From Arthrobacter sp. zg-Y1171 (lineage in GTDB: Bacteria > Actinomycetota > Actinomycetes > Actinomycetales > Micrococcaceae): 64,000 nucleotides of DNA. The stretch is from the NCBI RefSeq assembly GCF_025244845.1, contig NZ_CP104264.1:2542001-2606000 (forward strand). The letters are read 5' to 3'. Both the position numbers and the translations under genes were made by a program. A model generated the notes under the pieces. It was not told the DNA's origin. It was given only the letters and a program-made list of their open reading frames with translations, and searched no databases. The number at the start of each line of letters is the position of its first letter. The stretch's first letter is position 1. Shown here one piece after another: positions 1 to 64,000 of the stretch.

Positions 1-759
1 GTCGGCCATCTTGTCTCCTTTGGTCAAGGAGAATGCGGCCGCGATGGGAAAGGTCGTGCCGTCGACGGGTGCAGTTCCTTGAATCCGGTACCAGTAGCTT
101 GGTCCTGAGTCCCCATGCAGGCTGTCGATCTCGATGATATGTTCGTCTAGATCTCGACGTTCGAGCAATCGGACGTTGCCATCGAGGAAGGTGGTGGCAA
201 TGAGACGGATGTTGTCGAGGAACAGCAGGGTGGACCGGGAGATTTCGGTGAGTGCTTTACTTACCTCAACGATGGCTTGCGCTGCGTTCTTTCCCGGCCG
301 GTCGAAGGGAAACCAGAACGTCGTCCGGTCCGGATTGCGTGCGAACGGTTCGGTACGGGTGGGCACAAACAGGTCCTGGATAGCGAAGGCGTACTCACCG
401 GACTGGACCTGGGGCGTCTGCGTGTAAGCGAAAACCGCTTTGAACCCCACCCCGAACTTCCCAATGCTGGTGGCTTCATCGGCCTTGGTAGATTGACCGA
501 TTCCGGTGATTGATTCGATGTCTTGCAGATTGAAGATCCGGGAGCCGTCGTGTTCGACGAGGAGACCGTCGTTTCTCAACTCGAAGTTCACTTCTCGGGC
601 GTGAGCATCCTCTGCGTTCTGCAGGAGTTCGTAGATGAAATGTGCGTTGTCTGGGTACAGATCGGCGAGGAGCTTACGGAGACCCTCTTCGAACCCGTTG
701 CTTCGTGCGGCGTCTATGTAGGCCCGGCGGTTCGCGGTAAGGGTATCGAACATTGTCAT
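1..759 (-). CDS. GHKL (sacsin/Hsp90-like) ATPase, C-terminus beyond window
   Basis: An open frame reads from ATG at 759 to the left window edge without a stop, giving 253 visible residues of a longer protein. A GHKL ATPase fold is visible: N-box ELLQNAEDA at residues 44-52, a HDG motif at 70-72, the segment SITGIGQSTK around 83-92, and the glycine-rich GKFGVGFKAVF lid motif at 100-110. This is the arrangement of sacsin-type ATPase domains, which are common as N-terminal modules of large bacterial proteins in defence islands (family knowledge). The ATG overlaps the stop of the upstream helicase as ATGA, so the two are translationally coupled. The C-terminal effector, if any, cannot be seen. 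The ATPase fold is near certain; a defence role is inference. Confidence 0.85.
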   Translation of the reverse strand, partial: MTMFDTLTANRRAYIDAARSNGFEEGLRKLLADLYPDNAHFIYELLQNAEDAHAREVNFELRNDGLLVEHDGSRIFNLQDIESITGIGQSTKADEATSIGKFGVGFKAVFAYTQTPQVQSGEYAFAIQDLFVPTRTEPFARNPDRTTFWFPFDRPGKNAAQAIVEVSKALTEISRSTLLFLDNIRLIATTFLDGNVRLLERRDLDEHIIEIDSLHGDSGPSYWYRIQGTAPVDGTTFPIAAAFSLTKGDKMAD

Positions 760-3700
760 GGGGCTACTACTCTCAGCAGGATGCTGGCGACGTGGCGCGA
801 GGCGAGGTCTGCTCGGCTAGCAGCTTGCCGTTGAGCTGAAATGAGCCGGTCGAATGATGCTTCGGCGCTTGTCCGCTCGCCAGCTTTCATGACGATTATG
901 TCGGGGTGGGTTGCGGACTCGAGTTGGCGTTCGATAATGCTGAGCCGACGAGCTTTCTGGGATGAAAGGGCAACGGTGCGACGCTCGACTGCTGCTATGT
1001 GTTGGCTCTGGTGCTTTGCTCTCGCCTGCGTCCACACCGTTGCATGTCGCTCATCTAGTCGGGCGCTCTGCACCTCTTCAATGTGTTTGCCTCCACTTTC
1101 GGTGCAAGCAGCGAGAAGTGATGCTGCTCGTTCTTCGATTGCCTCGTCCTCGGCCACGAATCGGTATGTCAACGAATCTCGCACGCCGAACCTTGTCCAT
1201 GCGTATACAGCGACAGGGTAGTCGCCGGGTTCGACCTCCTTCGAAGTGACGACCGCGGAAACATGAACAGGATCAGACAGGTGAAACCGTCTAGCTGCCA
1301 GGAGTACAAGGGGGTGGCTAGGACTTAGGAGCTCGACGTTCCCCGCCTCTTCTGTAAGTTCCGGATCGGTAGTCATGCTCAGCACGATCCGGTCCCCGCG
1401 GAGCAGCCGCTTCAGGTGACGGGCATCGATGTTCTGGGCGTCGAGCTCGTCGATTATTCGAGCAGCAGCCTCCGCGTTGAGTGGTACTCGTGCGATGCGG
1501 CCTGGACGGAGTGCAATGGATCGGCCTGGCTGTACTGATTCGAAGTATCTGCGTACAACGGCGGAAATCTTGCGGGCGCTCAGCCATTCACTGGATGCTT
1601 CCGCTACGTTCTCTTCAAATGAGGAGCCGGTGTATCCCAGTAGGTCCGCTTGTTGATCTTCTAGCCGTTGCTCTTCCTCAATGCGTGCGATGTCGTTGTC
1701 CGCGAGTTGTCGGAGCGCAGCCTGTCGTTCGTGGGGCTCCATCTGAAGGTTGGTGGCGATGTTGACAATGGCGGCAGTGACGTCGCCGAGGATCTGCTCG
1801 CTTCCTCCGATCGCATGGTGAAAGACGCCGATGCGGGAGAGGCACCGATCGTAGATCTCCGCTTCGATGGTGCCGTGCGTCAGGATGTTGATGATAGCCA
1901 CAGCTTCGCTTCGCTGGCCCCGGCGGTCGATGCGCCCGATGCGCTGCTCGATACGCATCGGGTTCCAGGGGATGTCGTAATTAACCAGGGTGTCGCAGAA
2001 TTGGTAATCGAGGCCTTCGGTTCCTACCTCGGAACAGATCATGACGTCGATGGCCTGTGGATCTGAGCGGTCGAGCTTGAATCGGCGGCGAATAGCCCTG
2101 CGGTCGTCGTCGGGTACTCCGCCGTGCATGACTGCAACGCGCACTCCCCACATGCGACACCGGGTTTCGAGGTACCTGATGGTGTGCCGGAAAGTACTGA
2201 AGATCAGGACCTTGTTGTTGGCGTCCGCCGTCTTGCCGTCGATGATCTCTTTGAGCAGTTCGGCTTTCGGGTCAAGCTCGTCGTCGAGCCGCTGGGCCAT
2301 CTCTTGTATCGAGGACGCCTCTACCCGAAAGCCCTCAATCTGCTCGGGAGTGAAGGAAATGACCTCCTCCTCGCCGTCGACGTCCGTACCAGTCAGGCGG
2401 TTCTCGAAAAGGTCCGTGATCAGGGGCGCCAGTCCCGTTATGGAACTTGCTGCCTGCCGGTGAAGGGTAGACATCAAGAACTTGACCGAAATCCCTGGTG
2501 TCCGCAATGTTGCGATCTTCTCACCCAGCGCGAGTACAGCGTCATAGACAGCTTGTTGAGCATCGGTGAAATGGACCGTGGGGGATGACGGCTTTCGAGT
2601 TGTGAATTCGCCAATGTCACGCCGCCGGGTCCGGGTGACGATCTCAGAGAAGGTGTTAAGTGCCTCAACCGAGCGGATGACCCTGATGCGAGCTCGATCA
2701 TCGAAGGGCGCGTCGTTCAGTAGCTCACGCACCTCGTCCACGCGACGATCCAGCGCGAGTACATCTCGGCCCCATTCCGTCTGCAGCGCTTTCTGCAGGT
2801 GGCCTTTGACGTCAGCCTGCCAGTCATTCTCTGCGGTGCGTGCTGCTCGGGACGCGTTGAAGAGGTGCTCGTTGGGCTCGAGCATGACGCGGAAGTCATT
2901 CCAGTCGAGGACGAGGTCGTCTCGCAGGAGATTGACGATCGTGAAGAGGTCCTGGCTGTGGGTCTGGATAGGGGTCGCGGAGAGCATCACGACGGCTTCG
3001 GCGGCGTCGACAAAGCGTTGAACGCACTGATAAGCCTTCGTCTCACGGTTTCGGATGTGGTGTGCTTCATCGACAATTACGAGGTCGAAGCCCAACTCAC
3101 CGGCAAGGTCATTGAGGCTTGCTACCTTCGTCTTAGAACCAGTCCGCGTACCAGTCAGGAGTGTTTCATCGAGCAAGGAGAAGGGGAGAATCGCTTTTTG
3201 GTAGCGAACTGGCCAAGACCCGTCCCGGAGGGTTTCCTCGAGGCACCAGCGGAGCGTCTTGCTATCCAGATGAACAAAATCCTCGTCAAAACGCTTTAAC
3301 TCGTCTCGCCACTTATCGTCGACCACGAGCGGACGCGGACAGATCACGAGAACGGACTCAGCCCTCTTTCGTGCTTGAAGCTCCTTAATGATCAAACACG
3401 CTTCGATCGTCTTACCGACACCCACGTCATCGGCGATCAGGATGCGAGGGCGGTCTGACTGGACAAGTTTAAGGACCGGCCGGTACTGATACGGCTCGAA
3501 GTCGACTCGTCCTGCGTTCCGGGAATGAAGGTAGTCGCTGTTGGGATCAAGCAGCAGTAAAGCAGTCAGCGCCGCATGGAGCTCGCTCGCAGTTACCGAT
3601 GCAACTGAATCGTTCTTAGAAACCGTTTCAATCTGAGGGGCAAAATATTGGTGCGTCGCTCCGTCATGGAAGACTGAGTATCGAATCGCCCCACCCACCT

Positions 3701-3794
3701 GATCTGTTCCTAAAACCGCCCCACTGACCTCGGGACGGGCGATAAGACGAACGAGCGTACCGGGACCAATCGTTGATTTTTCGTCGACAGACAT
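756..3794 (-). CDS. SNF2-family (HepA/RapA-like) DEAH helicase/translocase
   Basis: A protein of 1012 residues with a complete SF2/SNF2 motor: Walker A DDVGVGKT at about 122-129, DEAH at 242-245, SATPIQ at 272-277, and the C-terminal lobe with STFRHT and the motif V/VI region ending RIGRIDRRGQ near 610-645. The N-terminal stretch after GTLVRL resembles the leader of RapA/HepA-like helicases. I chose ATG 3794 over ATG 3821 because an AGGAAG Shine-Dalgarno sequence lies 9 bases before it. It is the first gene of a two-gene operon with the GHKL ATPase. A remnant of a zinc-ribbon gene ends about 55 bases upstream. Likely role: DNA or nucleoprotein translocase of a defence-type system (inference). 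Confidence 0.87.
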   Translation of the reverse strand: MSVDEKSTIGPGTLVRLIARPEVSGAVLGTDQVGGAIRYSVFHDGATHQYFAPQIETVSKNDSVASVTASELHAALTALLLLDPNSDYLHSRNAGRVDFEPYQYRPVLKLVQSDRPRILIADDVGVGKTIEACLIIKELQARKRAESVLVICPRPLVVDDKWRDELKRFDEDFVHLDSKTLRWCLEETLRDGSWPVRYQKAILPFSLLDETLLTGTRTGSKTKVASLNDLAGELGFDLVIVDEAHHIRNRETKAYQCVQRFVDAAEAVVMLSATPIQTHSQDLFTIVNLLRDDLVLDWNDFRVMLEPNEHLFNASRAARTAENDWQADVKGHLQKALQTEWGRDVLALDRRVDEVRELLNDAPFDDRARIRVIRSVEALNTFSEIVTRTRRRDIGEFTTRKPSSPTVHFTDAQQAVYDAVLALGEKIATLRTPGISVKFLMSTLHRQAASSITGLAPLITDLFENRLTGTDVDGEEEVISFTPEQIEGFRVEASSIQEMAQRLDDELDPKAELLKEIIDGKTADANNKVLIFSTFRHTIRYLETRCRMWGVRVAVMHGGVPDDDRRAIRRRFKLDRSDPQAIDVMICSEVGTEGLDYQFCDTLVNYDIPWNPMRIEQRIGRIDRRGQRSEAVAIINILTHGTIEAEIYDRCLSRIGVFHHAIGGSEQILGDVTAAIVNIATNLQMEPHERQAALRQLADNDIARIEEEQRLEDQQADLLGYTGSSFEENVAEASSEWLSARKISAVVRRYFESVQPGRSIALRPGRIARVPLNAEAAARIIDELDAQNIDARHLKRLLRGDRIVLSMTTDPELTEEAGNVELLSPSHPLVLLAARRFHLSDPVHVSAVVTSKEVEPGDYPVAVYAWTRFGVRDSLTYRFVAEDEAIEERAASLLAACTESGGKHIEEVQSARLDERHATVWTQARAKHQSQHIAAVERRTVALSSQKARRLSIIERQLESATHPDIIVMKAGERTSAEASFDRLISAQRQAASRADLASRHVASILLRVVAP

Positions 3795-3849
3795 GACGCA
3801 ATTCTTCCTTCCATTAGGCATTTTCGAGACCAGTCCACCGGCGAAGTGG

Positions 3850-3923
3850 TGTACATTGATCTCGTTTCAGCCTTTCTCCTTCTTTGCAAGGAAGAAGCCC
3901 AAGAATTCACCGTCCTGATGCAT
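3850..3923 (-). pseudogene. 5' remnant of a zinc-ribbon gene (paralogue of 7502-7798)
   Basis: Reading leftward from ATG 3923 gives an 18-codon frame ending at TGA 3869-3867, with the peptide segment FFLAKKEKG. Beyond the stop the DNA still encodes EINV in register down to about 3850. The intact gene at 7502-7798 has FDFLSKKEKSWDEINVY at the same place, and the bases upstream (a GATCGCTTCGGCGGG-like stretch) are also shared. Homology ends abruptly at about 3850, just before the helicase leader, so this is a decayed, truncated copy marking a recombination junction. Confidence 0.7.
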
Positions 3924-3968
3924 CCCGCCGAAGCGATCCTCTGATACGAAACCAATCGCTTACAACAA

Positions 3969-4481
3969 TTACAATCGCAATTCTGACTCGCCCAGCGTGC
4001 TACGCGACTGTTGGGCGCTGCCTCCACGGGAGTAGGGCGAGACCTGAACGACCTTTGTCTGTGTACCGTCAGGACCGAACTTCTGCAGACGCTGGTGCCC
4101 GTTGACCATATGTTCGTTGGGAGACTTTCTGCTCGGCTCCTCGCCGATGCCCTCGGAAGCCGGCAACGTAGACGCGGGGACTCGCTCCGCGCCCGCGGAG
4201 CTAAGCTGCTCGGTCCCTTCGTCCGGCCTCGATATCAAGAGCGTGACCCCAACAGCAGCCATAAGACCGACAACAGCAAGGCCTGGTTTGAAAGCTCTAT
4301 GCTCCTTGATCCGCTCCCACCGGCTCGGAATCTGGCTCATATCTTGTTCGCCCGTCTTCGCCTCATGCTTGCGCACACCAATGGACTCAGACTTTGCTGG
4401 TTTGTCCTTCGGCTGCCCAAGTGATGATGGCTCGAGCGGCCGATCCCCGTCGAACGGGTCTTCTTGATCGAGGTCAGGCAC
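3969..4481 (-). CDS. Single-pass membrane protein of unknown function
   Basis: A 170-residue protein with a GTG start at 4481. Residues 1-60 are charged and low complexity, one transmembrane helix (GLAVVGLMAAVGVTLLI) lies at about 68-84, and a polar tail of about 85 residues follows. The tail contains SRKSPNEHMVNGHQRLQ, matched by SRKSPVEHVINGYQRLP in the second cassette at 7892-8161, so the two are paralogues. It is not a family I recognise. The order (membrane protein then zinc-ribbon sequence) repeats in the second cassette, which suggests a functional unit. Confidence 0.65.
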   Translation of the reverse strand: MPDLDQEDPFDGDRPLEPSSLGQPKDKPAKSESIGVRKHEAKTGEQDMSQIPSRWERIKEHRAFKPGLAVVGLMAAVGVTLLISRPDEGTEQLSSAGAERVPASTLPASEGIGEEPSRKSPNEHMVNGHQRLQKFGPDGTQTKVVQVSPYSRGGSAQQSRSTLGESELRL

Positions 4482-4677
4482 TCGGTCACTCTATCCTTAT
4501 GTCGGTAATTCCGGTTGCACACACGACTGGGCGTGAGCACGAATCCGCCCTAAGCATTGATCCTGCATGCAGAAAACAATGCATCAGTGACCTCAAAGCA
4601 AGAGTTGCACATTTAGGACTCCGTGTCCCAGTCAGTCTCGTCTTCGACTTTTTCGTCACATGACGTGCAGGTGAGCG

Positions 4678-4878
4678 TCAAGACGGTCCTCCTTCGGAGC
4701 CTGGTTTTGGCCAGTCCCAACATACCGGGCTAGTGAATGGGGAACAATAAGAACTGTCGTGGCGTTCGGAATAGTCGGTCATGTTGGCGGTCGGCTTGCC
4801 ACAGTTCGGACAGGGCCAGTTGGGACCCTCACAGGTGCGACTGTTGTGGCCTTCAAATCCGCACGCAGCACAAGCCAT
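4678..4878 (-). CDS. Small Cys-rich zinc-finger-like protein
   Basis: A 66-residue protein beginning MACAACGFEGHNSRTC, with a second knuckle CPNCG and two further cysteines (SYC, PVC). Spacing of CxxC pairs fits one or two zinc-binding knuckles. A clear AAGGGGAG ribosome-binding site precedes ATG 4878 by 5 bases, supporting a real gene. The family is not recognised. It lies upstream of the one-TM protein in the same orientation and may be the first gene of that cassette. Confidence 0.65.
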   Translation of the reverse strand: MACAACGFEGHNSRTCEGPNWPCPNCGKPTANMTDYSERHDSSYCSPFTSPVCWDWPKPGSEGGPS

Positions 4879-5322
4879 TACAACTCCCCTTGACCATAAT
4901 TCAGCAGCAAGTCAACAAAGACACATTTAACCATACCGGCGTGCTATATAGCGGTGAGGCACGACGACCCGGAACCATCAAGCGGCGCATCCGCAAGCCT
5001 TATCTAGGGCCATTCGTTCAGGTATTGTATTGGAACTCGAACAGGGCTTAGCACGAGCCACCCACTAGAGCGACTTCAATTAATTTCGCGTCGGCATTTC
5101 CTTACAGTGAGTCCGATTGTTTGAACGTGTGCAGCATGTATCGGTTGCCTAACCCAAGTGGCTTAGGTGGTCGAAGTGCGTCACCACCCCACAATTGATC
5201 GGGTCGACGCTCGATTACGCATTCCGGCTATGCTGTCGTTGCACCCAGTACTATGCCCGCCTTGGGGAGGTGGCCTCCGTCGTCCGCACATGGTGGCTGA
5301 ATACCCACCGTTGGAGGCCCCG
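4879..5322. other. Intergenic region, AT-richer
   Basis: About 440 bases between the divergent 66-residue Cys-rich gene and the coiled-coil protein gene. It is visibly richer in A and T than the core genome. Promoters for both genes are expected here but I see no convincing paired hexamers. An alternative upstream start (5167, GTG) for the following gene lies in this region and is disfavoured because it has no ribosome-binding site. Confidence 0.5.
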
Positions 5323-7188
5323 TTGACCACCGCACCTGAGACAGCCGTCACCTACTCGACGGTCGATACGCCCCGTGACGCCATCGACCTGGCGGCATTC
5401 CTTTGCCACCCGGAGCGGGACCACCCGGTCGTGGTGATCTCCTCCACCAAGGACGGGCCACGGATTGATCCGGCCGCCGTCGCCGGGCGTCTCGGAAACA
5501 AGGCCACGGTCTACCTCCTGGCCACACCTGCGGTGGCTTACCCCTTCGATGAGGCCATGCCTGAGGAGACATCCGTCTACGGCGGCGCCGCCCGCTCCTA
5601 CCCGACCGGGAATGCATGGCACAGCAACCAGAGGATTTCCGTCCTCCGCCTGGCTTACGCGGACGCTGAAGCCCGCGACGCTGTCGACCTCCTCGCCCAA
5701 GACGTCGACAAGATGGACCCGTACGCGCCTCCGGTCACCACTTCAAGCACACCGGCCCGCTCGACGGTGCCCCAAGTTGTTGGGTGCGAGGTCTCCATGC
5801 TGCTGCCCCCGGACGGGGTGCTGGTGAAACTGGCTCACGGCATGGCCCGCATCGACACCGCCACCCTGGCGCCCGGAATCGAGCCGGAGCGCCTGTTCAC
5901 GCCTGGCCAGAAGCTGACCGGCACCGTCCAGAACGGGCTGCTCACCATCACCTCCGGCATCCATACCGTCGCCGAAGCCGTCGCCCACGCCCCCGCCGGC
6001 ACCATCCACCCGGCCTTGGTCCTGAACGAGAAGCGCATCGCCCTGTTCCCCGGCCTGGTCGTCCGCCACACCTCCCCACGAGAGCCGGGCAGTGTCATTG
6101 CCGTCCGCGTCGAGCTTTCCGGCCGTGCCGATGGCAAGGGCTGGAAGTTCTCCACCGCGGAGGACCCAGAACCGGAGTCAATCACACCGGCCCTGCCGTT
6201 CTACGTCGGCGACGAACCCTGGATCGTCTGGAGCCCTCGGGCCGCGCAGCCCGTGGAGATCGCTGAGTCCGATGAGCCCGCGGAACCGAAACCGGGTCCA
6301 GAAGGGGAAGAACACGCCCCAACTCAAGACAACGCGCCAGCCGCGGCCGACGATGGTGAGACGCCGCCTTCGTCGGCGCCCCCTGCTGCTGCGCACACCG
6401 ACGTCACCTCCGCCCTGGAATTGATCCGGACGACACTTCACGATCTCGACGAAACCAACCGCCGCCTTGAAGCCGAGGCCACCGCGTTGCGTCATACGGC
6501 CTCAAATCAAAAGTCGGCAGGCCCCGTGCCCTCGCCCGGGCCCGGCGGCGCCGCCCTGGACCAGGCCCAGCGGCAAGTTGCCCTGTTGACACGGGAGCGG
6601 ATCGAACTCGTCGGGGACCTCACCCGGGCACTCGGTGATGCGGACACCCTAGCCGCTGAGAACACCGCCTTGGCCCATGAGAACGAACGCCTGCGGGAAA
6701 GTGTCCGTACGGAGCAGACCCGTGCTGCCCGTGCCCGTCAGCTCTCCCGGGAAATCTCTGCTGGCGCAGACACCGGACCGCTGTTCGCCGACCCCGCCGA
6801 ACAGTTCCGCCACGATGTCTACCTAGAGTGGGCGACTCGGATCCCGGCCGCGTCCAAGGCCGAAACACCTCTTGCGGAATACGGCTTCACGGAAAAATTC
6901 CTCCAGACTGTCGACCGGATTCAGGGCGTCGACCGGTCCAAGATTGTCGCTGTCGTTGTGGAGGTTCTCACCGGCATCGCCGACACATCCGCCGGCCGCG
7001 ACATGCACCGGCTCCGCGGTGGGCCCAAGGCTGGAACCGGCTTCATCGAGGACGCAGAGTACGGCACCGCCTGGCGGGTTGCCCTGCAGGTCGCCACCGC
7101 ATCGGCCCGCCGGCTGCACTTCTGGCGCGGCACCGACGGCAAGGTCATGTTCGCCACCGTCGGTGTCCACGACGACATGGGCATCTGA
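5323..7188 (+). CDS. Modular coiled-coil protein of unknown function
   Basis: About 621 residues from TTG 5323, chosen because GGAGG lies exactly 5 bases before it and the resulting MTTAPETAV start is natural; the frame is open back to 5167. Order of parts (approximate): N-terminal alpha/beta region at 15-115 with the distinctive VYGGAARSYP at 85-94; a region resembling an OB/S1-like beta barrel at about 150-215; a Pro/Glu-rich linker at 310-360; a coiled coil at 360-480; and a compact C-terminal domain at 490-621 ending LHFWRGTDGKVMFATVGVHDD. That last segment faintly recalls RelE/ParE-type toxin ends, but I cannot assign it. The codon usage is high-GC actinobacterial, so it may have come from a related genome. 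Confidence 0.7.
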   Translation: MTTAPETAVTYSTVDTPRDAIDLAAFLCHPERDHPVVVISSTKDGPRIDPAAVAGRLGNKATVYLLATPAVAYPFDEAMPEETSVYGGAARSYPTGNAWHSNQRISVLRLAYADAEARDAVDLLAQDVDKMDPYAPPVTTSSTPARSTVPQVVGCEVSMLLPPDGVLVKLAHGMARIDTATLAPGIEPERLFTPGQKLTGTVQNGLLTITSGIHTVAEAVAHAPAGTIHPALVLNEKRIALFPGLVVRHTSPREPGSVIAVRVELSGRADGKGWKFSTAEDPEPESITPALPFYVGDEPWIVWSPRAAQPVEIAESDEPAEPKPGPEGEEHAPTQDNAPAAADDGETPPSSAPPAAAHTDVTSALELIRTTLHDLDETNRRLEAEATALRHTASNQKSAGPVPSPGPGGAALDQAQRQVALLTRERIELVGDLTRALGDADTLAAENTALAHENERLRESVRTEQTRAARARQLSREISAGADTGPLFADPAEQFRHDVYLEWATRIPAASKAETPLAEYGFTEKFLQTVDRIQGVDRSKIVAVVVEVLTGIADTSAGRDMHRLRGGPKAGTGFIEDAEYGTAWRVALQVATASARRLHFWRGTDGKVMFATVGVHDDMGI

Positions 7189-7501
7189 GCTGAACGGGCC
7201 CGTCGTCTCAAGGTTTTCCGACCAGCTCCCGGCAAGCATCTCTACTGCGGCATCGGCAACATTAATGGTGGCTGCAGGGCCTGCAGCACAGGACAACCCC
7301 GCATGCCGCGGCTGCAGACGCTCAAGGCCGTAGAAAAAGTCACATCCTGCAACCTGTACCGAGCCGTTCGCGAACTTATCTATTCCGCGTTCACCAACAC
7401 CGAGTGAGACCTTCATCGCGAGCCTTGTGGACTACGGCTGTTTTCCCGTGCCAAGGCCCGCCTGATTGCTGTACCGTCTGAACCCTCAGCCACCTGCGAC
7501 A
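7189..7501. other. Intergenic region between convergent genes
   Basis: About 310 bases between the coiled-coil protein and the zinc-ribbon gene that converges on it. No credible gene, long hairpin or repeat was seen here. Confidence 0.5.
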
Positions 7502-7798
7502 TTAGAGGGCCGCTTCGAGTTCCGTCCAGGAGTACCCGAACATGTAGTCCTCATCCTTACCGTTTGAGGCCCAGATCTGAGCAGCTTCGTAAACATTTAG
7601 CGTCTCGCTGTCGTCATCGTCATCGTCTAGGCCGTAGCGGCAGTCGAGGCAGTACATCTCGGAGTAGACAAATCTCTTCACCAAGGGAGTTCCACAATTA
7701 GGACATGGGGGCGTTTCACCCACGTAGACATTGATCTCGTCCCAGCTCTTTTCCTTCTTCGAAAGGAAATCAAATAAACCCAAAAGACCTACCCCCAT
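7502..7798 (-). CDS. Zinc-ribbon protein, intact copy
   Basis: A 98-residue protein from ATG 7798; an upstream GTG in frame at 7870 is possible. It has an N-terminal helix (LLGLFDFLSKKEKSWDEINVY), a four-cysteine zinc ribbon (CPNCG then CLDC) at about 32-56, an acidic run of six aspartates at about 60-65, and an aromatic C-terminus (MFGYSWTELEAAL). The function is unknown; such ribbons commonly bind zinc for protein or nucleic acid contacts. A truncated copy of its 5' end lies at 3850-3923. It is the last gene of the second paralogous cassette. Confidence 0.68.
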   Translation of the reverse strand: MGVGLLGLFDFLSKKEKSWDEINVYVGETPPCPNCGTPLVKRFVYSEMYCLDCRYGLDDDDDDSETLNVYEAAQIWASNGKDEDYMFGYSWTELEAAL

Positions 7799-7891
7799 TC
7801 GGCCCGCCGAAGCGGTCCTCTGGTTTGTGAGACCAACCGCTGACGACAAGCAAACCGCACTTCTAGACACAGCCAGTATGCCATGCGCCTG

Positions 7892-8101
7892 TTAGTCGCG
7901 GCCCCCTCGCAAGTAAGACGAGATTTCAACGATCTTAGCCTCGGTGCCGCCGGGACCGTCACGCGGCAATCGCTGGTACCCATTGATCACGTGCTCGACC
8001 GGAGACTTTCTGCTGGCCACCTCGGGAAGGGCATGAAATGCCGTCTCCGTATACTCCGGGACTTTCGCCAAGGCTACGGTGCTGACGCCCCCCAATGCCA
8101 C
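7892..8101 (-). CDS. Short paralogue of the one-TM protein, possibly degraded
   Basis: From GTG 8101 this encodes 69 residues including GVSTVALAKVPEY and SRKSPVEHVINGYQRLP, which aligns with the tail of the 3969-4481 protein (SRKSPNEHMVNGHQRLQ). The frame is open upstream to a stop at 8164-8162, and the codons there (YAGLTVALGG) continue a transmembrane helix that aligns with the other copy, but no start codon is available in that extension. Either a short protein is made from GTG, or the gene has lost its 5' part. It sits directly upstream of the intact zinc-ribbon gene. Confidence 0.5.
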   Translation of the reverse strand: MALGGVSTVALAKVPEYTETAFHALPEVASRKSPVEHVINGYQRLPRDGPGGTEAKIVEISSYLRGGRD

Positions 8102-8218
8102 AGTCAGGCCGGCGTAGGTGGTTTCTTCCTCGTATTCAGATGGATCAGCATGAAGGAAGACTCATGGGCCGTGGGTGCCATCTACGCAAAAGGAATACGT
8201 TCCAGAAACGATCGTCAC

Positions 8219-8608
8219 CTAGGGGACTAGCGGGCGCGCGTCCGAATCATCGCCGGATTCATCAACGATTTCAATATCCGCCACTAGCGCGGACAGAACC
8301 GATCGCACAGTTGCGACGATTTCCGATACGAGCGGATCGGCGACTGAGTGATGCTCACGGAGCGCATCAGCCAGCCTCTCCCCCACTTCATCTTCCGTGA
8401 GCAGCCACTTCGAAACCTCGGCGACCGTAACGTGCACGACATCGTACGCGACGCCGAGCGCGACTTTCCGAACGACCGGCTCGTACTCCGCCCGCCACTC
8501 AATTTCAGCGTGCTCCCGAGCTACCTCGATCTCCAACTTGCGGACCATGGCCTGCTTTTTGGCTTCGACGAGTCGCTGGACGGCCGCGTTCAAGTTAGAG
8601 TCCGTCAT
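8219..8608 (-). CDS. Hypothetical helical protein
   Basis: A 129-residue, largely helical and charged protein starting MTDSNLNAAVQRLVEAKKQ. A GAGGGGGG ribosome-binding site stands 6 bases before ATG 8608, which supports expression. There is no signal peptide, transmembrane segment or recognisable motif. It lies between the small Cys-rich gene (8681-8797) and the short membrane-protein paralogue, all on the minus strand, so it is probably part of that cassette. It has no counterpart in the first cassette. Confidence 0.6.
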   Translation of the reverse strand: MTDSNLNAAVQRLVEAKKQAMVRKLEIEVAREHAEIEWRAEYEPVVRKVALGVAYDVVHVTVAEVSKWLLTEDEVGERLADALREHHSVADPLVSEIVATVRSVLSALVADIEIVDESGDDSDARPLVP

Positions 8609-8680
8609 TCGAATTCCCCCCTCTTAGTGAATCCCAGAGCGATCACGCTCTCTGGGCTCTTAGCTTTGCACAGATGGCAC

Positions 8681-8797
8681 CTACGAGCACTTAATGTCAC
8701 AACTTGTACAGTGCCAGTTGTCCACTTTCTGGCACCAAGAAAAAGTAGTGGCTCCACAGCTAATGCATTCACCGTGGGGAGCATCTTCGAGGTCCAT
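8681..8797 (-). CDS. 38-residue zinc-ribbon miniprotein
   Basis: From ATG 8797 with a strong AAAGGAG site 6 bases upstream. The peptide has CISCG, a lone C in WCQK, then CTSC and a final C, i.e. two CxxC knuckles in 38 residues. The longer frame up to 8905 has no ribosome-binding site and an uncharacteristic N-terminus, so the short form is preferred. The function is unknown; size and motif fit a single zinc knuckle. Confidence 0.55.
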   Translation of the reverse strand: MDLEDAPHGECISCGATTFSWCQKVDNWHCTSCDIKCS

Positions 8798-9156
8798 TGG
8801 TTCTCCTTTCCGTACAGGAAGACAAGATTGCTTGAAGTCGATAACAAAAACCCGAGATCTGGTCACCACTGGTACGGTTGACCGCAAGGTAGGGGTCGCC
8901 CACACCGCGCCTTCAGAAGTTAGAGCACAAACCTAAACTCCACCACGTTCCTTAACCGGATAACGTCGACTGCGGAAGTCACTGGACAACGAGCTCAGGA
9001 TGCTGACTAGGGCTGCGAAGGAATGAAAAACTGACGATCCCACTCGCAGCATCACCGTCATTCACGGACGTCAGTGATAGCAAATCAGCAACCTGGCAGG
9101 GCAGAGACTCTACTGCCCGTAGCCTCGATCAAAAGAACGAATTATTGGGGGAAGAT
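8798..9156. other. Intergenic region with a ychF 3'-end repeat
   Basis: About 360 bases between divergent small genes. It contains one copy of the 18-base ychF-end repeat at 8929-8946. Otherwise I see no gene or strong hairpin. Promoters for both flanking genes should be here. Confidence 0.5.
8929..8946. repeat. ychF 3'-end direct repeat, copy 3 (att-like)
   Basis: AAACCTAAACTCCACCAC is identical over 18 bases to the genuine ychF 3' end at 10779-10796. The bases on its right (GTTCC) match copy 2 rather than genuine ychF. On the minus strand it reads RNVVEFRF. The left flank differs from both other copies, as expected for an attachment-site junction. Confidence 0.65.
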
Positions 9157-9513
9157 ATGACCGCATCACCGAATTGCAAGCCTTGGTGTGACGACCACCA
9201 AACCGATTCCGAGGATAACTCCTGCTGCACGCGTTTCGTTATCTACGATGACGGCAGGCAAGAGGCAACTCCACCCGCGATGGCGGAACGACTCGAGGCT
9301 CTAGGCGGAGGCGGACTTCCACCAGAAATCTCGTGGGTAGCCCTCAGCGCATCCCAGGACGAAGACGACGCGCAGCCTCTCCTGCGCTTCCAGTTCCACG
9401 ATGGGGGCGATGACCCGCAGGAGAGCGCGAACCTATACATGAATCTCGATGGCCTGAGAGCCTTCCACTCCAACCTCGGCGCCATGCTCAGGGGTTTGTC
9501 GCAACCGAGCTGA
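9157..9513 (+). CDS. DUF6907-like protein
   Basis: A 118-residue protein from ATG 9157, preceded by GGGGGA 5 bases upstream; a TTG at 9145 is the longer alternative. The N-terminal Cys/His/Trp pattern (NCKPWCDDHQ, then CCTRF) followed by a beta-rich region (LLRFQFHD) and a helical end (LDGLRAFHSNLGAML) resembles actinobacterial DUF6907 proteins, which are common in mobile or accessory regions and have no known activity. It is a lone plus-strand gene followed by a terminator at 9543-9583. Confidence 0.6.
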   Translation: MTASPNCKPWCDDHQTDSEDNSCCTRFVIYDDGRQEATPPAMAERLEALGGGGLPPEISWVALSASQDEDDAQPLLRFQFHDGGDDPQESANLYMNLDGLRAFHSNLGAMLRGLSQPS

Positions 9514-9542
9514 GTGGCGGCACGGATACCGGTTATTAAGAA

Positions 9543-9583
9543 TAAATGCCGCCCCCAGTGTTTTCTGGTGGGGACGGCATTTC
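9543..9583. terminator. Hairpin terminator duplicated from the ychF end
   Basis: An AAATGCCGYCCCCA arm and its complement enclose a short GTGTTTTC-type loop and end in ATTT, forming a roughly 14-bp stem with one mismatch. It terminates the DUF6907-like gene, and it closely resembles the terminator next to genuine ychF (10714-10752) in sequence and in distance to the ychF-end repeat. Confidence 0.7.
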
Positions 9584-9607
9584 TATTGATTCAGAAGAGA
9601 AATCTAT

Positions 9608-9631
9608 ACGTTAAACCTAAATTCCACCACG
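9608..9631 (-). repeat. ychF 3'-end direct repeat, copy 2 (att-like)
   Basis: The minus strand reads ...RNVVEFRFNV then TAG, the same C-terminus and stop codon as YchF (GDVVEFRFNV). The core AAACCTAAATTCCACCAC (9614-9631) differs from genuine ychF by one base. The similarity extends left through the flank and terminator (about 95 bases in all), so this looks like a displaced original ychF end. Confidence 0.7.
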
Positions 9632-9850
9632 TTCCGTAGCCAATCAACCTCTTACATTCGCAGTCAGATTACCTTCGAGGTAGGGGAAGCCGAGCGTTAC
9701 GTCCCGGTTGATCTGAGGAATGTCTCCGGCGGCGGCAGCATGGGCCGCTGACGGAACCCCGCTCCCGCGCCGGAGGTCCTGCCGCCGGCGCGCGGCACCG
9801 GACCCTGCCAGCGGCGCCGCCGTCCTTTGCCACCTGGGCGCTTCTTGGTA

Positions 9851-10462
9851 TCAGCGACTGGTTTGGAGTGCCTCAGTGTAGAGTTTCGGGTCGTTCCTGG
9901 TTTCAGCTGAGATGACAAGATGACTGCCGTTGAGACGCTGCGCAAAGTACCCCAAATAGGGCAGTACGATGATCGTCGTGAGCCCGTCCTGCCATGCCTT
10001 AACCAGCGCCGGAAGGCTATCTTGTTCGGACCGGGAAGGAAAGTTCGGCGTTGTCTGTTTATCCCACGTATTGAAGGCCACCAGATCTACCCCATCCTCG
10101 CCGTATTCGACGGGCCAGAACGGTGGCACAATCGGGTGGAGTTCCTGTCCAGGGCTCGAGAGTTTTTGCATCTCTTCCTGTGAGATCGGTTCGTTTTGAA
10201 CTGTGCTTACGTTGAACCAGTCCCAGCTGCGGTCCCATTGCTGCTTCCAGCGTTCATCCCATACCTCACGGCTTGCTGACGCCGGGATCTTCGATGCACC
10301 CGTCGCAGGCACAGGGCTGAGTTCCGGAATTTCGATGTCCTGGGCGATCATCCATGCCTGTCGGATAAAGAGAAGCATCTTCAGGTTCTGCGCGTGGTCA
10401 TCAATCCGGATGGTCATTTCCTTTGGCCAAACAGCCCGCCGTCTAAGCCCCATTCCCCACAT
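9851..10462 (-). CDS. Hypothetical protein between two ychF-end repeats
   Basis: A 203-residue protein with an AAGGAG site 5 bases before ATG 10462. It is rich in tryptophan (WDERWKQQWDRSWDWF near 67-82) and aromatic residues and has no signal peptide or clear transmembrane helix. The family is not recognised. It is the only gene of the roughly 1.15-kb segment bounded by ychF-end repeats, so it was probably brought in by a small insertion. Confidence 0.65.
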   Translation of the reverse strand: MWGMGLRRRAVWPKEMTIRIDDHAQNLKMLLFIRQAWMIAQDIEIPELSPVPATGASKIPASASREVWDERWKQQWDRSWDWFNVSTVQNEPISQEEMQKLSSPGQELHPIVPPFWPVEYGEDGVDLVAFNTWDKQTTPNFPSRSEQDSLPALVKAWQDGLTTIIVLPYLGYFAQRLNGSHLVISAETRNDPKLYTEALQTSR

Positions 10463-10557
10463 AGTGACTCCTTGATTTGTCGGCCGGACGGAGAACAGCC
10501 GTTGGTGCCAAGCATCGCATTCGACCTGCCTTCAGTAAATGGTTCGCTCAAAGCTAC

Positions 10558-10594
10558 AGGCCCCGATCGGAAATGTCCGCTGGGATCGGGGCCT
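10558..10594. terminator. Perfect 11-bp hairpin
   Basis: AGGCCCCGATC at 10558-10568 pairs perfectly with 10584-10594 across a 15-base loop. There is no T-tract, so it is either a terminator-like structure or a relic. Confidence 0.4.
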
Positions 10595-10713
10595 CCGGAG
10601 GCGAACTAAGTCGTGACCCGTGTTGGCTATTCCTCTTCAAAGGTTCGCGGGCGGTACCGCACGAGATCCGCGAAGGCTGGTGACGATACAACCCTCGATC
10701 CGTAAACAAGAAA

Positions 10714-10752
10714 TGCCGCCCTCAATGTTTCCGGTGAGGGCGGCATTTCTAT
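10714..10752. terminator. ychF terminator
   Basis: AAATGCCGCCCTCA and TGAGGGCGGCATTT form a 14-bp stem around a short loop, about 20 bases past the ychF stop, with A and T runs on both sides. It is an intrinsic terminator for ychF on the minus strand. Confidence 0.8.
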
Positions 10753-10769
10753 TGAATCAGACGAAGAAT

Positions 10770-11855
10770 CTATACATTAAACCTAAACTCCACCACATCG
10801 CCGTCGGCCATAACGTAGTCCTTGCCTTCGATGCGGACCTTGCCGCGGGATTTGGCCTCGGCCATGGAGCCGGCGTCGACCAGATCGTCGAAGGAGACAA
10901 CTTCGGCCTTGATGAAGCCGCGCTGGAAGTCGGAGTGGATGACGCCGGCAGCCTGCGGGGCAGTGTCGCCCTTGCGGATGGTCCAGGCGCGGGTTTCCTT
11001 GGGGCCGGCAGTCAGGTAGGTCTGCAGGCCGAGGGTGTGGAAGCCGACGCGTGCCAGCTGGTCCAGGCCGGATTCTTCCTGACCGTTCATTTCCAGCATT
11101 TCCCGGGCTTCTTCTTCGTCCAGCTCCACCAGGTCGGCTTCGAGCTTGGCGTCGAGGAAGATCGCGTCCGCCGGTGCCACCAGCTCGCGCAGCTCGGCCT
11201 GGCGCTCCGGGTTGCCCAGCACGGCGTCGTCCACGTTGAACACGTAGATGAACGGCTTGGCGGTGAGCAGGCTCAGCTCGCGCAGGTGCTCCATGTCCAG
11301 CTTGTCGCTGGCCACGGAAGAGAAGATCGTGTCGCCGCGTTCCAGGACGGTGCGGGCGGCCTCCATGGCGGCCAGCTGCGCGGCGTCGCGCTTCTTGATC
11401 TTGACTTCCTTCTCCACCCGCGGGATCGCCTTTTCCAGCGTCTGCAGGTCAGCCAGGATCAGCTCGGTGTTGATGGTTTCCATGTCCGACCGCGGATCCA
11501 CCTTGCCGTCCACGTGGATGACGTCGGGGTCATCGAACACGCGGATAACCTGGGCAATGGCTTCGGCTTCACGGATGTTGGCGAGGAACTGGTTGCCCAG
11601 GCCTTCACCCTCGGAAGCGCCCTTGACGATCCCGGCAATGTCCACGAAGGACACCGTTGCAGGGAGGATGCGCGCCGAACCGTGGATTTCGGCCAGCTTG
11701 GCCAGCCGCGGATCGGGAAGGGACACGACGCCGACGTTCGGTTCGATGGTGGCGAACGGATAGTTCGCCGCCAGCACGTTGTTGCGGGTCAGCGCATTGA
11801 ACAGGGTTGATTTGCCGACGTTGGGCAGGCCGACGATGCCAATAGTAAGAGCCAC
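10770..11855 (-). CDS. ychF: Redox-regulated ribosome-binding ATPase YchF/OBG family
   Basis: 361 residues, the usual length. It is a TRAFAC P-loop protein with GLPNVGKST at 9-17, a switch region, and NVDD in place of the canonical NKxD G4 motif, consistent with the ATP preference of this family. A coiled-coil insert and a C-terminal TGS domain ending DGDVVEFRFNV follow. YchF binds ribosomes and modulates stress and translation. The 3' end (10779-10796) is repeated twice to the left, so it appears to be the insertion target of the island. ispH lies just upstream on the same strand. Confidence 0.96.
   Translation of the reverse strand: MALTIGIVGLPNVGKSTLFNALTRNNVLAANYPFATIEPNVGVVSLPDPRLAKLAEIHGSARILPATVSFVDIAGIVKGASEGEGLGNQFLANIREAEAIAQVIRVFDDPDVIHVDGKVDPRSDMETINTELILADLQTLEKAIPRVEKEVKIKKRDAAQLAAMEAARTVLERGDTIFSSVASDKLDMEHLRELSLLTAKPFIYVFNVDDAVLGNPERQAELRELVAPADAIFLDAKLEADLVELDEEEAREMLEMNGQEESGLDQLARVGFHTLGLQTYLTAGPKETRAWTIRKGDTAPQAAGVIHSDFQRGFIKAEVVSFDDLVDAGSMAEAKSRGKVRIEGKDYVMADGDVVEFRFNV
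10779..10796. repeat. ychF 3'-end direct repeat, copy 1 (genuine gene end)
   Basis: AAACCTAAACTCCACCAC within the last codons of ychF, matching copies at 9614-9631 (one mismatch) and 8929-8946 (identical). This is the putative attachment core. Confidence 0.65.
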
Positions 11856-11876
11856 GTTAGTAAATGATACCGGGCG

Positions 11877-12962
11877 CTAGGACTCGTCCGCACGACGGCG
11901 GCCGCCCAAGCCGTGCGAGGAGTCCCCCATGGCCTTCAGCGTGGCGCGGATTTCCTTCGGCAGGGAGAAGATGATGTCCTCTTCGGCCGTCACTACCTCT
12001 TCGACGTCGCCGTAACCGTACTGGGACAGCAGGTGCAGCACGTCCTGGACCAGGTTTTCGGGAACGGAGGCACCGGACGTGACACCGACCGTGGCCACGC
12101 CCTCGAACCAGCTTTCGTCCACCTCGTTGGCAAAGTCCACGCGGTAGGAGGCCTTGGCGCCGTACTCCAGCGCCACCTCCACCAGCCGGACGGAGTTGGA
12201 GGAGTTCGCCGAACCCACCACCAGCACCAGATCCGCTTCCGGAGCGATCTTCTTGATGGCTGCCTGGCGGTTGGAGGTTGCGTAGCAAATGTCGTCGCTG
12301 GGCGGGTCCTGCAGGGAGGGGAAGCGTTCGCGCAGCAGGTTGACGGTGTGCATGGCTTCATCCACGCTCAGCGTGGTCTGGGAGAGCCAGATGACCTTGT
12401 CCGGGTTCCGGACGGTGACCTTGTCCACGTCTTCGGGGCCGTTGACGATCTGCATGTGTTCCGGCGCTTCGCCGTAGGTGCCTTCGACCTCTTCGTGGCC
12501 TTCGTGACCGATCAGCAGGATGTCGAAGTCGTCGCGGGCAAACCGGACGGCTTCGCGGTGCACCTTGGTGACCAGCGGGCAGGTGGCGTCGATGGTCTGC
12601 AGGTTCCGGTCCTTGGCGGACTGGACGACGGCGGGTGAGACGCCGTGCGCGGAGAAGATCAGCCGTGCACCCTCGGGAACCTCGTCGGTTTCATCCACGA
12701 AGATCGCACCCTTTTCCTCCAAAGTGGTGACCACGTGGAGGTTATGGACAATCTGCTTGCGGACGTACACGGGCGGTCCGTAGGCTTCCAGCGCCTTTTC
12801 GACGGCAATGACAGCCCGGTCCACTCCCGCGCAGTAGCCCCGCGGTGCAGCCAACAGCACACGCCGCGGACCGAAAACGGGAGCCGCAGCTGCCACTTCC
12901 TCGGGGGTGCGGCGCCGCCGGGGCACGGTGGGCATAGGCACGGAGATAACTGTGCTGGTCAT
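11877..12962 (-). CDS. ispH: 4-hydroxy-3-methylbut-2-enyl diphosphate reductase
   Basis: Last step of the MEP isoprenoid pathway: reduces HMBPP to IPP and DMAPP using a [4Fe-4S] cluster. The three cluster cysteines are visible at C44 (PRGYCAGV), C128 (DATCPLV) and C226 (ICYATS), along with SAHGVSP and SQTTLS substrate-binding segments. 361 residues, including about 33 extra N-terminal residues before the core; a later start is conceivable. It is followed by ychF on the same strand after about 20 bases. Confidence 0.95.
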
Positions 12963-13029
12963 GCACCCATGCTATCGGGTGGGCCATGGGTTCCCGTCCC
13001 CGCAGACCGTGGGTACGCTCACAGCGGAG

Positions 13030-13857
13030 CTACCGCCGGGAGCCCCTCAGGACCCGTGCCAGCATCCCGGCCACGAACGCCGCGGCTCCGGCCAGCATCA
13101 GGCCGATGGTCCAGGTGCGCATGCTTGCCGCGGCCTCTCCGGCAAAGGCCTCGGCGAACGCGGACGCCACGGGACTGCTGAACTGCTGTGCGGAGACCTG
13201 GCCCGGCAGCATCCCCGCACCCAGCCACAGCACTCCCCCGGCCAGCGCCACACCCAGGCCGATCAGCGCAAAGGTGGTGGACCGGCGTCGTGCGGCGAGC
13301 AGTGCCAGGAGACCGGCGACGGCGGCAGCGAGCGCCAGCACCGGCCAGGCCTCGCCCGCCCGCCCGACGTTGCGCATCAGCTCCGCGTGCCCGGCTCCGC
13401 CGATTTCCACGGGGACCTGCTCCGCAGCCGGCACGTCCACGGACAGTTCGTTCCCCACGCTGCCCGTGACAAGCGAGACCAGGGGTGCGACGTCGAGCGT
13501 CAGCGCCGCTCCTGACCCCTCCGCGGCGTCCCCGAAGGTGAGCGCATGCGAGCGGCGCAGCGTTTCGCTCCACACCTCCGGATATTCGGGCAGTTCCTGG
13601 ACCTGTTCCACGGCCGAGGTGATCAGCGGCTCCACCACGGAGGCCAGCGGAGCAGGCACGTCCACCGCGCCGACGGCCTCTGCGGATAGAGCCGTGGCGA
13701 GTTCGCGCTGGAAGGTCTCGTCCCGGGCCAGCGGTTCGCCGAGGGAGGCAAAGCCGTTTTCCGAAACCACGTTCGTGTTCAGCCACGCCCCGCAGAAGGC
13801 CGCCGCAGTCAGCAGGACGGCGAGCAGGCCGAAGACGGCTGAGACGAATGTGCGCAT
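13030..13857 (-). CDS. Predicted multi-pass membrane protein
   Basis: 275 residues. It has an N-terminal hydrophobic helix (about 7-27), a large extracytoplasmic region with many short helices (30-165), then three transmembrane helices (about 170-188, 195-215 and 244-264) and a basic RGSRR end. No enzymatic motif is visible. It is divergent from xseA, with about 150 bases between them. Similar membrane proteins of unknown role occur near ispH and xseA in Micrococcaceae as I recall, but I cannot name a family. Confidence 0.75.
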   Translation of the reverse strand: MRTFVSAVFGLLAVLLTAAAFCGAWLNTNVVSENGFASLGEPLARDETFQRELATALSAEAVGAVDVPAPLASVVEPLITSAVEQVQELPEYPEVWSETLRRSHALTFGDAAEGSGAALTLDVAPLVSLVTGSVGNELSVDVPAAEQVPVEIGGAGHAELMRNVGRAGEAWPVLALAAAVAGLLALLAARRRSTTFALIGLGVALAGGVLWLGAGMLPGQVSAQQFSSPVASAFAEAFAGEAAASMRTWTIGLMLAGAAAFVAGMLARVLRGSRR

Positions 13858-14003
13858 AAAGAAATTCCTTGTCCGTTGGGATCCGCGGGCGTTGAGGACG
13901 GCCGGCGGAACCGGACCGGGGGAAGCACCTGATAGACATTAAGCCTGGGCCGGTTCCTCCGCCGGCCCGAGAGCCAGTTCCAATCCACCGCGGGAGCATC
14001 CTC

Positions 14004-15272
14004 ATGCAAGACGACAGCGGACCGTTGAGTCCCGAGAATACCCCGGAGCAGTCCACGCTGCCCGCCACTGCCGCGCAGACGACCCCGGACAACCCCTGGC
14101 CCCTGGCACTGCTCTCGAAGAACCTCAAGAGCTACATCGACCGTGCCCCCGCCACCTGGGTGGAGGGCCAGGTGATCGAGCTGAACCGCCGGGCCAACGC
14201 CTCCTACATCACCCTGCGCGACGTCGACGCCGAGGTGTCGCTCTCCCTGACCGCGTGGAGCACGGTCATGAACCGGCTGGAGCTGCCGCTGGAGCGCGGT
14301 GCGCGGGTGGTGGCCCTGGTGAAGCCGGACTTCTGGGTCAAGACCGGACGGCTGTCCATGCAGACCCGCGACATCCGGCCGGTGGGGCTGGGCGACCTCC
14401 TGGCACGGATTGAACGGCTGCGCCATGCCCTGGCCGCGGAAGGCCTCTTCCGGGAGGACCGCAAGCTGCCGTTGCCGCTGCTGCCGGGCCGGATCGGCCT
14501 GATCACCGGACGGAACTCCGATGCCATGAAGGACGTGATGCGCAACGCCGCACTGCGCTGGCCAGCCGTCGAGTTCGAGGTCAGGGAGGTGGCGGTCCAG
14601 GGCGTGAACGCCGTCGCCGAAGTGAGCCGCGCGCTGGCCGAGCTCGACGCCATGCCCGAAGTGGATGTCATCATCATTGCCCGCGGCGGCGGCTCGCTGG
14701 AGGACCTGCTGGCCTTCAGCCATGAGGACCTGGTCCGCGCGGTATCGGCAGCGCAGACTCCGGTGGTCAGCGCCATCGGGCACGAAGCAGACCGTCCCCT
14801 GCTCGACGACGTCGCCGACCTGCGCGCCTCCACGCCCACCGATGCCGCGAAGCGGGTGGTACCGGATGTCGGCGAGGAGCTGGCCCGGATCCGGCAGTCC
14901 CGTCAGCAGCTCCGCCGGGTCCTCAACACCCTGGTGGGCAGGGAAACGGACCGGCTGAACCACATCCGGTCCCGTCCCGCCCTGGCGGCGCCGCAGTCCA
15001 TGGTGGAGCGGCGCCAGGAAGAGATCTCCCGGCTGCGCTCCCGGGCCATGTCCGCTATCACCGCGGAGGTCCGCCGGGACGCGGACCGGATCGGGCACCT
15101 GCGCGCCCAGGTCCGCGCGCTTTCCCCGCAGAACACCCTGGACCGCGGTTACGCGGTGGTCCAGTTGCAGGACGGCTCCGTGGTGCGCGACGCCGGCACG
15201 GTGCCGGCCGCCGCACAGCTGCGGATCCGCGTTGCCGTCGGTGAGCTGACCGCCACCGAAGGCACCCGCTAG
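14004..15272 (+). CDS. xseA: Exodeoxyribonuclease VII large subunit
   Basis: Catalytic subunit of the single-strand-specific exonuclease VII, used in mismatch repair and DNA end processing. 422 residues: a disordered N-terminus, an OB-fold DNA-binding domain at about 45-135 (WVEGQVIELNRR ... ITLRDVDAEVSLSL), the catalytic domain with GLITGRNSDAMKDV and IIARGGGSLEDL, the conserved SAIGHEADRPLLDDVADLRASTPT in two adjacent segments, then a long helical region. xseB follows 48 bases downstream in the same direction. Confidence 0.96.
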   Translation: MQDDSGPLSPENTPEQSTLPATAAQTTPDNPWPLALLSKNLKSYIDRAPATWVEGQVIELNRRANASYITLRDVDAEVSLSLTAWSTVMNRLELPLERGARVVALVKPDFWVKTGRLSMQTRDIRPVGLGDLLARIERLRHALAAEGLFREDRKLPLPLLPGRIGLITGRNSDAMKDVMRNAALRWPAVEFEVREVAVQGVNAVAEVSRALAELDAMPEVDVIIIARGGGSLEDLLAFSHEDLVRAVSAAQTPVVSAIGHEADRPLLDDVADLRASTPTDAAKRVVPDVGEELARIRQSRQQLRRVLNTLVGRETDRLNHIRSRPALAAPQSMVERRQEEISRLRSRAMSAITAEVRRDADRIGHLRAQVRALSPQNTLDRGYAVVQLQDGSVVRDAGTVPAAAQLRIRVAVGELTATEGTR

Positions 15273-15320
15273 CCTGCACCGCTCCCCCGATCATTTACCA
15301 AAGACCGAAAAGGACAAGAC

Positions 15321-15557
15321 ATGAGTGAAACACCGGCAGTTCCCGCAGTACCCGCAGACATCGAGGCCATGAGCTACGAGCAGGCCCGCGACGAACTCCT
15401 GACCGTAGTAGGACGGCTCGAAACCGGCGGCGCCAGCCTGGAGGAATCCCTGGCCCTGTGGGAACGCGGCGAGCACCTGGCCAACCGCTGCGAATCCTGG
15501 CTCGAGGGCGCCCGCCAGCGCCTGGACGCTGCCCGCAGCTCAGCCACCGGCGAGTAA
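15321..15557 (+). CDS. xseB: Exodeoxyribonuclease VII small subunit
   Basis: 78 residues forming the helical-hairpin small subunit that coats the XseA helical arms. The family signatures [19 protein letters not shown] and [13 protein letters not shown] are visible. It is co-oriented with xseA and followed by a large hairpin at 15573-15643. Confidence 0.93.
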
Positions 15558-15572
15558 GGCACCAACGGGGTT

Positions 15573-15643
15573 GGGACAGCCCGTGAGCCCCGCATCGCCG
15601 AGCGAGGAACGAGCGAGGTGTCTAAGGGGCGGCGGGCTGTCCC
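15573..15643. terminator. Long-loop hairpin between convergent genes
   Basis: GGGACAGCCCG (15573-15583) pairs perfectly with 15633-15643; the 49-base loop is itself GC-rich and may fold. It lies between the ends of xseB and the convergent aminotransferase gene, so it may act as a bidirectional terminator. Confidence 0.5.
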
Positions 15644-15664
15644 CTGCCCCGCTGCTTAGCGCCC

Positions 15665-16882
15665 CTACGGCTTGTAGCTGCTCAGGAACTCACCCAGCCG
15701 CGTCATGGCGTCTTCGATGTCCTCGACGTTGGGCAGGGTCACCATCCGGAAATGGTCCGGCCGCACCCAGTTGAACGCCGTACCCACGGACACCAGGATC
15801 TTCTGCTGCTTCAGCAGATCCAGGGCGAACTGTTCGTCGTCCTTGATCGGATAGACCTCCGGGTCCAGGCGCGGGAACAGATACAGGGCGCCCTGCGCCA
15901 GCTCGCACGTGACGCCGGGGATGTCGTTGAGCATCTGGTGCGCCTTGTCGCGCTGGGCGCGCAGCCGTCCGCCGGGCAGGATCAGGTCGTTGATGCTCTG
16001 GTACCCGCCGAGCGCGGTCTGGATGGCGTGCTGTGCCGGCACGTTCGCGCACAGGCGCATGTTCGCCAGGAGGTTGATGCCTTCGATGTAGTCCGCTGCG
16101 TCCTGCTTCGGGCCGGAGATGGCCATCCAGCCGCTGCGGTAGCCGGCTATCCGATAGGCCTTCGACAGGCCGCTGAACGTCAGGCAGAGGACGTCGTCGC
16201 CGGTGACCGTGGCCGAGTTAACGTGCACGGCGTCGTCGTACAGGATCTTTTCGTAGATTTCGTCCGAGAAGATGATCAGGCCGTGCTTGCGGGCCAGGTC
16301 CACAATCGACTTCACCACATGCTCCGGGTACACGGCGCCGGTGGGGTTGTTGGGGTTGATCAGGACAATCCCCTTGGTCCGGTCGGTGATCTTGGAGGCA
16401 AGGTCCTCCACGTCCGGCCACCAGTGCTCGGATTCGTCGCACAGGTAGTGCACGGCCGTGCCGCCGGCCAGCGAGACCGAAGCGGTCCACAGCGGATAGT
16501 CCGGGGCGGGGACAAGGATCTCGTCGCCGTTGTTCAGCAGCGCCTGCATCGAGAGCGTGATGAGTTCGCTGACCCCGTTGCCCAGGTACACGTCGTCGAC
16601 GTCGATGTTGTTGATCCCGCGGCCCTGGTAGTACTGCACCACTGCGGTGCGGGCGGAGAAAATGCCGCGGGAATCGCTGTAGCCCTGGGCCTTGGGCAGG
16701 TGCCGCATCATGTCGACCAGGATCGCTTCCGGCGCTTCGAAGCCGAACGGCGCGGGATTGCCGATGTTCAGCTTGAGGATCCGGTGGCCTGCTGCTTCCA
16801 TCCGCTGCGCGTGCTCGAGCAACGGTCCACGGATGTCATACAGGACGTTGTGGAGTTTATGCGACTGCTTGAATTCTGCCAT
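15665..16882 (-). CDS. alaA: Alanine aminotransferase (AlaA-type, fold type I)
   Basis: 405 residues, PLP-dependent class I/II aminotransferase. Visible are NPNNPTG at 176-182, SDEIYEK at 206-212, and the PLP lysine K241 in FSGLSKAYRIAGYRSG. The start (SHKLHNVLYDIRGPLLEHA) and overall similarity fit the AlaA group, which interconverts pyruvate/glutamate and alanine/2-oxoglutarate. A single gene, convergent with xseAB and followed upstream by the osmoprotectant transporter's terminator. Confidence 0.88.
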   Translation of the reverse strand: MAEFKQSHKLHNVLYDIRGPLLEHAQRMEAAGHRILKLNIGNPAPFGFEAPEAILVDMMRHLPKAQGYSDSRGIFSARTAVVQYYQGRGINNIDVDDVYLGNGVSELITLSMQALLNNGDEILVPAPDYPLWTASVSLAGGTAVHYLCDESEHWWPDVEDLASKITDRTKGIVLINPNNPTGAVYPEHVVKSIVDLARKHGLIIFSDEIYEKILYDDAVHVNSATVTGDDVLCLTFSGLSKAYRIAGYRSGWMAISGPKQDAADYIEGINLLANMRLCANVPAQHAIQTALGGYQSINDLILPGGRLRAQRDKAHQMLNDIPGVTCELAQGALYLFPRLDPEVYPIKDDEQFALDLLKQQKILVSVGTAFNWVRPDHFRMVTLPNVEDIEDAMTRLGEFLSSYKP

Positions 16883-16903
16883 TTCTTTAGGATGCCACAG
16901 GCG

Positions 16904-16940
16904 GCGTTCCGGGCAGGGTATGTGTCACTGCCCGGAACGC
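16904..16940 (-). terminator. Terminator of the osmoprotectant transporter operon
   Basis: GCGTTCCGGGCAG (16904-16916) and its perfect complement (16928-16940) form a 13-bp stem with an 11-base loop, about 30 bases past the lipoprotein stop codon. Confidence 0.65.
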
Positions 16941-16970
16941 AGCCTGCGTAACGCAGGGGCGGCCCGCAGG

Positions 16971-17924
16971 TCAGGCCAGGCCCTTTTCCTCCAGCCAGTC
17001 CTGTGCTGCGTCTGCCGGGTCGAGTTTCTGGTCACCGCTGACCGCCTGGTTCAGGGCAATCAGGTCCTCCGTGGTCAGCTGCGCGGAGACCTCATTCAGT
17101 ACGTCCCGGGCCTCGTCACTCACGCGGTCGTCGGCGATCAGCGGGATAACCTGCTGGGCCGGCCAGTTCTGCTTCGGGTCCTCCAGGACCACCAGTCCGT
17201 TTTCCTCGATGGCGGGAGTGGTGGTGTAGATGTCGGCCACCTGGACGTCGTCGTTCAGCAGGGCATCAACGGTCAAGGGACCGCCGCTGTCGCCGATGGC
17301 GGTGAATTCCTTGAACTCGCAGCCGTACTTCTCCTTCAGCCCGGCGAGGCCCTGGGTGCGCTCCGCGAACTCGGCAGGTGCCCCGAGGGTCAGTTCACCG
17401 CAGACCTTTGCCAGGTCCTCGATGGACTCCAGCTGGTACTTCTCGGCGGTGGCCGCGGTGACCACCATGGCGTCCTTGTCCTCGGCGTCCGAAGGCTCCA
17501 GGACCACCAGGTTCTCCGGCAGCTTCTCCTCGAGGGAATCCACGATCTCGCCGGCGTCCACCAGGTCCGTTTCCGGGTCGGCGTGGACCAGCAGGGCTCC
17601 GGTGTACTCGGGAATCAGGTCGATCGAGCCGTCTTCCAGGGCCGGGATGTAGACCTCGCGGGATCCGATGCCGAGCCGGGTCTCGGCCTCGATGCCGGCC
17701 GCGTTGAGGGCGCCGGCATAGATCTCGGCGATGGTGCTGCTCTCCGGGAAGTCTGCTGAGCCCACCACCAGCGTCTGCCCGGTGCTGCTGCCGGAAGCTT
17801 CCGCCGTGGTTTCGTTCTCCAGCGGATCCCCTCCTCCGCTGCAGCCGGCCAGGGCCAGGGCCATTCCGCCGGCCAGGACGGCCAGCGCCTTCCGCCGTGC
17901 ATTGGGGCGCGGGTGCTGCATCAT
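16971..17924 (-). CDS. Glycine betaine/osmoprotectant-binding lipoprotein
   Basis: 317 residues with a lipoprotein signal peptide: basic MMQHPRPNARRK, hydrophobic core, lipobox LALAGC with C28. The mature protein is an OpuAC/OsmF-type solute-binding fold (TLVVGSADFPESSTIAEIYA, GLGIGSREVYIPALEDGSIDLIPEYTG read in two parts). It captures betaine, choline or related osmolytes for the ABC importer. It is the last gene of a four-gene operon; its ATG overlaps the stop of the preceding permease (ATGA at 17921-17924). Confidence 0.9.
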   Translation of the reverse strand: MMQHPRPNARRKALAVLAGGMALALAGCSGGGDPLENETTAEASGSSTGQTLVVGSADFPESSTIAEIYAGALNAAGIEAETRLGIGSREVYIPALEDGSIDLIPEYTGALLVHADPETDLVDAGEIVDSLEEKLPENLVVLEPSDAEDKDAMVVTAATAEKYQLESIEDLAKVCGELTLGAPAEFAERTQGLAGLKEKYGCEFKEFTAIGDSGGPLTVDALLNDDVQVADIYTTTPAIEENGLVVLEDPKQNWPAQQVIPLIADDRVSDEARDVLNEVSAQLTTEDLIALNQAVSGDQKLDPADAAQDWLEEKGLA

Positions 17925-18682
17925 TGTTTTCCTCCTTGTGCGCCGACGGCGGGTACTCCGCTGCCGGTCGGTTTACCGGCCGCTTCGAGGCGGCCGAGTC
18001 CTGACGGGATCAGAAAGCGTGATCCCAACGCAATCACGGCGTCCACGGCGAGCGCCAGCAGGGCGATGATGACCGCTCCGCCGAAGACCCGCCCGTAGTC
18101 CCCCAGTGCCAGGCCGTCGATCAGGTAGCGGCCCAGCCCGCCCAGGTTGATCGTCGCCACCACGGCCGCCGTCGCCACCACCTGCAGGGTGGCTCCGCGC
18201 AGTCCGCCCAGGATCACCCGCATCCCGTTGGGGACCTCCACCCGGAACAGCACCTGCAATTCGCTCATGCCCAGGCTGCGGGCGGCGTCGACGACGGTGC
18301 GGTCCACCGAGGCAACTCCGGCGTAGGTGCCGGCCAGCAGGGGCGGGACGGCAAGGAGGACCAGCGACCAGATGGGCGGCATCAGGCCCAGCCCGGCCAG
18401 CAGGACGAACAGGGTGAGCATGCCCAGGGTGGGCAGTGCGCGCAGCAGCCCGGAGACGGCCACAACCGCCACCTGCCCGCGGCCGGTGTGCCCGATGAAC
18501 AGACCCAGCGGCACCGCGATGAGTGCGGCGATCAGCAGTGCGAGCCCGGTGTACTGCAGGTGCTCCAGGGTCCGCACCGGGATGCCCGCCGGGCCGCTCC
18601 AGTTGGCCGGATCCATCAGCCATTCGAGGCCCTGCCCGAGGGGGTTGGTGCTGGCGTAGTCGGTGCGCGGAATGCCAACCAT
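17921..18682 (-). CDS. Osmoprotectant ABC transporter permease (OpuCB/YehW type)
   Basis: 253 residues with about six transmembrane helices and the binding-protein-dependent permease (EAA-like) loop around DAARSLGMSELQVLFRVEVPNG. It pairs with the second permease encoded two bases upstream to form the membrane channel. N-terminal MVGIPRTDYASTNPLGQGLEWL is extracytoplasmic or amphipathic. Confidence 0.89.
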   Translation of the reverse strand: MVGIPRTDYASTNPLGQGLEWLMDPANWSGPAGIPVRTLEHLQYTGLALLIAALIAVPLGLFIGHTGRGQVAVVAVSGLLRALPTLGMLTLFVLLAGLGLMPPIWSLVLLAVPPLLAGTYAGVASVDRTVVDAARSLGMSELQVLFRVEVPNGMRVILGGLRGATLQVVATAAVVATINLGGLGRYLIDGLALGDYGRVFGGAVIIALLALAVDAVIALGSRFLIPSGLGRLEAAGKPTGSGVPAVGAQGGKQ

Positions 18683-18684
18683 GC

Positions 18685-19443
18685 CTACGCCCCCTTCAGT
18701 GCGACGTCGGGTGCGGCCGCCGCCGGCACCGGCCGGGCGGTGGCTGCCGGGCCCCCGCCGTCCGTGCCGCGGCTGCGGTTGGCGCGGCGTCGCCCCGCCC
18801 TGCCGGTTACGCCGGCGCGGGTCCAGGGCGTGAGCAGCCGCAGCGCCAGGACCAGGACCAGGTCCATCAGGAAGGCGAGGACCAGGGTGGCGATGATCCC
18901 CACTACGATCTCGGTGAGGAAGAAGCGGCGCAGGCCGTCGGTGAAGAAGAACCCGAGGTTTTCGACGCCGATCAGGGCGCCCACGCTGACCATGGAGATG
19001 TTGCTGACCGAAACCACCCGCAGCCCGGCGATGAGTACCGGAACGGACAGCGGCAGGTCCACCGTGAGGAACCGGCGCAGCGGCCGGTAGCCCATGGCCA
19101 CCGCGGCCTGGCGGACGCCGTCGTCAACGGAGTCAAACGCGTCGATGCCCACCCGCAGCATCAGGGCCACGGCATAGATGGTCAGGGCCACGATGATGTT
19201 GGCGATATCCAGGATGCGGGTGCCCAGGATGGCCGGGAGCGTGACGAACAGGGCCAGCGACGGAATGGTGTACAGCAGCGAGCCTGCGGACAGGACGAAG
19301 CCCCGGATCTTCCGCCGGCCCCGCACCAGCTGTGCGAGGGGAAGGGCAATCAGGACGCCGATGACCAGGGGCAGTACCGACTGGTAGAGGTGCAGCCCGC
19401 CGAGCCGAAAGACGTCGTCGGTGTGGGCGAGGAACCATTCCAT
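18685..19443 (-). CDS. Osmoprotectant ABC transporter permease (OpuCB/YehY type)
   Basis: 252 residues, about six transmembrane helices, with the permease loop QAAVAMGYRPLRRFLTVDLP. It has an extended basic, Ala/Pro-rich C-terminus of about 40 residues (RAGRRRANRSRG) that is unusual and probably cytoplasmic. It is encoded between the ATPase and the other permease with gaps of one or two bases, so it is tightly co-transcribed. Confidence 0.89.
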   Translation of the reverse strand: MEWFLAHTDDVFRLGGLHLYQSVLPLVIGVLIALPLAQLVRGRRKIRGFVLSAGSLLYTIPSLALFVTLPAILGTRILDIANIIVALTIYAVALMLRVGIDAFDSVDDGVRQAAVAMGYRPLRRFLTVDLPLSVPVLIAGLRVVSVSNISMVSVGALIGVENLGFFFTDGLRRFFLTEIVVGIIATLVLAFLMDLVLVLALRLLTPWTRAGVTGRAGRRRANRSRGTDGGGPAATARPVPAAAAPDVALKGA

Positions 19444-19444
19444 G

Positions 19445-20620
19445 TCAGCTCCCGGTCCGCTGCAGGCGGGCGGCCTCGATCAGCGCCAGGATTTCCGTGG
19501 CCTGTACGACGCCGGTTACGCGCCCGTCCGCATCCACGGCCACGCCCAGCCCGGACGGGGAGGACAGGGCGGCGTCCAGTGCCCGGCGCAGGCTGGTGCC
19601 CGCCGGGTAGAGGGAGCCGCCCGGCACCAGGTCCGCGGTAGTGGTGACCGCGTCGCGGCGTCCCGGCGGCACCCAGCCCAGCGGCGCGCCGTCGGCATCC
19701 ACGCACAGCGCCCAGCCGCCGTCGACCGTTGCGCTCCGGTCCGCGAGCCGGTCGGCGGCAATCACCTGCACCGGGTGCAGGGGCACGGCGTTTCCGTCCT
19801 GGAAGGACAGGTGCCGGAAGCCGCGGTCCCTCCCCACGAAACCCGCCACGAAGTCATCGACCGGTGCCCGGAGGATCTCCTCGGGGGCGGCATACTGGGC
19901 GAGCCGGCCGCCGGTGGCGAAGACGGCCACCTTGTCCCCCAGGATGGTGGCTTCGTCAATGTCGTGGGTGACAAACACGATGGTCTTGGACAGTTCCTGC
20001 TGCAGCCGCAGCAGCTCATCCTGCAGCTCGGCCCGGACCACCGGGTCCACGGCGCTGAAGGGTTCGTCCATCAGCAGCACCGGCGGATCCGCAGCCAGGG
20101 CACGGGCAACCCCCACGCGCTGCTGCTGGCCGCCGGAAAGCTGGGCGGGGTACCGGCTGCCGAGGCTGGACGCCAGCCCGACGACGTCGAGCAGTTCCGC
20201 GGCCCGGCGGCGGGCATCGCGCCGTGGAGTGCCGTTGAGGCGCGGCACCGTGGCCACGTTGTCCAGCACCGTCCGGTGCGGCAGCAGGCCGGAGGACTGC
20301 ATGACGTACCCCATGGACCGCCGCAGCTGCGCGGCCTTGACCGTGGAGATGTCCTGGCCGTCGACTTCGATGGTGCCCGACGTCGGCTCCACCATCCGGT
20401 TGATCATGCGCAGGGAGGTGGTTTTCCCGCATCCGGACGGGCCGACGAAGACCGTAATGGAACCGCGCTCAATGTCCAGGTCAAGGTTCCGGACCGCCGG
20501 CGCAGCATCACCGTAGGTCTTGGTCACCGCACGGAACCGGATCATCGGCTGTCCGGCAGCGCTGGATCGCGTGTCGGGTTCGGTTCGTCGGCCGGTAGCG
20601 GGTTCTCGCGGCTCAGTCAT
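19445..20620 (-). CDS. Osmoprotectant ABC transporter ATPase with CBS domains
   Basis: 391 residues from ATG 20620, chosen because GGAAGG precedes it by 8 bases; the longer frame to 20695 lacks support. Walker A GPSGCGKTT at about 60-68, Q-loop, signature LSGGQQQRVGVARALA, Walker B VLLMDEPFSAVDP, then two CBS-like repeats in the C-terminal 130 residues, which in OpuA-type ATPases sense ionic strength or nucleotides. First gene of the operon. Confidence 0.92.
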   Translation of the reverse strand: MTEPREPATGRRTEPDTRSSAAGQPMIRFRAVTKTYGDAAPAVRNLDLDIERGSITVFVGPSGCGKTTSLRMINRMVEPTSGTIEVDGQDISTVKAAQLRRSMGYVMQSSGLLPHRTVLDNVATVPRLNGTPRRDARRRAAELLDVVGLASSLGSRYPAQLSGGQQQRVGVARALAADPPVLLMDEPFSAVDPVVRAELQDELLRLQQELSKTIVFVTHDIDEATILGDKVAVFATGGRLAQYAAPEEILRAPVDDFVAGFVGRDRGFRHLSFQDGNAVPLHPVQVIAADRLADRSATVDGGWALCVDADGAPLGWVPPGRRDAVTTTADLVPGGSLYPAGTSLRRALDAALSSPSGLGVAVDADGRVTGVVQATEILALIEAARLQRTGS

Positions 20621-20716
20621 GGTGCATGCCTTCCGTGGGGATTCCGGTGTGCAGGGGCAGCTCGCGACGTGCCGTGAAGCATCACGGTATTTCACACGTG
20701 CGGGGGTAGTCCAGCG

Positions 20717-21154
20717 TCAAACAGGTCGGGCGTCCAGCAGGCGCAGTCCCGCGTCCACCAGTTCGGTCCGGTCCAGGGCCGGGACCTCGGTCAACGGTAT
20801 CCAGGCGGCCTGGTCCGTGCTGCCGCTTTGTTCGTGGCGCAGGGAGCCGCCGGTGAGCGTGGCCCGGTAAATGATCCGCAGGGCATGCAGCATGCGGGGT
20901 TCGCCGCGCATGCGCTTTTCCGCAGGAATGAAAATGCTGTCCACTCCCAGCAGCCCGTCGAGCTGCGCCTCGTAGCCGGTTTCCTCCCGGACCTCCCGTA
21001 CGGCCGCGGCCGGGGCGTCCTCGCCCAGTTCCAATCCGCCGCCGGGAAGGGTCCAGCGCTGGTTGCCGTGCTGGTTCCAGTGCGCCAGGAGCAGCTGCCC
21101 CTCACGGACGATCACCGCGTAGGCCCCGACGCGGACATCGAAGTCAGCGGACAT
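20717..21154 (-). CDS. Nudix hydrolase
   Basis: 145 residues with a complete Nudix box: G-G-G-L-E-L-G followed by VREVREETGYE, i.e. GX5EX7REUXEEXGU, at about 40-62. These enzymes hydrolyse nucleoside diphosphates linked to other moieties; the substrate cannot be told from sequence. Its start overlaps the 3' end of the upstream kinase gene by 11 bases, so the two are co-transcribed. Confidence 0.9.
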   Translation of the reverse strand: MSADFDVRVGAYAVIVREGQLLLAHWNQHGNQRWTLPGGGLELGEDAPAAAVREVREETGYEAQLDGLLGVDSIFIPAEKRMRGEPRMLHALRIIYRATLTGGSLRHEQSGSTDQAAWIPLTEVPALDRTELVDAGLRLLDARPV

Positions 21155-22076
21155 TGCCGGCGCCCAGCAGGTAAGCCACCCCGAAAACGGGATCTACAGC
21201 GAGGAAGCGGATGTCCGTCAGCCCCGCTGCGGACAGGCGGCTGCGCAGCAGGTCCTGCAGCAGCGGCTGGTGCATGCCCAGCCCGCCGCCGATCACTACG
21301 GGACCGCCGATGCGCAGCAGGCGGGCCACATCGAGGATGAGCCCGGCCAGGTGGTCCGCGGATTGGTTGACGATGTCGATGGCCGGCTGGTTCCCTTCCA
21401 GCGCTGCCTGGAAAACCAGTCCCGCCTTCCCGGCCCAGTAGCGGCGGTCGGTGGCGCCGTGGAACAGGCCGATCAGCGAGTCGGGGTCCTCGACGCCGCA
21501 GGCCTTCAGCAGGGCAAGGCTGAGGGAATCCGGTGCGAGTTCCAGGTTGCTGCGGCGGAGTGCGTGGCGGGCGGCTTCGCGGCCAACCCAGTAGCCGCTG
21601 CCCTCGTCGCCGAGGAGATAGCCCCAGCCCCCCGAACGGGCCTGCCGCCCGGAGCCGTTGATGCCCCAGGCCACGGAGCCGGTGCCGGCAATGACGGCAA
21701 TGCCCTCCGAGGCTTGCCCTGCCGCAAGGATCAGCCGGGTGTCATGGATGACTTCCACGACGGCGCCGGGGACGTGCTCGGCGATGAGTGCGCGCAGGGC
21801 GGCTTCATCCTGTGCAGTGTCCACTCCCCCGGACCCGGCAATGACCCGGCCCACGCCGTCGGTCCCCAGCGCAGCGAAAACTTCCGCGAGGCACTCCCGT
21901 GCCGTCTGCACCGGGACGTTCTGCACGTTGGCGCTGCCGGCAACGGTCTCGGCGGTGACGGTGCCGCCGTGCAGCCGGATGCCGTGGGTCTTGGTACCGC
22001 CGATATCGAGGCCGATGGTGTCGTGGCCGACGTCGTGGCCGACGTCGTTGGTGGCCGGAGGAGGGAATGCTTGCAT
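21144..22076 (-). CDS. BadF/BadG-type ATPase, probable N-acetylglucosamine kinase
   Basis: 310 residues of the ASKHA superfamily. Phosphate-1 motif GLDIGGTKTHGIRL near 22-35, adenosine and phosphate-2 segments VIAGTGSVAWG and YLLGDEGSGYWVG, and IGGGLGMHQPLL. The GDEGSG motif is typical of GlcNAc kinases of the BcrAD_BadFG family. Two exact VGHD tetrapeptide repeats occur at the N-terminus (VGHDVGHD) from a duplicated 12-base unit. It is translationally coupled to the Nudix gene. Confidence 0.85.
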   Translation of the reverse strand: MQAFPPPATNDVGHDVGHDTIGLDIGGTKTHGIRLHGGTVTAETVAGSANVQNVPVQTARECLAEVFAALGTDGVGRVIAGSGGVDTAQDEAALRALIAEHVPGAVVEVIHDTRLILAAGQASEGIAVIAGTGSVAWGINGSGRQARSGGWGYLLGDEGSGYWVGREAARHALRRSNLELAPDSLSLALLKACGVEDPDSLIGLFHGATDRRYWAGKAGLVFQAALEGNQPAIDIVNQSADHLAGLILDVARLLRIGGPVVIGGGLGMHQPLLQDLLRSRLSAAGLTDIRFLAVDPVFGVAYLLGAGNVR

Positions 22077-22112
22077 TCGTCCACCCTACTTTCCCGCGGC
22101 CGCCGGACGAAC

Positions 22113-23360
22113 CTAGCCGGCGGCGTTCCGGCGCCGGTTCCGCCGCAGGCTCAGGACAGCCAGGGTCAGGCAGGCGGCCGTGATCAGTCCCGAGAACCAG
22201 GCCACGGAGACGTCCAGCCCCCAGATCCCGCCTGCCACTCCGAGCCCCAGCACCGGGATGGCGCTGCCGAGGTAGGTGATGACATAGACCGTGCTGATGA
22301 TCCGCGCGTGTTCAGCAGCCTCTACGGCTGCGGCCACCTCGTTGAACACCACGCGGAACGCCATGCCCTGCCCGAACCCGGCCATCAGGCAGGCAACCGT
22401 CAGGAGCACCAGGCTTCCGGTGGCTCCGGCCACCGGGATCAACGCGATGCCGGTACCCATGGCCGCAAGGCCCACGGGTGCCGTGTACCGCCCGCGGATG
22501 CCGGTGAGCTGGCTGACCGCAGACGCTCCGAGAGCAAGTGCGGCCAGCAGTCCGATGGCGGGCCGCCACGTGGTGCCCGCGATGGAGGAAAAATAGGTGG
22601 GTGCCAGGGACAGGCAGAACCCGAAGGCCGCGAAGCTGAGGAACCCGGTGGTGGAGGCAATCCAGAACTGGGTACGCGCGCGGTGGGAGACTGCGGGCTT
22701 GCGGGGGCGCAGCATGGCCAGCGGCCGGCCTTCGGCCAGGGAAATGGCCGGGCGGGCCTTCAGCATGCAGAGCGGAATCAGAAGCGCTGCCAGGACCGCC
22801 GAGTGGATCAGGAAGGGCGTCATGGTGGGTGCGGGGAGCAGGGACAGGAGCCCGCCGATGACCGGCCCGGCCGCCACGCCGCCCGCCGAAACCAGCAGGG
22901 TAAAGCGGGTGGCCCATTCCGGTCGATGCGGCAGCAGTTCCCGCAGCGCAGCCGAGCTGGCTCCGGTGGCCAGGGCAACGGAGGCGCCTTGGAGGGCCCG
23001 TCCGAGCATCAGGGTGCCGACTCCGGTGGCGGTGCCGAAAATCAATCCGCCGGCCAGGGAAACGACGCCGGCCAGCACCAGTGCGGCGCGGCGGCCGATG
23101 TAGTCGGACCAGTGGCCCACCAGCAGCAGGCCTGCAACCAGGACCAGCACGTAGGAGGTGAACGCCAGCGTTACGCCGAAGTAGGACAGGCCGAGGGACT
23201 GGCCCAGCAGCGGATACAGCGGGGTCGCGAGGTTGGCGCCGATCAGCAGCGTGCTCATTACGGCCAGCGTCAGGAGCAGCCGGGGCCGGATGGCCGCGTC
23301 CCACTCCTTCCGCCTGGTGCGGGCGGCGGGCTGCATGCGCAGCTCACTGAGCACTGTCAA
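22113..23360 (-). CDS. Major facilitator superfamily transporter
   Basis: 415 residues, about 12 transmembrane helices. The helix 2-3 loop signature GHWSDYIGRRAALVLAG is clear, and the family-typical central charged loop MLRPRKPAVSHRART separates the halves. The substrate is unknown. Starts at 23360 (TTG) or GTG 23354; an ATG at 23336 is also possible. It is divergent from the Lrp/AsnC regulator and could be its target (inference from arrangement). Confidence 0.88.
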   Translation of the reverse strand: MTVLSELRMQPAARTRRKEWDAAIRPRLLLTLAVMSTLLIGANLATPLYPLLGQSLGLSYFGVTLAFTSYVLVLVAGLLLVGHWSDYIGRRAALVLAGVVSLAGGLIFGTATGVGTLMLGRALQGASVALATGASSAALRELLPHRPEWATRFTLLVSAGGVAAGPVIGGLLSLLPAPTMTPFLIHSAVLAALLIPLCMLKARPAISLAEGRPLAMLRPRKPAVSHRARTQFWIASTTGFLSFAAFGFCLSLAPTYFSSIAGTTWRPAIGLLAALALGASAVSQLTGIRGRYTAPVGLAAMGTGIALIPVAGATGSLVLLTVACLMAGFGQGMAFRVVFNEVAAAVEAAEHARIISTVYVITYLGSAIPVLGLGVAGGIWGLDVSVAWFSGLITAACLTLAVLSLRRNRRRNAAG

Positions 23361-23442
23361 GGGGCACTTCCATCCTATTTGTAGCTAATGCCTCTATAGG
23401 ATGAAGTGTCACGCAGCACGGCAGACACATTAGAGTGTTCTT

Positions 23443-23459
23443 TTGATCGAATCGCTCAA
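23443..23459. promoter_or_regulatory. Palindrome, candidate Lrp-type operator
   Basis: TTGATCGA-A-TCGCTCAA is a 17-base palindrome with one mismatch in its 8-base arms, placed in the divergent region between the MFS gene and the Lrp/AsnC regulator gene. Lrp-family regulators often bind such sites at their own promoters; binding here is inference. Confidence 0.45.
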
Positions 23460-23493
23460 TATCGTTGCGGGCAAATGACAGGAGATGCGCTAG

Positions 23494-23970
23494 ATGGCCA
23501 ATCTGGACCCGTTGGACCGCCGGCTGCTGCTGGAACTGGTGCGCGATCCCCGGGCGCAGATCAGCGAACTGAGCGAGCGGCTCGGTGTTGCCCGCAACAC
23601 CGCCCAGGCCCACGTCCGGCACCTGCTGCGGGCCGGGGTCATCCGCAGGTCGGGGCGTGACGTCGATCTGACCCAGCTGGGCTATGACGTTCAGGCATTC
23701 GTCACCATCGAGGTGAACCACCGCGAACTCGACGGCGTCATCTCCGGGCTGCGCACCCTCCCCCAGGTGCTGGAAGTGCACGAGATCTCCGGCCGCGGCG
23801 ACGTGTGGTGCCGCCTGACCGCCACGGATACCCAGCAGCTGCAGCAGGCCCTGCGCTCCGTCCTGCGGATCAAGGGCGTGATCCGTACGGAAACGGTCCT
23901 GGCCCTGCATGAGCACATCCCCTACCGCACCGAACCGCTGCTGGAAAAACTGGTTCCGCCGGCTCCCTGA
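23494..23970 (+). CDS. Lrp/AsnC family transcriptional regulator
   Basis: 158 residues: N-terminal helix-turn-helix (LDRRLLLELVRDPRAQISELSERLGVARN in two segments, residues 5-50) and a C-terminal RAM/ligand-binding alpha-beta domain (QAFVTIEVNHRELDGV onward). An AGGAGA ribosome-binding site precedes ATG 23494. It probably controls itself and the divergent MFS transporter in response to an amino acid or similar ligand (inference). Confidence 0.92.
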   Translation: MANLDPLDRRLLLELVRDPRAQISELSERLGVARNTAQAHVRHLLRAGVIRRSGRDVDLTQLGYDVQAFVTIEVNHRELDGVISGLRTLPQVLEVHEISGRGDVWCRLTATDTQQLQQALRSVLRIKGVIRTETVLALHEHIPYRTEPLLEKLVPPAP

Positions 23971-23989
23971 CTCCGCCCGGCTGCTGCTC

Positions 23990-25240
23990 CTATCGATCAG
24001 CGGCGCGAAGCAGTCGCTGCGCGGCTGCGAGCCGGATCCCGGCATTCTGCGTCCGGCTCCTGCCGTTGGCGGCGCGGGCACCGGACACGAGGGTCAGTAC
24101 GACGCCGGCCGCCCTCGCGTTCAGCGCGGACGGGTCCGCGGTGTCCTCGAAGACCCGGCGGAAATCGGCCAGTGCCTGCCCCAGCTGCGGCCGGGATGGA
24201 TTCGCTGCCGCAAGGACGGCCAGGTGCCCCAGCAGGCAGGCCAGGTCGTCGACCCGGCGGCCGGGGCCCAGACCGTCAATGTCGAGCAGCCCGGTGACCC
24301 TGCCTCCGCTGAGCAGCAGGTTTCCTTCATGGAAGTCGCCGTGGACCGGCACCAGGGGGCCGGCGGGGGCCGATTCCACCACGTCCCGGATACCACCCGC
24401 GAGTTCGAAGATGCTGTCCCGTTCCCTGGGCAGGGCGGCGACGGCAGCTGCGGCATAGTCTTCGGCCCGATCGGCCCAGGACCGGCGCAGCGGCAGGTCC
24501 AGCGCACCGGACGGCATGGCCTCCAGCAGATCCAGCAGGACTTCGGGCCTTAACGGGGCTGCGTCGTCCTCAACCAGCAGCCGGAAGAGGGAGGTGCCGG
24601 GCAGTGCGCTGAGGATGACCGCTTCAGGGACGGCTGCGGAAGCGCCGGGCAGGAGACGCGGGGCAGGCACGCCGCTGTCCTCGAGGAGCCGGTGGCGCCG
24701 GCGCAGGGCAGGCAGCTGCTCCCGCGGGAGGAGCTTCAGATAGGCCGCATCGTCCAGGTGCCGCGCCCGGATTACTGCCCGGCGCAGCGGCCGGTAGGCA
24801 ACGAGCGATAACCTCGCCGGTCCGCCTGCGCCAAACACGTCCCTCGCCACGGCGTCGGCGTCGGTGGCCCAGGGCAGGGACCGGAGAACGGGGTCATGGG
24901 GGTGGAACCACAGGCGCAGGTCCAGCCCGGCAATCCGTGCCGGGGCAACGTCGGGACCGGCGGATGCGGCATCCGCGGCAACGTCGCCTGTCGTGGCACC
25001 GAGGTGAAGGGTCAGGGCAACGTCGGGACCGGATCCAGGCCCGGTCCGGCGGCACTGGACCCGGTAAAGGGCCGAAACAGCGCCTCCCGGCCGGTGGTGG
25101 CTTCTCAGGTGTTCCCAGCGCTGAAGCCTCAGCCCGCGGGACCGAAGCAGGTCCTGCAGGGGTCCCCGCATCGCGGGGCCGGCCAGGACGGCGACAGCCT
25201 CCGCGGCCCGTCCAAGGCGGGGCCTGGGCTCGACCGGCAC
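23990..25240 (-). CDS. Aminoglycoside phosphotransferase-fold (APH/ChoK) protein
   Basis: 416 residues. The kinase-like motif VPVHGDFHEGNLLL near 298-311 carries the catalytic HGD...N and is followed by LLDIDGLGPGRRVDDLA, the metal-binding D segment. The N-terminal part is less conserved and has YLKLLP, an APH-like lysine strand. Members phosphorylate small molecules or metabolites; resistance is not implied. Convergent with the Lrp gene, downstream of the 25271-26302 membrane protein. Confidence 0.78.
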   Translation of the reverse strand: MPVEPRPRLGRAAEAVAVLAGPAMRGPLQDLLRSRGLRLQRWEHLRSHHRPGGAVSALYRVQCRRTGPGSGPDVALTLHLGATTGDVAADAASAGPDVAPARIAGLDLRLWFHPHDPVLRSLPWATDADAVARDVFGAGGPARLSLVAYRPLRRAVIRARHLDDAAYLKLLPREQLPALRRRHRLLEDSGVPAPRLLPGASAAVPEAVILSALPGTSLFRLLVEDDAAPLRPEVLLDLLEAMPSGALDLPLRRSWADRAEDYAAAAVAALPRERDSIFELAGGIRDVVESAPAGPLVPVHGDFHEGNLLLSGGRVTGLLDIDGLGPGRRVDDLACLLGHLAVLAAANPSRPQLGQALADFRRVFEDTADPSALNARAAGVVLTLVSGARAANGRSRTQNAGIRLAAAQRLLRAADR

Positions 25241-25270
25241 GGCAGGCGCCGCGGCCTTGCCTCGGTGTGC

Positions 25271-26302
25271 CTAGGCCCGCCGACGCTGCAGGACGTCGTC
25301 GAGGTTGATTTTGCCGGTTTCCGGGCGTGCCTGCTCCGCCTGCACGGAGGCGGGAGCGGTGGCGGGACGCAACGGAGTCTTGGTCAGGGACCGGGGCGTT
25401 TCAGGAAGGACGATCGGTTCGGGTGCCGGACGCTCTGCCTTGGGTGCATCTACATAAATGGGCTTGGGGAGCTCTACGGGCTGCCACGGCGTGGTGCTGG
25501 GCCGGGCCGGGGGCTGGACGGCGGCTGCTGCCACCTTCAGGGCCTCGGTGCGCAGTTCCTCGGCGGTAACGCGGGCAGGGACTCCTGCCGCCGCTGGGCT
25601 TTCGCCAGGTACGGCGGCGGACTCGCGGTCAAAGAGCACGGTTTCGGGCTGCGGTTCATTCTCCGGCGCCTGGACTGCGGGTGCCGGAACCTCATCGGGT
25701 TCGACGGCGGCCCGGTTCTGCGTGCGGCGGGGCTCCGGACCCATGGCGGCGCGGAAAGCGTCTTCCATCCGGCGTCGGCGGTCCCGCAGGGCGATCGTGC
25801 GGAGCATCGCAACCACCGCTGCCACGGCGGCCAGGCCGGCGGCGGGAACGAGCCAGGACACGGAGGTGAAGGCTGCAAGCAGTGTCCCGACCACAACGGC
25901 AAGGACGCCAAGGAGGCCGGTGGCCGCCAGGACTGTCCGGCCGGTGCGGATCCGGAAAGCCGGTGCCTGCTGCGCCGGGCGCAGGGCTGGCTGGTCATGG
26001 CTCTGGAACTGTGTTGCCCCGCCCCCGCTGGGTGTAGTGCTGATGTTGTTCATGATGATCCCCTGGGACCCCTTGTCCGGTGAGGCGGGCGGGCGGATGG
26101 TATTAGCTGTCTGTGCTGCCGTTTGTGTGGCGGGCCGGGCGGTTGCCTCGGCCCCGGAAGCAGCTGGACGGCGGAAGAAATACGGACCTACCCACACCAG
26201 CCAGAGTGCAACGGCCAGCGCCAGCACCAGTGAGCTGTTCAGTGACCCGAGCAGTGACCCGATGAGTGACCCGAGCAGTGAGCTGTTAAGAGGGAAGTCC
26301 AC
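25271..26302 (-). CDS. Membrane protein with N-terminal tetrapeptide repeats
   Basis: 343 residues. The N-terminus consists of repeats of the form NSSL/LGSL/IGSL encoded by 12-base tandem units, then a transmembrane helix (LVLALAVALWLVWVGPYFF) at about 25-43. A 100-residue Ala/Pro/Gln-rich linker, two more helices (TVLAATGLLGVLAVVVGTLL and WLVPAAGLAAVAAVVAML) and a long disordered acidic/proline-rich tail follow. The function is unknown. A single-TM N-terminus followed by a tail is seen in cell-envelope proteins near galU in Micrococcaceae as I recall. Confidence 0.72.
   Translation of the reverse strand: MDFPLNSSLLGSLIGSLLGSLNSSLVLALAVALWLVWVGPYFFRRPAASGAEATARPATQTAAQTANTIRPPASPDKGSQGIIMNNISTTPSGGGATQFQSHDQPALRPAQQAPAFRIRTGRTVLAATGLLGVLAVVVGTLLAAFTSVSWLVPAAGLAAVAAVVAMLRTIALRDRRRRMEDAFRAAMGPEPRRTQNRAAVEPDEVPAPAVQAPENEPQPETVLFDRESAAVPGESPAAAGVPARVTAEELRTEALKVAAAAVQPPARPSTTPWQPVELPKPIYVDAPKAERPAPEPIVLPETPRSLTKTPLRPATAPASVQAEQARPETGKINLDDVLQRRRA
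26229..26288 (-). repeat. Five tandem 12-base repeats
   Basis: Units AGTGAGCTGTTC, AGTGACCCGAGC, AGTGACCCGATG, AGTGACCCGAGC and AGTGAGCTGTTA lie end to end (26229-26288). On the minus strand they encode NSSL-LGSL-IGSL-LGSL-NSSL at the N-terminus of the membrane protein. Copy number could vary without a frameshift. Confidence 0.85.
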
Positions 26303-26383
26303 ACTTATGACCGTAGAAGCTCCGGGCGCCCGGTACGCGCATTACGTTCGGTGTGTCGGCGTGTCTGCTGTGAAAGTTGTTGC

Positions 26384-26998
26384 CTATTGTGCCCGGCGGG
26401 ACTTCCAGCGGTTCAACAGCCCCTCCGGCACCTCCTCCGCCGTGAGCGCAAAGCTCCGGTGGTCGGCCCATTTGCCGTCGATATGCAGGTACCGCTCGCG
26501 CAGTCCCTCGTCCCGGAATCCGAGTTTTTCCACCACCCGGAGACTCGGGCCGTTCTCCGGCCGGATGTTGATTTCCATCCGGTGCAGGGCCAGGGCCTGG
26601 AAGCAGTGGTCGGTGGCCAGTGCCACCGCAGTGGGCACAATTCCGAGCCCTGCCCGCCCCTGGTCCACCCAGTATCCGAGGGTTGCCATGCGCGCGGACC
26701 CCCACACGATGGTGGACACGGTCAGCTGGCCGACAATTGCCGGCTGCCGCGCGGGATCCTGCCGCTCCGTGATGAGGAACGGCAGGGCAGAGTCCTGCCG
26801 TGCCTGGCGGTTGAGGCTGCGCACCATGTCACCGTAGGTGGGCGGTTCGCCGCCCGGGACGGGATTGCTGGCCTCCCACGGGCCTACCCAGCGGGCGTTC
26901 CGGGAACGGACCTCTGTCCATTCCCGCCGGTCCCGGTGCCGGATCGGCCGGAGAATGACATCGTCACTCTCCAGCGTCACCGGCCATGACGCCCGCAT
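26384..26998 (-). CDS. GNAT family N-acetyltransferase (RimJ/RimL-like)
   Basis: 204 residues with a GNAT fold of the RimJ/RimL type: LRPIRHRDRREWTEVR at the N-terminus, the beta4/acetyl-CoA region TLGYWVDQGRAGLGIVPTAV, and VEKLGFRDEGLRERYLHIDG at the C-terminus. It could acetylate a protein N-terminus or a small molecule. It follows galU by 6 bases and is likely co-transcribed. Confidence 0.88.
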   Translation of the reverse strand: MRASWPVTLESDDVILRPIRHRDRREWTEVRSRNARWVGPWEASNPVPGGEPPTYGDMVRSLNRQARQDSALPFLITERQDPARQPAIVGQLTVSTIVWGSARMATLGYWVDQGRAGLGIVPTAVALATDHCFQALALHRMEINIRPENGPSLRVVEKLGFRDEGLRERYLHIDGKWADHRSFALTAEEVPEGLLNRWKSRRAQ

Positions 26999-27004
26999 GG
27001 GGTA

Positions 27005-27910
27005 TTAGTCTTCGAGCGTGTTGGTGAAATCCTTCAGCCAGTCCCGAAGGGCCGGGCCGAGGTCTTCACGTTCGGAAGCCAGTGACACCACTGCCTTGAG
27101 GTAGCTCAGCTTGTCACCGGTGTCATAGCGGCGGCCGCGGAAGACCACACCGTAGACTCCGGACCCTTCGCCGTCGGCGGCGGCCAGCGTCTGCAGCGCG
27201 TCCGTAAGCTGGATTTCCCCGCCGCGGCCGGGGCCGGTTTCTTCGAGGACTCCGAAGACCGAGGGGTGCAGCACATAACGGCCGATCACGGCCAGGTTGG
27301 AGGGAGCGTCGTCGACGTCGGGCTTCTCTACCAGTTTGTTGACCCGGACATAGTCCTCGCCCTCGACCACGGAGATGTCCGCGCAGCCGTAGGCACTGAT
27401 CTGTTCCGGATCAACCTCGATCAGGGCAATGACGGATCCGCCCGTCTTTGCCTGGACCTCGACCATCTTTCCCAGCAGTTCGTCACGGGCATCGATCAGG
27501 TCATCGCCCAGCAGGACGGCAAAGGGCTCGTCGCCGATATGCAGCTTGGCCCGCAGCACCGCGTGGCCCAGGCCCTTGGGATCGCCCTGGCGGAGGTAGT
27601 GGATTTCGCCCAGTTCGGAGGCCGCACGCACCATCGCAAGCTTTTCGTGGTCGCCCTTGTCTTCCAGCGTCTTCTCGATGAAGGGGACGCGGTCAAAGTG
27701 ATCCTCGAGGGAGCGCTTGTTCCGCCCCGTGATCATCAGGATGTCCGGCATGCCCGCGTTAACGGCTTCTTCAACCACGTACTGAATCGCCGGCTTGTCC
27801 ACCACCGGGAGCATTTCCTTCGGCATCGCCTTGGTGGCAGGGAGGAAGCGGGTACCCAGACCTGCTGCGGGGATTACGGCTTTGGTTATGGAGGGGCGTG
27901 ACGTCGTCAT
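27005..27910 (-). CDS. galU: UTP-glucose-1-phosphate uridylyltransferase
   Basis: Makes UDP-glucose from UTP and glucose-1-phosphate, feeding cell-envelope polysaccharides and trehalose-related metabolism. 301 residues with the nucleotidyltransferase signature AAGLGTRFLPATKAMPKEML at about 16-35, then KPAIQYVVEEAV. Divergent from the 5-FCL gene; a short palindrome (CTAAGAGGTCTTAG at 27925-27938) lies between them. Confidence 0.95.
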   Translation of the reverse strand: MTTSRPSITKAVIPAAGLGTRFLPATKAMPKEMLPVVDKPAIQYVVEEAVNAGMPDILMITGRNKRSLEDHFDRVPFIEKTLEDKGDHEKLAMVRAASELGEIHYLRQGDPKGLGHAVLRAKLHIGDEPFAVLLGDDLIDARDELLGKMVEVQAKTGGSVIALIEVDPEQISAYGCADISVVEGEDYVRVNKLVEKPDVDDAPSNLAVIGRYVLHPSVFGVLEETGPGRGGEIQLTDALQTLAAADGEGSGVYGVVFRGRRYDTGDKLSYLKAVVSLASEREDLGPALRDWLKDFTNTLED

Positions 27911-27975
27911 AGTCGTAAGCGTACCTAAGAGGTCTTAGATTGCACCAAATAAGCACGCTTATAGAGAATGGGGGT

Positions 27976-28593
27976 ATGTGTGCGCTTGCGAAGGACCAGG
28001 CCCGAAAGGACTTCCTGCGGCTGCGGCGGGAGTTGACCGCGGAGGACAGGGCCGAAGCGGTCCAGGGACTGGCCCGCATCGGGCTGCGGGGGGTCCGGCA
28101 ACGGGTACCCAGGGGCGGAACCGTGGCCGGCTACCTCTCCGTGGGGAACGAGCCGGGCATGGATGCGCTGCTCCCCGGACTGGTGAGGGCCGGGTACCGC
28201 GTGGTGGTCCCCGTGTGCGAACCCGAATGGCAGCTGTCATGGGCCGATTGGACCCCCGAGACCGAGTTGGTGCCTGGACTGCATGCTTCCCTGCTGGAAC
28301 CGGCTGGACAACGCTATGCCGCCTCCGACCTGCCGGAGCTGGGCCTGGTCCTTGTTCCCGCGCTGGCCGCCGATGCCGCGGGCGGACGGATGGGCAAGGG
28401 CGGTGGCTACTATGACCGGTTCCTGGCCAAGCTGCGGGCGGACGGCAATCCTGCCGCTGCCGTGGCAGTGGTTTTCGAGCACGAATACGTTCCTGCCGGC
28501 AGCTTCGAAACCACTCCCCTGGACGCGGCCGTGGACGCCGTGCTCACCCCCGAAGCCTGGCGGCCCGTGCCGTCGGAGCCCATGTATACTTAG
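27976..28593 (+). CDS. 5-formyltetrahydrofolate cyclo-ligase
   Basis: 205 residues from ATG 27976, preceded by a G-rich GGGGG site; the longer frame from TTG 27940 is less likely. It converts 5-formyl-THF to 5,10-methenyl-THF with ATP. The signature GRMGKGGGYYDRFL near 141-154 and the start KDQARKDFLRLRREL fit the family. Its last codons contain a -10 hexamer and the start of the CIRCE element for the downstream fmdB-like gene. Confidence 0.93.
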   Translation: MCALAKDQARKDFLRLRRELTAEDRAEAVQGLARIGLRGVRQRVPRGGTVAGYLSVGNEPGMDALLPGLVRAGYRVVVPVCEPEWQLSWADWTPETELVPGLHASLLEPAGQRYAASDLPELGLVLVPALAADAAGGRMGKGGGYYDRFLAKLRADGNPAAAVAVVFEHEYVPAGSFETTPLDAAVDAVLTPEAWRPVPSEPMYT

Positions 28594-28616
28594 CACTCAA
28601 GGCTTGAGAGTGCCAG
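28585..28616 (+). promoter_or_regulatory. CIRCE (HrcA operator) and -10 box before fmdB-like gene
   Basis: TTAGCACTC, a 9-base spacer, then GAGTGCCAG (28590-28616) match the CIRCE consensus TTAGCACTC-N9-GAGTGCTAA with two mismatches; it shares its right half-site with CIRCE 2 of the groE promoter. TATACT (28585-28590) overlaps its left edge as a likely -10. The -35 is weak. Confidence 0.75.
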
Positions 28617-28647
28617 CTTTGAGAGTGCCCCAAGGAGGATTACCAGA

Positions 28648-28947
28648 GTGCCCACGTATGCCTACGCCTGCAAGGATTGCTCCCATTCGTTCGATATCCA
28701 GCAGTCCTTCAGTGAAGACTCCCTGACGGTCTGCCCCGAGTGCGGCGGCCGCCTGCGCAAGAAGTTCAACAGCGTCGGAGTTGTCTTCAAGGGCTCCGGT
28801 TTCTACCGCACCGATTCACGCGAAGCTGCCTCCACTGTTCCTGCAGCCCCCTCCAAAACCGAGAGCTCCCCGGCACCGGCCACAACTTCCGGCAGCGGGA
28901 CGTCCACGCCTGCAGCCGCTGCAGGCTCCGGCAGCGCCCAGCCGTAA
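28648..28947 (+). CDS. FmdB-family zinc-ribbon protein
   Basis: 99 residues from GTG 28648 with a strong AAGGAGGA site. N-terminal MPTYAYACKDCSHSFDI and CPECGGRLRKKF form a four-cysteine zinc ribbon, followed by a Ser/Pro/Ala-rich disordered tail from about residue 55. This is the FmdB (regulatory protein) family of uncertain role. The CIRCE element just upstream suggests heat-shock-type control by HrcA, which is interesting for a protein of unknown function. Confidence 0.9.
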   Translation: MPTYAYACKDCSHSFDIQQSFSEDSLTVCPECGGRLRKKFNSVGVVFKGSGFYRTDSREAASTVPAAPSKTESSPAPATTSGSGTSTPAAAAGSGSAQP

Positions 28948-29147
28948 GCCCTGCCGCCGGGCCTGCTTCCCCGGCAGCACAGCCTCCAGGCACTGCGGTC
29001 CCGCACCGGCCCGTACGGTTCGCCTGCCGTGTATCCACTGTGCACTGCGCCTCCACACCGGCCTTTCCGGCCGGGCCGTTCCCGTGTGCGTTGAGCCTTG
29101 CGCAGGGCCGCCCCTGTTACGGGGCGTAAAGCCGCTAGCGTCGTGCC

Positions 29148-29891
29148 ATGCCTTTTCGCCGCCGCTCTGCCAAGGTGTCCCCCGGCGCTGCCGCCTACCC
29201 GGGACAGCCGTCCGTTTCCGGCGGTCCCCTCTCGGGGATGCGCCGCTTTATTGTCCGCCACCGCCGCCTCCTTGCTGCCCTGGCCTGCTGCGCCGCCGCG
29301 GGGTCTGCGGTCGAAGCGCTGGTACCGGCGGCTGCGGAACGGACCGTGATTGTGCGCGCGGCCCGGGATTTGCCGGCCGGTACGGTGCTGGACTCCGGGA
29401 CACTGGAAACTGTCCGCCTACCGGCTGAAGCCGTCCCACCGGGCGCCCACGAACAGCCGGACGCGCTGGTGGGCAGGCGCCTCGCCACGCCGCTGTTGCG
29501 CGGCAGCCCCGTCACGGACATTTCCCTGGCCGGTGCCGGACTTTTGGCCGGTGCCCCGCCCGGTTCCGTGGCAGTGCCGCTGCGCCCGGCTGACCCGTCC
29601 GTCCTCGATCTGCTGGGTCCCGGACAACTCGTCAACGTTGTTGCGGGTGGCGAAGCGGCGTGGGTGGGTGCCGAGTCGGGGCACTATGCGGAGGACGGCA
29701 GCAGCGCGGTGGTGCTGGCAGCCTCGGTGCCGGTGCTGTGGGTGTCCGGCGGCGAGCCCGCGGGCGGGGGCTGGCCAGGCAACGGCGGCGGCGAGGGCCT
29801 GGTGGTGGTGGCCGCGGACCGGGAGAACGCTGCCCGGCTCACAGCGGCTTCCGGGAACGAAGGGATCTATCTTGTCCTGACGGGCGGCTAG
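29148..29891 (+). CDS. SAF-domain protein (CpaB/RcpC-like)
   Basis: 247 residues. A basic N-terminus and one transmembrane helix (LLAALACCAAAGSAVEALVP) are followed by a SAF domain (VIVRAARDLPAGTVLDSGTLETV, VGRRLATPLLRGSPVTD) at about 65-130 and a CpaB-like C-terminal region (VAVPLRPADPSVLDLLGPGQLVNVV). CpaB-type proteins assemble Flp/tight-adherence pili; here no other pilus gene is adjacent, so a stand-alone envelope role is equally possible. Confidence 0.8.
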   Translation: MPFRRRSAKVSPGAAAYPGQPSVSGGPLSGMRRFIVRHRRLLAALACCAAAGSAVEALVPAAAERTVIVRAARDLPAGTVLDSGTLETVRLPAEAVPPGAHEQPDALVGRRLATPLLRGSPVTDISLAGAGLLAGAPPGSVAVPLRPADPSVLDLLGPGQLVNVVAGGEAAWVGAESGHYAEDGSSAVVLAASVPVLWVSGGEPAGGGWPGNGGGEGLVVVAADRENAARLTAASGNEGIYLVLTGG

Positions 29892-29914
29892 CCGCGGCCG
29901 GGCGAGCCGGCCGC

Positions 29915-30211
29915 TTATCCCCAGTGCGGAGGCCGCTGCTCCCGGAGCCACGATTCGCTGTCTTCCGTGCTGTCGCCCCAGGCCCGGGGATCATCTTCCT
30001 TGGCGACGACGGGCAGCAGCCCGGCCGGCCCGCCGGGCCCGGGCGAAACCGCCCGGCGGTTTCCGCGCCTGCGGGTTCCGCTGCGGGTTCCGCTGCTGCC
30101 GCTGGTGCTGCCATCCGTGGACTGGCGTTCGCCCGCTGCTGCCGTTGTGCCGGTCCCCGAGGCCGCGGCGGTTTCCTCCGCCGCGGCCTTCCCTGTGGGT
30201 TCCTTAGTCAT
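29915..30211 (-). CDS. Small disordered protein with conserved C-terminal motif
   Basis: 98 residues, mostly Ser/Thr/Gly/Ala-rich and basic, ending DDPRAWGDSTEDSESWLREQ then RPPHWG. The compact acidic-aromatic tail looks conserved, the rest disordered. It starts 3 bases after the stop of the large helicase and is co-transcribed with it; it may be a partner or regulatory peptide of that helicase (inference). Confidence 0.6.
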   Translation of the reverse strand: MTKEPTGKAAAEETAAASGTGTTAAAGERQSTDGSTSGSSGTRSGTRRRGNRRAVSPGPGGPAGLLPVVAKEDDPRAWGDSTEDSESWLREQRPPHWG

Positions 30212-30214
30212 CGC

Positions 30215-33200
30215 TCATTCTCCTGCTGCGTTGTCCGGGACGGATCCCGACCTCCGTTCACGCATCCGGCTGCTTCCGTGCGGAGTCACCGTGACCTGGG
30301 CTGCCGGGCGGGCAGCCTCATCCGTGCCTGCCTCGGGAGTAACCGTGCTGCGGGGCACGGGCTGCTGCCCGACCGGAGGATCCGGCAGCTCGAGGTAGCG
30401 GCTCACCAGGTCGGCGCAGGCGGACGGGTCGCTGAAGACCTCAATGGTCCACAGCGGCATGTACCGCCAGCCGCGCCGTTCAAGCAGCTGCGGCCGGAGC
30501 CGGCTGCGTTCGCGCACGGACATCGCCCGGTAGCGTTCGGTGCCGTCGGACTCGATGGCCAGCGGCGCCGGCGTACCGGTCGGACCGGCCGAATGGGGAG
30601 CCGCTGCGACAATGTCGATGGCGCCGTCGTAGTGGTCCCAGACCTTCGCGCCGCGTTCCCGCAGGCGGCCGACCAGATCCGCGACCAGCGGATCCTCCTC
30701 CATGATGCCTCCGGCAGCAGGGATTTCCTCCCTGGCGGTTTCCGGATCGAGCTCCCGCTTGATGAGTTCGTAGAAGTCCAGGGCGCCGTAGCCCAGCCGC
30801 GTGCGGTCCAGGTCTGCCGGCTGGAAGCAGGTCAGCACATGCTGCTTGTAACGGGCCCGGGTCATGGCCGTGACGAATTTCTTGCGTCCGTCAGGTGCCG
30901 ACAACGGGCCGAAGTTGTGCAGGGCACGCCCGTGCGGGGTACGCCCGAAGCCGAGGGAGAAGATCACGCAGTCCCGGACCATGCCCACGGCGCGGTCCAC
31001 CGGCACGACCCGGAAGGACTCGGACTTCGCCGTGAAGAAGTCCGCGGCCCAGGGGAAGTTGGCCATCTGGACACGGATTGCCTCGGCCACCCGCACGGCG
31101 TGGCGCGGGCTGGCGGTGATGACGCCGAGGGACTGGTGCGGGCGGCGGCGGATGTGTTCGAAGACCAGGTCAACTACGCGGTTGACCTCGGCCGCGACAC
31201 TCTCCACGCCCTCATGGTCAGCGCTGGGCATGCCGGTGCCGTCCGGCAGGTATTCCACGGAGAGTGCGCGGTGGCCGGTGGTGACCTCGTCTGCACTCGG
31301 GACCATGGAAAGGCGTCCGCCGTAGAAGGACTCGCTGAGCTGGCGCAGCAGTGCCTTATCGGTGCCGCGGTAAACGGTGGAGAGGCAGCGCGTGGGCAGG
31401 ACGCGTTCCAGCGCTTCGAAGGCGCTGAGCAGCTCAACGTGCTGCGGTGCTGTTCCGGCCGGCTCAACACCGATCGTGAAGGGCCGCGGCCCGCCCAGGC
31501 AGCTGTCACCGAAGGCGATAACCTGCGAAGCGCGTGCCAGTGCCGGGACGGCAGACTGCAGGCTGGTGGACTCGGCATCAAGGAGGACCACGGTGTCGAA
31601 GCGGCGGTGTTCGGGCAGTACCATCGGCAGCACCAGGGGGCTGGCAGCCCACACCGGCAGCAGCGAGGACACGAGTTCCTCGGACTGCAGGCCCAGGCTG
31701 TCCAGGGACAGCTCGCCGTCCTTGAGCAGCTCGCGCAGGTCTTCGGCAGCACCCTTCGCGGCCTGGACGCCCGAGCGCCAGCGCGACGCAAGGCTCCAGC
31801 GCAGCCGGGCTGCGCCCGAGGCAATGTGGGCGTTGTCCGCCAGCCGGTACTCCGCTTCCAGGCGGCGCAGGCTGTTGCCGTCGGACATGGCAAGGTAATC
31901 GTCGCCGCTGATCATGGCTTCGAGGGCGGACTGCCACCATGCCAGTTCCAGCTCGTAACCCACGTGGCGGGGCTGGACTTCGCGTGCGCTCAGGTCATCC
32001 AGCAGTTCGCCCAGGCCCTGGGCACGCATCTCGTCGAGCAGCAGGGTCCGTTCGGGCAGCGTTTCCAGGGTTTCCCGGTCCCCCGCGAGCTGGCTGAGCT
32101 GCTTCTCAAGTTCATCGAGCGGCAGGGATGCCAGGTCAGGATGGAGCGGCGTCTCGGCCAGGATGCCGGTCAGGGTATCCAGCTGGCGCTTGACCAGCAG
32201 GTAGGAACGGTTGATCTCGGCCAGGCCGGTGGGCACCGAGGGGTGGCGCTGGGTGGTGGCGTAGCGGGTCCAGACGGCACGCTGCTGCTGGACTTCTGCC
32301 AGGGAGGCGTGCAGGTCGGAAATATGCACACCGGGCCGGACGTATTCCTTGGCCACGCGCCGCAGGCGGGAGCGGGTCATGGAGCTCATATCGATGCCGC
32401 GTTCCCGCCGCCAGGACGAAGACGCGGTTGCCGAGATCAGGTCCGTCACCGGGCGGTCGAAAATGTCCGGGGTGAACTTGTCCAGGCTTTCGCGCACGGC
32501 AACCAGCAGTTCCAGCTGTTCGCCCCACTGGGCAAATGTTTCGCCGAGGCGGATTTCCGAATGCTCGGCCACGTCCTGGACCTTGGCGCGCAGCGCCGGC
32601 AGGTCCGCCGCAAGGGTCTGGGTCAGCGCGTACGCTTCTTCCGTTTCCTTGCGGTTGAGCAGCTTGGCTCCGTACCACGGGCTGGTGGTAGCTGCCCGGC
32701 TGAAGCTGCCGAGTTCGGCGGCCCGGCGCAGGCGGCCGGAGAGTTCGGTGCGGTCGGTGATGCTGTCCAGGACGCTCCGCTTGAGCCGGACGGTGGTGGC
32801 CGGCGCCGGGTTCATGGAGGTCAGCTCGGCCAGGGACTGCATGGCCTGGTAGGGCGAGCATCCCCAGCGGCGGCGGACGTTGTGCAGCGACTTCACGTGG
32901 TCGCGGAGCTGGTGGCGGTTTTCGAGCAGGACCTTGTGCAGGCTGTCCAGTTCCGGGGCCTGCGCCTTTTCGTTGCGCACGATGGCCCGGACCAGCTGGT
33001 CCTTCAACTGCTGCTGGGTGAGGCCGGCGTTGGCCTGCAGGACCAGGGAGCCAAGCTGCATCGCGTCCAGCTCGGAGACGAACTGGTTCAGGGTGCTGCG
33101 CCGTTCCGCCACTACCAGGACGGATTTGCCGGCATTGGCCAGCGCCGCCACGGCGTTCAGCGCGGTCTGGGTCTGGCCCGTACCGGCCGGCGCGGAGACT

Positions 33201-34060
33201 ACCAGCGACTGGCCTGCGTTGATCAGGTCCAGGACTTCCTGCTGCTGGCGGTCGGCGTCGAGGATGAGCAGCTCATCCGCGGGATCCCGCTCGTCCAGGG
33301 CCGGCAGGTCCAGCGGTTCGGGGATGGCCGGACCGGTGGAGCCGTCCCGGGCGGCGTCGATCAGTGCGCGGAGGATCGGATGGGCCGGGTCCAGCGCCGG
33401 ATCCTCGCTGAGGTCGGACAGGTCGGCGAAGGTGGAAACCAGCAGGCGGTGTTCAATGTTGATTCCGCGGACGCTGCCGGTAACGGCGCGGAGCTTTTCC
33501 AGCACGGGGTGGGGATCAAAGCGGGCGGTGCCGTAGGCGAGGCGGGTGAGCGCGTCGACGTCGATGTCCAGGCCCTGCTCATGCTGCAGGTGGCGGACCA
33601 GGGCGGGGTTCAGCGCCGCCTTTTCGGTCAGCTGCAGCTCATAGTCATCCTGTGAGGCGTGGACCGTCAGCGCCACGGGCGTGAGCAGCACGGGGGCCGT
33701 CAGGGACTCGGGACGCAGTGCTTCATCCGAGGCATAGCGCCAGGACGCGGTTCCCGCAGCCATGTAGCCGACGTCGATGCCGCGGTCGGTGCCCAGCTCG
33801 TAGATCTTCGCGCGCAGCAGGCGGCCCGCCTTCATGGCGGCACCGTACTGGTCCGGGTCACGCAGCAGGGTCGACAGGCGGGTACGCCGGCCGGCGAGCA
33901 ACTGGGCCAGGCCGGAGGGATGCGCGTGCGTCAGGTCGATGCTGTTGGCGGCGGACGGCGTGAAATGGAGCAGTGTGTCCGTTCCGGCGTGCTGTCCCAA
34001 TTGTCCCAGCCACGGCAGCAGGAAGTCCGAGGGATTCTCCCCGGTATTCTGCTCAGACAC
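30215..34060 (-). CDS. Large SF1-like helicase with degenerate ATPase motifs and nuclease-like tail
   Basis: 1281 residues from GTG 34060, chosen because AGAGGG lies 5 bases upstream; the longer frame is weak. It has an SF1 (DUF4011-like) helicase layout with AAA_11-like core: LVVSAPAGTGQTQTA at 286-300, where the catalytic Walker A lysine is replaced by glutamine, and LLDAEST near 825 in place of the usual DEAS Walker B. The C-terminal about 110 residues contain IDIVAAAP, PLAIESDG and RSRLRPQLLERRGW, resembling a DUF559/Vsr-like nuclease. If the K-to-Q change is real it may not hydrolyse ATP normally. Adjacent to guaA. Confidence 0.82.
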   Translation of the reverse strand: MSEQNTGENPSDFLLPWLGQLGQHAGTDTLLHFTPSAANSIDLTHAHPSGLAQLLAGRRTRLSTLLRDPDQYGAAMKAGRLLRAKIYELGTDRGIDVGYMAAGTASWRYASDEALRPESLTAPVLLTPVALTVHASQDDYELQLTEKAALNPALVRHLQHEQGLDIDVDALTRLAYGTARFDPHPVLEKLRAVTGSVRGINIEHRLLVSTFADLSDLSEDPALDPAHPILRALIDAARDGSTGPAIPEPLDLPALDERDPADELLILDADRQQQEVLDLINAGQSLVVSAPAGTGQTQTALNAVAALANAGKSVLVVAERRSTLNQFVSELDAMQLGSLVLQANAGLTQQQLKDQLVRAIVRNEKAQAPELDSLHKVLLENRHQLRDHVKSLHNVRRRWGCSPYQAMQSLAELTSMNPAPATTVRLKRSVLDSITDRTELSGRLRRAAELGSFSRAATTSPWYGAKLLNRKETEEAYALTQTLAADLPALRAKVQDVAEHSEIRLGETFAQWGEQLELLVAVRESLDKFTPDIFDRPVTDLISATASSSWRRERGIDMSSMTRSRLRRVAKEYVRPGVHISDLHASLAEVQQQRAVWTRYATTQRHPSVPTGLAEINRSYLLVKRQLDTLTGILAETPLHPDLASLPLDELEKQLSQLAGDRETLETLPERTLLLDEMRAQGLGELLDDLSAREVQPRHVGYELELAWWQSALEAMISGDDYLAMSDGNSLRRLEAEYRLADNAHIASGAARLRWSLASRWRSGVQAAKGAAEDLRELLKDGELSLDSLGLQSEELVSSLLPVWAASPLVLPMVLPEHRRFDTVVLLDAESTSLQSAVPALARASQVIAFGDSCLGGPRPFTIGVEPAGTAPQHVELLSAFEALERVLPTRCLSTVYRGTDKALLRQLSESFYGGRLSMVPSADEVTTGHRALSVEYLPDGTGMPSADHEGVESVAAEVNRVVDLVFEHIRRRPHQSLGVITASPRHAVRVAEAIRVQMANFPWAADFFTAKSESFRVVPVDRAVGMVRDCVIFSLGFGRTPHGRALHNFGPLSAPDGRKKFVTAMTRARYKQHVLTCFQPADLDRTRLGYGALDFYELIKRELDPETAREEIPAAGGIMEEDPLVADLVGRLRERGAKVWDHYDGAIDIVAAAPHSAGPTGTPAPLAIESDGTERYRAMSVRERSRLRPQLLERRGWRYMPLWTIEVFSDPSACADLVSRYLELPDPPVGQQPVPRSTVTPEAGTDEAARPAAQVTVTPHGSSRMRERRSGSVPDNAAGE

Positions 34061-34166
34061 TAGTGCCCTCTTTTCTGCACTTCCGCGCGTTCTCGACCAA
34101 ATTGGCATACCTTCAAAACTATCGCGTCGGGGCGGGTTTCCCGAACATAGCAACGCGGGGGACAAA

Positions 34167-34197
34167 ACCGAGGACGGCCGAAACGGCCGTCCTCGGT
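34167..34197 (-). terminator. guaA terminator
   Basis: ACCGAGGACGGCCG and its perfect complement form a 14-bp stem with an AAA loop, about 10 bases past the guaA stop codon. Confidence 0.8.
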
Positions 34198-34207
34198 CCC
34201 CTTTACG

Positions 34208-35797
34208 CTATTCCCACTCGATTGTTCCCGGCGGCTTGCTGGTTACATCCAGCACCACGCGGTTGATTCCGTCCACTTCGTTGGTGATGCGGTTGGAAAT
34301 GCGGGCCAGCAGATCGTACGGAAGCCGCGACCAATCAGCGGTCATCGCGTCTTCGCTGGAGACCGGACGAAGCACGATGGGGTGCCCGTAGGTACGGCCG
34401 TCGCCCTGGACGCCGACACTGCGGACATCAGCCAGGAGCACCACCGGCATCTGCCACACTTCGTCGTCGAGGCCTGCACTGGTCAGTTCGGCGCGGGCGA
34501 TGGCGTCTGCCCGGCGCAGCAGTTCCAGCCGCTCGTGCGTGACCTCGCCGACAATCCGGATGCCCAGCCCGGGGCCCGGGAAGGGCTGGCGGCCCACGAT
34601 CTCGGCCGGCAGGCCGAGTTCGGCGCCGACCGCACGGACCTCGTCCTTGAAGAGCGCCCGCAGGGGTTCCACCAGTTCGAACTTCATGTCCTCCGGCAGG
34701 CCGCCCACGTTGTGGTGGCTCTTGATGTTGGCTGCGCCTTCACCGCCGCCGGACTCGACAACGTCCGGGTACAGGGTGCCCTGCACCAGGAAGCGGATCG
34801 GCTCGCCCTCTGCTTCGGCCTGGGCCATGATGGCCCGCTCGGCTTCTTCGAAGGCGCGGATGAATTCGCGGCCGATGATCTTGCGCTTGGTCTCGGGATC
34901 GGAGACCCCGGCCAGGGCGCTCAGGAAGCGTTCCTGCTCGTTGGCGACGTAGAGGTTAACGCCGGTGGCTGCCACGAAATCGCGTTCCACCTGCTCTGCT
35001 TCGCCTTCGCGGAGCAGCCCGTGGTCCACGAAGACACAGGTCAGCTGGTCCCCGACGGCGCGCTGCACCAGGGCGGCGGCTACGGCGGAGTCGACGCCGC
35101 CGGACAGGCCGCAGATAACCCGCGAGTTGCCTACCTGTGCGCGGATGCGTGCAACCTGCTCTTCGACGATGTTGCCGGTGGTCCAGCTGCGTTCGAGCTT
35201 GGCGCCCTTGAACAGGAAGTTTTCCAGGACGGCCTGGCCGTGCGCGGAGTGCTTGACCTCGGGGTGCCACTGCACGCCGTAAAGGCCTTTTGCCTCGTTG
35301 GCGAAGGCAGCGACGGGTGCGCCGGCGGTGCTGGCCAGGACGTCGAAGCCCTCGGGGGCTTCCTGCACGCTGTCGCCGTGGCTCATCCAGGTGTTCTGCT
35401 CGTCCGGGGTGCCTTCCAGGATGGACCGGGCGCCGCCGATGACGCGTGCGTCGGTGGAACCGTACTCCCGCAGTCCCGTCTTGGCGACCTTGCCGCCCAT
35501 GGCGGCAGCCATTGCCTGGAAGCCGTAGCAGATGCCGAAGACCGGAACACCGGATTCGAACAGGTCTGCGTCAACCTTGGGGGCGCCTTCGGCGTACACG
35601 CTGGAGGGGCCGCCGGAGAGAATAATGGCAGCTGGGTTCTTCGCGAGCAGCTGCTCGGTGCTGTAGGTGTGGGGAACCACCTCGGAGTAGACATCTGCTT
35701 CGCGCACCCGGCGGGCAATCAACTGGGCGTACTGCGCTCCGTAGTCCACTACAAGGACGGGCCGCTCTTCAATGGGATCTGTCGCGGGATTAGTCAC
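34208..35797 (-). CDS. guaA: GMP synthase (glutamine-hydrolysing)
   Basis: Converts XMP to GMP using glutamine. 529 residues, GTG start. The class I glutamine amidotransferase domain has the catalytic cysteine in [10 protein letters not shown] and the His-Glu pair in [11 protein letters not shown]; the ATP pyrophosphatase PP-loop is [14 protein letters not shown], followed by the GMP synthase C-terminal dimerisation domain ending IEWE. Together with guaB and guaB3 about 5 kb away it covers the guanylate branch of purine synthesis. Confidence 0.97.
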
Positions 35798-35880
35798 GTT
35801 TCAAGGATAGTCGGCCCGCCCCCGGCCATGCACACCGGGCCGGTTCCGCCGGATGCGGGCGGCCGGCGGAACCCTCTCCC

Positions 35881-36297
35881 CTAGTAGCGCTTGGCCGCTT
35901 CAGGGTGCGCTTCGAGCTCCGCCAGGACCTGTTTGTGGATCCGTCCTTCGACCACAAAGGAGAGGAACGGCACAACGCCGCCGAGCGCAATCAGGATGAA
36001 CTTGGAGAACGGCCAGCGCATCAGCTGCCATAGCCGGAAGTCGGACAGCAGGTACACCACGTACATCCAGCCGTGCAGGATGAGCACGCCGATGGAGAGA
36101 TTGACGCTGCCGACGATGATCTCCGTGTCAAAGCCGTACTTGGCGATCATCTCCACGACGAGGGCGAGCAGCAGCACGCCGGTCACGTAGGAAAAGACCT
36201 TGTAGAACTTCAGTGCTGAACGAATCTGGGCGTGGGTACCGCCGAACCGGCGCTTCTTTTTCCTCGGTGCCTTGGCGGTGCTTGCGGATTCGTTCAC
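35881..36297 (-). CDS. DUF3817 family membrane protein
   Basis: 138 residues, three predicted transmembrane helices (VTGVLLLALVVEMI, NLSIGVLILHGWMYVVYLL, FILIALGGVVPFLSFVV) after a basic KKKRR N-terminus. The layout and the sequence around ALKFYKVFSYVTGV fit the actinobacterial DUF3817 family, function unknown. Its ATG overlaps the SURF1 stop by 4 bases, so it is translationally coupled to SURF1 and may be linked to cytochrome oxidase biogenesis (inference). Confidence 0.88.
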   Translation of the reverse strand: MNESASTAKAPRKKKRRFGGTHAQIRSALKFYKVFSYVTGVLLLALVVEMIAKYGFDTEIIVGSVNLSIGVLILHGWMYVVYLLSDFRLWQLMRWPFSKFILIALGGVVPFLSFVVEGRIHKQVLAELEAHPEAAKRY

Positions 36298-37112
36298 TTG
36301 GTTACCTCACTGCTGGGATGATCGTGGTCGGGTTCGGTTGCGTCGGTGTAGTCGTCGTCGTACTCGTCCTCATATTCGTCGTCCTCGAGGCTGCGGTTGT
36401 GCTCGTCGGCGACCAGGCGCCACCACAGGAAGACGGAGAAGCCGGCGAAGACGATCCATTCCAGGGCGTAGAAGATGTTGAGCCAGTTGACCGGGGTTTC
36501 CTCGGGCTGGGCACTCACTTCCACGGTTTCCATGCCGCCGTTGTCCACGGGCGCGCCGTCGACGGTGATTTCCGAAGCCGTGACGAACGCCGAGTAGGCG
36601 GGGGCGTCCCAGAGGTTGATCAGTTCGGCTGTGGAGAGGGCGGTAACCCGTCCGTCCTCGGGCGTCGCGGGCAGCGGGGCCTCGGAAGGCAGCAGGCGCC
36701 CGACGACGGCGGCCTCACCGGCCGGTGGCTTCGTGACGTCTTCCGGGTCGGAGACCCAGCCGCGGACCACCGGGATGAATTCGCCCGAGGGTGCGCCGTC
36801 AACGTTGAAGGCGGTGACAGCCCAGTAGCCCATCTCGCCGTCCTGGAGCCGCTCCTGAACGAGGACGGACCGATCCGGGTCAAAGGACCCGGTGAGGGAA
36901 ACCATCTGGTCCGCTTCGGTTTCATACATCGGCTTACCCGGGGTGAAAGCCTCGGTCAGCGGCCGGACGTCTTCGGTGGCGCGGGGCTCGCCGGTCTCCT
37001 CCGATTCGGCACTGGAAAACTGCCATTGGCTCAACAGCACGAAGACCGTCGAGATGACGAGGGCAAAGAGCAGGCCGGCGATCCAGCGCGGCTGCAGGGC
37101 AGTTTTGAGCAC
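36294..37112 (-). CDS. SURF1-family cytochrome oxidase biogenesis protein
   Basis: 272 residues. An N-terminal transmembrane helix (LLFALVISTVFVLLSQW), a periplasmic domain with VQERLQDGEMGYWAVTAFN, and a C-terminal helix (FAGFSVFLWWRLVADE) followed by an acidic tail with DDEYEDEYDDDY. SURF1 assists heme a insertion into aa3-type oxidase. A long periplasmic loop and two helices are as expected. Co-transcribed with DUF3817. Confidence 0.88.
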   Translation of the reverse strand: MLKTALQPRWIAGLLFALVISTVFVLLSQWQFSSAESEETGEPRATEDVRPLTEAFTPGKPMYETEADQMVSLTGSFDPDRSVLVQERLQDGEMGYWAVTAFNVDGAPSGEFIPVVRGWVSDPEDVTKPPAGEAAVVGRLLPSEAPLPATPEDGRVTALSTAELINLWDAPAYSAFVTASEITVDGAPVDNGGMETVEVSAQPEETPVNWLNIFYALEWIVFAGFSVFLWWRLVADEHNRSLEDDEYEDEYDDDYTDATEPDHDHPSSEVTK

Positions 37113-37167
37113 TCGTTAACGGTACTTCGTCAAGCTGTAGAAAACCCAATGCCGGTATACGGCCGCT

Positions 37168-37710
37168 TCAGTGGTCGAAAAAGACCAGGGACGAATTGAT
37201 CAGCTCGGCAATCACCTCTGCGTCATTGGCCCGGCGCAGGGAATCCCGGAAGGACGGGCGGAACAGGGACCGGGCCAGGGTGGCAAGGACTTCCAGGTGC
37301 TGGGAGAAGGAAGCCGCCGGCGTGGCAATGAGCAGGATCACGGTCGCCGGTCCGTCTGCTGCTCCGAAATCCACGCTGTGCCCGTAGCGGGTGATGCCCA
37401 CTGCGATGGAGGTTTTGTGCACGAATTCGCTGCGGGCATGCGGGAGTCCGATTCCGCCCGGCAGACCGGTGGCCATTTGGTGTTCCCTGGCGCTGACCTG
37501 TTCGAGGAACCCCTCCAGGTTGCTGATCCGGCCGGCACGGTACAACCGCTCGGCCAACTGGGCGGCGGCGTCGTACCGGTCTGCCGCCTCCATGCCGAGA
37601 ATCACGATCCCGGGTTCGGTCAGCACCGCCCCGGCTTCGTTCAGGGTGAGTTCTTCGTTCCGGGACGGTTCCGAGGGGTGTTCAGCGTTCGGGGACGGGT
37701 GTTCGTTCAA
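37168..37710 (-). CDS. PTS IIA domain protein (fructose/mannitol type)
   Basis: 180 residues with a PTS_EIIA_2 fold; the phosphorylatable histidine sits in GIGLPHARSEFV at about 87-98. The first about 25 residues are polar and disordered. Without an adjacent IIBC gene it could feed a sugar transporter elsewhere or act in regulation. It lies 36 bases upstream of the glpD stop side on the same strand and may share its transcript. Confidence 0.82.
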   Translation of the reverse strand: MNEHPSPNAEHPSEPSRNEELTLNEAGAVLTEPGIVILGMEAADRYDAAAQLAERLYRAGRISNLEGFLEQVSAREHQMATGLPGGIGLPHARSEFVHKTSIAVGITRYGHSVDFGAADGPATVILLIATPAASFSQHLEVLATLARSLFRPSFRDSLRRANDAEVIAELINSSLVFFDH

Positions 37711-37746
37711 GGGGCTTTCTGCATTTCATTTAGTCCGTGTGCCGCA

Positions 37747-39471
37747 CTAGATGCGCGGTGCTATGTCCTCGGCCGCCAGGCGGGCGGTGTCGGCGCTCTT
37801 GTCATCGGGCTGTTCCTGGCTGCGGCGTTCCGCGTCCACCCGTGCAAGGTAGTGGGCGACTTCGCTTTCCACGCGTTCAAGGTCCCAGCCCAGCAGCGGC
37901 GCCATCAGTTCGGCTACCACCGGTGCGGCCGAGACGCCCCGGTCAAAGGTTTCGATGGAGATCCGGGTCCGCCGGGCGAGGACGTCCTCGACGTGCCGGG
38001 CGCCTTCGTGCGTGGTGGCATACACGGCTTCCGCGCGCAGGTAGTCGTCGGCGCCGGGCAGCGGTTCCGCGAGCGTCGGGTCCGCCTTGATGAGCTCGAG
38101 CAGGTCGTCGCTCATGGAGCCGTAGCGGTTGAGCAGATGCTCCACCCGCACCACGTGCACCCCGTACTCGTCGGCGGTGCGGTGCCGGCGGTTCCAGGCC
38201 GCCTTGTAACCCACCGCGCCCAGAAGGGGGATGGTCTGCGTGCAGCTCTCGGGAACCTTTTCGTCCAGGGCCCGGGCAGCCTCATCCACGGCGTCCTTGG
38301 CCATGACCCGGTAGGTGGTCCATTTACCGCCGGCAACCACCACGAGTCCCGGTACCGGGTGGGCCACCACGTGTTCACGCGAGAGTTTGGCAGTGGAGTC
38401 GTTTTCCCCGGCGAGCAGCGGCCGAAGCCCCGCGTAGACCCCTTCCACGTCCTCCCGGGTCAGCGGTGTCTTCAGCACCAGGTTCACGTGCTCGAGGATG
38501 TAGTCGATGTCCGCCGAGGTGGCCGCCGGGTGGGCCTTGTCCAGGTTCCAGTCCGTGTCGGTGGTGCCGATGATCCAGTGCCGCCCCCACGGGATGACGA
38601 AGAGCACGGATTTTTCCGTCCGCAGGATCATGCCGACGGTGGACTGGATCCGGTCCTTGGGAACCACCAGGTGGACGCCCTTGGAGGCGCGCACCTTCAG
38701 CTGCCCGCGGTCGGTCACCATGGCCTGGGTTTCATCCGTCCAGACGCCGGTGGCATTGACCACCTGGCTTGCCGCGATGTCGAACTCGTTGCCGGTTTCC
38801 TGGTCGCGGACGCGGGCCCCGACCACGCGTTCGCCCTCGCGCAGGAAGTCGACGACGGCGAGCCGGTTCACCACTGCGGCGCCGTAATGCGCGGCGGTGC
38901 GGACCATGTTGGCCACGTACCGGGCGTCATCCACCTGGCCGTCGTAGTAGCGGATGGCCCCCACCATCGCATCATCCTTCAGGCTCGGCGCCATCCGCAG
39001 TGTCTGGCGCCGGGTCAGGTGCTTCTGCATGGGCACGCCGCGGGAGTTCCCCGAGGTCATGCCCATGGTGTCGTACAGGAAGATGCCGGCGCCCACGTAC
39101 GGCCGCTCGATGAACCGCTTCGTCAACGGGTACAGGAACGCCACGGGCTTCACCAGGTGCGGGGCGATCCGCTGCAGCAGCAGCCCCCGCTCCTTCAACG
39201 CCTCCTGGACCAACGCAAAATCGAGCATCTCCAGGTAGCGCAGGCCGCCGTGGATGAGCTTGGAGGAACGCGATGACGTTCCCGACGCCCAGTCCCGGGC
39301 CTCCACCATGCCTACCTTCAGCCCGCGCGTCACCGCGTCCAGCGCGGCGCCGGCGCCCACCACGCCGCCGCCGACGATCAGGATGTCCAGCTCATTGCCC
39401 GGCGCGGTGGTTGCCCGGAGCTTGTCCATGGCTTCTGTCCGGTACTCGGGGCTCAGGGCGTCTGCAGTCAT
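37747..39471 (-). CDS. glpD: Aerobic glycerol-3-phosphate dehydrogenase
   Basis: 574 residues. It oxidises glycerol-3-phosphate to DHAP, passing electrons to the quinone pool. FAD-binding LIVGGGVVGAGAALDAV at about 30-46, the GlpD segment GTSSRSSKLIHGGLRYLEM, and a C-terminal DAO_C domain are visible. The single copy lies between the PTS gene and guaB3 on the minus strand. Confidence 0.95.
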   Translation of the reverse strand: MTADALSPEYRTEAMDKLRATTAPGNELDILIVGGGVVGAGAALDAVTRGLKVGMVEARDWASGTSSRSSKLIHGGLRYLEMLDFALVQEALKERGLLLQRIAPHLVKPVAFLYPLTKRFIERPYVGAGIFLYDTMGMTSGNSRGVPMQKHLTRRQTLRMAPSLKDDAMVGAIRYYDGQVDDARYVANMVRTAAHYGAAVVNRLAVVDFLREGERVVGARVRDQETGNEFDIAASQVVNATGVWTDETQAMVTDRGQLKVRASKGVHLVVPKDRIQSTVGMILRTEKSVLFVIPWGRHWIIGTTDTDWNLDKAHPAATSADIDYILEHVNLVLKTPLTREDVEGVYAGLRPLLAGENDSTAKLSREHVVAHPVPGLVVVAGGKWTTYRVMAKDAVDEAARALDEKVPESCTQTIPLLGAVGYKAAWNRRHRTADEYGVHVVRVEHLLNRYGSMSDDLLELIKADPTLAEPLPGADDYLRAEAVYATTHEGARHVEDVLARRTRISIETFDRGVSAAPVVAELMAPLLGWDLERVESEVAHYLARVDAERRSQEQPDDKSADTARLAAEDIAPRI

Positions 39472-39535
39472 GGTCCAGGTTCCTCTCTAGGGTCCTGCCG
39501 TAGCTGCGTCCACTCTATGGGCTGGGCGCCGGGAT

Positions 39536-40675
39536 TTACAGGCTGTACTGGTAGGGGGACACCAGCACTTCGATGCGCTGGAACGCTTTCAGGTCCGAGT
39601 AGCCGGTGGTGGCCATTGCCCGGCGCAGCGCACCCATGAGGTTGGAGGTGCCGTTGGTGTGGTGGGACGGCCCCCAAAGGACCTCTTTGAGCGGTCCCAC
39701 GGTGTCCAAGCGGACCCTGTCGCCGCGCGGCAGCTCGCTGTGGTGTGCTTCCTGCCCCCAGTGCCAGCCGTGGCCCGGTGCCTCTTCGGCACGGGCCAGC
39801 GCGGAACCGAGCATCACGGCGTCGGCGCCCATCGCGAACGCCTTGATGATGTCGCCGCTGGTGCCCATGCCGCCGTCGGCGATCACGTGCACGTACCGTC
39901 CGCCGGACTCGTCCATGTAGTCCCGGCGCGCCTCGGCTATATCGGAGATGGCCGTGGCCATGGGCGCGTGGATGCCCAGCGCACGCCGGGTGGTGGTGGT
40001 CGCGCCGCCGCCGAACCCGACGAGGACGCCGGCCGCGCCGGTACGCATCAGGTGCAGGGCCGGGGTGTAGCCGGCGGCTCCGCCCACGATCACCGGAACA
40101 TCGAGTTCGTAGATGAACTGCTTCAGGTTCAGCGGTTCCACGGTCTTGGACACGTGCTCGGCGGAAACGGTGGTGCCGCGGATGACGAAGACGTCGACGC
40201 CCGCGGCGAGGACGGTCTTGTAGAACTCCTGGGTGCGCTGCGGGGTGAGCGAGCCGGCAACAGTCACGCCGGCGTCGCGCATTTCGGCCAGGCGCGAGCT
40301 GATCAGTTCGGCCTGGATCGGTGCGTTGTAGATTTCCTGCAGGCGGCGGGTGGCGGCGGGGTTGAAGTTGTCGCTGCTGAGGGCGGCGATTTCGTCCAGC
40401 AGCGGTTCCGGATTCTCGTACCGGGTCCACAGGCCCTCAAGGTTCAGCACGCCGAGGCCGCCGAGCCTGCCGAGGGCAATGGCTGATGCCGGAGACATCA
40501 CCGAGTCCATCGGGGCGCCGATGACCGGCATCTCGAACTGGTAGGCATCGATCTGCCAGTTGATGGAAACATCCTGGGGATCGCGGGTGCGCCGCGAGGG
40601 CACAATCGCCACGTCATCCAGGGAGTAGGCTCTGCGCCCATGCTTGCCACGGCCAATTTCTATCTCGTTACTCAC
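39536..40675 (-). CDS. guaB3: GuaB3 family IMP dehydrogenase-like protein
   Basis: 379 residues with an IMPDH/GMPR TIM barrel but no CBS domains and no catalytic GSICTTR loop of GuaB; instead it has AAGVLVGFGGGATTTTR. This is the actinobacterial GuaB3 group. It starts MSNEIEIGRGKHGRRAYSLDDVAIVPSRRTRDP. It lies immediately downstream of guaB on the same strand with a short terminator between; its exact catalytic role is not settled in general. Confidence 0.93.
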   Translation of the reverse strand: MSNEIEIGRGKHGRRAYSLDDVAIVPSRRTRDPQDVSINWQIDAYQFEMPVIGAPMDSVMSPASAIALGRLGGLGVLNLEGLWTRYENPEPLLDEIAALSSDNFNPAATRRLQEIYNAPIQAELISSRLAEMRDAGVTVAGSLTPQRTQEFYKTVLAAGVDVFVIRGTTVSAEHVSKTVEPLNLKQFIYELDVPVIVGGAAGYTPALHLMRTGAAGVLVGFGGGATTTTRRALGIHAPMATAISDIAEARRDYMDESGGRYVHVIADGGMGTSGDIIKAFAMGADAVMLGSALARAEEAPGHGWHWGQEAHHSELPRGDRVRLDTVGPLKEVLWGPSHHTNGTSNLMGALRRAMATTGYSDLKAFQRIEVLVSPYQYSL

Positions 40676-40760
40676 GCTCCCTAGGTTATCCCAGTGCGCG
40701 GCGTCGGCCCGAAAGCTGCCGGCAACGGGCCGCCGTGAGTGCAGAACAAGCCCTTAAAGC

Positions 40761-40801
40761 CCAAGGGCAGCTCCAGCGCAGTGCGCAGGGGCTGCCCTTG
40801 G
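40761..40801 (-). terminator. guaB terminator
   Basis: CCAAGGGCAGC (40761-40771) and its perfect complement (40791-40801) form an 11-bp stem, extended by a few pairs, with a loop of about 19 bases, just past the guaB stop. Confidence 0.65.
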
Positions 40802-40814
40802 CAGGGAGGACGGG

Positions 40815-42386
<1,572 letters not shown>

Positions 42387-42471
42387 CTATCGTAAAACGA
42401 AAGCGGTCCCGCCCCTATTCCGTCCCGAACGTATCTGCTGCCTGTGAGGGATGCCACGGAAAACAGCGAGA

Positions 42472-42504
42472 CCCCGCCCCCGGAAACGTGTTCCGGGGGC
42501 GGGG
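42472..42504 (-). terminator. groE operon terminator
   Basis: CCCCGCCCCCGGAA and its perfect complement TTCCGGGGGCGGGG form a 14-bp stem with a 5-base loop, about 40 bases past the groEL stop. Confidence 0.75.
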
Positions 42505-42545
42505 CCTGGGCCGATTTCCGCACGTAAGGCGCGGATCAGGGCTGA

Positions 42546-44529
<1,984 letters not shown>

Positions 44530-44623
44530 TCGGGCTCTCCTTTGCGTAGTTTCTAACGGAATGGGGCCGTTGGTCTGGCGCTGGCCGTCGTCGCGGTGCC
44601 GGTTCGCGCTTTCCCTTCGGGAG

Positions 44624-44650
44624 TTAGCACCCTCACGTTCGGAGTGCTAA
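44624..44650 (-). promoter_or_regulatory. CIRCE element 1 (HrcA operator)
   Basis: TTAGCACCC-N9-GAGTGCTAA, one mismatch to the consensus, at the predicted groES transcription start. Confidence 0.87.
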
Positions 44651-44655
44651 CTCAG

Positions 44656-44684
44656 ACTTTATGCAACGGTTAGCACTCGGTCAA
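44656..44684 (-). promoter_or_regulatory. groES promoter
   Basis: On the minus strand TTGACC (44684-44679), 17-base spacer, TAAAGT (44661-44656). It is embedded between the two CIRCE elements, so HrcA binding would block it. Confidence 0.72.
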
Positions 44685-44696
44685 GGTGAGTGCCAG
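44670..44696 (-). promoter_or_regulatory. CIRCE element 2 (HrcA operator)
   Basis: TTAGCACTC-N9-GAGTGCCAG, two mismatches, overlapping the -35 of the groES promoter. Confidence 0.75.
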
Positions 44697-44761
44697 CGCG
44701 CGCCGCCTGTCCGCCCCTCTCCCCCGTACCGGCGGGCAGGTAAATGAAGAAGGGGATTTGC

Positions 44762-44780
44762 TTAGGTTGTCCTAACCGGG
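44762..44780 (+). promoter_or_regulatory. DtxR/IdeR-type iron box
   Basis: TTAGGTTGTCCTAACCGGG resembles the 19-base consensus (TTAGGTTAGSCTAACCTAA), about 14 of 19 matches. It lies about 80 bases before the siderophore-binding protein gene, so the operon is probably derepressed in low iron. Confidence 0.72.
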
Positions 44781-44862
44781 ATAGTTTTCATCTGCGCATC
44801 ATTAGAAAACATTTCTGTGACCTAATCCCCGGATAGGCACATCGACTCTCACCGGAGCCCCC

Positions 44863-45804
44863 ATGATCACGAAGTCCCGCCTGTTGGCCGGAACCGCCCT
44901 TGTGTCCCTCCTCGCGCTCAGCGCCTGCTCCACTGAAGCAGCAGATGCGGACGTCGAGTCCGCGCAGGGCTCAACCGTGACGGTCGAGCACGCCCAGGGA
45001 AGCACCGAAGTTCCGGTGAACCCGGAGATCGTGTACACCTTCGACCTCGGCGCCCTCGATACGATGGATGCCCTCGACATTGACGTCGACGGCGTGCCTG
45101 CCGCCAACTTCCCGGAGAGCCTCTCCCAGTACGGCGCCGAAGAGATCACCAAGATCGGCAGCATGAAAGAGCCCGACTTCGAAGCGATCAACGCCGGCGC
45201 TCCGGACCTGATCATCATTTCCGGCCGGGTTGCCGATTCTTACGAAGAGTTGAGCAAGATTGCCCCCACCGTCGACCTCAGCGTCGATAACGCCGATTCC
45301 TGGAACTCCTTCAAGGAAAACACCCGGACCCTCGGCACGATCTTCGAGAAGGAAGACCTGGTTGAAGAGAAGCTGGGCGCCCTGGAAGGCAAGGTCGAAG
45401 ACACCAAGGAACTGGCCGCCGACGCCGGCAACGGCTTGATCGTTATGACCAGCGGCGGGGAAATGACCGCCTACGGCGCAGGCTCGCGCTTCGGCATCAT
45501 CCACGACGTCCTGGGCCTGGAACCGGCCGCCGAGGTTCAGGGCGAGGGTAAGCACGGCGAATCCGTTTCCTTTAACTACATTGCGGATACCGATCCTGAC
45601 CACCTGTTCGTCATTGACCGCGACGTAGCCGTCGGCACCTCCGGCGAAGCCGCCTCCGCCGTGCTCGACAATGAGCTGGTCAAGAGCACCAAGGCTGCCC
45701 GGAACGGAAACATCACCATGCTGGATTCCGCCAGCTGGTACCTGGTCGGATACGGCCTGAACAACGTGGACACCATGGTTAACACCGTCCACGACGCTCT
45801 CTAG
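44863..45804 (+). CDS. Iron-siderophore-binding lipoprotein
   Basis: 313 residues. Signal peptide with lipobox LLALSAC (C22), then the FepB/CeuE-type fold (PEIVYTFDLGALDTMDALDID; PDLIIISGRVADSYEELSKIAPTVDL). Related to catechol/petrobactin-type binding proteins such as YclQ and VctP (family knowledge). It is the first gene of a four-gene importer operon and follows an iron box. Confidence 0.9.
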   Translation: MITKSRLLAGTALVSLLALSACSTEAADADVESAQGSTVTVEHAQGSTEVPVNPEIVYTFDLGALDTMDALDIDVDGVPAANFPESLSQYGAEEITKIGSMKEPDFEAINAGAPDLIIISGRVADSYEELSKIAPTVDLSVDNADSWNSFKENTRTLGTIFEKEDLVEEKLGALEGKVEDTKELAADAGNGLIVMTSGGEMTAYGAGSRFGIIHDVLGLEPAAEVQGEGKHGESVSFNYIADTDPDHLFVIDRDVAVGTSGEAASAVLDNELVKSTKAARNGNITMLDSASWYLVGYGLNNVDTMVNTVHDAL

Positions 45805-45871
45805 CCGCCCCTCTGCGCTCCGTGGCCCGGCACCGGCCGTGCCGGGCCACGGAGGAACTGGATACCGATAT

Positions 45872-46912
45872 ATGACTGCCCCCGCCGTGCCGGCGAATAA
45901 ACCGGCCCCCGCGTCCGCCGCCGCTCCCCCGGAACGGCGGCGCTTCGTGCGTTCAACCGCCGCACTGGTCCTGGGGGTCTGCGTTGTGGTTCTGCTGGCG
46001 GCCGTAAGCCTTTTCGTCGGCGTCGGTGACCTTTCGCTCGCCTCGCTGCTGTCCGGGGATCCCACCACGCACATGCTGTTCTGGGTCAGCCAGCTCCCCC
46101 GCACGCTGAGTATTGTCCTGGCGGGCATGGCCCTGAGCGTGGCCGGACTGATCATGCAGCTGATGGCCCGGAACAAGTTCGTGGAACCCTCCACCGTCGG
46201 CACCGTGGAGTCGGCCCAACTGGGGATCCTGGCGGTGACCGTGCTGCTGCCGGGCGCCTCCATGTTCCTGAAGATGTCCACGGCTTCGGTCTTCGCCGCT
46301 GCAGGAACCGCACTCTTCCTGCTCATCCTGCGCCGGATCCCGCTGCGCAACACACTGATCGTGCCCCTGGTGGGCATCATGCTCGGCGGCGTGATTTCCG
46401 CCGTCACCACTTTCTTCGCCTACCGCACCGACCTCCTCCAGACGCTGAACAGCTGGATGATCGGCGACTTCTCCGGCGTCCTGCGCGGCCGCTACGAACT
46501 GCTCTGGATTGTCGGCGCCCTGACCCTGATCGGCTACCTGGCCGCGGACCGTTTCACCGTTGCAGGCATGGGGCAGGACTTCACCACCAACCTCGGCCTG
46601 AACTACAACCGGGTCATGGCGCTCGGACTGGTGATCGTCTCGCTCATCAGCGCCGTGGTGGTGGTCAGCGTCGGCTCCATTCCGTTCCTGGGCCTGATCG
46701 TGCCCAACCTGGTGTCCCTGCTGATCGGTGACAACGTCCGCCGCGCGGTGCCCTGGGTCGCCGTCTTCGGAGCGGGCTTCGTCCTGCTCTGCGACATCAT
46801 CGGACGCACCATCCGCTACCCGTATGAAATCCCGGTGGGCGTAGTGGTTTCCGCCGTAGGCAGCGTCATCTTCCTGTACCTCCTCCTACGCAAGCGCGGT
46901 TCCCATGCCTGA
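45872..46912 (+). CDS. Iron-siderophore ABC transporter permease (first)
   Basis: 346 residues from ATG 45872; the GTG at 45839 would add 11 residues. FecCD-type permease with about nine helices, and SQLPRTLSIVLAGMALSVAGLIMQLMARNKF at the N-terminal region (in parts) plus LGLIVPNLVSLLIG. It pairs with the second permease, whose start overlaps its end by 8 bases. Confidence 0.9.
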   Translation: MTAPAVPANKPAPASAAAPPERRRFVRSTAALVLGVCVVVLLAAVSLFVGVGDLSLASLLSGDPTTHMLFWVSQLPRTLSIVLAGMALSVAGLIMQLMARNKFVEPSTVGTVESAQLGILAVTVLLPGASMFLKMSTASVFAAAGTALFLLILRRIPLRNTLIVPLVGIMLGGVISAVTTFFAYRTDLLQTLNSWMIGDFSGVLRGRYELLWIVGALTLIGYLAADRFTVAGMGQDFTTNLGLNYNRVMALGLVIVSLISAVVVVSVGSIPFLGLIVPNLVSLLIGDNVRRAVPWVAVFGAGFVLLCDIIGRTIRYPYEIPVGVVVSAVGSVIFLYLLLRKRGSHA

Positions 46913-47921
46913 TCCATCCACCAGCGCACTGCCCGCAGCGCTTACCGAGCACCGCCGGCGTCCCGTCCGGACCGTTCCCGCCCGCTTCTGGATCATCGCC
47001 CTGGGCCTGGTCGCGGCGGCACTGGTTGCGGTGTTCATGACCATTGAGCTGCGCGGAAACCTGGGCTACGCCCTGCCGCGCCGCGCGATCAAGGTGGGCT
47101 CCATGATCCTGGTGGCCTACGCCGTCGGGATTTCCACCGTCCTGTTCCAGACCGTCACCGCCAACCGGATCCTCACCCCTTCGATCATGGGCTTCGATGC
47201 CCTCTATGTGCTGATCCAGACGGTCCTGGTGTTTGCCTTGGGCGGCGGTGCCCTGCTGTCCCTGGGCGCGCCGATCCGCTTCTGCCTCGAAGTGCTGCTG
47301 ATGGTCGGGTTCTCGTTCCTGCTGTACCGGTGGCTTTTCACCGGCGGCGGGAAATCCCTGCACTTGATGCTGCTGGTCGGAATTGTCTTCGGCACCATGT
47401 TCCGCGGCTTCTCCTCGCTGCTGCAGCGGCTGATCGACCCGAGCGAATTCATCATCCTGCAGGACCTGTTCTTTGCCAGTTTCAACAATGTCGACGCCGC
47501 CCTGCTGGGCTACTCCGCCGCCGCCGTCGCGCTTGTCAGTGCCGTCGCCTGGCGGATGCGCCACTCCTTCGATGTCCTGGCCCTGGGCCGCGAGACCGCG
47601 GTGAACCTGGGGGTGGACCATAAGCGGGCGGTCACCGCCACGCTGATCATCTGCTCGGTGCTCGTCGCGGTGTCCACGGCCCTGGTCGGGCCGGTGACCT
47701 TCTTCGGGCTCCTCATTGCGTCCCTGGCCTACCAGCTCTGCGCGAAGTTCCGGCATGCCTCGGTGCTGCCGATTGCCGTTCTGCTGGGAATCATCGCCCT
47801 GGTGGGCGGCCAGCTGGTGCTGGAGCGGATCTTCGCCTTCGACACTGCGCTGAGTATCGTCATCGAGTTCGTGGGCGGCATCGTGTTCCTCATCCTGCTC
47901 CTGAGGGGAAACGTGAAATGA
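46905..47921 (+). CDS. Iron-siderophore ABC transporter permease (second)
   Basis: 338 residues, FecCD-type, about nine helices, with GFDALYVLIQTVLVFALGG and VGPVTFFGLLIASLAYQL. It overlaps the first permease by 8 bases and precedes the ATPase gene. Forms a heterodimeric channel with the first permease. Confidence 0.9.
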   Translation: MPDPSTSALPAALTEHRRRPVRTVPARFWIIALGLVAAALVAVFMTIELRGNLGYALPRRAIKVGSMILVAYAVGISTVLFQTVTANRILTPSIMGFDALYVLIQTVLVFALGGGALLSLGAPIRFCLEVLLMVGFSFLLYRWLFTGGGKSLHLMLLVGIVFGTMFRGFSSLLQRLIDPSEFIILQDLFFASFNNVDAALLGYSAAAVALVSAVAWRMRHSFDVLALGRETAVNLGVDHKRAVTATLIICSVLVAVSTALVGPVTFFGLLIASLAYQLCAKFRHASVLPIAVLLGIIALVGGQLVLERIFAFDTALSIVIEFVGGIVFLILLLRGNVK

Positions 47922-47958
47922 CCTTCCTCCCCCTGCACCGCCCGAAAGGCCCCTGTTC

Positions 47959-48717
47959 ATGATCTCCGTCAACGGCGTCACCAAGCGCTACTCCTCCACC
48001 GTCGTCGTGGACGGGGTGAGCTGCGAGATCAAGGAAGGCGGCATCACCTCGATCATCGGGCCCAACGGTGCGGGCAAATCCACGCTGCTCTCCATGATCA
48101 GCCGGCTGCTGCCCATGGATTCCGGCACGGTTGCCGTGGACGGGCTCGACGTCGTTTCCACCCCCGGCCGGGACCTCGCCCGGAAAATGGCGATCCTGCG
48201 CCAGGACAACCAGCTCACCGTCCGCCTGACCGTTCGGGACCTGGTGGGCTTCGGCCGCTACCCCCACAACGGCGGCCGGCCGGGACCCGAAGACAAGGTC
48301 CACATCGAGCAGGCAATGGCGTACCTGGACCTGACGGCGCTGGCGGACCGGTTTGTGGACGAGCTCTCCGGCGGGCAGCGGCAGCGGGCGTTCATTGCCA
48401 TGGTGCTGGCGCAGGACACGGACTACCTGCTCCTGGATGAGCCGCTGAACAACCTGGACATGAAACACTCCGTGGAAATGATGCGGCTGCTGCGCCGGCT
48501 CACGGACGACTTCGGGAAGACCGTGGTACTGGTCATCCACGACATCAACTTTGCCTCCTGCTACTCGGACGACATCATTGCCATGTGCGACGGCCGGCTG
48601 ATCCACCAGGGACCGCCGTCGGCCATCATGCAGCCGGACGTGTTGAGGGATATCTATGAAATCGATATCCGGATCGAGGAGATCGACGGAAACCGGATCG
48701 GCGTCTATTTCGCCTAG
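47959..48717 (+). CDS. Iron-siderophore ABC transporter ATP-binding protein
   Basis: 252 residues. Walker A GPNGAGKST at about 35-43, signature LSGGQRQRAFIAMVLAQ, Walker B YLLLDEPLNNLDM, H-loop VIHDINFASC. Typical of FepC/YclP-type ATPases. Last gene of the importer operon; its 3' end overlaps by 4 bases the end of a convergent small membrane-protein gene. Confidence 0.93.
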   Translation: MISVNGVTKRYSSTVVVDGVSCEIKEGGITSIIGPNGAGKSTLLSMISRLLPMDSGTVAVDGLDVVSTPGRDLARKMAILRQDNQLTVRLTVRDLVGFGRYPHNGGRPGPEDKVHIEQAMAYLDLTALADRFVDELSGGQRQRAFIAMVLAQDTDYLLLDEPLNNLDMKHSVEMMRLLRRLTDDFGKTVVLVIHDINFASCYSDDIIAMCDGRLIHQGPPSAIMQPDVLRDIYEIDIRIEEIDGNRIGVYFA

Positions 48718-48818
48718 CCGTTGAAGCCGGGAACTTCCGGCAGCAGCGCGATGAAAAGGAGAAGACCCCATGGGAAAACGATGGCAAAAAGCGCCCAGTA
48801 ATTCGTTTCTGTTTCCAT
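48714..48818 (-). CDS. 34-residue membrane protein
   Basis: From ATG 48818 with a GGGGGAAG site. METETNYWALFAIVFPWGLL then LFIALLPEVPGFNG: a single transmembrane helix with short acidic N-terminus. It is convergent with the importer ATPase and overlaps its stop by 4 bases. Function unknown; a small-protein status makes it easily missed. Confidence 0.55.
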   Translation of the reverse strand: METETNYWALFAIVFPWGLLLFIALLPEVPGFNG

Positions 48819-48906
48819 TGCTTCCCCCTGACTCGCGGCGCGGCAACCTGCCACGTGGATCTGGTCGCACGGATTTGCCGGAGTGGCGCCGATCACAAAC
48901 TACCGG

Positions 48907-49272
48907 TTATTTGCCGAAAAGCTTATTCCAACAATCCCCTGCAGCTTCCGCGACACTATCCGCTGCCTTGCGTGCAGCCTTGCCTGCGTCTGATTTCATG
49001 AGGTCCGACTCCATGAAATCATCCACCCCGGTCATGGCTAGGTCTGCCAGAGCATCCTTAACTGATTTGCCGCCCAGGAAATCGAATTCGACCGAGGTGA
49101 CAACCGAGATGCCGATGCCGATAGCGGCGCCTGCTACGGTCCCCACCGGTCCGCCTATTGCTGTCCCGATCATTGCGCCGGTCCCTGCCGCGGCCAGGTC
49201 GATTCCCACCTTGGTGCCGCCTTTTACGGCACCCATCGCGTCCGCGCGTTTGTCCAGTTCATCAGGGTCCAT
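48907..49272 (-). CDS. Glycine-zipper protein, unknown function
   Basis: 121 residues. Residues 14-55 form a Gly/Ala-rich glycine-zipper membrane segment (GTGAMIGTAIGGPVGTVAG, AIGIGISVV) typical of membrane-inserting or translocated proteins; the second half is polar with helices (KSDAGKAARKAADSVAEAAG). No ribosome-binding site of strength. It could be an accessory of a secreted protein or an orphan. No function assigned. Confidence 0.5.
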   Translation of the reverse strand: MDPDELDKRADAMGAVKGGTKVGIDLAAAGTGAMIGTAIGGPVGTVAGAAIGIGISVVTSVEFDFLGGKSVKDALADLAMTGVDDFMESDLMKSDAGKAARKAADSVAEAAGDCWNKLFGK

Positions 49273-49504
49273 GCCGGGATTCCGTTATCCCGTAATGCCT
49301 AAGACTGCTGCACCCTAAGGTACAAGAAATGGAACATTGCGCCCATGGGGAGAACTACCCATGGACGGCGGGGGCCGGCGGAAAACAAAGCGGGTCCGAA
49401 GTGCGTTGCGGACGCAGTCAATATGGTTCGGCCCCGTTGCGCCCTGCCGGAGGGTTCTCCTACGTTGAGAGACCCACATACCGGTCTCTAGGGAAGGACT
49501 TGCC

Positions 49505-49807
49505 ATGGAGCCCAAACTGCGCGTAGCTGTCCGGCTTGATCTGGACGCGCGTCAGGCGTGCCTTGAGGTGCATGGGCGGGTCACCGAGCAGAACTGCAGG
49601 GTCCTGTACGTGCTGGCCAGACGTGCCAACGCTGCCCTTCCCGGCCTGTTCGTGGTTTTGGACCTTCAGAAAGCGACCGCAACGGATGGAGCGCTGGCGG
49701 CACTGTCGCACAGCTCGGAGACGGGTGCGCTGCCGCTGCTGACCGGCGGGCCGGTGCAGGAAACGTTTGCTCCGCGCCAGTTAAGCATTCTCACCCCCGC
49801 TGCCTAG
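49505..49807 (+). CDS. Small STAS-like protein
   Basis: 100 residues with GGGAAGGA upstream of ATG 49505. The pattern ACLEVHGRVTEQNCRVLYVL and LFVVLDLQKATATDGALAAL resembles a STAS fold, used by anti-sigma-factor antagonists and sulphate transporters, but the phosphoacceptor segment is not clear. Possibly a signalling antagonist; unproven. Confidence 0.5.
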   Translation: MEPKLRVAVRLDLDARQACLEVHGRVTEQNCRVLYVLARRANAALPGLFVVLDLQKATATDGALAALSHSSETGALPLLTGGPVQETFAPRQLSILTPAA

Positions 49808-49816
49808 CCCCGCCGG

Positions 49817-50206
49817 TTACCGACCGCCTCCACTGCCACGCAGGGCAGCTTCTTCCCTGCGCCGACGCCGTGCGGCCCTCTTTTCCTCTCGGATCCACTG
49901 CGGCTGCAGGAAGGGCGGCATCCAGAAGCTGCCCAGGAGCCCCAAAAAACCAGCGATGAACATCAGAAGGATCAAGAACATGGTCACCAGCGCGTTGAGG
50001 CCGCCGTCCATGGCGAACTGCGTCAGCGGCATCAGGATAAAAGCCGCACCAAGGTAGGTCGTGGCAAGCGCCGGTTCCCCGGACATCACAATGTTGAGAC
50101 CGGTCCGGTAGTGGCGGAACCTGCCGTTGTAAACGAGCAGACCGCAAACCATAAGAATGATGCCCATTGGAATCAGGATCAATGCCACGAGAGTATTGGC
50201 GCTCAT
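49817..50206 (-). CDS. Predicted membrane protein
   Basis: 129 residues from ATG 50206; the longer frame to 50251 has a poor start. Three to four transmembrane helices (LVALILIPMGIILMVCGLLVY, LGAAFILMPLTQF, MFLILLMFIAGFLGLLGSF) and a basic C-terminus (REEKRAARRRRREEAALRG). Unknown function; the gene is convergent with the STAS-like gene and upstream of the MalY/PatB gene in the same orientation. Confidence 0.62.
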   Translation of the reverse strand: MSANTLVALILIPMGIILMVCGLLVYNGRFRHYRTGLNIVMSGEPALATTYLGAAFILMPLTQFAMDGGLNALVTMFLILLMFIAGFLGLLGSFWMPPFLQPQWIREEKRAARRRRREEAALRGSGGGR

Positions 50207-50264
50207 ATATTCGGCACCCACTCGATGTGTTTTAACGGCAGTGAGGCACAAGTACGCACGCGAG

Positions 50265-51440
50265 TCAGCCTAAGGTATTCCGCTGTCCTGCCTGACCAGC
50301 CGCTTCCGCGAGCCGCCCTACGGCCTCGGTCAGCACCTCCGGGGAGCAGGCGAAGTTCAACCGGACAAATCCGGCGCCCTGCTGGCCGAACCGCGGCCCC
50401 GGTTCCAGCGCCACCCGCGCCCGTTGCAGGGCCACCGCCGCGGGATCGTCGCCCCAGCCAAGGGCCCGGAAATCCAGCCAGGCGAGGTAGCCGGCCGAGG
50501 GTGGACGGTACCCCGCGCCCGGCAGATGCTCCGCCAGGAGCTCAGCCAGCAGGCGCCGGTTGGCAGCCAAAGACTCCATCACCCCGGCGAGCCAGGGACC
50601 GCCGTCGTTATAGGCCGCCGCCGTGGCATGCAGGCCGAGGATGCTGGTGCGCGCGGAGACTTCCTCGGGCATGGACGCCAGCATCAGCCGGGTCCGGTCG
50701 CTTTGGCCGATCATCACCGCGCACTTGGTACCGGCGATATTCCACGCCTTGCTGGCGGCGGTCACGCAGAGGCCGTATTCCCGCGCGTTCTCCGAGACGG
50801 TGAGGTAGGGAGTGAAGTCCCCCGGTTCGTACGTCAGCGGTGCGTGGATCTCGTCGCTGATCACGGCCACGCCGTATTTCACGGACAGGTCCGCGAGCGC
50901 CCGCAGGGTGCCGGCAGAGTGGACCAGGCCCAGCGGATTATGCGGGTTGCACAGCAGCAAGGCGTCAGCACCGCGGGCAAAGGCCCGCTCAATGCCGGCC
51001 AGGTCCAATTCCCAGCCCTCACCGTCGAACAGGAGCGGTACCTCCACCACCGTGGAGTCCGCTTCCAGCGGCAGCTCGTAGAAGGGCGGATAGACCGGCG
51101 GTGTTATGACCACGCTCCCATCCACGGGTACTGCCTGCCGCAGGCATTCCACAATGGCCACGCTCACGTCCGTGGTGCATCGCACGTCATCCGGGTCCAC
51201 TGCCCAGGCCCAGGTCCGCGCGGCAAACCCCGTGAAGGCCTGCGCCACCGGCTGAGGCCCGGCGATATACCCGGTGTCCGAGGCCAGCACCCGGTCGATG
51301 ATGGCCTGCTGCACCGGTTCCGCCAGCGGATAGTCCATTTCCGCCACGAACAGCGGCAGCACGTCCGCCGGATAGGTCTGCCATTTGTAGCTGGTGCGGG
51401 CCCGCAGGGCGGCCAGCGGCTCGGCGGCGATCTTCGTCAT
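50265..51440 (-). CDS. MalY/PatB-type aminotransferase / C-S lyase
   Basis: 391 residues from ATG 51440. PLP fold type I: PLFVAEMDYPLAEPVQQAII, GALLLCNPHNPLG-type segment (LLLCNPHNPLGLV), ISDEIHAPLTY and the PLP lysine in TAASKAWNIAGTKCAV. This group includes cystathionine beta-lyases. A longer artificial frame runs on to 52730 across the divergent methyltransferase gene and is rejected. Divergent from that gene with about 54 bases between. Confidence 0.87.
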   Translation of the reverse strand: MTKIAAEPLAALRARTSYKWQTYPADVLPLFVAEMDYPLAEPVQQAIIDRVLASDTGYIAGPQPVAQAFTGFAARTWAWAVDPDDVRCTTDVSVAIVECLRQAVPVDGSVVITPPVYPPFYELPLEADSTVVEVPLLFDGEGWELDLAGIERAFARGADALLLCNPHNPLGLVHSAGTLRALADLSVKYGVAVISDEIHAPLTYEPGDFTPYLTVSENAREYGLCVTAASKAWNIAGTKCAVMIGQSDRTRLMLASMPEEVSARTSILGLHATAAAYNDGGPWLAGVMESLAANRRLLAELLAEHLPGAGYRPPSAGYLAWLDFRALGWGDDPAAVALQRARVALEPGPRFGQQGAGFVRLNFACSPEVLTEAVGRLAEAAGQAGQRNTLG

Positions 51441-51494
51441 GCCGCCCAACCTACAGCTAACGTGCCCGCCGGCAGAACAACTAGGCTGGAGGGC

Positions 51495-52712
51495 ATGCCC
51501 GATACTTCCCTTGCCCATGTTCTGACCCCCGAGGGATGGCAGCTGCTGAACTCGCTTCCCCCCTATCTCGAATCCGAGTCCCTGAAGCTGAACACGGACC
51601 TGCGCAAGGCCGGGCATTCCCCCGAGCTGGTGGCCGCTGTGCTGACGCAGGCAAAACTGCGGATGAAGGCCCGCGGTAAGTTCGGCCCGTTCGCCGAGCA
51701 CATGGTCTTCACCGCCCCCGGCCTGGAGCAGGCCACCCGGCTGAACGTGGCCGCCCTGCATGCCCGCCGCTACCAGGAGGCGGGGTTGGAGAAGGTGGCG
51801 GACCTCGGCTGCGGAATCGGCGCCGATTCCCTCGCCCTGGCCACCCTGGACCGGCAGGTGACCGCCGTCGAACTGGATGAGATCACCGCTGCGGCAGCCA
51901 CCATCAACCTCATGCCCTGGCCGGAAGCAACGGTGGTCCAGGGCCGTGCCGAGGACTTCGACCTGACCGGGTTCGACGGCGTGTGGCTGGATCCGGCACG
52001 CCGGACCACGTCGACGTCGGGCACCACCCGCATCTTCGACCCGGAGGCCTTCTCCCCTCCCCTGTCCTTCGTGGAGTCCCTGGCGGATGCCGGCCTGCCC
52101 GTCGGCGTGAAGATGGGCCCGGGCATCCCGCACGAGGCCCTGCCGGCCAACTGCGAGGCACAGTGGGTGTCCGTGGACGGAGATGTCACCGAGGCCACCC
52201 TGTGGTTCAACGCGCTGCGCCGCGAGGGAGTCCGGCGTGCCGCCCTGGTGATCGGTTCCGGCGGCGCTGCGGAGCTGACCTCCCCGGTGGACTACGACGC
52301 CGGTGCCCAGGACGTGGCCATGGGGCCTGCCGAGGGCTACCTGTATGAACCCGACGGCGCCGTAATCCGTGCCGGGCTGGTGGCCGACGTCGCTGCCACC
52401 CTGGACGGACATCTCCTGGATCCGCACATTGCCTACATCTGCGCGCCGGAACTGCGCGATACTCCCTTCGCCCGCGCCTACCGGATCCAAGACGTCCGCC
52501 CGTACAACATCAGGGCGCTGAAGGCCTGGGTCCGGGAAAACCGCATCGGTGTCCTGGACATCAAGAAGCGCGGCATGTCCGTGACGCCGGAAGAGGTCCG
52601 CAAGGCCCTGCTCACGGGCTCCGGCAAAGGTCCGAACAAAGCCACGCTGGTCCTCACCCGGATCGGCGAGGACCGCGTGGCCCTGGTGGTGGAACCGGTT
52701 CCGGCTGCCTAG
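51495..52712 (+). CDS. Class I SAM-dependent methyltransferase, THUMP-like
   Basis: 405 residues from ATG 51495 with GGAGG just before it. SAM motif I DLGCGIGADSLALATLD, motif II VTAVELD, and a DPARR motif after GFDGVWLDPARR, as in THUMP-like methyltransferases that modify tRNA or other RNA. C-terminal about 150 residues are the THUMP-like domain. Target unknown. Confidence 0.85.
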   Translation: MPDTSLAHVLTPEGWQLLNSLPPYLESESLKLNTDLRKAGHSPELVAAVLTQAKLRMKARGKFGPFAEHMVFTAPGLEQATRLNVAALHARRYQEAGLEKVADLGCGIGADSLALATLDRQVTAVELDEITAAAATINLMPWPEATVVQGRAEDFDLTGFDGVWLDPARRTTSTSGTTRIFDPEAFSPPLSFVESLADAGLPVGVKMGPGIPHEALPANCEAQWVSVDGDVTEATLWFNALRREGVRRAALVIGSGGAAELTSPVDYDAGAQDVAMGPAEGYLYEPDGAVIRAGLVADVAATLDGHLLDPHIAYICAPELRDTPFARAYRIQDVRPYNIRALKAWVRENRIGVLDIKKRGMSVTPEEVRKALLTGSGKGPNKATLVLTRIGEDRVALVVEPVPAA

Positions 52713-52741
52713 GCGTGCGGGCGGCCGCACCGGAAAGCGCG

Positions 52742-53554
52742 TCAGGAACGGGAGAACTCGCTGGCTTCACGGACCTGCTCCGGTGTCGGCCGGACGCCGG
52801 TGTACAGCACGAACTGCTCCTCCGCCTGGATGGCAATGACCTCCGCCCCGGTGATCACCGGTTTCCCGGCCGCTCGGGCGGCAGCGATCAGCGGGGTTTC
52901 CGCGGGCAGCGCCACGACGTCGAACACCACCCGGGCGGCAGCCACGGCGTCATCGTCGAAGGACTGAACGTCCTCGTCCTGCCCGGACATGCCCAGCGGG
53001 GTGACGTTGATGAGCAGGTCCGCCGTGGACGTGCCGGGCTCCGACCGCCAGGCGAAGTCGTAAAGATCGGCCAGCGCACGGCCGGCGGCTTCGTTGCGGG
53101 CAACCACTGTGACGTCGGAGAACCCCGCGTCCCGCAGCGCTGCGGCCACTGCCTTGGCCATGCCGCCGGATCCGCGCAGCAGCACCGAGTGCGTGGCCGG
53201 AACGCGGTGGTCCCGCAGCAGCCTGGCGATGGCCAGGTAGTCGGTGTTGTAGGCGGTGAGCACGCCGTCGTCGTTGACTATCGTGTTCACGGAATCGATG
53301 GCCTTCGCGGAGGGGTCCATCCGGTCCACGAGCGCAATCACGTCCTCCTTGTACGGCATGGACACGGCGCAGCCGCGGATGGGCAGCCCGCGCACCCCGG
53401 CAATGGCCTGTGCCAGGTCAGCGGGGGCGAACGCCTTGTACACGTAGTTCAGGCCCAGCTGGTCATAAAGGTAGTTGTGGAACCGCGTACCGATGTTGCT
53501 GGGACGTGCGGCCAGGGAAATGCACAGGGTCATGTCTTTGTTCAGGATCGGCAT
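52742..53554 (-). CDS. Shikimate dehydrogenase-like protein
   Basis: 270 residues from ATG 53554; the longer frame to 53749 is unlikely. Catalytic lysine in SMPYKEDV, aspartate in YNTDYLA, and NADP-binding GSGGMAKAVAAAL. The N-terminal substrate segment is CISLAARPSNIGTRFHNYLY rather than the canonical H-S-x-S-P, so this is a non-canonical AroE-like branch. Role in shikimate or quinate metabolism is inferred. Confidence 0.83.
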   Translation of the reverse strand: MPILNKDMTLCISLAARPSNIGTRFHNYLYDQLGLNYVYKAFAPADLAQAIAGVRGLPIRGCAVSMPYKEDVIALVDRMDPSAKAIDSVNTIVNDDGVLTAYNTDYLAIARLLRDHRVPATHSVLLRGSGGMAKAVAAALRDAGFSDVTVVARNEAAGRALADLYDFAWRSEPGTSTADLLINVTPLGMSGQDEDVQSFDDDAVAAARVVFDVVALPAETPLIAAARAAGKPVITGAEVIAIQAEEQFVLYTGVRPTPEQVREASEFSRS

Positions 53555-53712
53555 CCCCCCATTATGTCCGCGCCGGCCGCTGGCTTCGATTTCCCGGCGT
53601 GTTCGGGCCCTGGGCCCGAAGCAGGCGCCTGCGGCTATAGGATTGGTACGGTTCTCAACGCAATGATGCGGGTCCGGGTACTTCAGTGGTAACGCATAAA
53701 GCAGGAGACAGT

Positions 53713-54858
53713 TTGGAAATCGAGTTCGCCAAGTCGGCCCAGTCAACATTGGGAGTCGAGTGGGAACTGGCCCTTGTGGACGGCACCACCGGAGATCTGG
53801 TCTCCGTGGCGGATGAGGTGCTGCGCGGCGTGAACGTCAACGACCCCGCACTGCATGTTGATGACGAGCACCCGCACATCAAGCAGGAACTGCTGGAAAA
53901 CACCGTTGAACTGGTGACCGGAATCTGCAGCACCGTCGCCGAGGCCAAGGCCGATCTTGCCCGTTCCCTCGCAGCGGTCCGGCAGGTAACCGATCCCATG
54001 GGCGTTGAACTGTTCTGCGCAGGGTCCCACCCGTTCAGCACACCGCGTTCACAGCCGGTCACGGACAAGGAACGCTACGCCAAACTCATTGACCGGACCC
54101 AGTGGTGGGGCCAGCAGATGCTCATTTACGGGGTCCACGTCCATGTGGGACTGGACAGCCGGGACAAGGTGCTGCCCGTCCTGGACGGACTGGTGAACTA
54201 CTTCCCGCATTTCCAGGCCCTGTCCGCGTCCTCCCCGTTCTGGTCCGGGGACGATACCGGCTACGCCTCCCAGCGCGCCCTGATGTTCCAGCAGCTGCCC
54301 ACCGCCGGCCTGCCGTTCCAGTTCGGTTCCTGGACCGAGTATGAATCCTATGTACAGGACATGTTCACCACCGGCGTCATCGATTCGATCAGTGAAATCC
54401 GGTGGGACATCCGGCCCGTTCCGGGTCTGGGCACCATTGAAATGCGGGTCTGCGACGGCTTGGCGGATATCCAGGACGTGGGTGCCATCGCCGCACTCAC
54501 CCAGTGCCTGGTGCACGAGTTCTCCTCGATCATCGACGCCGGCGGCACCATCCCCACCATGCCGCCCTGGCACGTCCAGGAAAACAAGTGGCGTGCGGCC
54601 CGCTACGGCCTGGAAGCCATCGTGATCCTCGATGCCGAGGGCAACGAAAAGCTGGTCACCGACCACCTGCTCGAGGATGTCCTGCCCCGGCTGGCACCGA
54701 TCGCTGCCGAACTGGGCTGCAGCGCCGAGCTGGCCGACGTCCGGACCATCATTGAGCGCGGCGCCGGGTACCAGCAGCAGCGCCGGGTGGCGGAGGAGAA
54801 CGACGGCGACCTGCGCGCCGTCGTCTTCGACGGAATCCGCCGGCTGCGCGGAGCCTAA
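53713..54858 (+). CDS. Carboxylate-amine ligase YbdK-type (glutamate-cysteine ligase-like)
   Basis: 381 residues from TTG 53713, chosen because GCAGGAG lies 5 bases before it and MEIEFAKSAQSTLGVEWEL matches family N-termini; the track start 53686 (GTG) is longer. GCS2 family fold with EWEL, MGVELFCAGSHPF and the SEIRWDIRPVPGLGTIEMRV region. YbdK-type enzymes have weak glutamate-cysteine ligase activity; the physiological substrate is often unknown. Confidence 0.87.
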   Translation: MEIEFAKSAQSTLGVEWELALVDGTTGDLVSVADEVLRGVNVNDPALHVDDEHPHIKQELLENTVELVTGICSTVAEAKADLARSLAAVRQVTDPMGVELFCAGSHPFSTPRSQPVTDKERYAKLIDRTQWWGQQMLIYGVHVHVGLDSRDKVLPVLDGLVNYFPHFQALSASSPFWSGDDTGYASQRALMFQQLPTAGLPFQFGSWTEYESYVQDMFTTGVIDSISEIRWDIRPVPGLGTIEMRVCDGLADIQDVGAIAALTQCLVHEFSSIIDAGGTIPTMPPWHVQENKWRAARYGLEAIVILDAEGNEKLVTDHLLEDVLPRLAPIAAELGCSAELADVRTIIERGAGYQQQRRVAEENDGDLRAVVFDGIRRLRGA

Positions 54859-54870
54859 GCCGCACGCACG

Positions 54871-54906
54871 AGAAGGGCCCCGGCGGTATTCCGCCGGGGC
54901 CCTTCT
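54871..54906. terminator. Bidirectional terminator
   Basis: AGAAGGGCCCCGGCGG and its perfect complement form a 16-bp stem with a TATT loop between the convergent YbdK-type and tsaD genes. Confidence 0.88.
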
Positions 54907-54937
54907 GCGTTGTGCCGGAGCCAGCAGCCGTGCGGTC

Positions 54938-56020
54938 CTAGGCCCGGGCCGCTGCCACGTGGACGCTGGTGACCGGCAGTGACGGGTCCGTGCCGAAGCC
55001 GATCCCCGAGGGTTCGCCGCCTGCCATAACCACCTGCGCGCCCAGCGCGGCCACCATGGCGCCGTTGTCGGTGCACAGGGAGATCGGCGGGACCCGCAGT
55101 TTGATGCCCGCCGCGGCGCAGCGCTCCTCGGTCAAGGCGCGCAGCCGCGAGTTGGCTGCCACTCCCCCGCCCAGGAGCAGGTTGGTAATACCGTGCTCCG
55201 TGCAGGCCAGCACCGCCTTGGCCGTAATCACGTCCACCACGGCTTCCTGGAAGGACGCAGCGATGTCCGCCACCGGAAGGTCCTGGCCGGCTGCCTCATA
55301 CTGCTCCACGCAGCGGGCCACGGCCGTCTTGAGTCCGGAGAAGGACCAGTCGTAGCGGTGCGGTCCCGGCACTTCGGCGGTGCCCATGTACTTGGGCTGG
55401 GTCAGGCCGCGCGGGAAGCGGATGGCTTTCGGGTTGCCTTCCCTCGCCAGCCGGTCGATGGCCGGTCCGCCGGGGTAGCCCAGCCCGAGGATGCGTGCCA
55501 CCTTGTCGTAGGCCTCACCCGCGGCGTCGTCGATGGTGGAGCCGAGCAGCTCCACGTCGCTCGTGAGGTCGGCTACGCGCAGGATCTCGGTATGCCCGCC
55601 GGAGACCAGCAGCGCCCCGAGGTTTTCCGGCAGGGCGCCGCCGTCGAGCACGCCCACGCCCACGTGCGCCACCAGGTGGTTGATGGCGTAGAGCGGCTTG
55701 CCCGTGGCCAGGGCCAGTGCCTTCGCGGCGCTGACCCCCACCATCAATGCCCCCGAGAGGCCCGGGCCGGAGGTGACGGCAATGGCGTCGAGGTCGGCGA
55801 GCGTCACGCCCGCTTCGGCCAGGGCCGCCTGCAGCGCCGGGACCATTGCGTCCAGGTGCGCCCGGGAGGCGATCTCGGGAATGACGCCGCCGAACCGCAC
55901 GTGTTCCTCCATCGAGGAGGAAACCGTGTTGGTCAGCAGGTCGGTCCCCCGAACGATTCCGATTCCGGTTTCGTCGCAGGAGGATTCGATGCCAAGCACC
56001 AAAGGGTCGGTGCGGTTCAT
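54938..56020 (-). CDS. tsaD: tRNA N6-threonylcarbamoyladenosine synthase TsaD
   Basis: 360 residues. Catalytic partner of TsaB, TsaE for t6A37 of ANN-decoding tRNAs. N-terminal [15 protein letters not shown], metal-binding HLVAH in [13 protein letters not shown], and the ATP-binding segments GGHTEILRV and [15 protein letters not shown]. It is the last gene of the alr-tsaE-tsaB-rimI-tsaD cluster; its ATG overlaps the rimI stop. Confidence 0.97.
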
Positions 56021-56535
56021 TTACTGTCCTTCGTTTCTGTTGCAGTCCCGGCCGGCGCCGGGGCGCCGGACCAGCCGGCCAGGGGCAGGCGCATGATCAG
56101 CGCGGAGGCGCCGTCGCGGTAATAGCGCGGCCGGACGTGGATCTGTTCGAAGCCGAACCAGCGGTACAGGCGCTGTGCACGCGGGTTGTCGTCGCGCACT
56201 TCCAGGAGCACGTCCTCGGCGCCGCGCTCCTTCGCTTCGTCCACCAGGGTGGTGAGCAGCCGGGAGCCGATGCCGGCTCCTTCGCTTTCGGGTACGACGG
56301 CGATGGTCTGGACGTCCGCGATCGGCAGTACGCACATCAGGCCGGCATAACCGAGGACGGTTCCGGCCCGGTCCACCGCCACGTAGTAGGACCGTGTGGA
56401 CGTCTGGGCGAGTTCGTCGTGGAACATCTGCAGCGGCCACGCGTCAACGGGAAACAGCCGGCGTTCCAGCGCATCGACGGCGGGTATGTCGTCGGCGTCC
56501 ATGCGTCGGATCCGCACGGTTTCCGCGGCGGTCAC
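56017..56535 (-). CDS. rimI: GNAT acetyltransferase RimI
   Basis: 172 residues, GNAT fold: [26 protein letters not shown] start, the acetyl-CoA motif [23 protein letters not shown] and [19 protein letters not shown]. RimI acetylates ribosomal protein bS18 and other N-terminal alanines. ATGA overlaps join it to both tsaB and tsaD. Confidence 0.9.
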
Positions 56536-57200
56536 AGGGCGCGCTTCCGCGGGCCGGGGACCTTGGCGTCGGATTCGCGCAGGTACAGCGGGGTGCTGGG
56601 CAGCAGCGGCAGTCCGCGGACCAGGCGGACGACGGCGGTGCGTCCCAGGGCCGCGGCGGTGGGCTGCGCGTCGGCGAAACCCTCCACGGCGTGCAGGGTG
56701 TCCGGGTACAGGCCGGCTCCTGCCCCGTACACGGGCAGCGCGGGAACCCCGCCGGGGTCCGAGACGTGCGGGCCGTCCAACAGTTCCGGTGTGCCGCCTG
56801 TACTGCGGTAGGCCGCCCAGTAGACCTCTTTGCGCCGGGCGTCGGTGGCCACGGCGAATTCGTCAATGCCCAGGCGCCAGGCGTCCAGGGCGGCGTCCAC
56901 CGCAATGGCGTCGAGGCTCATGACCCCGTGCAGCGGCTTGTCCCAGGCGAAGGCGAGGGTCCGGGCCGTGGCGATTCCGGCACGCAGGCCCGTGAAGGGG
57001 CCTGGGCCCACCCCTACGACCACTGCATCCAGGTCCTGCCCGGTTATCCCTGCGTCGGCCAGCAGGCCGGCGATTCCGGGGGCAAGGACTTCGGCGTGGG
57101 AGCGGGTGTCTTCGGTGGCGAAGGACGCCAGGATCTCTCCCTCCCCGTTGAGCAGTGCCGCACTGGCGATGGCGGAGGTATCAATGGAGAGAATCAGCAC
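56532..57200 (-). CDS. tsaB: tRNA threonylcarbamoyladenosine biosynthesis protein TsaB
   Basis: 222 residues from GTG 57200 with AGGA just before it; the longer frame to 57224 adds residues. ASKHA-type partner of TsaD: LILSIDTSAIASAALLN, VGVGPGPFTGLRAGIATARTLA and a helical C-terminus. Its ATP site is degenerate, as in the family. Confidence 0.93.
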   Translation of the reverse strand: MLILSIDTSAIASAALLNGEGEILASFATEDTRSHAEVLAPGIAGLLADAGITGQDLDAVVVGVGPGPFTGLRAGIATARTLAFAWDKPLHGVMSLDAIAVDAALDAWRLGIDEFAVATDARRKEVYWAAYRSTGGTPELLDGPHVSDPGGVPALPVYGAGAGLYPDTLHAVEGFADAQPTAAALGRTAVVRLVRGLPLLPSTPLYLRESDAKVPGPRKRAL

Positions 57201-57257
57201 GGTTCCTATTCTACGGCGCGGCACGTATGGCCGTTTCCGGGCAGTTGCCGCGGGCGT

Positions 57258-57782
57258 TCAGCCCAGGTCCGGCGCCTGCTGCCAGCGCGGGCCGAATCCC
57301 GCCAGCCGGATGGTGCGCTCTTCGTCGGTGTCCTCGTCGGAGTAGTCCGTGGCCGGGGCTCCCGGAGCGTCACCGCCGACGGCGCGGACCAGGGTGATCT
57401 CCAGCCGGCTGTCGGACAGGTGCTCCACCAGCCCCCGGCCCCACTCGACCACGGTGACCGAGCGGTCCATTGAGGCTTCGAGGTCGATGTCGTCCACCTC
57501 TCCCTCAGAGCCCAGCCGGTACGCATCCACATGGACCAGGTCCGGTCCGTCCCCCAGGCTCGGGTGTTCACGGACCAGAACGAAGGTGGGCGAAATGATG
57601 CCGGGCCGCACCCCGAGCCCGGCGCCAAGCCCCTGGGTGAAGGTGGTTTTCCCCGCACCCAGTTCACCGGTGAGCAGCAGCAGGTCCCCGCGGCGCAGGA
57701 CGCGGCCGAGGCGTTCGGCGAGCGCCTGGGTCTCTTCGGCCCCGTTGGTCCGGAATTCAGCTTCCCAAGCAGGTTCCTGCAT
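57258..57782 (-). CDS. tsaE: tRNA threonylcarbamoyladenosine biosynthesis ATPase TsaE
   Basis: 174 residues from ATG 57782, which overlaps the alr stop by one base (TGATG). Walker A TGELGAGKTTFTQGLG near 37-52 and the family segment SPTFVLVREH. C-terminal about 35 residues (DYSDEDTDEERTIR) are acidic and look extra to the core. ATPase that drives TsaBD turnover in t6A synthesis. Confidence 0.95.
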   Translation of the reverse strand: MQEPAWEAEFRTNGAEETQALAERLGRVLRRGDLLLLTGELGAGKTTFTQGLGAGLGVRPGIISPTFVLVREHPSLGDGPDLVHVDAYRLGSEGEVDDIDLEASMDRSVTVVEWGRGLVEHLSDSRLEITLVRAVGGDAPGAPATDYSDEDTDEERTIRLAGFGPRWQQAPDLG

Positions 57783-59032
57783 CACTTGGCCTGTACCGCC
57801 TGTGCCTGTTCGCCTTCTGCCGCCGGAGCTCCGGGCGCGGCTTCCAAGGCGATGGGCGGGGCGGGTACGTCTTTGTCCGCCGCGGTGTCCACATAGACGC
57901 GCGGAACCCGGCCGCCGATCCGGGAAATGATCTCGTAATTGATGCTCCCGGCCGCTGACGCCCATTCATCGACGCTCGGCTGGCCCTCGCCGCCGAAGAG
58001 GACGGCTTCCCGGCCCTCGAAGGAATCCGGGGTGCCGGCAATGCCGGTCCGATGCAGGTCAATCACCATCTGGTCCATGGCCACTCGTCCCACCACCGGG
58101 TACGTCTGGCCGTCTATCAGGACGGGGCCGCCGGTGGCAACCCGCGGAATGCCGTCGGCATAGCCCAACGGCACCAGTGCCAGCGTGGTCGGCTCCTTGG
58201 TGCGGTAGTGCAGCCCGTAGGAGACTCCCTGGCCGGCCGGGACTTCCTTGCACGCAGCGACAGTGGTCTTCAGGCTCATCGCCGGGCGCAGCCCCAGCTC
58301 CGCCGAGGTCTGCCCGGCGAACGGCGACAGCCCGTACATACCCAGTCCGATGCGGACCAGGTCGAAGTGGGCATCCGGGCGGGACAGTGCACCCGGGGTA
58401 TTGGCGATGTGCCGCACTTCGCGGTCCACTCCGGCGTCTTCGGCCACGGCGACCGCCTCGCGGAACTTCCGCAGCTGCTCATCGGTTTCCGGACGGTGGG
58501 GTTCGTCAGCGACGGCGAAGTGGGAGAAGATCCCGACCACGCGCAGCAGGCCCTCTTCCTGATAGGCCAGGGCCCGGCCGACGAAGGCTTCCCAGAGATC
58601 CTCCGGGCAGCCGTTGCGGCCCAGCCCCGTATCTATCTTCAAGTGCACCCGGGCCGGCATTTCCAACTCCCGGGCAGCCCCGACCACGGCGTCCAGATCC
58701 CAGCCGGAGACCCCAAGATCCACGTTGGCCCGGATCGCTTCACCGAATTCGGCGTCCCGCGTGTGCAGCCAGGCAAGGACCGGTTCGGCGATGCCTGCGG
58801 CCCTGAGCGCCAGCGCTTCACTGATGTGCGCCACGCCCAACCAGGCCGCGCCGGCCTGGATTGCCGCACGCGCAGTCTCAACCGCACCGTGGCCGTAGGC
58901 GTCCGCCTTCACCACGGCCATAACCCGCGCGGGGCTGACAATGTGGGAGAGGTGGCGGACATTGTGCCGGATGGCAGCGAGGTCGATTATGGCAGCACGT
59001 TCGGACGGAGGCCGGAATTCAGGGTAGTTCAC
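57782..59032 (-). CDS. alr: Alanine racemase
   Basis: 416 residues. Makes D-alanine for peptidoglycan. PLP lysine in VMAVVKADAYGHG (about 39), the second catalytic tyrosine region YGLHYRTKEPT, and DQMVIDLHR. A Pro/Ala/Glu-rich disordered tail of about 30 residues ends the protein. It is upstream of tsaE and downstream of GNAT; the pairing of alr and tsaE is common in actinobacteria. Confidence 0.95.
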   Translation of the reverse strand: MNYPEFRPPSERAAIIDLAAIRHNVRHLSHIVSPARVMAVVKADAYGHGAVETARAAIQAGAAWLGVAHISEALALRAAGIAEPVLAWLHTRDAEFGEAIRANVDLGVSGWDLDAVVGAARELEMPARVHLKIDTGLGRNGCPEDLWEAFVGRALAYQEEGLLRVVGIFSHFAVADEPHRPETDEQLRKFREAVAVAEDAGVDREVRHIANTPGALSRPDAHFDLVRIGLGMYGLSPFAGQTSAELGLRPAMSLKTTVAACKEVPAGQGVSYGLHYRTKEPTTLALVPLGYADGIPRVATGGPVLIDGQTYPVVGRVAMDQMVIDLHRTGIAGTPDSFEGREAVLFGGEGQPSVDEWASAAGSINYEIISRIGGRVPRVYVDTAADKDVPAPPIALEAAPGAPAAEGEQAQAVQAK

Positions 59033-59553
59033 GTACCCATTCTTTCACTCCCGTCCACGTCCAGGGTCCGGTGCATGATGTGCAGGCCGGTCAGCCCCTT
59101 GGCGGGATGCCGGAAGGCTTCGGGCACGGTGGCGAGGATCGAGAAGCCGAGGGACTGCCACAGCGCCACCGCCAGGGTGTTGGTTTCCACCACGGCGTTG
59201 AACTGCATTGAGCGATAGCCGCGGCGGGCGGCCTCGGCCAGCACATGCTTGCCGAGCGCCCGTGCAACCCCCTGGCCGCTGAACTCCGAGGCGGTCATGA
59301 ACGAGGCATTGGCGACGTGGCTGCCGTTGCCGGACTTGTTGGGGTGCAGCTGCGCGGTCCCGGCCGCCTTTCCATCCTTCAGGGCTACGAACACCACCGT
59401 GGGAGCAGGCTCCAGCCACAACAGCCGGGCCTGCTCCCCGGTGGTGCCGGTGTCCCAGCAGTAGGTTTCTCCGGCACGCACGATGGGTTCCATCAGGTTC
59501 CAGATGGCCGGCCAGTCACCGGGCCGGGCCTCCCGGATGGTCAGTGCATCCAT
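59029..59553 (-). CDS. GNAT family N-acetyltransferase
   Basis: 174 residues. GNAT motif SFMTASEFSGQGVARALGKHVLAEAARRG and NAVVETNTLAVALWQSLGFSIL. Starts one base after the stop of the aldo/keto reductase and overlaps alr by 4 bases, so it is in the same operon. Substrate unknown. Confidence 0.87.
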   Translation of the reverse strand: MDALTIREARPGDWPAIWNLMEPIVRAGETYCWDTGTTGEQARLLWLEPAPTVVFVALKDGKAAGTAQLHPNKSGNGSHVANASFMTASEFSGQGVARALGKHVLAEAARRGYRSMQFNAVVETNTLAVALWQSLGFSILATVPEAFRHPAKGLTGLHIMHRTLDVDGSERMGT

Positions 59554-60600
59554 TTACGCGTCGAGGGCTGCTGCCCACAGATTGATCTTGGAATCGACCG
59601 CAAATTCGTCGATCCTGCGCAGCTCGTCCGCGGAGAAGTCCAGGTTGTTCACCGCAGCCAGCGAGTCTTCCAGCTGCTTCACGCTGGAAGCGCCGACAAG
59701 GGCGGAGGTGATGGGTGCGCTGTCTGCCCGGCTGCGCAGCACCCAGGCGATGGCCATCTGGGCCAGGCTCTGGCCGCGGGATTCGGCAATGCCGTTGAGC
59801 CCCCGCACGCGTTCCAGGTTTTCCTCCGAAAGCTGGGACTGGTCCAGGGACTTACCGGCAGCAGCGCGGGAGTCCTCCGGCACACCGTTGAGGTATTTGT
59901 TGGTGAGCAGCCCCTGGGCCAGCGGCGAGAAGGCAATGGATCCTGCGCCTACTTCGTCCAGGGCCGTGAACAGGTTGGGTTCGCCGTCCTCCACCCAGCG
60001 GTTGAGCATGGAATAGGAGGGCTGGTGGATCAGCAGCGGGGTGCCCATTTCACGCAGGATCCGGGCGGCTTCGATGGTCTTTTCCGGCGAGTAGGAGGAG
60101 ATGCCTGCGTAGAGGGCCCGGCCGGACCGTACTGCCGTGTCCAGGGCGCCCATGGTTTCCTCCAGGGGCGTTTCGGGGTCAGGGCGGTGGCTGTAGAAAA
60201 TGTCCACGTAATCCAGGCCCATGCGTTCCAGGGACTGGTCCAGGGAGGAGAGCAGGTACTTGCGGGATCCCCAGTTGCCGTACGGTCCCGGCCACATGTC
60301 ATAGCCGGCCTTGCTGGAGATCACCAGCTGGTCGCGGTACGGGCGGAAATCGTCCCGGAAGTGCCGGCCGAAGTTGGTTTCGGCGGAGCCGTAGGGCGGC
60401 CCGTAGTTATTCGCCAGGTCAAAGTGGGTGACGCCAAGGTCGAAGGCGCGCCGCAGGATGGCCCGCTGGGTTTCAAAGGGCTTGTCATCGCCAAAGTTGT
60501 GCCACAGTCCCAGCGAGACCGCCGGGAGCTGGAGTCCGCTCTGTCCGACGCGTCGGTAGGGCATGGATTCATATCGGTTGTCCGCAGCAACATAAGTCAT
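59554..60600 (-). CDS. Aldo/keto reductase (YghZ/Gpr-like)
   Basis: 348 residues from ATG 60600, since the upstream extension to 60873 is not supported. AKR fold with LSLGLWHNFGDDKPF, catalytic Asp and Tyr in FDLANNYGPP, Lys in VISSKAGYDMWPGPYG and His in YSHRPDPETPLEE. Closest in layout to E. coli YghZ, which reduces L-glyceraldehyde-3-phosphate and methylglyoxal (family knowledge). First gene of the long operon. Confidence 0.88.
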   Translation of the reverse strand: MTYVAADNRYESMPYRRVGQSGLQLPAVSLGLWHNFGDDKPFETQRAILRRAFDLGVTHFDLANNYGPPYGSAETNFGRHFRDDFRPYRDQLVISSKAGYDMWPGPYGNWGSRKYLLSSLDQSLERMGLDYVDIFYSHRPDPETPLEETMGALDTAVRSGRALYAGISSYSPEKTIEAARILREMGTPLLIHQPSYSMLNRWVEDGEPNLFTALDEVGAGSIAFSPLAQGLLTNKYLNGVPEDSRAAAGKSLDQSQLSEENLERVRGLNGIAESRGQSLAQMAIAWVLRSRADSAPITSALVGASSVKQLEDSLAAVNNLDFSADELRRIDEFAVDSKINLWAAALDA

Positions 60601-60674
60601 GGGCACCATACTGCCACTGTTACCGGGCTCACGCCGCGCGGCGTTGGTCCGGCGTCGGGACCTGGGTTTAACCC

Positions 60675-60724
60675 GCTGCAGCCGGCACCCGGCAGGAAAA
60701 GTACCTGCGGGTGCCGGCTGCAGC
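60675..60724 (-). terminator. treZ-side terminator
   Basis: GCTGCAGCCGGCACCC pairs perfectly with its complement (16 bp), and GCAGG/CCTGC adds five more pairs around a 7-base loop with one bulged base, just past the treZ stop. Confidence 0.8.
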
Positions 60725-60739
60725 TGGATGCCGGTGTTG

Positions 60740-62482
60740 TTAGCCGGCCAGGATGGCCGCGCCGTAGGCCGGCAGCTGCACGGCATCGCCGTAGAGCTTC
60801 GCCGGTGCGGTTTCCAGCAGCACCTCCGCCTGCCGGCCGAACGGAAGCGGCAGCTCGCGCGGGCTGTCGGCAAAGTTCAGCGCCACCGCCGTGGAACCGC
60901 GCTGCATAACCAGCCAGCGGCCCACTTCGTCATAGTCCACCCGGACCTTGCGCAGGTCCGGGTCCATCAGGTCGGGGGTCTCGCGGCGCAGCGCCAGGAG
61001 CCTGCGGTACAGGTCCAGCAGCCGGCCGTGGTCCCCCTGTTCCACCTCGGACCAGTCCAGCTTCGAGTTGGTGAAGGTGGACGGATCCTGGGGATTCGGC
61101 ACCGTGTCCGGATCCCATCCCATCCGCTCGAATTCCTTCAGGCGTCCCTCTGCCGTGGCCTTTCCCAGCTCGGGTTCGGGGTGCGAGGTGAAGAACTGCC
61201 AGGGCGTGGAGGCCCCGAATTCTTCACCCATGAAGAGCATGGGCGTGAACGGCGAGGCCAGGCTCAGCACCGCGCCGAGGGCGAGCTGTTCGTACCCCAG
61301 CGTCGCACTCAGCCGGTCGCCGGCCGCCCGGTTGCCGATCTGGTCGTGGTTCTGGATGGCGGTGACCAGCTGGCGTGCGGTCACTGCCTCCTTGTCCAAC
61401 GGACGTCCGTGGCCGCGCTCCCGGAAGGAGGAGTACGTTCCGTTGTGGAAGAACCCTTCCTGCAGGACCTTCGCCAGTGCACCGAGTGAATCGAAATCCT
61501 CGTAGTACCCGCCGTTTTCACCCGTGAGGTTGGTGTGGGCGGCATGGTGGAAGTCATCGGACCACTGGCCGGCAAGGCCGTAGCCGTTGACGTTCCGCGG
61601 GGTGATGAGCCGGGGGTTGTTCAAATCCGACTCCGCGATGAGGAACAGCGGTTTCCCCAGGGCTTCCGCGCATTTGTCCGTCGCGGCGGCCATCTCTTCG
61701 AGGATGTGCACGGCGCGTTCGTCATGCAGCGCGTGCACCGCATCCAGCCGCAGTCCGTCCACGTGGTAGTCGCGGAACCACATGAGGACGTTGTCCACAA
61801 TGTACTCGCGGACGACGTCGGAGAGCGGGCCGTCCAGGTTGACCGAGTCCCCCCAGGTGTTCGCCTTCCCCTCGGTGAGGTAGGGGCCGAACATCGGCAG
61901 GTAATTGCCGCTGGGTCCAAGGTGGTTGTAGACGACGTCCTGGATAACGCCCAGTCCGGCCTGGTGGGCCGCGTCCACGAACCGCTGGTAGGCCTCGGGC
62001 CCGCCGTAGGTTTCCTGCACGGCGTACCAGAGCACGCCGTCGTAACCCCAGTTGTGGGTTCCGTTGAAGGCATTGACGGGCAGCAGTTCGACAAAGCGCA
62101 CACCCAGGTCCACCAGGTAGTCCAGCCGGCCGATCGCCGCATCCAGCGTGCCTTCGGGAGTGAAGGTACCGATGTGCATCTCATAGATCGCCCCGCCGTC
62201 GAGTCCCGGGGAGACCCAGTCGGCGTCATGCCACTGGTACAGATCCGGATCGAAGGTGCGCGAAAGTGCGTGCACGCCCTCGGGCTGCCGCCGGGACCGG
62301 GGATCCGGCACCGGCGTCTCGGCGTCGTCAATGAGGTAGCCATAGTCGATGTCCTCGGTGAGTTCGGCGTGCTGGGCGTGCCACCAGCCGTTCTCTCCGC
62401 GGGTCATCGACAGGCGCCGGCCGTCGGCCAGCAGCGTCACGGTGCCGGCCTTGGGCGCCCACACATCGAAGTCGGTCCTCAT
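60740..62482 (-). CDS. treZ: Malto-oligosyltrehalose trehalohydrolase
   Basis: 580 residues, GH13. Releases trehalose from maltooligosyltrehalose made by TreY. N-terminal beta domain ([17 protein letters not shown]), [14 protein letters not shown], nucleophile Asp in [17 protein letters not shown], acid Glu in [12 protein letters not shown] and the second Asp in [11 protein letters not shown]. Its ATG overlaps the treY stop (ATGA). Confidence 0.96.
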
Positions 62483-64000
62483 TTGCCGTCCTCCCGAACA
62501 AGCAGCGCCACCGGATAGGTGCCGAACAGATCCGCAGCTGCCAGCCGGCCGCCGCTTTCGTGCGTCTTTCCAGTGATCACGTCACGGTAGGTGCCCGGAG
62601 CCAGGACGACGGCGGTGTCCTGCCATCCACCTTGGCGCTGCAGCCCCAGCGGCAGACGGGTCACGAGCGTTACCGCTCCGCCGCGGTCGAACCCGAAGAG
62701 GTGTTCGGCCGCAGGTCCTTCCACCGCTACGGGGACGTATCCCGTGAACAGCTCCGGCCGGCCGCGCTTGAGCTGCAGGGCGCGGGTGGTGACGAGCAGC
62801 TTCGCTGTCGCGTCCTCGTCCAGGGCGGGGGCACCGGCGTCGGCGAACGACGCCGCGACCTCGCGCCGCCGGGCGAAGTCCACTTCGCGGCGGTTGTCCG
62901 GGTCCACCAGTGACCGGTCCCAGAATTCGGTGCCCTGGTAGACATCCGGCACACCGGGCATGGTCAGCTGCAGGAGCTTGGCGGAGAGCGAATTGCTGTA
63001 CCCCGCCTCCCGGACGCGTTCTACCAGCGCAGTGATTACCGCGTTGACGTCCGGATTGTCGAACGCCGCATCAATGGCTGCATGCATCCGCTCTTCGAAC
63101 TCGGCGTTGGGAGCCGTCCAGGTGGTGCTGCTGGAGGCTTCGCGGGCGGCCTTCTCTGCGTAGGCATGTGCACGTTCCCGGCTCAGCGGCCAGGCCCCGA
63201 CGAAGGTCTGCCAGAGCAGGTTCGCCATCGGCCCGTCATGCATCGGAACAAGGGCGTCGAGGCGGGTGAATGCTTCGCTCCACTCCTCCGGGATTTCCGC
63301 GAGCACGGAAATCCTGGCCCGGGTGTCTTCGCTGCGCTTGGTGTCGTGCGTAGTCAGGGCCGTCATGGCCGCCGGCTGTTCCAGCTGCCGGCGGAGCATC
63401 CGGGTGTGCATTTCAAACGGGGATACGGCGAAGTGTGCCGGGTCGGCGCCAACCTCGTTGAGGGAGGTCAGCCGGGAGTAACGGTAGAACGCCGTATCCT
63501 CGACGCCCTTGGCCATGACCATGCCGGAGGTCTGCTGGAAACGCACCGCCAGCTCGCCCAGACTCGAAAGCGACACTGTTCCCGCGGAGTCTTCACCCAG
63601 CAGCGGGTTCAACAGCGGATGCAGGATGTCCAGCGCCGCCGCCAGGTCCGGCCGGTGCACCTTGGCCGCGATGACGGCCTCGGTCAGGTGGTCGGCACCT
63701 TCGGGCAGGTAGCTGCGGTAGACCGGGAAGCAGGCCAGCAGTTCCGCGAGCGCATCTGCTGCCGTCTCCGGTTCCAGTCCGCTGTCCGCAGGGAGCAGGC
63801 GCACGAGGCGCTGCACCTCGGAGTGCAGCAGGCCGTCCGCGATGACCCGCTTGGTGCCGTGGATCATCTGTGCGTACGGTTCCATGGGCACCAGCGCGGT
63901 CAGCGTGTCACTGCCCGCCGGGTCCACGAACAACCGGTCGATGTCGGCCAGCGCGTCGTAGCCGGTGGTGCCTTCGGTTTCCCAGTCCGCGGCGAGCTTT
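62479..64000 (-). CDS. treY: Malto-oligosyltrehalose synthase, N-terminus beyond window
   Basis: Open to the right window edge; about 507 C-terminal residues of a protein usually near 750-830. Visible are [59 protein letters not shown] and [18 protein letters not shown]13 intramolecular transglucosylase that makes the terminal alpha-1,1 bond. Coupled to treZ by ATGA. Confidence 0.95.

Follow-up and report, generated by a model that had tools for sequence, protein, structure and literature searches.

What is known of bacterial operons in which a GHKL ATPase lies beside a Swi2/Snf2 helicase? In the passages drawn on here, Iyer et al. 2008 predicted GHKL and SWI2/SNF2 operons in restriction-modification (R-M)-like systems (PMC2292703), and Anantharaman et al. 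2013 listed one HEPN-SWI2/SNF2 fusion, WQE_15321 (PMC3710099). In excerpts of two further papers, BrxHII and RapA share the order Tudor, Swi2/Snf2, alpha-beta (PMC12839542), and VcSduA, a Shedu protein with a GHKL domain, is a defence nuclease gated by GHKL (PMC12137116). The gene pair described below, a sacsin-type GHKL ATPase with a RapA-like helicase, goes unmentioned in the excerpted text of PMC12458937, PMC10853773, PMC10952713, PMC8011034, PMC8195603, PMC10482375 and PMC13092281. No paper on it was found in a search of the openly available literature, which covers few preprints, and it may already carry a name in a preprint or database. The pair is a good candidate for a defence module; its domain types are known, and we found no name for their combination.

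Results

Two overlapping genes and their products

The window, by which we mean the whole stretch of 64,000 nucleotides analysed here, is G000:C1:2542001-2606000 and lies on a single 3,421,827-base contig. A preliminary description had placed a helicase gene and the beginning of an ATPase gene, joined by an ATGA overlap, at its left end; both open reading frames, their strand, their motifs and the overlap are as it described them. It had also called for sequence further to the left, and genome DNA on that side of the window gives the ATPase through to its C-terminus, a protein of 1,097 aa encoded from window -2534 to 759 (L002:11466-14759). The helicase start used earlier, 3794, is an in-frame ATG 27 bases inside the start at 3821; it yields 1,012 aa and is equally plausible. 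Conservation is given below for 73 aligned ATPases and for 62 aligned helicases, the latter being 61 of 64 from the loci plus the window's own.

756..3821, minus strand: RapA-like Swi2/Snf2 helicase, 1,021 aa, no HEPN domain
3408..3431, minus strand: Walker A motif DDVGVGKT, helicase residues 131-138
3060..3071, minus strand: DEAH box, helicase residues 251-254, in 62/62 aligned helicases
1923..1946, minus strand: motif VI QRIGRIDR, helicase residues 626-633, exact in 60/62 aligned helicases
756..759, minus strand: ATGA, helicase stop and ATPase start
1..759, minus strand: N-terminal 253 aa of the sacsin-type GHKL ATPase, whose gene continues to window -2534
607..630, minus strand: GHKL N-box ELLQNAED, ATPase residues 44-51, with E44, N48 and D51 in 73/73
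439..462, minus strand: GHKL G2 box GKFGVGFK, ATPase residues 100-107, with G100, G103, G105 and K107 invariant as well

The helicase opens with a Tudor/SH3-like domain, followed by the Swi2/Snf2 core and by RapA-type C-terminal domains, and in a fold comparison its predicted model matches RapA over nearly the whole length. We did not assign it to RapA, since it scores 171.2 bits with the NCBIfam RapA model PRK04914, below the cut-off of 576. Its best profile match, both by PADLOC (398 bits, residues 20-907) and by NCBIfam, is DrmD. Six DrmDs that exceed the NCBIfam cut-off, from 6 of 148 genomes, form a clade of their own on a long branch far from the window helicase, and the 6-kb pieces around them hold no HEPN and no ATPase match.

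The ATPase is of the sacsin type, scoring 66.6 bits with SACS (PF25794; cut-off 32.8) and 94.6 with NF047352 (cut-off 50). Residues 16-446 of its model align to GyrB, Hsp90, MutL and Morc3, as expected of a GHKL and S5 module. From about residue 450 to 930 the structure aligners reported no solved fold (this segment was not folded alone). The C-terminus is a zinc fold akin to the HNH domain of McrA, with a profile match to EcoKMcrA (E 8.4e-6). The zinc cysteines are kept (C975 in 73/73, C978 in 72/73, C1013 in 72/73; the fourth ligand is C or H in 70/73), whereas the paired histidines and the CPNCH histidine of HNH, which have a catalytic role, are replaced in the window protein, and we rejected a nuclease at this end on that account. 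The effector that the preliminary description had expected in the part of the ATPase beyond the window is absent: what stands there is an HNH-like zinc fold without the HNH histidines, and there is no recurring third gene that might supply it, as no cluster of neighbouring ORFs is shared by more than 4 of the 82 loci, many of whose contigs end close by. The divergent ATPases of L060, L065 and L073 differ at the C-terminus; those of L060 and L073 retain the CH of the last knuckle without the paired histidines.

The pair across genomes

Database searches gave 2,443 homologues of the ATPase, and among the 120 listed most have the same length. A scan of species genomes found at least 222 loci with a relative of the ATPase. 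Adding the window's own locus and one more from the same genus (L084) to the best-scoring 80 of these gives the 82 loci considered here. Two of them, L062 and L079, begin at the ATPase, so that the upstream side cannot be judged, and 80 are informative. Within this best-scoring list, a homologous helicase lies directly upstream of the ATPase in 77 of the 80 informative loci. In 70 of them the matching helicase shares the strand of the ATPase and is spaced -98 to +36 bases from it, most commonly -4, and in seven further loci (L007, L008, L016, L028, L047, L063, L082) it is adjacent by tblastn or 132-577 bases off by ORF. Three loci depart from this arrangement: L027 and L043 carry type III Mod and Res genes together with another SNF2 protein, and in L078 the ATPase is preceded by a fragment of a helicase and two small ORFs. 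The best 80 scanned loci span 17 named phyla, with one locus unassigned. Helicase and ATPase belong together as a two-gene module, in line with the preliminary description.

Protein distances of helicase and ATPase correlate over 50 loci with r 0.71, a value that includes common ancestry, and 1,000 shuffles reached at most 0.25. A tree that includes DrmD unites 59 of the 62 paired helicases (support 93; an inner 58 at 96). The remaining three, from L060, L065 and L073, fall on long branches beside two unpaired helicases, a placement that carries long-branch warnings, and the paired helicases may not be a single clade. Starting from the helicase (E 1e-80), a search of 396 genomes in the phylum of the window gave matches in 5. 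Two of these matches exceed 1,300 bits, the window's own (G000) and that of G171, where the contig ends inside the helicase and the partner position falls off the contig; beside the other three (325-574 bits), no ATPase match was found within the 11-14 kb examined.

An accessory cassette at ychF

The interval from the TetR gene to ychF measures 13.55 kb here, against 1.24 kb in a genome of the same species (G470), and alignment of the two places the extra DNA at L124 3337-15603, that is, window -2663 to 9603. Four copies of the ychF 3' end occur in the same orientation, and the pair sits inside an 11.6-kb unit between two of them.

L124:3292-3314 (window -2708 to -2686), outside the window: ychF-3'-end-like repeat, left border of the 11.6-kb cassette
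8924..8946, minus strand: ychF-3'-end-like repeat, right border of the 11.6-kb cassette
9608..9630, minus strand: ychF-3'-end-like repeat between two small neighbouring cassettes
10774..10796, minus strand: copy of this motif at the genuine ychF 3' end, the putative integration site

The GC content is 57.7% in the helicase and 59.1% in the cassette (two kilobases of which reach 67%), compared with 64.3-65.9% in the flanks and 67.1% in window 13000-64000. By its extra length, lower GC and repeat borders, the region is an accessory island, as had been supposed. Among 59 genomes searched, the full-length ATPase occurs in 2 of 28 of the same genus, and 7 others have weak N-terminal matches only. 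The pair was found on none of 72,556 plasmid records, and 1 of 50,697 phage records matches, at the N-terminus only and with 33%.

Defence genes in the neighbourhood

Does the pair keep company with known defence genes? A Pfam scan of the six other ORFs of the window's region (3969-10462) found no DrmA, DrmB, DrmC, methylase or nuclease, and the earlier observation that DISARM partner genes are not visible holds for the cassette ORFs scanned; on the left side of the pair, ORFs were inspected by eye and one was also scanned with Pfam. A PADLOC search (E 1e-15) covering 144 of the 226 candidate neighbour ORFs in 20 loci gave 131 families, and one covering 136 of the 268 control ORFs in those 20 genomes gave 11. 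These are counts of families, not of proteins; no family drew more than two proteins, and most of the hits listed come from type III methyltransferases at two loci. The Pfam lists show R-M, integrase and AAA_15 domains near the pair, and ResIII and AAA_21 in neighbour and control sets alike. This neighbourhood enrichment supports a defence role weakly. Around a HEPN-bearing same-genus copy (L100) lie genes for a PLD/DUF3427 helicase, a NERD-SF1 helicase and a type I R subunit.

Could the pair instead be an accessory of R-M enzymes that loops DNA and tracks along it, a role suggested for MORC/paraMORC ATPases together with SF2 helicases? In L027, L034 and L043 the pair or the ATPase has type III Mod and Res genes next to it, an Mrr nuclease lies ahead of the pair in L067, and a type I R subunit is encoded near L100; in addition, GHKL and SWI2/SNF2 operons with nucleases and methylases appear in the passages of Iyer et al. 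2008 (PMC2292703). However, clusters of methylases or nucleases reach at most 3 of the 82 loci, nor did Pfam find such genes among the six other ORFs of the window's region, and we regard an R-M accessory as unlikely.

A HEPN domain on most partner helicases

In 43 of the 62 aligned helicases, at least 150 residues precede the Tudor-like start and form an N-terminal Swt1-type HEPN RNase domain. Pfam HEPN_Swt1 scored above its cut-off in 4 of 7 helicases scanned, and the three misses all lack the N-terminal extension. The RNxxxH motif retains its R and H in 40 of the 43 HEPN-type helicases (40 of all 62). The window helicase has 20 residues before its Tudor start and no N-terminal HEPN with RNxxxH. 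No HEPN ORF was found elsewhere in the locus in any of the 19 HEPN-less loci, window and L002 included, and the one HEPN_Swt1 match in the window genome lies 1.87 Mb from the pair; a HEPN partner might conceivably act in trans. Judging from these sequences, the effector, where present, would sit on the helicase, and the window copy appears to be without one. Because 19 of 62 helicases have no HEPN, it cannot be the general output of the module. HEPN-bearing (L100) and HEPN-less forms both occur in one genus.

In a quick tree the HEPN trait requires at least ten changes, six of them forced by well supported branches. This repeated loss or gain, together with the presence of HEPN on 43 of 62 helicases, might suggest that the pair is a HEPN-type abortive system and that the window copy has decayed to a remnant of it. 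Decaying genes should be broken, but the window helicase belongs to a HEPN-less actinobacterial clade of six (support 100) that keeps the helicase and ATPase motifs, with the ATGA overlap in L003-L006 and the window, which makes a remnant quite improbable. That the pair has no part in defence and is a RapA-like factor that recycles stalled RNA polymerase with an Hsp90-like chaperone seems to us very doubtful: the modelled fold does match RapA nearly full-length, and a role in transcription is conceivable because RapA is a housekeeping factor, but sporadic presence (2/28 same-genus genomes), cassette location, HEPN fusion, R-M neighbours in a few loci and a score below the RapA cut-off (171 of 576 bits) all speak against it.

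Discussion

A proposed motor and clamp

Because a HEPN domain is found on most sampled partner helicases, R-M genes adjoin the pair in a few loci and defence genes surround L100, we favour a putative role in defence. We propose, as a reading that is probable if not strongly so, a two-gene anti-invader module that combines a RapA-like translocase with an ATP-driven clamp and, in most sampled relatives, a HEPN output. First, the Swi2/Snf2 protein would bind and translocate on double-stranded DNA, possibly at sites of transcription, judging by its RapA-like architecture. Second, its GHKL partner, with which it would physically interact, would dimerise and close as a clamp upon binding ATP, as in Hsp90, MutL and gyrase B, and the C-terminal zinc fold, which is related to HNH but lacks the catalytic histidines, may hold DNA or the partner without cutting. 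Closure of the clamp on foreign or abnormally transcribed DNA would then switch on the output. In most sampled relatives this would be the N-terminal HEPN RNase of the helicase, leading to RNA cleavage and abortive infection. In the window's HEPN-less branch, it may be a physical block of the DNA by clamp and motor, or an effector encoded elsewhere.

One could speculate further, though we think it rather unlikely, that the HEPN-less branch provides nuclease-free immunity, in which a RapA-like motor would load and move a GHKL clamp closed by ATP, so as to trap and silence invading DNA, as a bacterial counterpart of eukaryotic MORC clamps with SNF2 remodellers, and that many relatives added the HEPN RNase as a second, suicidal output. 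Whichever output applies, a pair that joins a sacsin/Hsp90-type ATPase to a RapA-like motor, is conserved over 17 named phyla and has no function reported in the papers searched is a compact, testable candidate immune system. Both forms being available in one genus, whether motor and clamp protect without a nuclease can be tested directly, and if they do, bacterial immunity would be linked to clamp-type DNA silencing.

Comparison with described systems

DISARM DrmD is the best profile match of the helicase, but the NCBIfam score (315.7 bits, cut-off 610) and the absence of DrmA/B/C or a methylase from the ORFs scanned set the two apart, and we did not adopt this assignment. TmtA of Tiamat resembles the window ATPase in the GHKL region (166 bits by PADLOC, residues 25-334 of 1,097), and the L030 relative matches it further (residues 4-681, 184 bits). 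The TmtA models run to 1,063-1,782 residues, of which the window ATPase matches the first part only, and here the ATPase is paired with a helicase; we did not adopt membership of Tiamat either.

RapA and the BREX-type BrxHII, as described in the excerpted text, have the Tudor, Swi2/Snf2 and C-terminal alpha-beta order seen here (PMC12839542), but no BREX genes are among the ORFs scanned and the helicase is below the RapA model cut-off. The passages on VcSduA propose a GHKL ATPase as the gate of a defence effector; its nuclease is fused to the ATPase, whereas the window ATPase has none (PMC12137116). WQE_15321 has a Swt1-group HEPN fused to SWI2/SNF2, as do 43 of 62 partner helicases, and may be of the same kind; the passages that mention it name no ATPase partner, and the window helicase is without HEPN (PMC3710099). 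Finally, the MORC/paraMORC operons, in the passages cited, likewise set a GHKL-S5 ATPase beside a SWI2/SNF2 helicase on laterally mobile DNA; those loci usually include nucleases or methylases, whereas the locus described here consists of two genes only, with a sacsin-family ATPase that has its own 650-residue C-terminal part (PMC2292703).

A cassette array between tetR and ychF

What kind of site houses the helicase-ATPase pair? The 3' end of ychF is the site of a cassette array, in which copies of the gene end delimit units of 0.7 to 11.6 kb.

Copies of the ychF 3' end
Window 8924-8946, ychF-3'-end repeat
Window 9608-9630, ychF-3'-end repeat
Window 10774-10796, ychF-3'-end repeat
L124 (the window's own region) 3292-3314, ychF-3'-end repeat

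Such repeats are present in seven of the eight other TetR-ychF intervals of the genus, and none occurs in 51 kb of control DNA. Individual units recur as well: the gene encoding 203 residues (window 9851-10462) lies in a 1,166-bp unit both here and in another species (L139:3877-5043), and the unit carrying the 122-residue gene (window 9145-9513) is also found at L134:2352-3118. Within the otherwise low-GC cassette of the pair, a 673-residue ORF (window 5167-7188) has a GC content of 67%; a Pfam scan assigned it to no family above the cut-off.

In other genus members (L131-L142) the TetR-ychF interval reaches 41 kb. Because the 61 ORFs scanned there gave two Resolvase and two Recombinase matches (large serine recombinase domains), two N6_Mtase matches, and one GmrSD_N match, we propose that the interval is possibly a hotspot for serine recombinases. 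The window's own cassettes showed no recombinase.

Other loci and gene neighbors

The genome has a second locus (L143:4868-8169; about 672.9-676.2 kb of the contig), which encodes a HEPN_Swt1 protein; the adjoining ORF appears GHKL-like by eye, and methylase-like ORFs lie close by. Phycicoccus elongatus Lp2 contains the pair twice, 9 kb apart and with equal scores (L029 6370-22241), reflecting either duplication or an assembly effect.

One protein cluster adjoins the ATPase in L041, L053, and L067. Its members are 1,247 residues long in L053, where the protein is on the strand opposite to the ATPase, and in L067, where it contains SF1 helicase domains; the L041 copy is cut. Finally, in L034, AIPR, Mod, and Res genes precede the HEPN-SNF2/ATPase pair; in L027 the ATPase is accompanied by Mod, Res, and an HTH_17-SNF2 protein, a set also assigned to L043 by clustering. 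These three loci are possibly composites of the pair, or of its ATPase, with type III restriction.
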